Source: Saprospiraceae bacterium
Lineage (GTDB): Bacteria; Bacteroidota; Bacteroidia; Chitinophagales; Saprospiraceae
Assembly (NCBI GenBank): GCA_027008645.1
Contig: JALVEE010000126.1
Location: 1-33,222 of the forward strand
Reading direction: 5' to 3'
Length of the DNA stretch: 33,222 nucleotides
How positions within the stretch are numbered: position 1 is the stretch's first letter; each line of letters starts with the position of its first letter. The notes beneath the pieces were generated by a model, which was not told the DNA's origin, ran no database searches, and saw only the letters and a program-made list of their open reading frames with translations. Positions 1 through 33,222 of the stretch are shown here, piece by piece. The translations under genes were made by a program, and so were the position numbers.

Positions 1-1
1 T

Positions 2-274
2 TACCGAGCCGAAACAGCAATGGTGAGTATCATAAAACAATACATGAATGATTCCCATAAAGACGAAGCCAGAATGCTTTTAAAACAAATATATAAATCC
101 GATGCTGACCTTATGGTTAACAAGGAAAATAAAACTCTGACCGTTAGGATACATCCTCTTTCGCACCATAAAAATGACAGGATACTGGAACAATTTTGTG
201 AACAATTAAACCAAACCCAGACTCTCTTTCCTGATACTGACCTCACCTTAATCTATAAATTGGGGTCATCTTAA
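2..274 (+). CDS. Transposase, C-terminal end (partial, runs in from the left edge)
   Basis: The reading frame is open from base 2 to the TAA at 272-274 and encodes about 90 residues. It starts YRAETAM and continues with DEARMLL, TLTVRIHPLSHHK, LEQFCEQLNQT and FPDTDLTLIY. This order (ETA helix, DEAR-LL, a TLTVRLHP-like strand, LCE-LN-T, YPGT-L-LVY) matches the conserved C-terminal end of a widespread DDE-type transposase group as I remember it. The catalytic part lies outside the window. The internal ATG at 20 is not a real start. The gene is followed by a GGGGTCAGG-type stretch that could be part of the element end, then by a strong terminator. Transposase identity is fairly secure; the IS family is not assigned. 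Confidence 0.68.
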   Translation, partial: YRAETAMVSIIKQYMNDSHKDEARMLLKQIYKSDADLMVNKENKTLTVRIHPLSHHKNDRILEQFCEQLNQTQTLFPDTDLTLIYKLGSS

Positions 275-324
275 TTCCCCAGGGGTCAGGTGTTCTGAAA
301 TTAAAACTATTTTGTAATGTAAAT

Positions 325-357
325 AAAAAAGCCTCGCTTCCGCAAGGCTTTTTTTTT
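325..357. terminator. Bidirectional intrinsic terminator
   Basis: The arms AAAAAAGCCT (325-334) and AGGCTTTTTT (345-354) pair around a short loop, with A-runs and T-runs on both sides. It can end the transposase transcript on plus and the 131-aa membrane protein transcript on minus, whose stop codon is at 356-358. Confidence 0.85.
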
Positions 358-751
358 AAGTCATATTGTTTTTCTTAGGTTTAATTAAATGATATAAACA
401 ATATAAAGGGAAAAGGAAGAAGAGAAGGCTCATATATAGTATGAGCTTCACTTTTGCATTTGGTAATATTAAGGCATTATATGCAGAACTATACAATACT
501 GTTACTTTATCACCAATTTTATATTTTCCCTTGATGCAATCAACTTTTCCAATTTTCAAAATGTATTTTTCATTATTTAATAATACCTCAACACTGTTTG
601 AAGACCTTCCACAATTTGGAATATCTTTTATTGTTGCAATACTTTCAATCCCATATTCTTTGATATTGTAATCCCTGTATGACGCTTCAAAAAATTTAAT
701 TGAAAAAAAAGTAAACGTTATAAATAAGACTAAATAAATATTTTGAGACAT
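356..751 (-). CDS. Small two-pass membrane protein, candidate immunity protein of the RHS remnant
   Basis: A 131-residue protein with an N-terminal hydrophobic helix (about residues 4-20), a soluble middle region and a second hydrophobic helix (about 101-121), followed by a basic tail (KPKKNN). The middle reads like a small beta domain: IESIATIKDI, VEVLLNN, YKIGDKVTVLYSS. This recalls DUF3592-type membrane proteins, but the match is not certain. It starts 4 nt after the stop of the RHS-derived gene on the same strand, so the two were probably co-transcribed. In polymorphic toxin loci the gene directly after the toxin usually encodes the immunity protein. That role is inferred from position only. 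It has no recognisable catalytic motif. Confidence 0.6.
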   Translation of the reverse strand: MSQNIYLVLFITFTFFSIKFFEASYRDYNIKEYGIESIATIKDIPNCGRSSNSVEVLLNNEKYILKIGKVDCIKGKYKIGDKVTVLYSSAYNALILPNAKVKLILYMSLLFFLFPLYCLYHLIKPKKNNMT

Positions 752-755
752 AATT

Positions 756-1496
756 TTATTTTAAATCAATAATTGGAGTTATTACTCTTGTGTTATCCTG
801 AGCTATTTGAATTTTAGGAGTTACAATACTTCTATAATTACTTCCAGCATTTAATATTGATCTTACTTTATTTGATCCTGATTGTAATGCGTTTACAACA
901 GCGGTACTTTTAACCTGATTAGCTCCTCGAGATGCTACTATACTTGATGAAGCATCTTTTACATTTTGAGCTCGACCAACGCTTTTAGGATCATTTTTAG
1001 CAATACGCATTACTCGATCAAGTCTATTTTCCTTAACCTTTATATTTGCATCATTGAACACTTTCGATTGCCCTCCTATTCTACCCATCACCACGTCAGA
1101 AATAATTTTACCACCATTCAACTCTCCGCCAGAAATTACTTGCTTTCCCACAGACTCACCCGCATCTATTGAAGCTCCAATAGCAAGCTGTGCTCCCTTT
1201 CCTAATTTAGAAATAGATGAAATTCCTCCACTGAAAGCTCCTGCAACACCTGAAACAGCTGCACTTGCAAAATCTACTTCTTTTAGATTTTTGCCTTCAA
1301 AAACCATCTGTGTAGCAACGTCTAAGCCAAACCCAATCACAAACCCCCAAACACATTGTGGACATTTCCCATCAGGATCTTTCAGTTTTACCGGATTATT
1401 CCAAGTGTAGGCGTATGGCGATTTATCTACCTGATTAGGATGATCAGCCATTGGGTCAACGCTCAAAAATAGTCCTATCCTTGGATCATAATACTT
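756..1496 (-). pseudogene. RHS repeat-associated core end plus variable C-terminal (toxin-like) domain
   Basis: The frame is open from the AAG codon at 1496-1494 to the stop at 756-758. It begins KYYDPRIGLFLSVDPMADH and continues SPYAYTWNNPVKLKDPDGK, the signature end of the RHS core. After about 45 residues it switches to a variable domain: a Gly/Ala-rich hydrophobic stretch (VWGFVIGFGLDVATQMV, AAVSGVAGAFSGG), then a basic region (VKENRLDRVMRIAKNDPKSVGRAQ). Such tails are usually polymorphic toxin domains, but I recognise no catalytic motif here. The gene is cut from its upstream part by the inverted-repeat element at 1497-1660, so as it stands it is a remnant. An internal ATG at 1466 could still start a 236-aa product carrying the tail. 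The candidate immunity gene follows 4 nt downstream. Confidence 0.8.
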
Positions 1497-1660
1497 AGTG
1501 CACTGCGCAAAAAATATCTACACATATATACTTGTTCTTTTTTATTTATACTTCGTTGAAGAACCTCGCAAATAGCTAAGGCTATTCACGAGAACCTTCG
1601 CCTTGTCTAAATAAAAAATTACTGCGTCAATATGCCCATTTATTTCTTGCGCAGCGCACT
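1497..1660. mobile_element. 164-bp MITE-like element with terminal inverted repeats inserted in the RHS gene
   Basis: The ends are AGTGCACTGCGCAA (1497-1510) and TTGCGCAGCGCACT (1647-1660). They are inverted repeats with 13 of 14 matches. The interior has a hairpin centred near 1577 (AATAGC/GCTATT, extended by CTCG/CGAG) and encodes no protein. It splits the RHS core exactly between Gly-Ala (GCA, ending at base 1661 on minus) and Lys-Tyr-Tyr (AAG starting at 1496). Removing it restores the core YYGA-KYYDPRIG in frame. No clear target-site duplication is visible. No transposase is present, so it would have to be mobilised in trans. Confidence 0.65.
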
Positions 1661-1792
1661 TGCACCATAATAAAACAGTCCTGTCTCCTCATCCAATTCC
1701 TTTCCATTAAATTTATATGGAGTTTTATAATCCGGTGAAGCAGCGTTCTGCTCTGCCATAATCTCTCCATACGGCAAATATAGTAAAAATCT
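1640..1792 (-). pseudogene. RHS core fragment upstream of the inserted element
   Basis: The minus frame encodes YLPYGE, then TPYKFNGKELDEETGLFYYGA, the canonical RHS core just before the YYDPRIG motif. It then runs into the 164-bp element and stops at a TAA (1642-1640). Upstream the frame is closed by a TAG at 1795-1793, where the sequence turns abruptly into the repeat region. Only about 44 codons of RHS sequence survive here, so the large N-terminal RHS body has been lost. Together with 756-1496 this is the 3' end of one original RHS gene. Confidence 0.78.
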
Positions 1793-2298
1793 CTATTTTT
1801 ATCCTCACCCTAACCCTCTCCTTTTAAAAAAGTTCTTCCGCTTTTTTTAAATGAAAGTAAAAGGAGAGGGAAGAGGGCGCTTAGACAGTTGGAACAACTC
1901 TTGTAGGTATGTTATCATGATTGAACTATATAATCTTTCCAAAAGATTAATAGCTAATCCTAAAAGACCAAGCACCCTCACTCTCCCCTTCTCCTTCTAA
2001 GTGAAATTAAAGATAAAAGAAAAACTTAAAAAAAGGAGAAGGGGTCGGGGGTTGAGGATAAAAAGGAGAGAGGAAATAGGGCATTTGGTCGTTAGGAACA
2101 ACTCTTGTAGGTATGTTATCATGATTGAACTATATAATCTTTCCAAAAGATTAATAGCTAATCCTAAAAGACCAAGCACACTCACTCTCCCCTTCTCCTT
2201 TTAAGTGAAATTAAAGATAAAAGAAAAACTTAAAAAAAGGAGAAGGGGCTGGGGGTTGAGGATAAAAAGGAGAGTGAAAATATAATCTATACACGATA
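1793..2298. repeat. 204-bp tandem repeat array with internal hairpins
   Basis: The block starting GGAACAACTCTTGTAGG at 1891 recurs at 2095, exactly 204 bp later. The copies match almost base for base over about 180 bp (1891-2071 and 2095-2275); I see only a few substitutions. Each copy holds an inverted repeat, CCCCTTCTCCTT and AAGGAGAAGGGG, with inner TTAAGT/ACTTAA pairing. A shorter, diverged unit at 1800-1890 (CCCTCTCCTTTT and AAAAGGAGAGGG arms) looks like an older copy. Open frames across this region exist on both strands only because of the repeats; none looks coding. Confidence 0.85.
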
Positions 2299-2305
2299 TT
2301 GAACA

Positions 2306-2395
2306 ATACGGAATATCGAACATTGATTTACCCTGTGAAATATATTTTAATTTAGGATCTGCCTATTTCACGGGGACAAGGATTTGAGATTTTAC
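2306..2395. repeat. Dispersed repeat copy interrupted by a 49-bp palindromic insert
   Basis: TACGGAATATCGAACATTGA (2307-2326) and ACAAGGATTTGAGATTTTA (2376-2394) are contiguous in a second copy at 27484-27526 (reverse strand). Here they are separated by 2327-2375, whose ends CCCTGTGAAATA (2331-2342) and TATTTCACGGGG (2364-2375) are inverted repeats with 11 of 12 matches. The insert ends immediately before the sequence that overlaps the stop of the TolC-like gene. Confidence 0.6.
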
Positions 2396-3711
2396 TTTAT
2401 CACCTCCAAAATATTACCGCTCAATTGAAGTATGTTTAACTCCGCAATTTTTGCATTGTACTTCGCTTTTTTGTAATTCAATAGGCTGTTGAGCAAATTC
2501 AATTGGGCTTGTCTGAATTCTACTGATGTCACTCTACCGATATTGAATAAGTCTTGAGTCCTTTTGAAATTTATTTTTGATGTTTGTATGTTCTCAAGTT
2601 CGACCTGCATAACATATTTTTGGGTCTGATAAGTCTGATAATAGTTTCTCATTTCACTTATAATTTGTTGCCTTATCAACTCCTTCTGTACTTGAAGGTT
2701 GTCTATTTGTTTTAGTGCATTTTGATTTCTCACTTTGGTCGCACCTCCATCAAAAATATTCCAACTAAGGCTTAAACCTGCTGTAAGTCCTGTACCAAAT
2801 TGGTTTTTGATACTGTAATTTGTATCATTGAATCCTCCGTTTACTCCGTAATTTCCGACCGCACTAATAGTGGGTTTTAAACGTGCTTTATTCATTTTGA
2901 TGCTCAATTCGGATAGGGAAACATTTTTATCCAATATCAGCAAATCAGTATTTTTATTATCGATACCTGCAATCAATTCATCCAAACTAAAATCATCAAA
3001 TAACACAAGCGTATCTATATCAAAATCACTTTCCAAATCCCTGCCCATAATCAGATTAAGATTCCTTTTGGCATTGGTCAATTGTTGCTGAAAATTCAAT
3101 ATATTGACACTATCCCTGTTTAAATCCACTTCAGCATTTAGAATCTGCAATTTATTGGATTTTCCATATTCATTTCTCAATTTTGCTCTTCGCAATCTTT
3201 GTTTGGATATTTGCATTATTTCGTTTTGAACATACAACAGCTCTTGTAAATTGGCTATACCGTAATATGCCGAAAACAATTGAATAAGCGAATTTTCCAT
3301 AGATTGCCTTAATTCCAAATCAGCGATATTGAGACTTTCTTTTAATCGTTCCTTGGTATAACTTGTCTTTTTCCAATCAAACAATGTATAATTAATCCCA
3401 ATCGAACCATTGTAAGTTGCTGAATTAGCACCAAAAAAGGAGGTTGAAGGAAATTTGTCATTGTGATAATTGATATCGGAAGCTTTTAAACCGTAATTTA
3501 TTCCTGAACTAAGAAAAACTGTTGGCAATTCTCCTGTATTGTATTTACTGGTATTGTTCCTGGCGATTTCCAGATTATTTTTGGCTATTTTAATACCAAA
3601 ATTATTTTCTAAAGTGATTTTAGCTGCCTCCTGTTTTGTCAGTACCTGAGCATAAAATACATTAGTGGTTAGCAATAAGACTATCAATATTTTATATTTA
3701 GTGTAAGTCAT
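2392..3711 (-). CDS. TolC-like outer-membrane efflux protein
   Basis: A 439-residue outer-membrane efflux protein (OEP/TolC family), the exit duct of the tripartite RND pump encoded just upstream. Residues 1-21 form a signal peptide ending VFYA-QVL. Two long alpha-helical repeats follow. Family-like stretches are LELRQSMENSLIQLFSAYY, NRDSVNILNFQQQLTNAKRN, NLIMGRDLE, a mid-region GLSLSWNIFDGG strand, and IGRVTSVEFRQAQLNLLNS. The length of about 440 residues is normal for the family. Its ATG overlaps the stop of the RND gene by 14 nt, which indicates translational coupling. It is the last gene of the marR-adaptor-pump-TolC operon. Substrate cannot be told from the sequence. Confidence 0.9.
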   Translation of the reverse strand: MTYTKYKILIVLLLTTNVFYAQVLTKQEAAKITLENNFGIKIAKNNLEIARNNTSKYNTGELPTVFLSSGINYGLKASDINYHNDKFPSTSFFGANSATYNGSIGINYTLFDWKKTSYTKERLKESLNIADLELRQSMENSLIQLFSAYYGIANLQELLYVQNEIMQISKQRLRRAKLRNEYGKSNKLQILNAEVDLNRDSVNILNFQQQLTNAKRNLNLIMGRDLESDFDIDTLVLFDDFSLDELIAGIDNKNTDLLILDKNVSLSELSIKMNKARLKPTISAVGNYGVNGGFNDTNYSIKNQFGTGLTAGLSLSWNIFDGGATKVRNQNALKQIDNLQVQKELIRQQIISEMRNYYQTYQTQKYVMQVELENIQTSKINFKRTQDLFNIGRVTSVEFRQAQLNLLNSLLNYKKAKYNAKIAELNILQLSGNILEVIK

Positions 3712-6700
3712 CTGTTATAAAATTTTGTTCTTTAATGGCTCTTTCTACTTCTTCTCTACTAGGTTTTTCTCCGGTAAAAATCCATTTTAAATATACTTTA
3801 AATGAATTTGCAAATGATAAAAGAATGGGTAAAAACAATAAGGTTAAAAAAGTAGAAATGGCTATTCCATAAGCTATTGATATTGCCATTGGTTTAAGAA
3901 ATTGTGCTTGCCGACTGGCTTCAAACAGCAGTGGTCCTAATCCGGCTATTGTAGTGATTGAGGTTAACACTATGGCTCTGAATCTTGATCTACCGGCTTG
4001 AATTAAAGCTTCATTATAGGGCATTCCTTGCTTTAGGTATAAATTGAGTTTCCCTATCAACACCAATCCGTCATTTACCATAATTCCTATCAAAGCCACT
4101 ATACCAAGAATAGATAATATGTTTATCGCAAACCCGTGAAGCCAATGACCCCAAGCAACCCCAACCAATCCAAATGGTATCATCAGCATTAGCAAAAGCG
4201 GTTGACTAAATGATCTAAACGTGAAAGCAATAATAGCAAAAATCAAAAATAATATAACAGGAACTACTTTTTTTGCTGACATCCCGGATTTCATCGCTTC
4301 TCGATTTTGTCCTTCATAAAGTGCAGATATTGAAGGGTATTTTGCTTTGATTTCCTTCATCTTTGTATCCTTAATCTCTTGAATCACCTCGGCAGCACTG
4401 GTTTTATGAGATTTAAGAGAGGCGCCCACTGTGATTTGTCTTCTGCCGTTTAGGTGATTAATCGCTACCTCTCCACGAGCAATTTTATAATCTGCTATTT
4501 CAGAAAACGGGACTCTACTTCCTTTTGGAGTTAAAATCCACATATCATCAAGATTTTTTATTGATTCCCTTTCTTCTCTATCATATCTTACCCATACCCT
4601 GATTTCGTCTTGTCCCCTTTGAAATCTTTGTACGGATCTACCAAAAAAACCACCTCTCACCTGCGACATTACCTTTTGGAGATTGAGCCCCAACAAATAT
4701 GCATTTTCCTTTAGTTTTATTGATATCTCTTTGATTCCTGCCGGATCATTGTCTGACACATCTTTAAGCCTATCATCATTTTCAAGATATTTCTTCAATT
4801 CCACTTTTGCTTTTTTCAATTCATCGATATTATTTCCTATCAATGCAACTGATACCGGCTTTCCACCAAAATGCGAACCTGAACCGTATTCCAACGCCTC
4901 GATTCCTGTAAGAGGGGGAGTCTCCTTTTTAAGTGCATTAGCTATAACATCTGAGGAGAAATCTCTTTCCTCTCCTACCAAAAGGTTTACAGTCAATTTA
5001 CCCGTGGAAGTTCCGGGACCTAAATGCCGTATTATATTTTGGACTACATCTTTGCCGCCTGATTGTTTTTCTTTGAATTTATCGTTTACTTTCCAAGCAG
5101 CTTCTTCTATTTTTTTGAGATACTCCAATGTGATTTTTTCGTTTGTCCCTTGAGGCATTCTCAAAGTAATCTGTATTCTATCACTTGCGACTGCCGGAAA
5201 AAATGTACGTTTGATTATTCCACCCCCTAACGAACCGATAGTCAATATCAGGAACACTACCGGTATTGAGAAGCCTAAAAATTTATTCTCTAAGAAAAAA
5301 GTCAATATAGGAGTGTAAAGATTCTCTTTCATCCACCTCATAATCTTTTCGCCCCATTTATTGAACAAATACTGCTTTTGGTTGGGCTTCAAAGCATCTG
5401 AATGAGCTATATGTGAAGGTAATATTATCATCGCTTCAAATAGAGACAATGTCAATGTGATTATAACAACAACAGATACTTCACTAAAAAAACTACCCAT
5501 TCTACCTTCTATGAATAAAAATGTTGAAAATGCTATTATTGTGGTCAATATCCCGGAAAATACTGCTGGAATAACTTCAATAGTTCCGTCAATTGCAGCT
5601 CTAAAAGGTGTACTGCCTTTTTCCCAATGATGATAAATATTCTCAGCAATCACAATTCCGTCATCTACCAAAATACCTATTACTATAATCATTCCAAAAA
5701 GAGAAAGAACATTGATCGTCACACCAAATAATGCTGCGAAAATATACAAACCGAAAAAAGACATCGGTATCCCGAATGCTACCCAAAACGCTAATCTGGG
5801 CTTTAAAAACAAAGACAATAGCAATAGCACTAAAATGATTCCTTGTAAACCGTTTCTCATCAAAAGCCTTGTTCTTTGATCCAATATGATAGAGGAATCA
5901 TTTGAGACATTTAATTTAACATTGTTGTGATTAGTATTAAAATCATCCAAATATTTTCTCACACTATGAGCCGCACCAATCAAATCTTCGTCAATAGTAG
6001 TATTCACGGTGAAACTAATGGCCGGTTGACCATTGAAATAAATCCTATCCGGATTTTCGCTCCAGGTATCTTTGACAGTTGCGATGTCTTTGAGCAAAAT
6101 CCTATTACCATTTTCATCTGCCCGCACAACAATATGATCCAATTCATCACCGTAATATTTCTTGCTTTTAGCCCTGATTAGATATTCTTCGTAATCTGTT
6201 TTTATCTTTCCTCCGGTAGTCAAAAGGTTTGATGCTGCAACGGCTCTGGCGACATCTTCAAAACTCAATTGGTAAGCCCTCAAATCATTTTCCCTTACCG
6301 CTATTTCTATCTCTTCTGCCGGAAATCCAGAGAGTTTCACCTGTGATATTCCTTCAACTGCTCTAAGGTCATTTTCTATACCTCGCGCGATGTGCTTTAG
6401 TGTTTTCAAAGACGTGTTTTTACCGCTTAAAGTAAATGAAAACGCCTCTCTCATGAGTCTCCTCTTAGAGATAACCGGAGGCTCAAGCCCTGCCGGTTTA
6501 CTCGGTACTCTATCGACTGCGTTTTTCACTTCATATACCATTTCGTTGATATCGTAATCCTGAAATGTCTCTACGGTAATCACTGCAAAATTCTCAGAAG
6601 ATTTTGATGTTACTCTGTCAATTCCTGCAATTCCTTTCAGATTGTCTTCAATTTTGAGTACTACACCCTCTTCCATCTCTTGGGGAGAAGCTCCCGGATA

Positions 6701-6853
6701 AGTCAACTCAATTGTGATAATTGTGGTCTCGGTCAATGGAAAAAAAGATGATTTCATATTCTTCCAGCCGACGGTACCAAAAATCACAACAGCCAATATG
6801 ATAACCCATATTACCACACTGTATTTTATGAAATATGATATTATTTTCTTCAT
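3698..6853 (-). CDS. RND efflux transporter permease (AcrB/HAE1-like)
   Basis: A 1051-residue inner-membrane proton-driven RND pump of the AcrB/ACR_tran family, at the usual full length. TM1 lies at about residues 9-28. It is followed by the periplasmic porter loop (LTYPGASPQEMEEGV, RVPSKPAGLEPPVISK), TM2-6, a second periplasmic loop and TM8-12. TM4 carries the acidic pair in GILVDDGIVIAEN (near residue 396), which matches the proton-relay Asp pair. In TM10 the equivalent of the AcrB relay lysine region reads GIMVNDGLVLIG (near 927), without the lysine. The gene overlaps the adaptor by 4 nt (ATGA) and the TolC gene by 14 nt. A drug or metabolite pump is likely; metal-specific (HME) motifs are not obvious. 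Confidence 0.93.
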   Translation of the reverse strand: MKKIISYFIKYSVVIWVIILAVVIFGTVGWKNMKSSFFPLTETTIITIELTYPGASPQEMEEGVVLKIEDNLKGIAGIDRVTSKSSENFAVITVETFQDYDINEMVYEVKNAVDRVPSKPAGLEPPVISKRRLMREAFSFTLSGKNTSLKTLKHIARGIENDLRAVEGISQVKLSGFPAEEIEIAVRENDLRAYQLSFEDVARAVAASNLLTTGGKIKTDYEEYLIRAKSKKYYGDELDHIVVRADENGNRILLKDIATVKDTWSENPDRIYFNGQPAISFTVNTTIDEDLIGAAHSVRKYLDDFNTNHNNVKLNVSNDSSIILDQRTRLLMRNGLQGIILVLLLLSLFLKPRLAFWVAFGIPMSFFGLYIFAALFGVTINVLSLFGMIIVIGILVDDGIVIAENIYHHWEKGSTPFRAAIDGTIEVIPAVFSGILTTIIAFSTFLFIEGRMGSFFSEVSVVVIITLTLSLFEAMIILPSHIAHSDALKPNQKQYLFNKWGEKIMRWMKENLYTPILTFFLENKFLGFSIPVVFLILTIGSLGGGIIKRTFFPAVASDRIQITLRMPQGTNEKITLEYLKKIEEAAWKVNDKFKEKQSGGKDVVQNIIRHLGPGTSTGKLTVNLLVGEERDFSSDVIANALKKETPPLTGIEALEYGSGSHFGGKPVSVALIGNNIDELKKAKVELKKYLENDDRLKDVSDNDPAGIKEISIKLKENAYLLGLNLQKVMSQVRGGFFGRSVQRFQRGQDEIRVWVRYDREERESIKNLDDMWILTPKGSRVPFSEIADYKIARGEVAINHLNGRRQITVGASLKSHKTSAAEVIQEIKDTKMKEIKAKYPSISALYEGQNREAMKSGMSAKKVVPVILFLIFAIIAFTFRSFSQPLLLMLMIPFGLVGVAWGHWLHGFAINILSILGIVALIGIMVNDGLVLIGKLNLYLKQGMPYNEALIQAGRSRFRAIVLTSITTIAGLGPLLFEASRQAQFLKPMAISIAYGIAISTFLTLLFLPILLSFANSFKVYLKWIFTGEKPSREEVERAIKEQNFITDDLH

Positions 6854-7965
6854 TTCTCCTCTTTTAATTCTTCAACAATCATTCCGTCATAAGCACCCGG
6901 AACAGGCTTTTTAAGTATCTTCTCACCATCTTTTAAGCCCTTAACTATTACAGTTTTTTCTTTAAAAAATACAGGTATTATCTCTTTGGCATTTAGAATA
7001 GTGTCTTGGAGAACAAATATTTTATTGTCACTAAAAATATTTTTTCTGGATACCTCGAAAGCATTAGCTATAGTATGTCCCTCTATTTCAGCATCCAAAA
7101 ACATTCCCTCTTTTAGATTTTTATCCGACACTTGGATATAGGCTTTCATACTCTGGCTTTTGGGGTCAATCATACTGTTGATTCTGATTATTTTTCCTTC
7201 CCAATGTTGAGATTTATCGACATTGTACAATTCTACTTTTTTACCTACTTTAAGAAATTTTACATTTTCAGAATTTACGCTTGCCTCCAATTCATATGTT
7301 GTAGGCGAAATAAAAGTTCCAAGTTTCTGTCCGGGTCTTATCAATGTTCCTTCTGTTACTCTTGCATCTGTAACAGTACCCGTAAAAGGAGCGTAAATCT
7401 TGTATTTCGCCAATCTGATTTCAAGGTTTTTTATATTGTAATAAGAAGTAAAAATATTCTTTCCTGTAACATAATACTTTTCTTTTTCAGACAAAGGTTT
7501 TGGTAATTCGGGAAGCGATTTATTAATACTAAAATTTCTAACGTATTCTTCCCATTGACGAGCCGATTCGGGATAGTCCAATTTCAAATCCGGTATCATA
7601 GCGATTATTTGATTGAGAAGGCTACTGCGCTGAGCTTTTAGAGCGGAATAAAATTCATCGCTATTAATTTTGAGCATCAATTCTCCTCTTTTGTAATTAT
7701 TTCCGGCTCTAAAATCTTTTCCAAATCTTTTGAGTACGCCTTGCACTTCTGCAAATAGTTCTACTCTTTTTTTTGCTACCAATTTGCCACTTGCTGTAAC
7801 TACCACAGGGATAGAATGATTTTTCACTTCTTGTGTATATACCGAGGTACGGTGAATAACCTTGTGCGAAACGTGCTTTTTCTTGTTTTTTATCAAGGTC
7901 TTTGCGCCGAATATAGCTCCTAATATCAATAGAATCCCCAATATTGTTGTAATTATTTTTCTCAT
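6850..7965 (-). CDS. RND efflux periplasmic adaptor (HlyD/MFP family)
   Basis: A 371-residue membrane fusion protein linking the RND pump to the TolC-like duct. An N-terminal membrane anchor spans about residues 4-24 and is followed by a basic linker. The lipoyl half-domain strands are visible as VVVTASGKLVAKKRVELFAEVQG and KYKIYAPFTGTVTDARVTEGTLIRPGQ, on either side of a short alpha-hairpin (residues about 110-180). The beta-barrel domain follows (EASVNSENVKFLKVGKKVELY). The helical hairpin is shorter than in AcrA. It overlaps the pump gene by ATGA. A palindrome close to the one before marR lies 9 nt upstream of its start, which suggests extra MarR control inside the operon. Confidence 0.92.
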   Translation of the reverse strand: MRKIITTILGILLILGAIFGAKTLIKNKKKHVSHKVIHRTSVYTQEVKNHSIPVVVTASGKLVAKKRVELFAEVQGVLKRFGKDFRAGNNYKRGELMLKINSDEFYSALKAQRSSLLNQIIAMIPDLKLDYPESARQWEEYVRNFSINKSLPELPKPLSEKEKYYVTGKNIFTSYYNIKNLEIRLAKYKIYAPFTGTVTDARVTEGTLIRPGQKLGTFISPTTYELEASVNSENVKFLKVGKKVELYNVDKSQHWEGKIIRINSMIDPKSQSMKAYIQVSDKNLKEGMFLDAEIEGHTIANAFEVSRKNIFSDNKIFVLQDTILNAKEIIPVFFKEKTVIVKGLKDGEKILKKPVPGAYDGMIVEELKEEK

Positions 7966-7973
7966 TTTCTATA

Positions 7974-7991
7974 TAGTTTTATATGCAACTA
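7974..7991 (-). promoter_or_regulatory. Second, imperfect MarR operator-like palindrome
   Basis: TAGTTTTATATGCAACTA is the same motif as the palindrome before marR (TAGTTGCATATGCAACTA) with two changes in the left half. It sits between the marR stop and the adaptor start. Confidence 0.45.
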
Positions 7992-8009
7992 ATTTTAAAT
8001 AAAATACCT

Positions 8010-8474
8010 TTATTCATCCACCTTATCCAACTCCATATTAATATTCTCAATTACTTTTTTTAATATATTTATAGTAGTGCTTATTTCTCCATCTGTTATT
8101 CCTGTATGAAGTGTTTTTGTAATAGCTTGCAATGATGTTTTTGAAGCCTCATATACTTTTGTGCCTTTCTTGGTTAAATATACCAGATTGACTCTTTTGT
8201 CTTCTTTGGACGGTATTCTTGCTATAAGATTTTTCTTTTCCACAGTATTGATTAGCCTTGTCAACGAGCCTTTGTCCCTATCCGTAAGAAATGCCAGTTG
8301 ATTTTGTGATTGACCGTCTTTGATATAAAGAAATTTTAGCAATAGCCACTGCTTTACCGATACATCAATATTATCTTTTTTAAATTGATGAGTCAATAGC
8401 ACTTCCATCATCTTGGAAGTTTTTCCAAGCCAAGGAACCAGAGTATTAAGTATATCTAATTTGTCTTTATTCAC
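8010..8474 (-). CDS. MarR-family transcriptional regulator of the efflux operon
   Basis: A 154-residue winged-helix regulator of normal MarR length. The DNA-binding core is visible at about residues 45-110: VKQWLLLKFLYI, then SQNQLAFLTDRDKGSLTRLINTVEKKNL (helices 2-4), the wing IPSKEDKRVNLVYLTKKGT, and dimerisation helices at both ends. The start is GTG at 8474, just after a short leader. The gene heads the adaptor-pump-TolC operon on the same strand, 44 nt before the adaptor gene. Family knowledge predicts autorepression of the operon, relieved by a small ligand. The perfect palindrome at 8524-8537 at the promoter supports this. The ligand is unknown. Confidence 0.9.
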   Translation of the reverse strand: MNKDKLDILNTLVPWLGKTSKMMEVLLTHQFKKDNIDVSVKQWLLLKFLYIKDGQSQNQLAFLTDRDKGSLTRLINTVEKKNLIARIPSKEDKRVNLVYLTKKGTKVYEASKTSLQAITKTLHTGITDGEISTTINILKKVIENINMELDKVDE

Positions 8475-8497
8475 GAATATTCTTCAATTATTGTCTG

Positions 8498-8537
8498 CAA
8501 AGGTAATAATATAATTTAATAACGTTGCATATGCAAC
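8498..8537 (-). promoter_or_regulatory. marR promoter with palindromic operator
   Basis: On minus, TACCTTTG (8505-8498) fits the Bacteroidota -7 box TAnnTTTG. The perfect 14-bp palindrome GTTGCATATGCAAC (8524-8537) lies 18 bp further upstream, where the -33 box would be. Its position predicts that a bound dimer blocks sigma factor. The MarR start GTG is 24 nt downstream of the -7 box. Confidence 0.65.
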
Positions 8538-8551
8538 TAAATAAAATATAT

Positions 8552-9424
8552 TTACTTTTCTTTTGTAAAATACTCCAATACCATAAGTAATTTTGCGGCT
8601 TCGTATATTTGGTTATTATTAATCTCTGCGGCTGCTATTTGTTGTACTGTTTCCGGGTCGAATTTATCAAGTAGGTTTTTATATTCTTCAACTTCCTCTT
8701 TTGACGGCAATCTTTCCAAGCCGGCTATTTTGGAAATAAGATCGCCTGTAAGGAATTTGCTATTAGTAATACTTTTTGGTAAGCGGTCAAAACCCAGAGG
8801 ATTTTTTGTCTTAATATGAGGTATAGTAAATACATTTTCTCTATTCATTTTTAGATAATACGCTCTACCAAGTCTCCCGAGATTATCCAGCTTTACCGGA
8901 TCTATTTTTCCATTCCTGTCAAATGCTTTTTCTGCTATTTGAATACATTTGACATTACAGATAACAAGACTTGAAGCTCCTCCAAAATCTCCAAAATTAA
9001 TAATTCTGTCCAATTCACACTCAAATCTTACATAGGCTTCTTTTACTCCAAAGGCATTGACCGTTTCTGACTTCACCGGAGTAAGCCCTGATTTGACAAA
9101 TTCATCTACATTTGAATCATATGAAACGGAAGAAAGAACCATTTGATTTGCTATTTCGGAATTAACCATATTCACTACGCATTCTCCTGTATTTTCTATA
9201 TTGAGCAAAGTATCTTTCTTTGAGCCATCGGGTCTTCTATTGACTGAAAAAACCAATATCGGAGGATTAGAACTAATGGCGTTAAAATAGCTGAAGGGCG
9301 CCAGATTATTTATTCCAAAATTATTTATTGTACTGACAAATGCTATCGGTCGTGGTGTGATAGTACCAAGCATATATTGATGCATATCTTTGGGGAGAGT
9401 CTTATCAGGATATATTACTTTCAT
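8552..9424 (-). CDS. Flavin reductase-like FMN-binding split-barrel protein
   Basis: A 290-residue protein of the flavin reductase-like family (split-barrel FMN binding), predicted cytosolic. The N-terminal barrel has the typical TITPRPIAFVSTIN, NLAPFSYFNAISSNPPILVFSV and DTLLNIENTGECVVN segments, followed by the loop VDEFVKSGLTPVK. The C-terminal 90 residues are an added helical tail (LDNLGRLGRAYYLKMNRENVF, then a charged helix to EYFTKEK), as in many Bacteroidota members. The marR gene follows 77 nt later but has its own promoter, so the flavin reductase need not be part of the efflux operon. Whether it shares the inducer of the pump is open. The substrate is not predictable. Confidence 0.85.
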   Translation of the reverse strand: MKVIYPDKTLPKDMHQYMLGTITPRPIAFVSTINNFGINNLAPFSYFNAISSNPPILVFSVNRRPDGSKKDTLLNIENTGECVVNMVNSEIANQMVLSSVSYDSNVDEFVKSGLTPVKSETVNAFGVKEAYVRFECELDRIINFGDFGGASSLVICNVKCIQIAEKAFDRNGKIDPVKLDNLGRLGRAYYLKMNRENVFTIPHIKTKNPLGFDRLPKSITNSKFLTGDLISKIAGLERLPSKEEVEEYKNLLDKFDPETVQQIAAAEINNNQIYEAAKLLMVLEYFTKEK

Positions 9425-10006
9425 ACTTATTTATTTTGCTGTAAAATTAAGAAAAAAAATCAGGCGAGCACCTAAATTATATAAAAAGGGGCGCATTTCA
9501 TTTTTTTTGCATATAGGTTAATTTTTCTATATGCATAGACCGCCCCACTTATGAAATTAATCCGTTTTACTTCTATATACTACATCAATGTGCGTGCCTT
9601 AGGTACGCAATGTTGCCCACATCAACAAAATTTTTTATAATATGAAATACACCTATAAAAAGAAAAGATAGTAATTAATATAGCTTAGTTTATATACATA
9701 TAAGCACAAAAAATATAGTAAAGTACCATGCCCACTTGTTAATTTGAATTTTATCCTCAGGTTTTATTGCAGATATGGAATATAATTATAAATTTGTTAT
9801 GTATATAAGAAAGTTATGTAGCATTCTGCGCCTTTCTTTATTATTGAATTCCTATAAAAATATGTTTAGTTGGATTAAACAATTAATGTGAAAAATGAAT
9901 GTTTCTTTTATTGAAATTGTTTAATTAAAAAGTATTAGCAACGCTTATCATACGTTTTAGAAAATAAAATTATAATAAGTTCGTTGCCTTTTTAAGTAAA
10001 ATGTAC
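9425..10006. other. Long AT-rich intergenic region with inverted repeats, no convincing gene
   Basis: I find no convincing gene. The region holds a compound inverted repeat at 9488-9546, a hairpin TGCGTGCC-TTA-GGTACGCA at 9590-9608 (one G-T pair), and an 11-bp perfect inverted repeat ATTAAACAATT (9874-9884) / AATTGTTTAAT (9915-9925). A 38-codon frame from 9776 has no promoter or composition support. Confidence 0.5.
9488..9546 (-). repeat. Compound inverted repeat, terminator-like on minus
   Basis: The inner arms TGCATATAG (9508-9516) and CTATATGCA (9527-9535) are perfect. The outer arms GGGGCG (9488-9493) and CGCCCC (9541-9546) enclose them. On minus the right arm ends GCGCCCC followed by T6. 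No known minus-strand gene lies upstream to be terminated, so it may end an unseen RNA or act as a leader structure for the flavin reductase gene. Confidence 0.4.
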
Positions 10007-10014
10007 TATCTTTA
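9984..10014 (+). promoter_or_regulatory. Promoter of the PIN module, predicting a leaderless mRNA
   Basis: TTG (9984-9986), a 20-bp spacer and TATCTTTA (10007-10014) match the Bacteroidota promoter with one change in the -7 box. The ATG at 10019 begins 4 nt after the box, about where transcription should start. This argues against the upstream ATG at 10001, which lies inside the promoter. Confidence 0.6.
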
Positions 10015-10018
10015 CACT

Positions 10019-10798
10019 ATGGAAAAATTTGGAAATATAGAAATAAGAGTTGTGGGGAAAACTGGAAATATGGATTTATCTCCAGATAATTATGATATTA
10101 AATATATTTCAATCTTACTACAGGATATAGAAAATTTATTATATCCAAACAATAAAAAAGATAGACCACTTATTACATATGATATAAAAAAGGGTTCTGT
10201 TAAACACATATTTAGTACGCCGATTCAGTATATAATTGGATTTAGTGCTATTTTAGAACAAATATCTAGTTCAGATTCAATTGATTTCTTAGATTTAAAA
10301 ACAGCAAGAGCTTTTGAAAATTTACAAAATATTTCTATACAAAAAAATTATGAATTTCAAATACAGACGTCTGTTAAAGAAATTACAGAACTTATAATAA
10401 ATCCCGAGACAAAGTTTTTTAGAGCTGAAAATAATTGGGCAGATGCTGAAATGTATTTCTATGGAACTTTAAAAGATGCTGGTGGCAAGAATAAAGCTAA
10501 TATCCATTTAGATACAGAGGATTTTGGATATCTAACAATTGAAACCGGGCAGGACTTTTTAATGAAACAAGAAAAAAATCTTCTATATAAAAAGTTTGGA
10601 GTTAGAGTTACAGGTAAACAGAATGTTGAAACAGGAGAAATAGATGTTAAAACATTAAAGCTAGTTGAATTGATTAATTATAATCCTAAATTTGATTATA
10701 ACTACTTATCTAAATTGATTTCTAAAGCAAAGAAAAGTTGGAAAGGTATTGATGCTGATGAATGGATTTATAACTTAAGAGGTGGATATGAAGCATAG
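10019..10798 (+). CDS. Unknown protein paired with a PIN ribonuclease (antitoxin candidate)
   Basis: A 259-residue soluble protein with no signal peptide or membrane segment. I do not recognise a named domain. Visible parts are an N-terminal strand (IEIRVVGKTGNMDLS), a helix (YISILLQDIENLLYP), a KKGSVKHIF-IQYIIGFSAILEQI segment, a middle beta-rich region (AEMYFYGTLKDAGGKNKANIHL, FGYLTIETGQDFL) and FGVRVTGKQNVETGEID. The short C-terminal tail KKSWKGIDADEWIYNLRG resembles in style the C-terminal tails with which VapB-type antitoxins hold PIN toxins. That comparison is inference. The start at 10019 is chosen over 10001 because the promoter covers the latter. It overlaps the PIN gene by 11 nt, so the two are coupled. 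The pair is strongly AT-rich and stands alone between long gaps, which fits acquisition by transfer. Confidence 0.72.
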   Translation: MEKFGNIEIRVVGKTGNMDLSPDNYDIKYISILLQDIENLLYPNNKKDRPLITYDIKKGSVKHIFSTPIQYIIGFSAILEQISSSDSIDFLDLKTARAFENLQNISIQKNYEFQIQTSVKEITELIINPETKFFRAENNWADAEMYFYGTLKDAGGKNKANIHLDTEDFGYLTIETGQDFLMKQEKNLLYKKFGVRVTGKQNVETGEIDVKTLKLVELINYNPKFDYNYLSKLISKAKKSWKGIDADEWIYNLRGGYEA

Positions 10799-11273
10799 TG
10801 TACTACTTGATACAAGTTTTTTCATTCGTTTACTAAATGATGAAGATAAACTTCATAAAAATGCTTTGGATTATTTCAGATATTTTTTAGAAAATGATTA
10901 TATTTTAAAAGTTTCCACAATTTCTATAGCAGAATATTGTGTAAAAGGTAAACTTGATGAACTTCCATTAGTTAATATTCAAATTGTACCTTTTAATTTA
11001 GATCACGCTCAAAGGACAGGAACTTTTGCTGAAGTTATTTTTAAAGAAAATAGCATTAGTGAAGAGAAATTAATACCAAGAGCAATCATCCCAAATGACT
11101 CAAAATTATTTGCTCAGGCAGATTTAGATAAAACAATTTTATATTTTGTAACTTCAGATATAAGATCAAAAAAAACTTTAAACAAATTAAAAACTTTAAT
11201 TAATCCTAAATTTTCAATATTAGATATTCATATTCCTTATAATGAAGCATTTGGGGTTTTAGATTTGAAATAA
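10788..11273 (+). CDS. PIN-domain ribonuclease (toxin candidate)
   Basis: A 161-residue single-domain PIN protein, a metal-dependent RNase fold common in type II toxin-antitoxin systems. The acidic set is visible: Asp8 in VLLDTSFFIRLLN, Glu49 in VSTISIAEYCVKG, Asp104 in IIPNDSKLFAQAD and Asp124 in YFVTSDIRS. The ATG at 10788 is preferred over the GTG at 10782 because AGAGGTGG lies just before it and the PIN core begins at once. The PIN core of VapC proteins is about 130-140 residues, so this one is slightly long, with an extra C-terminal segment. It is translationally coupled to the 259-aa gene. That partner is far larger than a normal VapB antitoxin, so the module is not a standard VapBC. 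Confidence 0.85.
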   Translation: MKHSVLLDTSFFIRLLNDEDKLHKNALDYFRYFLENDYILKVSTISIAEYCVKGKLDELPLVNIQIVPFNLDHAQRTGTFAEVIFKENSISEEKLIPRAIIPNDSKLFAQADLDKTILYFVTSDIRSKKTLNKLKTLINPKFSILDIHIPYNEAFGVLDLK

Positions 11274-11310
11274 AAACGCTCATTAACAAGCGATGATGAC
11301 AGAATGGTGA

Positions 11311-11331
11311 AAAATACGAAATTCGTATTTT
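11311..11331. terminator. Short palindrome after the PIN module, possible terminator
   Basis: AAAATACGAA and TTCGTATTTT are perfect arms around one base, 38 nt after the PIN stop. The stem is AT-rich and no long T-run follows, so termination is only possible. Confidence 0.35.
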
Positions 11332-11478
11332 ACATAGCTTAATTGACATCGCAGTATTAAAAAAGATTCTCACAGTTTCGCCACTCAGCATATCGCGAGA
11401 CCGCTATTATCAATATTATCGTACATAAAACCACCCCTTACACAATAGTGAATAATAGGGAAAGTGAGACATTATCAT

Positions 11479-11529
11479 AAAAAAATACTATGGTATAAAC
11501 CTGAAGTTTTGATCATAGACCCATACCAT
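11479..11529 (-). terminator. Possible terminator of the 41-aa gene
   Basis: On minus, ATGGTAT (11529-11523) pairs with ATACCAT (11496-11490) across a 26-nt loop, followed by a T7 run (11485-11479). The stem is weak and covers the end of the coding sequence. Confidence 0.35.
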
Positions 11530-11613
11530 TAATATTATCAACAAAGCTACATATGCTAAAGTCCATAAAAGAAACCTAACACTTTTTCCGTAATCTCTAT
11601 TTAACTGCGCCAT
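11488..11613 (-). CDS. 41-residue single-pass membrane protein
   Basis: The frame runs from ATG (11613) to TAG (11490-11488) and encodes 41 residues. The N-terminus is polar and basic (MAQLNRDYGKSVR). One clear hydrophobic helix follows (about residues 14-32, LLWTLAYVALLIILMVWV), then a short tail ending NFRFIP. By the positive-inside rule the N-terminus should face the cytoplasm. It lies 54 nt downstream of the aminopeptidase stop on the same strand and has its own textbook promoter (TTTG, 19 bp, TACTTTTG), with the ATG about 12 nt after the expected transcript start. The function is unknown. Short single-pass proteins of this kind often attach to larger membrane complexes or act as small toxins; nothing here decides between these. 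Confidence 0.62.
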   Translation of the reverse strand: MAQLNRDYGKSVRFLLWTLAYVALLIILMVWVYDQNFRFIP

Positions 11614-11629
11614 AATTGAAAATTTTATA

Positions 11630-11660
11630 CAAAAGTAGTATATTGAATTATCTTTTCAAA
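11630..11660 (-). promoter_or_regulatory. Consensus promoter of the 41-aa membrane protein gene
   Basis: On minus, TTTG (11660-11657), a 19-bp spacer and TACTTTTG (11637-11630) match the Bacteroidota sigma-A consensus fully. The only gene placed to use it is the small frame starting at 11613. Confidence 0.7.
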
Positions 11661-11667
11661 GCAATCA

Positions 11668-13449
11668 TCAATACTTTTTGCATTTTTCTTTTAACCAGTC
11701 TTTTTCAATATCATTCAAGTAAGGACTTAAATTGGAATATACTTTGGAGTGATACCTATTAATCCATTCTATTTCTTCCTGTGTCAACAGATTGATGTCT
11801 ATTAGCTTATAATCATAAGGAAACATTGTGACAGATTCACTTGTATAAAATTCACCAAATTCGGTTTCTTTTGATTTGATTGTCAGAATCAGATTTTCGA
11901 TTCTTATACCATAATGACCATCTTTGTAATATCCGGGTTCATTTGATGTAATCATACCGGGTTCAATCGGAGTCATAGCTCTATCTCCCATTGCTGAGGT
12001 TATACCTTGAGGACCTTCGTGAACATTTAGAAAAAAACCTACACCATGACCTGTTCCATGATAATAATTCAAGCCGTGTTGCCAAATATACTGCCTTGCG
12101 AACGAATCGATTTGATATCCGTTTGTACCTTTTGGAAACACGAGAGATTCTACTGCGATATGTCCCTTGAGCACTAAGGTGAAATTTCTTTTTTCTTCTT
12201 TTGAGGGAGTTCCGAAATAAGTGGTTCTGGTGATATCGGTAGTGCCCGTTAGATATTGACCTCCACTGTCTATCAACAACATACCCTCCGGTTTTATATA
12301 GGAGCATTGATCCTTTGACGGGCTATAGTGAATAATGGCTCCATTGGATTTATAACCAACGATTGCACCAAAACTTTCACTAAAATAATCCTTATCGAGA
12401 CTTCTGAAATACGCTATTTTTTCAACTGCTTCATACTCGGAAACCATTCTGGTTTTAAGTTCGTTTTCCAGCCAAATATAAAATTTTGTCAATGCTACTC
12501 CATCCACAATATGAGCTTTTTTTATATTGCTTATTTCGACATCATTTTTAATAGCCTTAAGTTCTGAAATTATATCTTTATCATCAACTATACGGGCATT
12601 TATTGAATTATAAAGATTATAATTGCTCAATCCTGAGTTGAGGTAAATCGTAGAATGTTCATCTGTGTTTTTTAAATATTCGTAGATATCTGCATAAGGT
12701 CTGATGCTAATACTTACACTTTCAAAATCCTTAAGCAATTTTTCATCGATTTTATTTTTGTCAATGAACAATAAAAAATCTTTTTTCCGCAGTATTCCAA
12801 AAGAATAAAATACAGGATTGAAATCGATATCTTTTCCACGGGCATTCAATATCCAAGCTAAAGCATCCAATGCAGGTATCAGATATTCATCAACTTTTTT
12901 TTCATCCATAATAGCCCTGATACGGCTAAATTTTTCTTCTCTCGATGCTCCGCAATATTTAATATGATGATCCAATAATTTACCAGTTGGCATTGGAGGA
13001 CGGTTTTTCCATATAGGGGTGACAAAATCATAATCCGTTTTTAAGACAATCCCTTTTTTGTCCAAAGATTTCTTATATGATTTTATTTGACTGTAAGAAA
13101 ATACATTTCCGTCACAGCCCACAACTGTATTCACGGGGAATGTATCTGTGATATATTTAAGGAAGTTGGGGTATGACCTGTCCAAAACTTTATGAAGTAC
13201 AAACTCAGAATCTTTCAACTCTTCCTCCGCTTGCAAGAAATACCTTGAATCTGTCCACAAACCGGCATGATTCATTGATATAACTACCGTACCGGCCGAA
13301 CCTGTAAAACCCGAAATCCATTCTCTGGATTTAAAATGGTCTGCGACATATTCGCTTTGGTGCGGATCACTTGATGGAATTATATATACATCAATTCCGT
13401 TGTTTTTCATTTCCAGCCTTAGCAATGCTAATTTATCATCTATTTTCAT
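11668..13449 (-). CDS. Aminopeptidase P family metallopeptidase
   Basis: A 593-residue cytosolic Xaa-Pro aminopeptidase (M24B) of the long three-domain type. Two creatinase-like N-terminal domains (starting LRLEMKNNGIDVYIIPSSDPHQSEY, with FTGSAGTVV and GLWTDSRYF) precede the pita-bread catalytic domain. Metal ligands are visible in LLIDSGGQYLTGTTDITRT (two Asp), HGTGHGVGFFLNVHEGP (His), MITSNEPGYY (Glu) and GIRIENL (Glu). It releases N-terminal residues that precede proline. The start is taken at ATG 13449 (MKIDDKLALL), not the ATG at 13488, because the family begins here and a TATATTTG box (13483-13476) lies between the two. A 41-aa gene with its own promoter follows. Confidence 0.92.
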   Translation of the reverse strand: MKIDDKLALLRLEMKNNGIDVYIIPSSDPHQSEYVADHFKSREWISGFTGSAGTVVISMNHAGLWTDSRYFLQAEEELKDSEFVLHKVLDRSYPNFLKYITDTFPVNTVVGCDGNVFSYSQIKSYKKSLDKKGIVLKTDYDFVTPIWKNRPPMPTGKLLDHHIKYCGASREEKFSRIRAIMDEKKVDEYLIPALDALAWILNARGKDIDFNPVFYSFGILRKKDFLLFIDKNKIDEKLLKDFESVSISIRPYADIYEYLKNTDEHSTIYLNSGLSNYNLYNSINARIVDDKDIISELKAIKNDVEISNIKKAHIVDGVALTKFYIWLENELKTRMVSEYEAVEKIAYFRSLDKDYFSESFGAIVGYKSNGAIIHYSPSKDQCSYIKPEGMLLIDSGGQYLTGTTDITRTTYFGTPSKEEKRNFTLVLKGHIAVESLVFPKGTNGYQIDSFARQYIWQHGLNYYHGTGHGVGFFLNVHEGPQGITSAMGDRAMTPIEPGMITSNEPGYYKDGHYGIRIENLILTIKSKETEFGEFYTSESVTMFPYDYKLIDINLLTQEEIEWINRYHSKVYSNLSPYLNDIEKDWLKEKCKKY

Positions 13450-13813
13450 AATGTGCTTTATTTTTAAAATTTTCACAAATATACTCATAAGCAGGCATTC
13501 ATTTAAACAAAAAAACCCTTAATTGAAATTAGGAGCTAATCTTATGTGAAGATGCGTGTAGTGTAGCGTACTGCGGGATTTCGAGTTTTAGGTTTCGAAG
13601 TATTCATAATCCCTGATAAGCGAGTGTCTCTGCCCTCGTTTTTTTGTAAAAATGCACTACGCCAATAAGCAGAAAAATCAACTTTCAATGCGAAAAAATG
13701 AAAGACACCTTAAAAACAAGAGACTTGCTTTTAAACGATTAATTCACTACATTTGTCGAAAGATTTTGCGCTTTACACAGAAATTTTAGTATATTCGTAG
13801 CAAATTATACAGG
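13450..13813. other. Intergenic region between aminopeptidase and NfeD genes
   Basis: No gene is seen. It contains a TATATTTG box for the aminopeptidase (13483-13476, minus), a dispersed-repeat word AGCGTACTGCGGGATTT (13565-13581, shared with 23601-23617), a CGAG/CTCG stem followed by T7 near 13620-13647, and the NfeD promoter at 13725-13755. Confidence 0.5.
13725..13755 (+). promoter_or_regulatory. Promoter for the NfeD-flotillin operon
   Basis: TTG (13725-13727), a 20-bp spacer and TACATTTG (13748-13755) match the Bacteroidota consensus. A second weaker box, TATATTCG, lies closer to the start near 13791-13798. Confidence 0.6.
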
Positions 13814-14437
13814 ATGAATTTAATATTTTTAGGAAATTGGTGGCATGATTTGAGGTTTGAGGAGCAAGTCTTTTGGACTATTGCGGTGATATTCACTATA
13901 CTATTTGTCTTGCAATTGGTTACCAGCATAATGGGGATTGATATTGATTCTGATTTTGAGATTGATGTCGATACTGATTTTGATGGTTCAATTGATGCTG
14001 ATGGTCATTTCGATATTGACCCCGGATTTACTTTATTTTCAGTACGAAGTATTATAGCATTTTTTACATTTTTCGGCTGGGTTGGTGTGATTACCTTATC
14101 TGGAGGGATGGATATCAAATTGGCAATAATTATTTCATTTATTTCAGGGCTGATTGCCTTGGTGTTTGTAGCATTTGTGCTTTATCAGTTGGTAAAATTA
14201 GCTGAAGCCGGAAATGTGGAGATAGAAGATGTGCTTGGCAAATACGGGAAAGTTTATTTACCGATACCTGCGAACAGAGAAGGGATAGGTTATGTAACTG
14301 TAGATATTGGCAATAAAATTATGGAACTAAGGTCAGTCACTGATGGAGAAAGATTGGAGACAGGAACCATTATTTATATCTTTAAAATATTGGAAGATAA
14401 TATTCTTTTGGTAGGTAAGATTAAAGATAAAAAGTAA
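13814..14437 (+). CDS. NfeD-like membrane protein, flotillin partner
   Basis: A 207-residue inner-membrane protein of the NfeD/YqiJ/YuaF type. TM1 is at about residues 18-41. TM2 (about 76-97, VRSIIAFFTFFGWVGVITL) and TM3 (about 104-128) follow. Between TM1 and TM2 is a very acidic stretch (IDIDSDFEIDVDTDFDGSID). The C-terminal soluble part (VLGKYGKVYLPIPANREGIGYVTVDIG) fits the small OB-fold of NfeD proteins. Such proteins are encoded next to flotillins, as here, with a 47-nt gap to the next gene, and are thought to act together in membrane organisation and stress tolerance. The Asp-rich loop is unusually dense and could bind cations; that is inference. Confidence 0.82.
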   Translation: MNLIFLGNWWHDLRFEEQVFWTIAVIFTILFVLQLVTSIMGIDIDSDFEIDVDTDFDGSIDADGHFDIDPGFTLFSVRSIIAFFTFFGWVGVITLSGGMDIKLAIIISFISGLIALVFVAFVLYQLVKLAEAGNVEIEDVLGKYGKVYLPIPANREGIGYVTVDIGNKIMELRSVTDGERLETGTIIYIFKILEDNILLVGKIKDKK

Positions 14438-14484
14438 AATATACGAATTAAAAAACATATTCGATCATTATAAAAATAATTATT

Positions 14485-16068
14485 ATGGAACAAGTCATTT
14501 TCTTTGTAGGCGTAGGGTTGTTTGTACTCTTAATCGCTCTCGTTTTCTTTTTCATATCCAGATACAGGCGATGTCCTTCAGACAGGATACTGGTAATATA
14601 TGGAAAGACAGGTGGAAGCTCGGCAAAATGTTTGGCAGGAGGAGCGGCATTCGTTTGGCCGGTAATCCAAGACTATCAATATCTCGATTTATCCCCTATT
14701 TCTATTGATGTGGATCTTCAAAATGCATTGAGTAAACAAAATATTCGTGTCAATGTTCCTTCACGATTTACCGTTGCTGTTTCCAATGAACCCGGAGTGA
14801 TGTGCAATGCTGCTGAAAGACTATTAGGCAAAACCACACAAGAGATAAGAGATATCGCCAAAGATATCATTTTCGGTCAATTGCGTTTAGTTGTGGCGAT
14901 GATGGATATCGAGGAAATAAATGCGGATAGAGATAAATTTCTTGCAAATGTATCATCAAATGTGGGTAATGAATTGAGAAAAATAGGCCTTACACTTATC
15001 AATGTAAATATAACTGATATCGAAGACGAATCAGGTTATATCGAAGCTCTTGGTAAAGAAGCCGCAGCTCACGCTATCAACGAAGCAAAGAAAAGTGTCG
15101 CAGAGAAAAATAAATACGGAGCAATCGGAGAAGCCGATGCCTTGCAAGAACAAAGAATAAAAGTTGCAGAAGCTACAGCAAGAGCTAAAATCGGTGAAGC
15201 AAATGCTAATCAAGAAGAAAGAACTCAAATAGCTGCCGCAAATGCCACTGCAAAAATTGGAGAGGCAAAAGCCCAACAAAACGAAAGAATCCAAACTGCT
15301 GATGCAATTGCCCAAGCAAAAATAGGTGAGGCAAACGCTTACCAAAATGAAAGAATTCAAACTTCAGCTGCTAATGCCAAAGCTGTTGAAGGAGAGAATT
15401 TGGCTAAGGTTGCAATTGCAGAATCGGATGCAATAAGAAGAGAAAAGCAAGCTGAAGCTGAAAAAAGAGCTATTGCCGCGGAAAAGATTCAAAGAGCTAA
15501 AGCACTTGAAGAAGCTTATCATGCAGAGCAACAAGCTGAATTAGCTCGCGCCGAAAAGGAAAAAGCGAGTAAAGAAGCGGATATTATCGTACAATCCGAG
15601 ATTTCAAAAAGAAAAGTTGAAATCGAAGCAGAAGCAGAAGCAGAAAGAATAAGAAGAGTAGCCAAAGGACAAGCAGATGCAGTTGTATTGAAAAAACAAG
15701 CTGAAGCTAAAGGTCTTTACGAAGTCTTGCAAAAGCAAGCTCAAGGCTTTGACGAAGTGATAAAAGCAGCCGAAGGAAATACTCGCGATGCTGTTCTATT
15801 ATTGATTGCTGACAAATTACCTGAATTGGTTAAAACACAGGTTGAAGCTATTAAAAATATTAAATTTGACAAGGTTGTGGTATGGGAAAATGGTGGAAAT
15901 GCTGAAAATGGCGGAAATGCTGCCGGATTTTTATCCAATATGTACAAAGCCGTTCCTCCAATGACAGAATTATTCAATATGGCAGGAATGGATTTACCCG
16001 ATTATCTCGGCAAGAAAAAAGAAGAACAAAAAGCTATTGAAAAGAAGAAAACCGAGGAAGAAGAGTAA
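14485..16068 (+). CDS. Flotillin-family (SPFH/Band 7) membrane scaffold protein
   Basis: A 527-residue flotillin like YuaG/YqiK. One N-terminal transmembrane helix (about 5-25) is followed by the SPFH domain (about 30-200: DRILVIYGKTGG, GGAAFVWPVIQDYQYLDLSPISIDVDL, RLLGKTTQEIRDIAKDIIFGQLR, LTLINVNITDIEDESGYIEALGKEAA). A long Ala/Glu/Lys/Gln coiled coil covers about 205-420, and a C-terminal oligomerisation part follows (VEAIKNIKFDKVVVWENGG). Inside the coil, about residues 208-317, a 22-residue unit containing AKIGEA and ERIQTA repeats about four times. The NfeD-like partner precedes it and a strong terminator follows, so the two form a complete operon. Confidence 0.92.
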   Translation: MEQVIFFVGVGLFVLLIALVFFFISRYRRCPSDRILVIYGKTGGSSAKCLAGGAAFVWPVIQDYQYLDLSPISIDVDLQNALSKQNIRVNVPSRFTVAVSNEPGVMCNAAERLLGKTTQEIRDIAKDIIFGQLRLVVAMMDIEEINADRDKFLANVSSNVGNELRKIGLTLINVNITDIEDESGYIEALGKEAAAHAINEAKKSVAEKNKYGAIGEADALQEQRIKVAEATARAKIGEANANQEERTQIAAANATAKIGEAKAQQNERIQTADAIAQAKIGEANAYQNERIQTSAANAKAVEGENLAKVAIAESDAIRREKQAEAEKRAIAAEKIQRAKALEEAYHAEQQAELARAEKEKASKEADIIVQSEISKRKVEIEAEAEAERIRRVAKGQADAVVLKKQAEAKGLYEVLQKQAQGFDEVIKAAEGNTRDAVLLLIADKLPELVKTQVEAIKNIKFDKVVVWENGGNAENGGNAAGFLSNMYKAVPPMTELFNMAGMDLPDYLGKKKEEQKAIEKKKTEEEE

Positions 16069-16095
16069 TATCAAAGCGTTTTGTTATGAAAATGA

Positions 16096-16125
16096 GGGGC
16101 TGTTTTGGCACAGCCCCTTTTTTTT
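16096..16125 (+). terminator. Strong intrinsic terminator after the flotillin gene
   Basis: GGGGCTGT (16096-16103) pairs with ACAGCCCC (16110-16117) over a 6-nt loop, followed by a T-run. Confidence 0.93.
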
Positions 16126-16192
16126 ATTTCTCTATACTTTTTTTTACCCTGAATAAATTTCTTGCATATATACAAAAAAAAGACTCGATTAC

Positions 16193-16224
16193 TTTGTTAT
16201 TTAATAAAAATAAATTTACCTTTG
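16193..16224 (+). promoter_or_regulatory. rpsU promoter
   Basis: TTTG (16193-16196), a 20-bp spacer and TACCTTTG (16217-16224) match the consensus. The rpsU start lies 33 nt after the -7 box. Confidence 0.7.
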
Positions 16225-16257
16225 CACTCCTTTTTAAAAAATAAAAATTTTAGTTGA

Positions 16258-16449
16258 ATGTTAATAGTTAACGTTAAAGAAGAAGAGTCAATAGACAGAG
16301 CATTGAAAAGATATAAAAGAAAAGTTCATGCTACAAGGCTTATCAAAGAAATCAGAAAAAGACAACAGTATGAAAAGCCTTCTGTACTTAGAAGACATGA
16401 ACGTCTTAATGCAATGTACAGAGAGAAATATTACAATTCTAATATGTAA
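16258..16449 (+). CDS. rpsU: 30S ribosomal protein S21
   Basis: A 63-residue, highly basic protein at the usual Bacteroidota S21 length. Diagnostic stretches are VNVKEEESIDRALKRYKRKV and the basic helix KPSVLRRHERLNAMYREKYYN. S21 sits at the 30S platform near the 3' end of 16S rRNA. In Bacteroidota the anti-Shine-Dalgarno is reported to be shielded by a pocket that includes S21, which fits the scarcity of Shine-Dalgarno sites in this window. The gene stands alone with its own promoter and terminator. Confidence 0.95.
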   Translation: MLIVNVKEEESIDRALKRYKRKVHATRLIKEIRKRQQYEKPSVLRRHERLNAMYREKYYNSNM

Positions 16450-16474
16450 TAACTGTTTTCCTTATAATATATAC

Positions 16475-16508
16475 AAGCTGCCTATTGCAAAATAGGTGGC
16501 TTTTGTGT
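16475..16508 (+). terminator. Terminator of rpsU
   Basis: AGCTGCCTATT and AATAGGTGGCT form an 11-bp stem (two G-T pairs) with a GCAA tetraloop, followed by TTTTG. Confidence 0.85.
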
Positions 16509-16552
16509 TTTGAGGAGGAGTGAAAAAATGAAACACACTTAACAATAGCCGG

Positions 16553-16585
16553 TTTGTATTAATCCGAATTTATTTCTTAACTTTG
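16553..16585 (+). promoter_or_regulatory. Promoter upstream of the FemAB-like and holB genes
   Basis: TTTG (16553-16556), a 21-bp spacer and TAACTTTG (16578-16585). It lies 30 nt before the proposed TTG start. Confidence 0.6.
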
Positions 16586-16614
16586 TTTTTTATCATATTT
16601 AAACAAACTTTTCA

Positions 16615-17568
16615 TTGGATAGTAAAAAAATATATCGTGCCTTTTGCAAGAATAATGATGACATCCCTTTATTCCACCGACCTTGGTGGTTGGATATTAT
16701 GACCGAAAACAATTGGGATGTTGCAATCTCAACAGATAATAAGGGTTCGATTAAAGCTGCAATGCCATATATGATTAAAAGCAAATTCGGATTACCTGTA
16801 ATGATGCAACCGGGACTTACTCCTTTTTTAGGTGTGCTGTTTTTCTATCCTCCCGATATAGCTAAGCGAACTTCAATTTATTCTTTTCAGAACAAACACC
16901 TCTCGTCTATCATTGCGAATTTGCCAAAAGATTTGATATATCAATACTCAAAATTTTTACCTGAATTTGATAATTGGCTTCCCTTTTATCACAAGGGGTA
17001 TGAACAATCAATTAGATATACCTATATAATTGATGATATAAAAGAACATGATAAAGTTTACAATAATTTTACCAACACTATCAAAAGGCAAATAAAAGCT
17101 GCAAAAGACAAAGTCAAAATCACACATGAAGATAATATTTGTCTGGTATTTGCATTGGTAAAGGAATCAGTGGAAAAGCAAGGCTTAAAGTTTTTGTATA
17201 AAAGAGAAGTGTTGAAAGCTTTGGAAAAAAAATTATCAGAGTTAAATCAAAGCAAGATATTTATAGCAAGAGATGAAAACGGGAATGCTACATCAGGTTT
17301 GTTTTTGGTATGGGATAAACAAAAAGCATATATGTTGGGACTCGGTACAAGTCAAAAGTACGGTAATAATAATTCAACAAAATTATTGATTTGGGAAAGC
17401 ATAAAATACGTTTCGCAATTTGTTGATAAATATGATTTTGAAGGCAGTATGTTATCCGGAGTTGAGAGATTGTATCGCAATTTTGGAGGTAAACGCACTC
17501 AATATTATGAGTTGAAAAAATACAAAAATAAGTATTATAAAGCTATCTTTGCACTTCTAAATAAGTAG
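16615..17568 (+). CDS. FemAB/GNAT-fold acyltransferase-like protein
   Basis: A 317-residue protein that looks like the BioF2-like/FemAB-type GNAT fold found in many Bacteroidota. The N-terminus has the family-like PLFHRPWWLDIMTENNWDVAI, then MPYMIKSKFGLPVMMQPGLTPFLG. The second half has NTIKRQIKAAKD, an acceptor-domain strand (SKIFIARDENGNATSGLFLVWD) and SQKYGNNNSTKLLIWESIKY, ending with FEGSMLSGVERLYRNFGG. The donor and acceptor are not known. The only plausible start in an open frame is TTG at 16615, since a TAA lies at 16600-16602 and no ATG is near. holB begins 4 nt after its stop, so the two are one transcript. Confidence 0.75.
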   Translation: MDSKKIYRAFCKNNDDIPLFHRPWWLDIMTENNWDVAISTDNKGSIKAAMPYMIKSKFGLPVMMQPGLTPFLGVLFFYPPDIAKRTSIYSFQNKHLSSIIANLPKDLIYQYSKFLPEFDNWLPFYHKGYEQSIRYTYIIDDIKEHDKVYNNFTNTIKRQIKAAKDKVKITHEDNICLVFALVKESVEKQGLKFLYKREVLKALEKKLSELNQSKIFIARDENGNATSGLFLVWDKQKAYMLGLGTSQKYGNNNSTKLLIWESIKYVSQFVDKYDFEGSMLSGVERLYRNFGGKRTQYYELKKYKNKYYKAIFALLNK

Positions 17569-17572
17569 ATAA

Positions 17573-18685
17573 ATGAGGTTTTCTGATATACCCGGGCAAA
17601 ATGAAATAAAACAAGAATTGATTTCTTTATACAAAAGGGAAAGAATTCCTCATACAATGCTTTTTACCGGTCCTAAAGGAAATGGGAAATTGGCTCTTGC
17701 TCTTGCATTTGCTTCTTTTCTTCAGTGCAATGGTGAAAAAGTGAATGATAAATGTGGAAAATGCATAGCATGTAAAAAAACGGATAAACTGATTCATCCG
17801 GATATCAATTTTGTACTCCCCACAATTAGTTCGGAGAAAAAAAGCTTGCCCAGTAGTGCATTTCTTACACCTTGGAGAGAAATAATCACATCAGATCCTT
17901 TTATAGATCTCACGGATTGGATGAAATATATCGATGCCGAAAACAAACAACCCAATATCGCAAAAGTATCTATCGATGAACTTATACACACTTTCAGCTA
18001 TAAAATTCATGAAGGTAATAATAAAATTGCGATAATTTGGAATGCAGAATTGATGGGAAAAGAGGGCAATCGTATCCTTAAGTTAATTGAGGAACCTCCA
18101 AAAGATTCAATAATCATTTTGATTGCAGAAGACACTTCCAAGGTATTGCCTACGATTTTGTCAAGATGTCAAATCATCAAGGCACCTCCTTTTACGGATG
18201 AAGAATTACTTCGCTATGCAACGGATAAAGCTGAGGGGAAGAACGAAAATTTGAAGCAAATAGTGAGTATTGCAGAAGGGGATATTATTACTTTGAAAAA
18301 GCTTTTGAGCGATGATGATAAAAATTATTTTTCAGAATTAATCAATTGGTTCAGGATGTGCTATCAGGGAAAATCCATTGAATTGGTAGGTTTTGCCGAA
18401 GCTTTTGCTAAATTCAGAAAAGACGATCAAAAGCATTTTTTTAAATATGGACTGAGTTTTCTTGAGCAAATTCTTAAGTCATATAATTTACCAAGAGAAG
18501 AAATAAAACTACTCGATGATGAATACGAAGCAATGTTGAAATTAAGTAAAATATTGAATGAAGACAAAATCATCAATATCGTCAATTATTTTAACGATAA
18601 TATCAGGTATCTTGAAAGAAATGCGCATCCAAAAATCATAGCTCTGAGCAGTTCCCTTAATGTTTTTAGAATATTGAGAGGGTAA
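17573..18685 (+). CDS. holB: DNA polymerase III delta' subunit-like clamp-loader ATPase
   Basis: A 370-residue AAA+ protein of the clamp-loader group. It begins FSDIPGQNEIKQELISLYK, with Walker A GPKGNGKLA (residues 33-41). A zinc module follows (Cys52, Cys61, Cys64, Cys67; DKCGKCIACKK). The helix AELMGKEGNRILKLIEEPP and the SRC motif ILSRCQ are typical of delta'. A classical delta' has a modified, non-hydrolysing P-loop; here the GPKGNGK loop looks largely intact. A family-typical C-terminal helical domain follows. It acts in the replisome to open and load the beta clamp. It is co-transcribed with the FemAB-like gene, with a 4-nt gap. Confidence 0.9.
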   Translation: MRFSDIPGQNEIKQELISLYKRERIPHTMLFTGPKGNGKLALALAFASFLQCNGEKVNDKCGKCIACKKTDKLIHPDINFVLPTISSEKKSLPSSAFLTPWREIITSDPFIDLTDWMKYIDAENKQPNIAKVSIDELIHTFSYKIHEGNNKIAIIWNAELMGKEGNRILKLIEEPPKDSIIILIAEDTSKVLPTILSRCQIIKAPPFTDEELLRYATDKAEGKNENLKQIVSIAEGDIITLKKLLSDDDKNYFSELINWFRMCYQGKSIELVGFAEAFAKFRKDDQKHFFKYGLSFLEQILKSYNLPREEIKLLDDEYEAMLKLSKILNEDKIINIVNYFNDNIRYLERNAHPKIIALSSSLNVFRILRG

Positions 18686-18730
18686 AATCAAAAAATCACT
18701 TTTACTTCACGGTTTTTTCCTTATTATGCA

Positions 18731-18753
18731 TATCTTTGCGACAATATATTGTC
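18731..18753 (+). promoter_or_regulatory. -7 box with an overlapping-start palindrome before the metallopeptidase gene
   Basis: TATCTTTG (18731-18738) is a perfect -7 box, without a clear -33 TTTG. Immediately after it lies the perfect 14-bp palindrome GACAATATATTGTC (18740-18753), spanning the expected transcription start. A repressor site is plausible. Confidence 0.5.
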
Positions 18754-18775
18754 CTGATAAAAACAGACAAAGGAA

Positions 18776-18832
18776 TGAACGAACATAAACTTAATTTATC
18801 AATAGGTTTATGTGCAATTAAAAAACAATAAA
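18776..18832 (+). CDS. Possible 18-codon leader ORF before the metallopeptidase gene
   Basis: ATG at 18776, preceded by AAAGGA, runs to TAA at 18830-18832 (MNEHKLNLSIGLCAIKKQ). It lies inside the predicted leader. It covers a perfect 8-bp inverted repeat, ACATAAAC (18783-18790) and GTTTATGT (18806-18813). It may be chance; no attenuation signal such as codon runs is seen. Confidence 0.25.
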
Positions 18833-18842
18833 TATTAAATAT

Positions 18843-19691
18843 ATGAAATGGCAAAATAGAGAACGAAGTACTAATGTTGAGGATCGACGTGGAAGAACAA
18901 TCAAAAGAGTAGGAGGAGGAATAGGCATTCTCGGAATTATATTTGCGATAATTGCATTTTTATTGGGTGAAAATCCATTGGCGGTATTACAACAATTTCA
19001 AGGCAATCAAACGGTGGAGGTTCAGCGAAAACCCAATAAAAACGAAGATGCTCTGAAAGAATTTGTGGGGGTAGTACTCAAAGACACGGAGGATGTATGG
19101 TCCAAATTATTTAAGGAGCAGTTAGGCAAAAGGTACATCAAACCAAAATTGGTATTGTACTCCGGGCAAGATCACTCAGGATGTGGTATAGCACAATCTG
19201 CTACCGGACCGTTTTATTGTCCTGCTGACCAAAAAGTATATATCGACCTTAGCTTTTACAATGAATTGCAAAACAGGTTTCATGCTCCCGGTGATTTTGC
19301 TATGGCATATATCATTGCTCACGAGGTAGGACATCATGTTCAAAATTTATTGGGAATAACTCAACAGGTCGAGCAAAGACGAAGAAGACTTGGTGAGGTG
19401 GATGCAAACAAACTATCAGTTCGATTGGAGCTCCAAGCGGATTTTCTTGCCGGAGTTTGGGCTCATTATGACCAAAAGTTAAATAATATACTTGAGCGTG
19501 GTGATATTGAGGAAGCTATGAATGCAGCAAGTTCAGTAGGTGATGACAGAATTCAAATGCAGTCAAGAGGATATGTAGTACCCGATGCTTTCACTCACGG
19601 CACATCTGCTCAAAGGATGAAATGGTTTAAAAAAGGATTGGAATCAGGTGATTTGAATGCAGGAGACACATTTGGAACTAACAATCTTTAA
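18843..19691 (+). CDS. YpfJ-family neutral zinc metallopeptidase
   Basis: A 282-residue member of the putative neutral zinc metallopeptidase family (YpfJ, PF04228). The N-terminus is MKWQNRERSTNVEDRR, with a Gly-rich turn and one membrane helix (about 23-41). The extracytoplasmic catalytic part has SGCGIAQSATGPFYCPADQKVYIDLSFY (two Cys that could form a disulphide) and the zinc motif HEVGHH (His160-Glu161-His164-His165). ELQADFLAGVWAHY supplies the likely third ligand, and QSRGYVVPDAFTHGTSAQR is the conserved end. All hallmark segments are present at normal length. Substrates of the family are unknown. The downstream LTA-synthase-like gene starts 12 nt after its stop. Confidence 0.93.
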   Translation: MKWQNRERSTNVEDRRGRTIKRVGGGIGILGIIFAIIAFLLGENPLAVLQQFQGNQTVEVQRKPNKNEDALKEFVGVVLKDTEDVWSKLFKEQLGKRYIKPKLVLYSGQDHSGCGIAQSATGPFYCPADQKVYIDLSFYNELQNRFHAPGDFAMAYIIAHEVGHHVQNLLGITQQVEQRRRRLGEVDANKLSVRLELQADFLAGVWAHYDQKLNNILERGDIEEAMNAASSVGDDRIQMQSRGYVVPDAFTHGTSAQRMKWFKKGLESGDLNAGDTFGTNNL

Positions 19692-19703
19692 TAGTAAACC
19701 AAA

Positions 19704-21599
19704 GTGAATTCATTCAAATATTTTAAGCAATTACTTACAAGGTTTGGGCTATTGCTAATCTTATCGAGTACGGTCAGGCTTTTATATTATTTTTACAATA
19801 AAAATTTCTTTCCTCAACCTGCTTTTAATGACTGGGTTGGTATTTTTTTCGGAGGTCTGAGATTTGATATAGAATCATTGATATACGTCAATGCCCTATT
19901 CATTATTTTTTCGGTTTTACCCGTTCCATTTAAAGACAAAAAATGGTATAGAAGATTGCTTTTAGTGCTATTCATACTATTCAATTTGGTATATTTTTCG
20001 ATTGAAATAAGTGACTTGGTTTATTTCCAATACGTATTTAGACGTATAAATGGTAGCGACTTAAGCATATTACTCAATTCAATTGAGCTTTTACCCACAC
20101 TAATGTTTGAGCACTTTGAGGGTATTATTTTCTTTGTGTTGCTCACTGTATTTTTATGGCTTATATTCAAAAAAACAGAGAATATAAAGGCAAAAAGCAT
20201 CAACTATCTCTATGCATCATTGGTATTTGTATTTACTTTGGGATTGGCAGTGATAGGTAGCCGGGGAGGATTACAATTGAGACCATTGTCTCCTATATCC
20301 GCTTCGCGATATGTTACCAAAAAGCAATTGATACCCCTTGTATCAAACGGTACTATCCATTTGCTGTTTGCAACCGAACAAAAATATCTATCGAAGAAGA
20401 ATTATTTCGATAAAAAAAAGGCTTATTCTATTTTTTCTCCTGTTAGAAAGGGGGATGCTTCAAAGCAGATGAACAAAAAGAATATCTTTTTCATCACTCT
20501 TGAGAGTTTTGGCAAGGAGTATATTCACTATTTCAATAAAGATTTGGACAAATCCTATACACCGTTTTTGGACTCACTGATAGGAGAGAGTTTTAATTTT
20601 GAAGATGCATATGCATGTGGGACTCGTTCTCCATACGGTATTGCAGGTATAGGTGCGGGGATTCCGACATTGATGCAAGAGCCCATATCATTTTCAGCTT
20701 ATCAGTCCAATTGCATAGACGGAATAGGCAGTTTATTGAATGAAACAGGATATACAACCGCTTTTTTTCACGGAGCGAGACCCTCTTCGATGAATATCGA
20801 CAGGTTAGGAAGATTGGAAGGATTTACAAAAATATTTACCAAAGATGACTTCAACGACGATACCAAGTTTGATGGTGACTGGGGTATTTGGGACAATCAT
20901 TTTTTTCAATACACAGTCGATCAAATAAGCAAATTCAAAGAACCTTTTTGTTCTTTTTTGTTTTCTATAAGTTCACATAGTCCGTATGTCGTTGAAAAAT
21001 ATTTTGAAGAGAAATATCCTGATGATGATCCTATCCTCAGGACTGTAAGATACACCGATTATTCATTGAGAAATTTGTTTGAAAAAGCTAAAAAGCAATC
21101 TTGGTATAATAATACAATTTTTGTGATTACCGCAGACCATATCGGACGAGCATTTGATAAAAAATTCACAAATCCTTATACAAAATATCAAATACCATTG
21201 ATTATTTATACACCCGATTCGACTTATCAAGGAAAGTATAGTAATGTAGTGAACCAAACGGATATAATGCCTACACTTTTGCAATATTTGGGCTATCCGA
21301 AAGATTATAATGTTTTTGGGTTTGATGTGTTTAATCCGGAAAACCCAAGATATGCATATACATATTCCAATGGGATTTATCAGATTCTTGACAAGGATAA
21401 TATATTGTTTTTTGATGGAGATGTGAGCAAAGGCTTTTATAATTATAAAACAGATCCACAGTTGAACAAGGATTTGTCAAATGAGGAGATTGAAAAGAAA
21501 AAGAAAATGGAAACTTATATGAAAGCTCTTATTCAAATTCATAATGAACTGATGATTGATAATAAAATTTGTAATTATAATTTTAATAATAATAAATAA
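19704..21599 (+). CDS. LTA synthase-like membrane sulfatase (phosphotransferase)
   Basis: A 631-residue protein with about five N-terminal transmembrane helices (residues about 10-190) and a C-terminal alkaline phosphatase/sulfatase-like domain facing the periplasm (from about 255). Active-site signs are FFITLESFGKEY (metal Glu), YACGTRSPYG with the Thr nucleophile typical of LtaS/OpgB-type enzymes, SISSHSPY (His) and FVITADHIGR (Asp-His). Family members move glycerol-phosphate or phosphoethanolamine groups, or cleave sulfate or phosphate esters. A Gram-negative cell has no lipoteichoic acid, so decoration of a glycan or lipid is more likely. The start is GTG at 19704, 12 nt after the metallopeptidase stop. 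Confidence 0.9.
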   Translation: MNSFKYFKQLLTRFGLLLILSSTVRLLYYFYNKNFFPQPAFNDWVGIFFGGLRFDIESLIYVNALFIIFSVLPVPFKDKKWYRRLLLVLFILFNLVYFSIEISDLVYFQYVFRRINGSDLSILLNSIELLPTLMFEHFEGIIFFVLLTVFLWLIFKKTENIKAKSINYLYASLVFVFTLGLAVIGSRGGLQLRPLSPISASRYVTKKQLIPLVSNGTIHLLFATEQKYLSKKNYFDKKKAYSIFSPVRKGDASKQMNKKNIFFITLESFGKEYIHYFNKDLDKSYTPFLDSLIGESFNFEDAYACGTRSPYGIAGIGAGIPTLMQEPISFSAYQSNCIDGIGSLLNETGYTTAFFHGARPSSMNIDRLGRLEGFTKIFTKDDFNDDTKFDGDWGIWDNHFFQYTVDQISKFKEPFCSFLFSISSHSPYVVEKYFEEKYPDDDPILRTVRYTDYSLRNLFEKAKKQSWYNNTIFVITADHIGRAFDKKFTNPYTKYQIPLIIYTPDSTYQGKYSNVVNQTDIMPTLLQYLGYPKDYNVFGFDVFNPENPRYAYTYSNGIYQILDKDNILFFDGDVSKGFYNYKTDPQLNKDLSNEEIEKKKKMETYMKALIQIHNELMIDNKICNYNFNNNK

Positions 21600-21640
21600 A
21601 TTACTTATTATTGCAGTATTTATTACAAAACACAATTAAA

Positions 21641-22030
21641 ATGAATATACCTAAAGATTTGAAATATACAAAAGACCATGAATGGGTCAAAATAGAAGGT
21701 GATTTGGCAATAGTTGGCATTACTGATTTCGCCCAAAAAGAATTGGGGGAGATAGTGTATGTTGAGGTTGATACATTGGGAGATGAAGTGGCGGCAGATG
21801 ATGTTTTTGGCACTGTTGAAGCCGTAAAAACCACATCGGATTTAATGAGCCCACTGTCAGGTGAAGTAGTAGAGTTCAATCCGGAATTGGATGAAGACGA
21901 GGGAGATAATCCTGGGATGATAAACGAAGACCCATTTGGCAAAGGATGGATAATAAAATTGAAGTATAGCGATGCAAATGAATTGGATAATCTATTAGAT
22001 GCGGAAGCATATGAAAATTTAATTGCATAA
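21641..22030 (+). CDS. gcvH: Glycine cleavage system H protein
   Basis: A 129-residue lipoyl carrier of the glycine cleavage system. It shuttles the aminomethyl group from the P protein to T and L. It opens MNIPKDLKYTKDHEWV and has ITDFAQKELGEIVYVEVD, then the lipoylation site TVEAVKTTSDLMSPLSG with Lys63. It ends in the conserved NPGMINEDPFGKGWIIKL helix region. The length is normal. The ATG at 21641 is preferred to any earlier codon because the conserved N-terminus starts there. It is the only glycine cleavage gene in the window, as is common in Bacteroidota. Confidence 0.96.
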   Translation: MNIPKDLKYTKDHEWVKIEGDLAIVGITDFAQKELGEIVYVEVDTLGDEVAADDVFGTVEAVKTTSDLMSPLSGEVVEFNPELDEDEGDNPGMINEDPFGKGWIIKLKYSDANELDNLLDAEAYENLIA

Positions 22031-22097
22031 TTTTTTTATGTCACACAACCTTTTTTTATTTATATGCATCCAATCAATGAGTACGTAGGATAATAGT

Positions 22098-22469
22098 ATG
22101 AAGAGGAAGTATGTTTACTTGTCTGTCTGGGTTCTTGTGATTATTGTTCTTTCCCTGATGCCTAAAAGTAGTCTCGGGATGGAAAAAGTGAAACTGTTTG
22201 AAAATTCTGACAAAATAGTTCATTTTATGATGTATGCAATTTTGACTATTTTGGCAATAATGGCTTTTAAAAAAAGAGATGTTTGTACTAAAAGATGCTT
22301 AACAATAATTTCTATTTTTAGTATTTTTTTAGGCGTGATGATGGAATTTTTGCAAGAATATTTGGATATAGGAAGAAGTTTTGATACATTTGACATTCTT
22401 GCCAATACGACAGGCGTAATATTTGTAATTATATTTTTAAATAATAAAATTGTTAAATATGAATTTTGA
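22098..22469 (+). CDS. VanZ-like membrane protein
   Basis: A 123-residue integral membrane protein with about four helices: residues 6-22, 42-58, 68-84 and 103-117. The family pattern is clear: LSLMPKSS near the start, NSDKIVHFMMYAILTILA with the conserved Asp-Lys-x-x-His, and MEFLQEYLDIGRSFDTFDILANTTG with the conserved Glu-x-x-Gln and Phe-Asp motifs. The biochemical role of VanZ-like proteins is mostly unknown; the founder gives low teicoplanin resistance. It overlaps the TonB gene by 11 nt, so they are co-translated. Confidence 0.88.
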   Translation: MKRKYVYLSVWVLVIIVLSLMPKSSLGMEKVKLFENSDKIVHFMMYAILTILAIMAFKKRDVCTKRCLTIISIFSIFLGVMMEFLQEYLDIGRSFDTFDILANTTGVIFVIIFLNNKIVKYEF

Positions 22470-23373
22470 ATTCTCAAGTATGCAAACAACCATGTTGATC
22501 GTCTTGATTGCATTGCTGGTAATTGGGATTATTCTGGTCGTTAAGTATTTGCTTAACAGCAAGAAAGGTCTTAAGGAAAAGTATGCAAACAAAAAATTAG
22601 CTTCTCCTCTTGTTGCAAGAAACAAGTATCCCGAAGTTGATGCTTTCAAACTTAGACGAACAATATTGCTATTTGGCTTGCTTGCATCACTTGCAGTTGT
22701 CTTTATTGTATTCAATTGGACGACTTACGAAAAGCAAATGGATTTTTCTTCTTTCGACTTGACGGTCGATGAAGATTTTGAAATCGAACCACCCAGAACT
22801 GCTGAACCTCCAAAGCCACCACCACCTCCACCACCACCGGTTATCGAAGAAGTACCGGAAGAGGAGATATTGGACGATGAAGAACAACCTGAGTTTCAAT
22901 CTATGGATACAGATATAGATGAAGAAGTGGAAGCACCACCGGAGGACACAACAGTAAAGGCAGCACCACCTCCACCACCACCTCCACCACCACCAAAGGA
23001 AGAGGAGATATTTCAGATAGTGGAGCAGATGCCAAGATTCCCGGGTTGCGAAGACAAAAAGAATAAAGCTGAAAAAGAACAATGTGCGACAAATAAAATG
23101 TACGAGTACATATACAGCAAATTGTCTTATCCGGCAATCGCACAAGAGAACGGTATCGAAGGTAAAGTGACTTTGAGATTTGCGATAAATAAAAAAGGAA
23201 AAGTGTCAAAAGTTAAAATCCTTAGAGATATCGGAGGAGGATGCGGTGATGCCGCTAAGAAAGTAATCGAGAGTATGAATAGTATGCCAAAGGGTTGGGT
23301 TCCGGGACGTCAAGGAGGAAGACCCGTAAGTGTTTGGTACACTCTTCCGGTAGTATTTAAACTGACAGGCTAA
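22459..23373 (+). CDS. TonB-family energy transducer with an extra N-terminal membrane helix
   Basis: A 304-residue TonB-like protein. From about residue 55 it has the usual Bacteroidota layout: a cytoplasmic segment (RNKYPEVDAFKLRR), a membrane helix (about 72-92), a periplasmic Pro/Glu-rich linker with two runs of eight to ten prolines and acidic repeats, and the C-terminal domain. That domain has MPRFPGCED, YPAIAQENGIEGKVTLRFAIN, KVKILRDIGGGCGDAAKKVIESM and GRPVSVWYTLPVVFKL. Unusually, about 55 residues precede this, with another membrane helix (TTMLIVLIALLVIGIILVV, about residues 11-29) and a basic loop. The start at ATG 22459 overlaps VanZ. It powers TonB-dependent receptors through ExbB/ExbD, which are not in this window. 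Confidence 0.9.
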   Translation: MNFEFSSMQTTMLIVLIALLVIGIILVVKYLLNSKKGLKEKYANKKLASPLVARNKYPEVDAFKLRRTILLFGLLASLAVVFIVFNWTTYEKQMDFSSFDLTVDEDFEIEPPRTAEPPKPPPPPPPPVIEEVPEEEILDDEEQPEFQSMDTDIDEEVEAPPEDTTVKAAPPPPPPPPPPKEEEIFQIVEQMPRFPGCEDKKNKAEKEQCATNKMYEYIYSKLSYPAIAQENGIEGKVTLRFAINKKGKVSKVKILRDIGGGCGDAAKKVIESMNSMPKGWVPGRQGGRPVSVWYTLPVVFKLTG

Positions 23374-23400
23374 GAATTTTTAGGTTAAATATAGAAAGAT

Positions 23401-23440
23401 GAAGTCCTTTGAGCATTTGCTAAAAGGGCTTTTTCTTTTT
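23401..23440 (+). terminator. Terminator of the VanZ-TonB operon
   Basis: AGTCCTTT (23403-23410) pairs with AAAGGGCT (23423-23430), followed by TTTTTCTTTTTT. Confidence 0.8.
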
Positions 23441-23445
23441 TATGT

Positions 23446-23617
23446 TTCAAGCTGTAGCGAAGCGGAAGCTGAAGTGAAACGAAAGCTGAAGTGAAACGGA
23501 AGTCCCGAGTAGCGAAGCGTACCGAGGGATTCAAGTTTCAAGTTCCAAGTTTCAGGTTCCGAGTTTCTGGCTGGAGCAAAGCGGAAGTCTCGCAAAGCGA
23601 AGCGTACTGCAGGATTT
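23446..23617. repeat. Repeat-rich intergenic stretch
   Basis: A 17-bp unit AAGCTGAAGTGAAACGR is tandemly doubled (23466-23499). AGCGAAGCG words recur at 23456, 23511 and 23597. An AAGTTTCAAGTTCC-type run fills 23533-23567. The end, AGCGTACTGCAGGATTT (23601-23617), matches 13565-13581 with one change. Confidence 0.6.
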
Positions 23618-23620
23618 TTT

Positions 23621-24934
23621 TTATGCGAAAGACTTTTTGAATTTTATTAATAAAATACCGGCTCTTAATATCATCCATACTGTAAATGCAATCCATATAC
23701 CATATAGCTCTAATCCAAAATAATCTGCAATCAATAAACACGGAAGAAATCCGAGGAAAGTAGAGATAAGTAAGGTGTTTCTGAGGTATCTCATATATCC
23801 CAATCCCTTAAATATGCCGTCAAAAATAAAGGCGATACCATTAATAGGTTGCATAATCAATACAATCCAAAACACATCATAAAATTTTTGAAGTACAGTG
23901 CTGTCTTCGATAAATAACTTCCCTATAGGGTAATAAAATACAAAGGCCAAAATAGCCAAAAGACTACCTATCGATATTCCATACACAAAGAGCCTTTTAC
24001 CAAGAATTTTTAATTGCTCATAAGCTTTTGCCCCAAATAGTCTTCCTGATAAAATATTGCCGGCACCTGCATATCCGTCGATTACAAAAGCGAAAAAGAA
24101 CCAGATATTGATAGATATGGTATAGGCGGCAATCGAATCGTCGCCGTATTTGGTCGCAAAGGAACTACCAAAGTACAATGCAGCATTGAGAGCTATTGTT
24201 CTAATAAATAGATTGAGAATCATAAAAACCAAATTTTTCATCTCCTTATTAAAGGGGAATTGCAACTTTAGTTTAATCTCTGTTTTCTTATACAAAAATA
24301 TTACAGCCAATAATGCCATTGTAAATTGGGCAAAAACACTGGCATAGGCCGCCCCTTGAATATTTAATGGCGGAATATCATAAAATCCAAATATGAGTAT
24401 ATAGTCCAAAGCTACATTTAACAGTGCTCCTGTGATAGCGATTATCATAGGGTAAAAAGTGTTTTGCAGCCCTCTGAAAATACCGAATATCGCAAAGGTA
24501 AATAAAGTAAAAGGCAGCCCGAAAATCCTGATTCTAAAATATTTTACACTCAATTCAAGCAAAACATCACTAGCATTGTAAAGTCTGAATATGCTGGATG
24601 CAAACGGATAACTCAATACCACAATTCCAAAAGAGATAAATATCAAAAGGAAAATAGATTGGGCAGGCAAATCTTTTATTTCATCCAGTTTGTTAGCACC
24701 AAGATACTGAGAAGTTATAGTCGAAATGGCGCTCCTTGTTTGACCCAAAATCCACACTATCATCGATAAAAAGACTCCAACTAATCCAACGGCAGCAAGT
24801 GATTCTTTGGGCAATACATCCATATGACCGACAAATGCTGTATCTGCTATTGATAGTAAAGGCTCAGCGATACCTGCAAATAATGCCGGAATCGCTAAAG
24901 TATTTATTTGCTTTAAAGTGATTTTATTTTTCAA
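23621..24934 (-). CDS. MATE-family multidrug/cation antiporter
   Basis: A 437-residue MATE transporter with 12 predicted helices in two six-helix halves, closest in look to the DinF-like branch. Family stretches are LAIPALFAGIAEPLLSIADTAFVGHM at the start, TSQYLGANKLDEIK, FGIFRGLQNTFYPMIIAITGALLNVALDYILIFG, then in the second half GYAGAGNILSGRLFGAKAYEQLK and DGIFKGLGYMRYLRNT. It exchanges organic cations for Na+ or H+. The start is TTG at 24934, overlapping the PnuC stop by 4 nt (TTGA); the next Met is too far inside TM1. It is the second gene of the PnuC-MATE operon. Confidence 0.92.
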   Translation of the reverse strand: MKNKITLKQINTLAIPALFAGIAEPLLSIADTAFVGHMDVLPKESLAAVGLVGVFLSMIVWILGQTRSAISTITSQYLGANKLDEIKDLPAQSIFLLIFISFGIVVLSYPFASSIFRLYNASDVLLELSVKYFRIRIFGLPFTLFTFAIFGIFRGLQNTFYPMIIAITGALLNVALDYILIFGFYDIPPLNIQGAAYASVFAQFTMALLAVIFLYKKTEIKLKLQFPFNKEMKNLVFMILNLFIRTIALNAALYFGSSFATKYGDDSIAAYTISINIWFFFAFVIDGYAGAGNILSGRLFGAKAYEQLKILGKRLFVYGISIGSLLAILAFVFYYPIGKLFIEDSTVLQKFYDVFWIVLIMQPINGIAFIFDGIFKGLGYMRYLRNTLLISTFLGFLPCLLIADYFGLELYGIWIAFTVWMILRAGILLIKFKKSFA

Positions 24935-25638
24935 TTATTCATTAGATTTAATCGCTTCCTCCATTCGATATAGCCAAGGATTGCTAATATCAAAAAGATA
25001 AAATATTGGATACCGGTAAATCCATAACCTTTCACAAAATACAGCGGGACTGAAACGATATTAACCGCAATCCAAAATACCCAGTTTTCGATTTTTTTAT
25101 TAGCCATTAACCACATAGCTACAAAAGCAGCACCGGTAGTAAAGGTGTCAAGGTATGGTGTCGCCTGTCTGAATTCTTTGAGATTGCCCGAAGTGATTTT
25201 TTCAATTGCATATTTGACAGAGTCCGAGAAATTCAAGTTATTTGGCATCACATTATAATGCCTATACACGACTATGACAAAAATGGAAGTAAAAACAAAT
25301 ATTCCCAAGGATTTCAGTTTGTCCAAAGCATTGGTTCTGGATATAGAAATATGTTCATTCTTTGAGTTATCGATGACTTTGCTCCACATATACCAGCCAT
25401 AAATACTCATTATAGAATAATAGACATTAATTATCAGATCACCGTAATAATTCCATTTGGATAATAGATAAACATATATAAGAGTACTTATCAAACCTGT
25501 AGGAAAGACAAGGATATTTTCCTTTTTAGAAAACCATACACTAAGAATCCCTAATAAAGCAGCAACAAGCTCTAAAATGACCATATAGGTATCCGTAGAT
25601 TGATATGGTTCGGTAAAAAAATTAATTATTTCCTCCAT
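24931..25638 (-). CDS. pnuC: PnuC-family nicotinamide mononucleoside/riboside transporter
   Basis: A 235-residue integral membrane protein with about seven helices and the PnuC signatures: LELVAALLGILSVWFSKKENILVFPTGL, WNYYGDLIINVYYSIMSIYGWYMW, TFTTGAAFVAMWLMANKKIENW and WIAVNIVSVPLYFVKG. The family takes up a vitamin precursor by facilitated diffusion, usually nicotinamide riboside. Some Bacteroidota members carry thiamine (PnuT) or riboflavin (PnuX) instead, so the substrate is uncertain; no NAD, thiamine or riboflavin gene or riboswitch is nearby. ATG at 25638 is preferred over TTG at 25647. A TATATTTG -7 box lies at 25665-25658. Confidence 0.86.
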   Translation of the reverse strand: MEEIINFFTEPYQSTDTYMVILELVAALLGILSVWFSKKENILVFPTGLISTLIYVYLLSKWNYYGDLIINVYYSIMSIYGWYMWSKVIDNSKNEHISISRTNALDKLKSLGIFVFTSIFVIVVYRHYNVMPNNLNFSDSVKYAIEKITSGNLKEFRQATPYLDTFTTGAAFVAMWLMANKKIENWVFWIAVNIVSVPLYFVKGYGFTGIQYFIFLILAILGYIEWRKRLNLMNN

Positions 25639-25724
25639 AATAGTCAAAATTGATCGGCAAATATAGATTTTTTACTCTAAAAAGCCTGTAATGGAGAAAA
25701 AATAATAAATTAATACAATTAATC

Positions 25725-25755
25725 TTGAATATTAAATAAAAAAAATATAATTTTG
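25725..25755 (+). promoter_or_regulatory. tRNA-Arg promoter
   Basis: TTG (25725-25727), a 20-bp spacer and TAATTTTG (25748-25755), ending 12 nt before the mature tRNA. Confidence 0.65.
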
Positions 25756-25767
25756 CGCTCCGAAATT

Positions 25768-25841
25768 GGTCCCGTAGCTCAGCTGGATAGAGCAACTGAC
25801 TTCTAATCAGTAGGTCACAGGTTCGAATCCTGTCGGGATCA
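25768..25841 (+). tRNA. tRNA-Arg (anticodon TCT)
   Basis: The cloverleaf is complete. The acceptor arm GGTCCCG pairs with CGGGATC (one G-T pair). The D arm is GCTC-AGCTGGATA-GAGC. The anticodon arm is ACTGA-CTTCTAA-TCAGT, giving anticodon TCT, and the T arm is ACAGG-TTCGAAT-CCTGT. The CCA end is not encoded; A at 25841 is the discriminator. It decodes AGA and AGG. Confidence 0.96.
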
Positions 25842-25843
25842 CA

Positions 25844-25880
25844 AAAAGCCTCTCAAACTTAATGTTTTAGAGGCTTTTTT
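25844..25880 (+). terminator. Terminator after tRNA-Arg
   Basis: AAAAAGCCTCT pairs with AGAGGCTTTTT, extended inward by AAAC/GTTT, with a final T6. Confidence 0.92.
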
Positions 25881-25984
25881 AATTCGTGTTAATTCCAATC
25901 CCCTGAAGTTAGGGGCTATTCTTATGCTCTCTTGGCAGAAATCTCATAAACATCTATAAGTATTGTGTCTGGAAGAGGGAAAAT

Positions 25985-27010
25985 TTACAGCCAAACGGTA
26001 GTTCCCTCGGTGCAATTTTTGCACATATCGATTTTTTCACGTCCCTTGGATATCGCTTTTCTAAATCCATAGTATTTTCTTGAATCCCAAATATCGTAAA
26101 AGCTATCTTTTTTCAAATCCCCGAGAACAAATTTTGCATCTTTATCAAAACAACAAGGCACTATTTTGCCATCCCAAGTAACCACATTTGAATGCCACAT
26201 TTTCCAGCAACTCTTCGCGAGTTTATTTTTTATTTCATATGTACCATCTTGTTTTTTTCTATATCTGGAGTACTTGTCGATAGTAGGAATCAAGGGATTT
26301 CCATTTTTATAATCATATATTTGTGCTGACTTAAAAAGGACTTTGTCCACTCCTATATCTTTAGCTATTTTCTTTACTTCTTCTATCTGATGTTCATTTG
26401 GCCTGACTACCAAAAACTGAAAGAGCAAGTAAGGTTTGCTCGAGTTTAACTTCTTTTTCCATTTGACAATGTTCTTAGCTCCTGCTAATACCTTATCTAT
26501 ATTACCACCTCTTCGATAGGACTCATATACCTCCTGTGTAGTCCCGTCAAGGGAAATTATCAATCTATCCAAGCCTGATTCTACAGTTCTTTTGGCATTT
26601 TCATCTGTCAAGAAATGAGCATTTGTAGAAGTTATGGTGTATAATTTTTTCTCATTTGCATACTTCACCATATCCAGAAAATCGGGATTTATATACGGTT
26701 CCCCCTGAAAATAAAAAATCAAATACAGCAATTCCTTATGGATTTCATCTATGGTTTTTTTGAAAAAATCCGGGTTTAGATCACCGGTAGGACGGCTAAA
26801 AGCCCTAAGTCCACTAGGACATTCGGGGCAGCGCAAATTGCAGGTAGTAGTAGGTTCTATTGAAATCGAAAAGGGTTTACCATTGTGTTTTACCTCTCCT
26901 GAATATCTTGAATAATAGAATGAGAAAACCAATTTCCGCAAATTGTTTAATCTGGTAAATGTTAGTTTCGAACTGAAGTTAAATATATCTGATATCTGTG
27001 CTTTAGTCAT
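25985..27010 (-). CDS. Radical SAM/SPASM domain protein
   Basis: A 341-residue radical SAM enzyme. The [4Fe-4S]-SAM motif CNLRCPEC (CxxxCxxC) follows SISIEPTTT. Further core parts are YFQGEPYINPDF (the GGEP-like strand), ITSTNAHFL and GLDRLIISLDGTTQEVYESYRRGG. The C-terminal SPASM region has additional cysteines for auxiliary clusters: KSCWKMW, KIVPCCFD and MCKNCTEG. Many SPASM proteins modify peptides or act on glycans and cofactors. No small precursor peptide is visible next to it, so the substrate is open. It looks monocistronic; hairpin-rich DNA lies upstream. Confidence 0.92.
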   Translation of the reverse strand: MTKAQISDIFNFSSKLTFTRLNNLRKLVFSFYYSRYSGEVKHNGKPFSISIEPTTTCNLRCPECPSGLRAFSRPTGDLNPDFFKKTIDEIHKELLYLIFYFQGEPYINPDFLDMVKYANEKKLYTITSTNAHFLTDENAKRTVESGLDRLIISLDGTTQEVYESYRRGGNIDKVLAGAKNIVKWKKKLNSSKPYLLFQFLVVRPNEHQIEEVKKIAKDIGVDKVLFKSAQIYDYKNGNPLIPTIDKYSRYRKKQDGTYEIKNKLAKSCWKMWHSNVVTWDGKIVPCCFDKDAKFVLGDLKKDSFYDIWDSRKYYGFRKAISKGREKIDMCKNCTEGTTVWL

Positions 27011-27599
27011 ATAAACTTACAACAAAAAATGCACTTTATTGTTTGTCAGTACAGCAGGGTGTATTTTATTTATTCACTTTTTGCATATTAACCTCCCATA
27101 GAAACCTTATCAGGTTTTACGGAACTCCCCAAAATCTTCAATAGTTAGGGCAGGCTTCGTTGTTTTTGATTCTTTCTTTATAAACCGGCTTCAAAATCAC
27201 TCCTTGCAGTCGTGCTTTCGAGTCCTAAGTTTTCCTTATTTTAAGCCAATAAATCAGTCATTCAATCATGCAAAAAAATGAAATACACCCGTACAACAGA
27301 GTGTATTTTATTTTTATAAGAAAATTTGTAGCGAAACATTAACATTCAACTCCATTCGGAGTTGTATCTCTATCACAAATTAATTTACCGCGGGTTTTAC
27401 CCACGGCTATTCACATTTATCACGCTGTTCAGCGTGATAGTTTATTTCTTGAAAAGCAAATGTTTCTGACTTCGCATTTTAACTTCTAAAATCTCCAATC
27501 CTTGTTCAGTGTTCGATATTCCGTATAGTTTAAAATCGAATAATGATTAATCCTGCTGACAGTGGGACAGGCTAATTTTTGATGTGACCTTACTTTTTT
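27011..27599. repeat. Hairpin- and repeat-rich intergenic region
   Basis: No gene is seen. GTACAGCAGGGTGTATTTTA (from 27049) recurs as GTACAACAGAGTGTATTTTA (from 27291). The second copy forms a 12-bp hairpin (27277-27288 with 27301-27312). Three hairpins follow: CAACTCC/GGAGTTG (27347-27364), CCGCGGGT/ACCCACGG (27388-27406) and the perfect TATCACGCTG/CAGCGTGATA (27418-27439). 27484-27526 is the uninterrupted copy of the repeat at 2306-2395. Confidence 0.65.
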
Positions 27600-29087
27600 T
27601 TAGATTTTCTTCCTTAATCTTCCTACGGATATGCCCATCAGTTCCCTATATTTAGCAATAGTACGTCTGGCTACTTTAAATCCTCTTTCTTGAAGTAATT
27701 TTCTCAACTGATCATCGGAATACGGCTTTTGTTTGTCTTCACTATCGATTATGTTTTTCAATGTTTCTTTCACTTCTATAGTAGATGCTTGTTCACCATC
27801 TTGTTTCACCATAGATTCGGAGAAAAATTCTTTTAGTCTTTTAACCCCGAATTCCGTTTGTACATATTTAGCACTGGCAACTCTTGATATGGTAGAAATA
27901 TCCAATCCGGTAATATCTGCAATATCTTTTAATATCATCGGTTTGAGTCTTCTTCTATCACCTGTCAAGAAATAATCATATTGAAATTGCAATATAGCAT
28001 ACATCGTCTTGTACAATGTTTGCTGTCTTTGTTGAATCGCATCGATAAACCACTTTGCAGAGTCTATTTTTTGTTTGATAAACATCAATGTGTTTTTATC
28101 TTTTTTGCTTTTACCTGATTTCCCCCCACTTTCTTTATAAGTCTTGAGAACATTGAGATAAGCGTCATTAATATGCAAATCCGGAACATCACTATTATTA
28201 AGTCTTAATTCCAATTCATCCCCTTTGTTTTCGATAATAAAATCAGGAATAATATACTCGGATTTGACGCTATTTGATAAAGCAAAACCGCTTGCAGGCT
28301 TAGGATTTAATTTTAATATTTCATCGATAGCCTCCTTTAATTCATCTCTTGATATTCCAAGTTGTTTTTGAATTTTTTTGTAGTGTTTTTTAGAAAAAAC
28401 TTCAAAGTAATCTTCAAGTATTTTTAAAGCCAACTCCTTTTGCTTTAAATTTTCAGAACTTGCGGCAATATTGGCTTTTAATTGTATAATAAGAGTTTCT
28501 TGTAAGTCTCTGGCTCCAATCCCGACAGGATCAAGTTTCTGAATTTTGCCCAAAATTTCTTCTACAACATCATGCTCCACCTCCAATCCGTAAAGGAATA
28601 AAATATCATCAATGACATCATTAATTTCTCGTCTAAAATAACCGTCATCATCTATTGTTCCGATTATCTGCCTGGCTATCAGCTCTTCAGTTTCGTTTTT
28701 TAGATCAAGTAATCCAATTTGTTTTTGGAGATGCTCCAATAATGATTCGTGTACTGATAAAAGCGAATATCTATCATTGCTATCATCCTCTTTTCTTTCC
28801 ATTTGTCGATACGACATAGGATCTTCTTCTATATAGTCTTTTATATAATCGTCAAGTTCAAAAGCCTCTTCCCTTTCCTCAACTTCAGGTAAATTGTCTT
28901 CAGGACTATTTTCCAAATCAAATACATCATTTTGTCCATCATCCACCTCAAGAGCCGGATTATTCTCCAATTCTTCTTTTATTCTTTGGCTAAAAGACAT
29001 CGCAGGAAGCTGAACCAACTTCATTAATTGCATTTGCCTAGGCGAAAGCTTGTGTATTTGTTTTTGACTTAAATTCTGTTTTAACAT
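27600..29087 (-). CDS. rpoN: RNA polymerase sigma-54 factor
   Basis: A 495-residue sigma-54 (RpoN). Region I is the Gln/Leu-rich start (LSQKQIHKLSPRQMQLMKLVQLP, IKEELENNPALE), which contacts the enhancer-binding ATPase. Region II is acidic (about residues 50-100). The core-binding domain carries IIGTIDDDGYFRREI and KLDPVGIGARDLQETLIIQL. The DNA-binding domain has the HTH region LKDIADITGLDISTISRVASAKYVQT and the RpoN box VARRTIAKYRELMGI near the C-terminus. The length is normal. It has its own consensus promoter and is followed by repeat DNA. No sigma-54 activator is in the window. Confidence 0.96.
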   Translation of the reverse strand: MLKQNLSQKQIHKLSPRQMQLMKLVQLPAMSFSQRIKEELENNPALEVDDGQNDVFDLENSPEDNLPEVEEREEAFELDDYIKDYIEEDPMSYRQMERKEDDSNDRYSLLSVHESLLEHLQKQIGLLDLKNETEELIARQIIGTIDDDGYFRREINDVIDDILFLYGLEVEHDVVEEILGKIQKLDPVGIGARDLQETLIIQLKANIAASSENLKQKELALKILEDYFEVFSKKHYKKIQKQLGISRDELKEAIDEILKLNPKPASGFALSNSVKSEYIIPDFIIENKGDELELRLNNSDVPDLHINDAYLNVLKTYKESGGKSGKSKKDKNTLMFIKQKIDSAKWFIDAIQQRQQTLYKTMYAILQFQYDYFLTGDRRRLKPMILKDIADITGLDISTISRVASAKYVQTEFGVKRLKEFFSESMVKQDGEQASTIEVKETLKNIIDSEDKQKPYSDDQLRKLLQERGFKVARRTIAKYRELMGISVGRLRKKI

Positions 29088-29168
29088 ATTAACTCTTCTA
29101 TTATTCTAAACTACTCAATGCTAAATACTATTATCAAAATTAATGAAAATTTAGCAATATTTCACTTG

Positions 29169-29200
29169 CAAAGATATATTAAATATTTTTATCATACAAA
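29169..29200 (-). promoter_or_regulatory. rpoN promoter
   Basis: On minus, TTTG (29200-29197), a 20-bp spacer and TATCTTTG (29176-29169), a full consensus. The leader to the ATG at 29087 is about 77 nt. Confidence 0.7.
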
Positions 29201-29291
29201 ATAATTTAAATATAAATAGATTATAAATATGTCAAAATAGTTATTTGACGTGTTCAATTAGATTATTGTTAGAATAGGAAGAACCAATTTA

Positions 29292-30995
29292 CTATTTACT
29301 TTTAACGAATTTTCCGCTTTTTATTATTTTACCGACTTTATTGATTGCTCTAATATAGTATAATCCATCACTCAAATCGGATATATCAAGGGATTGCTCT
29401 TGTTGGCGTAAATAATCATCTTTTTGTACTATCCTGCCAAGTTGATCAATTATCTCAAGATATTTAGCTTGACTGTTATTATGTACTATTGTGATAAATT
29501 TATTTGACGGATTTGGAAAGATATCCAGTTCATTGCTTTGATTTACAATATCCAAACTGCTTGGTTTGATCCCAATATCTTTAAGGTTGAAATTATAAAA
29601 ATATACAAAATTGGTTGCAATATATCCTAATTCTTTATTTATCCAAAATTTCATAAACGCTTGATCATTGGGCAATAAAATGCTTTTGTCAATATAAATA
29701 TCCAGGTTTGTATCATGTACAATGCTTATGGTATTTACTTTTTCATAATTGTTTTCTCCCGGATAGACCTTTATAATATCATGATATGTAGTGTCGTTTG
29801 TATCCGTTTTTCTTCTTGCTACTATATACAGATTGCCATCTTTGCTGAAAAGCGGTTTGACGTGATCAATATAATAATAACCATCTGTCGAAAGATAATC
29901 GATTTTTGCCCGTCTTGCGCCTTTTTTGTCGTACCATGACAACCAGATAAAACGCCTTGAAGGAACATCGGGTTCATTTGATATTATCCTTTGGGTAAAG
30001 ACTATTCCGTCATTGATTTGAGTAGATCTTATTCTTTCTACATATTGGGGAAAATAGAGATCATCGACCATGTCAACCGATTTGACAATATGAATACTGT
30101 CCTTATCTCCGAAATATATCAGCTTGAATGTCAATTCAGCCGGAGAGTATTTGGCGTCTTCCGGATTTTTAGTGCCGAAATTTACAAAAAGAGTATCATT
30201 TGATTTTCCAAGAATGGTAACGGGATACGATAGAGAATATTCATGTGAGGATATGCCAGAATTGTGAATAATACTATCATAAGGCGGATAAACAATATTG
30301 AGATCATCGTCAATAAGGTGAAAATCCAGGTTTTCGTGGATTATTCCATCAGGAAAAGTAACCCTGTGTGCAATTCTGAATATTTGGCCTTTAGTGTTTT
30401 TAGCTGTTAAAAAACCAATTCCGTTTACCCCTGCTCTTTTTTCTATTGTGTCCGTTCCGATTTTTCTTTCCAAAAGCTCACCTGTATTAAAGTCAATTAC
30501 TCTTTGTATTGGACGACCGTAAAATATATCCCCATAATTATCTTTTTCTATTTTTATAGAACTTCGAAGTCCCATTAATTCTACCTCATCATTATTATTT
30601 ACTTCTAAATATCCTCCATAGGCTTCAAAAGTATCCAGACCGACATACATATTGTTGTAATCTATCCATTTCAACTCTCCTGTTTTGTAGTTTAGTTTAT
30701 GTACTAAAGAACCTGTAAATCCACTATATGGAGATTGAGCATAACATATTTCCAAAATAGCAATATGTTCATTTTTCATTAAAAAGTCAATAGGAAACCT
30801 TCCCCAATATGGAGATGCAGCACTAGCATCATAAGGATATTTTACAAAATTGCTATCATAAGAAATATATTTCCAGTTTTCTTCCAATCCGTCAAGAAAT
30901 GTCAGGCTTGGAGGGTCAAACTGTGCGCTTAATATAATGGAAGAAAATATAATACAGCCAAAAAGCATTATAATTTGATAATTAGATTTTTTCAT
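29292..30995 (-). CDS. Secreted protein with a T9SS C-terminal sorting domain
   Basis: A 567-residue secreted or surface protein. The start is taken at ATG 30995 (MKKSNYQIIM), where a signal peptide begins (hydrophobic core about 9-22, likely cleavage after LSA). The 42 codons upstream overlap the next gene and are not needed. The body is rich in beta strands and recurring aspartate/tyrosine segments with WLSWYDKKGARRAKIDY, which suggests a beta-propeller-like fold, but I do not recognise a named domain. The last 75 residues are a type A T9SS domain: LDIFPNPSNKFITI, YLEIIDQLGRIV, SLDISDLSDGLYYIRAI and a final Lys-rich strand. It would be exported by Sec and then by the type IX system. Function unknown. 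Confidence 0.85.
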   Translation of the reverse strand: MKKSNYQIIMLFGCIIFSSIILSAQFDPPSLTFLDGLEENWKYISYDSNFVKYPYDASAASPYWGRFPIDFLMKNEHIAILEICYAQSPYSGFTGSLVHKLNYKTGELKWIDYNNMYVGLDTFEAYGGYLEVNNNDEVELMGLRSSIKIEKDNYGDIFYGRPIQRVIDFNTGELLERKIGTDTIEKRAGVNGIGFLTAKNTKGQIFRIAHRVTFPDGIIHENLDFHLIDDDLNIVYPPYDSIIHNSGISSHEYSLSYPVTILGKSNDTLFVNFGTKNPEDAKYSPAELTFKLIYFGDKDSIHIVKSVDMVDDLYFPQYVERIRSTQINDGIVFTQRIISNEPDVPSRRFIWLSWYDKKGARRAKIDYLSTDGYYYIDHVKPLFSKDGNLYIVARRKTDTNDTTYHDIIKVYPGENNYEKVNTISIVHDTNLDIYIDKSILLPNDQAFMKFWINKELGYIATNFVYFYNFNLKDIGIKPSSLDIVNQSNELDIFPNPSNKFITIVHNNSQAKYLEIIDQLGRIVQKDDYLRQQEQSLDISDLSDGLYYIRAINKVGKIIKSGKFVKSK

Positions 30996-31020
30996 TGTAG
31001 GATATTTAAAATTTACAAAA

Positions 31021-31053
31021 TACCGGCAGACCCATGAATCAGACCCGCCGGTA
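31021..31053 (-). terminator. Inverted repeat between the lipoprotein and T9SS genes
   Basis: TACCGGC (31021-31027) and GCCGGTA (31047-31053) are perfect arms. On minus the loop holds GGGTCTG twice, and the stem is followed by TTTTG. It may lower read-through into the T9SS gene or act as an mRNA processing or stability element. Confidence 0.4.
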
Positions 31054-31065
31054 AAAATATTTTCA

Positions 31066-31818
31066 TTAGTTTGGAGAACATTGAGCAAAGCAATCTGTTT
31101 CTTTGATTGTGCCAGATCCACAAGGTAGTGAAATAAAGCCGGGGTTGCATATTTCCGTATGGCTTATTGTTCCACTGGAGATTAAAACCCATTCCCCATT
31201 ATGAAATTCATAAACTTTCTGCAGATTACAGCAATCTTCTCCACATCTTTCAGAAACAAAAATAATTTGATTAATACCTCCTCCTTTACTACCACCTAAT
31301 GGTGGTATATGGATTATGCACGCTTTCATACACGATGCATAATAGTATGAGTTATTTACTCTTGTCCCTTCGACCTGTTGAACAGTCTGAAGATAATGTT
31401 CTATTATAGCATTTCTTACCTTTGTATTGAATTGATAAAGGAACCATTCCAATGCCGCTCCATTATTGTCCAACAAAGCCTGATTGAATGCCGGACAATT
31501 GTGTTCAATAATTTGAAAATCCCCAAAGTTAAAAGTCCATTCCATGGATCCAACATAACACTTCTGTCTTCTAAAAGCAACTTTAAAAATACAATTTTGA
31601 ATGTTATATAGTATCATAGTAATTGAAACATCAATAGTGTCATCAGATTGCAAACAACCCTGTTCTAATGGTGGAAGGCAATCATCATCTGAGCTACGGC
31701 TTTCTAATTTTTCCGTATTGATATTTTCATCAGTAATATTTTCATTGCTACATTGGTACAATATTGAAGCAAATGTAACAATCAATAGTACTAATATTAA
31801 ATTAATTATTTTTTCCAT
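31066..31818 (-). CDS. Cysteine-rich predicted lipoprotein, function unknown
   Basis: A 250-residue protein with an N-terminal export signal (hydrophobic core about 5-20) and a lipobox-like SILYQC giving Cys23 as the likely lipidated residue. A low-complexity acidic linker follows (SNENITDENINTEKLESRSSDDD). The mature part has about 17 further cysteines, with CMKACII, CGEDCCN and CFAQC near the end, typical of an extracytoplasmic disulphide-bonded domain. I do not recognise the domain. It precedes the T9SS-sorted protein by 70 nt on the same strand, so the two may be co-expressed at the cell surface. A TAAATTTG box (31861-31854) lies upstream. Confidence 0.72.
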   Translation of the reverse strand: MEKIINLILVLLIVTFASILYQCSNENITDENINTEKLESRSSDDDCLPPLEQGCLQSDDTIDVSITMILYNIQNCIFKVAFRRQKCYVGSMEWTFNFGDFQIIEHNCPAFNQALLDNNGAALEWFLYQFNTKVRNAIIEHYLQTVQQVEGTRVNNSYYYASCMKACIIHIPPLGGSKGGGINQIIFVSERCGEDCCNLQKVYEFHNGEWVLISSGTISHTEICNPGFISLPCGSGTIKETDCFAQCSPN

Positions 31819-31974
31819 TTTTATATATTTTAGTTATTAAATAAATCAAAACCCAAATTTATTATTTAAAAAATAAGCTAAAATATTTAACAGAAAGGTG
31901 GATCAAATAAATATCGTATAAGTTTATTTCTTTGATTCCACCATTTATTATAAAAAAGTAAAAAGAAATTATTC

Positions 31975-32020
31975 CGATACAACGATACAACGATACAACG
32001 ATACAACGATACAACGGTAT
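31975..32020. repeat. 8-bp microsatellite AACGATAC
   Basis: CGATAC (31975-31980) is followed by four exact AACGATAC units (31981-32012) and one degenerate unit, AACGGTAT (32013-32020). A palindrome TATGATATTGA / TCAATATTCATA (32018-32041, one bulge) abuts the array. Confidence 0.9.
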
Positions 32021-32375
32021 GATATTGAATCAATATTCATAGTTTCAAAGTTAATAAAAATTATGCATTTATGCAAGTTTTGACGCACTTTTTAAAAAAA
32101 AAAAAGAATAATGATAGAAATGATGAAATTGCTTAATAGCACCGAGTATTCAATTTAATGTATAATACCAATTTAAGTATTTATTACATAAACTTTAGTT
32201 ATTAACAATTCTGGTACAATTAGAGAATGAAAAGAAAAGACACTATTCATCGATAATAACAATTTTATAAGCAGAAGAACGTAAAAAGATGACGAATTTA
32301 TCGGGTATTTTGGTTTTCAATTGGTATTAAAGTCGAAAAATGGGTAATAATAAAGTCATTATTAAAAACATATTG

Positions 32376-32383
32376 TACTTTTG
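32376..32383 (+). promoter_or_regulatory. yidC -7 box
   Basis: TACTTTTG matches TAnnTTTG, 25 nt before the yidC ATG. No clear -33 TTTG is seen at the usual spacing. Confidence 0.45.
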
Positions 32384-32408
32384 CGGATTATTAGAAATCT
32401 GAGATGAT

Positions 32409-33222
32409 ATGGACAAAAAACAAATTATAGGTTTTGTATTGATTTTTGCATTATTGATGGCAATGCAATATTTGAATAAACCTACTAAAGAGCAAATTGC
32501 TCAAAAGAAAATGCAAGATTCAATTGCACTAGTAGAAAAACAAAAATCAATAGATACATCTAAAATTGTCAACACAAACCAAAATAATAATCAACAAGCT
32601 ATTTCTACCAATGATTCAATTGCAAACTCCCAGCTAAGCGGTGTATTTGGAGCTTTTGCCCAATCAGCGCATGGTAGTGAGGAAGAGCTCATTTTGGAAA
32701 ACGAAGATGTGGAAATTACTTTCACAAACAAAGGAGGTAGAATCAAAAAAGTGTGGCTTAAAAAATATGAAAAATGGCTCGAAGGAGCCGATCATAAATT
32801 GGTCAAAAGCCCATTGGAATTATTGAATGATTCCAGAGACAAATTTGAGTATATCTTACCTGTAGGAGGGGCAAGAAATAATAAGGTAAATACTTCAAAT
32901 CTGTTTTTTGATGTTAAAAAATCAGGAAAATCCGTGACATTTACCGCAAAAGGTATTAGTGGCACTTATTTTTCCCAAACTTATACCCTCAAAGATAAGG
33001 GTTTCCAAATTGATTATAATGTATCTCACTCAGGATTGGATTTGACAGGAGATAATCAAATCAAATTGATATGGAATGTGTATTTGCAAAAATTGGAAAA
33101 AGCCTCTCAATACGAAAAAAATTATTCAACTTTATTCTTCAAAACTGCTGAAAAAGTAGATCATCTCAGTTATACCGGAAATGATATTGAAGAGAAGAAA
33201 GGGGAAAAAATAGAATGGGCTG
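32409..33222 (+). CDS. yidC: Membrane protein insertase YidC, N-terminal part (runs off the right edge)
   Basis: The frame is open from ATG 32409 to the end of the window, 271 codons. It begins MDKKQIIGFVLIFALLMAMQY, the N-terminal membrane anchor of Gram-negative YidC. A Gln/Asn-rich linker follows, then the first periplasmic beta-sandwich domain: ENEDVEITFTNKGGRIKKVWLKKYEKW, VTFTAKGISGTYFSQTYTLKDKGFQIDYNV and WNVYLQKLEKASQYEKNYSTLFF. YidC inserts proteins into the inner membrane with or without SecYEG. The catalytic five-helix core with its conserved Arg lies beyond the window, so completeness cannot be judged. The frame on the same strand at 32641-32826 is only a shadow of it. Confidence 0.93.
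   Translation, partial: MDKKQIIGFVLIFALLMAMQYLNKPTKEQIAQKKMQDSIALVEKQKSIDTSKIVNTNQNNNQQAISTNDSIANSQLSGVFGAFAQSAHGSEEELILENEDVEITFTNKGGRIKKVWLKKYEKWLEGADHKLVKSPLELLNDSRDKFEYILPVGGARNNKVNTSNLFFDVKKSGKSVTFTAKGISGTYFSQTYTLKDKGFQIDYNVSHSGLDLTGDNQIKLIWNVYLQKLEKASQYEKNYSTLFFKTAEKVDHLSYTGNDIEEKKGEKIEWA

Follow-up and report, generated by a model that had tools for sequence, protein, structure and literature searches.

A MITE-Like Element in an RHS Remnant of Saprospiraceae and a Conserved Core Hairpin That Occurs between Different Ends

The 33,222-nucleotide stretch of Saprospiraceae DNA analyzed here, called the window below, carries a 164-bp palindromic sequence at 1497-1660. We consider it highly probable that this sequence is a non-autonomous MITE-like copy that entered the remnant of an RHS gene by chance insertion at a TA. 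The insertion probably took place in a common ancestor of two or more Saprospiraceae genomes, and a transposase of the DDE type probably effected the movement in trans. The inner ~99 nt of the element fold into a hairpin that shows covariation and has an internal loop in which eight bases are nearly invariant. An earlier note on this DNA had described a gene-free hairpin element of the MITE or REP type, possibly inserted site-specifically at a conserved RHS codon. The MITE-like character, the hairpin and the lack of a gene stand, whereas the REP-like cassette and the codon-specific insertion are not supported.

The Element and the RHS Remnant

The termini of the element, AGTGCACTGCGCAA (1497-1510) and TTGCGCAGCGCACT (1647-1660), are complementary at 13 of 14 positions, and at 18 of 20 when the comparison is extended. 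As had been described, these near-perfect inverted ends enclose 164 bp and split the RHS core between Gly-Ala and Lys-Tyr-Tyr. The element folds on itself from end to end, with a minimum free energy for DNA of -36.4 kcal/mol on the minus strand and -28.6 kcal/mol on the plus strand (z -7.3 and -5.4, respectively), and none of 200 shuffled sequences folded as well on either strand. The longest open stretch in its six frames is 38 codons. Thus, the internal hairpin and the absence of a gene are both borne out. A search of window positions 1200-2400 against Rfam at E ≤ 5 gave no match on the element. A known RNA was considered and rejected: 21 Rfam matches are found at 1791-2264, none of them on the element, and all are microRNA models under their cut-offs.

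The two RHS pieces were searched against the NCBIfam model TIGR03696 each on its own and were never joined. The piece upstream of the element matches over 1661-1780 of the minus strand (model positions 1-35, E 2.5e-7), and its 31.1 bits are just under the cut-off of 32.5, whereas the downstream piece exceeds this cut-off with 35.8 bits. The model continues through the insertion point without any insert. The element length is no multiple of 3, and the RHS frame hits a stop at codon 7 of the element. Upstream of the element, the RHS frame extends for only 44 codons up to a stop, beyond which there are repeats. The RHS gene is a 5′-truncated remnant and was one already before the arrival of the element. 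The coordinates of these features are collected in Table 1.

Table 1. Features of the element and of the interrupted RHS remnant in the window
Feature	Position	Strand	Basis
RHS fragment, downstream piece (KYYDP..., 246 aa)	756..1496	-	TIGR03696 positions 37-75, E 8.6e-9
RHS fragment, upstream piece (44 codons, stop just before, ends ...FYYGA)	1661..1792	-	TIGR03696 match and reading frame
MITE-like mobile element, palindromic, gene-free, 164 bp (subfamily 1 of the source genome, G000)	1497..1660	.	Multi-copy in G000, G002 and G004; alignment of n=14 copies; hairpin z -7.3/-5.4
Left terminal inverted repeat	1497..1516	+	18/20 complementary to right end
Right terminal inverted repeat	1641..1660	-	18/20 complementary to left end
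TA at left junction (target signature)	1496..1497	.	T before and A after the element in 8/13 two-sided copies
Conserved core hairpin (models R1/R2), common to elements with other ends	1530..1628	+	R2 E 3.6e-22 (window copy in training set); covariation
Internal loop, 5′ side, CGTTG, nearly invariant	1554..1558	+	C, G, T, T in 54, 56, 56, 55 of 56; last base G 38 / A 18
Internal loop, 3′ side, CGCCT	1599..1603	+	First base C 38 / T 18; G, C, C, T in 55, 54, 55, 56 of 56

The same RHS insertion is present in a second genome, G004. There the element is identical at 162 of 164 positions, and the flanks at 155 of 170 aligned bases with 15 additional gap columns. Comparing substitutions, 2/164 in the element vs. 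15/170 in the flanks (Fisher p 0.002), the shared RHS element has changed less than its surroundings, and one locus cannot separate constraint from chance. Beside the RHS remnant of the window are two copies of a 204-bp direct repeat (1864-2067 and 2068-2271) that are 94% identical, together with related repeats, and in G004 these 204-bp repeats have an aligning counterpart next to the orthologous RHS copy. Directly 3′ of the C-terminal RHS piece lies an ORF of 131 aa (356-751, minus strand) that has no Pfam match above cut-off; from its position, we take it as a candidate for an immunity-type partner.

Copies and Target Marks of Subfamily 1

The source genome (4.09 Mb in 366 contigs) gave 19 blastn matches to the element. 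Six of them cover 161-164 of the 164 bases at 90-100% identity, and the remainder are fragments, contig-end pieces and self-matches of the palindrome. Several copies are thus present in one genome, and those elsewhere do not lie in RHS genes. When 60 genomes were searched, nine including the source genome had matches; full copies were found in G000, G002 and G004, all of one genus, and the same-genus genomes G001 and G003 gave no match. Exact 300-base stretches are common to G002/G004 and records of the Saprospiraceae MAGs JALVAD01/JALVEG01. Blastn with the 164 bp found no match in the phage and plasmid collections. In the copy alignment, subfamily 1 has a length of 164-165 bp.

Among the 13 aligned copies with both flanks, eight have T before and A after the element, four depart from this on one side, and one departs on both. 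The window copy and its ortholog are among the four; in the window copy the right junction (1660-1661) reads TT, so that one TA is missing there. Since TA is self-complementary, a TA duplication and an insertion between T and A are indistinguishable in subfamily 1. The statement that no target duplication is evident was therefore misleading: a TA signature is hidden in the palindrome, and the window copy keeps one side of it. Short and non-coding, with terminal inverted repeats and multiple dispersed copies, the element has these characteristics of a MITE. Mobility, which had been suggested for it, is supported by the many copies at unrelated sites, the conserved ends, the TA signature, and the 3-bp TNA duplications of a sister subfamily (see below).

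Several decayed or altered copies were also observed. At five loci on three contigs of the source genome, members of another repeat family (GGACGCTAAGG...CGCCAAGAC... and similar) interrupt or adjoin decayed copies of the element. Three deletion derivatives have ends that meet or nearly do so, as if slippage had removed the hairpin interior: a 20-bp palindrome on contig C53 of the source genome (11213-11232) and palindromes of 45 and 64 bp at two Diaphorobacter loci. In locus L003, a copy (around 1501-1534) overlies the 3′ end of a secreted-type protein gene. Its sequence takes the place of the final codons, and the predicted protein therefore terminates in residues encoded by the element.

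A Conserved Core Hairpin

Weak blastn matches in other genera proved to be elements of ~150-170 bp that have the same middle and different ends. When 15 cores from seven genera were aligned by MAFFT without structure, RNAalifold gave 23 pairs, 17 of them with double changes. After two outer pairs were added, 93.3% of the pair cells were paired and 18 of the 25 pairs had changed on both sides, compared with 42-48% of cells paired in controls with slid partners. In 56 sequences, 92.4% of cells are paired and double changes occur in 23 of 25 pairs (slid controls, 39-49%); this alignment was fitted to the model and hence leans to the structure. Within the loop, a T-G wobble is found in 55 of the 56 sequences and is never replaced by a Watson-Crick pair. 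On the opposite strand this wobble would be A-C. Therefore, its conservation suggests either that a single folded strand (DNA or RNA) is recognized or that duplex DNA has an asymmetric protein site there.

Two models were used to follow the core. R1, built from elements of the window's family (Saprospiraceae) and of the order-level relative G037, matched 95 of 150 sampled genomes and 74 of 112 genera of this family at E ≤ 0.001, and a number of genomes had at least 27 scored candidates in this survey. R2 at E ≤ 0.01 has 49 matches in the source genome. In a phylum-wide sample with stricter filters, R2 matched 11 of 296 genomes, of which five belong to the window's family (source genome included) and six lie outside it. 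A core pattern found 41 loci in the GTDB collection: 33 in Bacteroidota, six in Martelella (Alphaproteobacteria) and two in Diaphorobacter (Betaproteobacteria). R1 matched all six loci tested among these eight proteobacterial ones (E 1e-6 to 2e-14). Blastn against plasmids found full-length relatives in Cupriavidus basilensis and Diaphorobacter sp., and partial matches that span the core region in Ensifer, Mitsuaria, Paraburkholderia, and Eleftheria. The core pattern had 0 matches in IMG/VR. In Martelella, the six versions have a greater length (roughly 265 bp as read by eye) and an extra small hairpin in the left arm, and their ends are TACCAAG.

Ends and Target Marks around the Core

Five types of ends can be distinguished by eye around the core in the source genome alone: AGTGCnCTGCGCA (the window type), CTAGTGTCAAGTCAAG, TACCAAwTTAAC, TATACTCAAACCA, and CTAGTGC(G/T)CCA. 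They were read from 30 retrieved loci among the 49 R2 loci. In 35 of 45 elements the element's own two ends match beyond the 99th percentile of cross-element controls, and 10 of 45 fail this threshold. Left ends of different elements exceed the same threshold in 14 of 990 pairs. The elements were gathered by their core, so the search itself permits variety of ends; it does not explain why the ends still pair within each element.

The target marks differ as well. In subfamily 3 of the source genome, all six copies examined are flanked by direct TNA repeats (TCA, TTA, TGA, and TAA three times). TAA or TTA flanks occur at three distinct loci of G026, the pattern having missed a fourth (L040). Two of two copies in G019 have direct TAA repeats, and the TNA flanks agree by eye in six of 10 two-ended copies in G369. 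Paralogous sequences can be compared in G124: one of them (L172) has a single CTAG, and two filled copies (L173 and L177) have CTAG at both ends. Most of the 20 copies fetched from G124 lie inside one common longer repeat, so that they are non-independent insertions. In the same genome, elements with differing end types adjoin or nest at CTAG sites (L163, L172, L173, and L177), and the longer composite repeat carries many copies.

Subfamilies that have the core in common thus differ in their marks (TA vs. TNA). Hence, the core does not set the target, and it is combined with varying ends and a varying choice of target. The ends, along with their target preference, would then have been exchanged or diversified around a constant core.

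Relation to Correia Elements and Other Known Repeats

Correia elements (CREE/NEMIS) of Neisseria were reported in 1988. Like the window element, they are short gene-free hairpins with TA ends. In model alignments read by eye, both have a similar core motif, TAC(3 nt)GTTG .. CGCC(TTG)TC, with the same positions unpaired. However, the ends of Correia elements are TATAGTGGATTAA, their outer stems are shorter, and they occur in another phylum. The window element, which ends in AGTGCnCTGCGCA, does not have the Correia terminus TATAG(T/C)GGATTAA. Correia elements are about 107 or 155 bp long according to excerpts of a 2007 review (PMC2229807), and the copies seen in this study are 104-107 or 153-154 bp, which differs from the 164-165 bp of subfamily 1.

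A Correia query element had 100% matches in two N. gonorrhoeae records. R1, with no Neisseria in its training set, matched the Correia element with 27.4 bits (E 2.9e-4) as the sole match in 12.2 kb, and on a whole N. gonorrhoeae record of 2.17 Mb it gave four matches (E 7e-4 to 0.05), all of which are Correia elements. R2, built without Correia sequences, matched four Correia elements at E 1.1e-7 to 5.8e-6; three of these (L157-L159) were picked for a prior R1 match, while L154 was found by blastn and is independent. In six 50-kb stretches of N. gonorrhoeae (300 kb), R2 matched 0 of 12 Correia copies defined by their ends, and its only match there was a truncated Correia copy (E 0.0055). By eye, CGTTG is found in 11 and CGCCTTG in all 12 of these end-defined copies. 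The specificity of R1 and R2 thus looks good and their sensitivity poor, and on these matches a core common to the window element and Correia elements is likely, short of proven common descent. Two N. gonorrhoeae entries, NZ_CP119140.1 and NZ_CP119142.1, are filed as plasmids in PLSDB, yet they have the size of a chromosome (2.17 Mb).

The Correia core also resembles an element of Cupriavidus metallidurans CH34 that has other ends (blastn identity 85-87% over ~53 nt, E 3e-6 and 1e-5). Neither R1 nor R2 matched this CH34 copy, and R1 had no match on the whole record. No report of a core common to Correia and Bacteroidota elements was found in the literature covered, most subscription papers lying outside this coverage.

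Other families of repeats are similar in general form. RUP (with IS630-Spn1) and ERIC are likewise non-coding and multi-copy with inverted ends and TA, as described in excerpts of the review (PMC2229807), RUP being compared by this description. RUP differs in having a proposed partner IS according to the same excerpts (PMC2229807), whereas none was found for the window element. A relation to ERIC was considered because the middle looks alike by eye, but it was rejected, as one E. coli copy was unmatched by R1 and R2 at E ≤ 10. Elements of the IS5 family leave TA or TNA duplications depending on the group, and the same two marks are seen in the core-bearing subfamilies.

Search for the Mobilizing Enzyme

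In G000, G002, G004, G089, and Diaphorobacter, we found no transposon that combines matching ends with a transposase gene. G000, G002 and G004 are fragmented assemblies in which a repeated IS could have been split, and a partner could also reside in a different genome. With at most one mismatch allowed, G000 has 26 sites of the end pattern, G002 has 6, and G004 has 30. Many of these sites are single; others form pairs that have the size of the element or measure 20, 64, 245, or 350 bp. One pair of ends 3.1 kb apart encloses a gene for a secreted-type protein. Diaphorobacter has 18 sites, and only element-size pairs and deletion derivatives of 45-125 bp were seen among the loci read. Of the five sites of G089, four form pairs of 165 and 181 bp, and the fifth stands alone.

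Two transposase families, DDE_3 and DDE_Tnp_1, were searched for in the source genome. It has no IS630-type DDE_3 gene, unlike what would be expected for a MITE of the IS630 family. Its single DDE_Tnp_1 gene does not carry the ends of the window element, and no IS5-type transposase with these ends was found, in which the element differs from the IS5 family. IS481 and IS66 genes near two plasmid copies were examined as possible partners and rejected, as there is no second pair of these ends; the IS481 gene has one end match with four mismatches inside the gene. The enzyme would belong to the DDE class by the marks it leaves and would be absent from the source genome today.

Proposed Mechanism and Alternative Explanations

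Transposition in trans by DDE enzymes is established for MITEs in general, and the ends and the TA/TNA marks of the core-bearing elements fit it. In the proposed course of events, a common ancestor of two or more Saprospiraceae genomes would have acquired the element by chance insertion at a TA inside the RHS remnant. A DDE-type transposase acting in trans would read the ~20-bp ends and duplicate TA. The core may act in cis during movement, either by binding of a host factor or the transposase, or by pairing of the ends through extrusion of the hairpin, and the ends with their target preference may be swapped or diversified while the core stays. As core-sharing subfamilies differ in their target marks, the core would act in movement rather than in target choice. 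That the core is a cis module for movement seems to us only a little short of an even chance, and it is the role we favor; an RNA role ranks next and a mere shared relic third. Excerpts of the 2007 review leave the movement of Correia elements as a question for future work (PMC2229807), and another article cites work on NEMIS among papers on movement by end-reading transposases (PMC3733652), which speaks for ordinary end-matched movement.

The RNA role would be that the core hairpin works in mRNA processing, as an RNase III site or in stability, and serves neighboring genes with mobility being secondary, as was proposed for Correia/NEMIS elements in Neisseria. In RNA, the T-G wobble, which is kept on one strand along with a bulged T, would be a U-G pair, and excerpts of two articles describe the processing of Correia transcripts by RNase III (PMC10969869, PMC2229807). 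The lower divergence of the shared RHS copy relative to its flanks also agrees with such a role. However, the elements show no bias of orientation relative to tandem neighboring genes (17 co-directional and 13 anti-directional, p 0.58, in a small sample with simple ORF calls), Rfam has no match on the element, and the window copy is located in a broken gene. We therefore regard the RNA role as unlikely, though it deserves to be kept in mind.

The other two alternatives have far less in their favor. With their length and their conserved mismatch and bulge on a specific strand, the hairpins resemble the structure-read substrates of Y1 (HUH) transposases, which move REP/REPIN-like palindromes as single-stranded hairpins. 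Such insertions are free of duplications, whereas subfamily 3 has its direct TNA duplications in 6/6 copies (subfamily 1 is undecidable on this point). Moreover, the inverted repeats are at the very ends of the element, and in two single-contig genomes there is no strand bias against the local GC skew (11 of 20 in the same sense, a small sample). The REP-like cassette of the earlier note is unsupported, and movement by a Y1 enzyme is very improbable. As for a site-specific or programmed insert at this RHS codon, the boundary does fall exactly between codons, and the same insertion is found in G004. Nevertheless, in a simple motif scan of 37 copies, RHS motifs within 300 bp were found only for the window copy and its G004 ortholog. 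Fourteen of the scanned copies belong to subfamily 1 and come from three genomes, and 23 are further loci of the source genome that carry the core. As 35 of the 37 have no RHS motif, specificity for the RHS site is unsupported; the copy in G004 occupies the orthologous locus and shares the flanking repeats, and the RHS fragment was truncated already. We give this explanation hardly any credence, and the existence of a core-bearing clan with varied ends makes the RHS position look like chance. Chance insertion of a MITE-like copy moved by a DDE-type enzyme thus remains the preferred explanation.

Significance of the Core-Bearing Clan

One structured core is found in Bacteroidota, in Alpha- and Betaproteobacteria, and probably in Correia elements, in families that a comparison of ends would class as unrelated. 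The ends are the usual basis for defining MITEs and for searching for them, and MITEs usually evolve with constant ends and drifting interiors. We put forward, tentatively and with doubts outweighing our confidence, that a single hairpin module of ~70-100 nt, read via its internal loop (CGTT / GCCT, with the kept T-G wobble and the bulged T), may be the true unit of a trans-phylum MITE superfamily that includes the Correia elements of Neisseria. The ends and the TA/TNA marks would be swapped or diversified around this module, and a shared factor would bind the core and mobilize it with any ends. If this is true, the core-bearing clan reverses the usual evolution of MITEs, and this could explain why end comparisons have been of little help in finding what mobilizes Correia elements. 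The models R1 and R2 provide a search key for the whole clan, and the question of the mobilizing enzyme becomes testable by comparing what core-bearing genomes share beyond matching ends.
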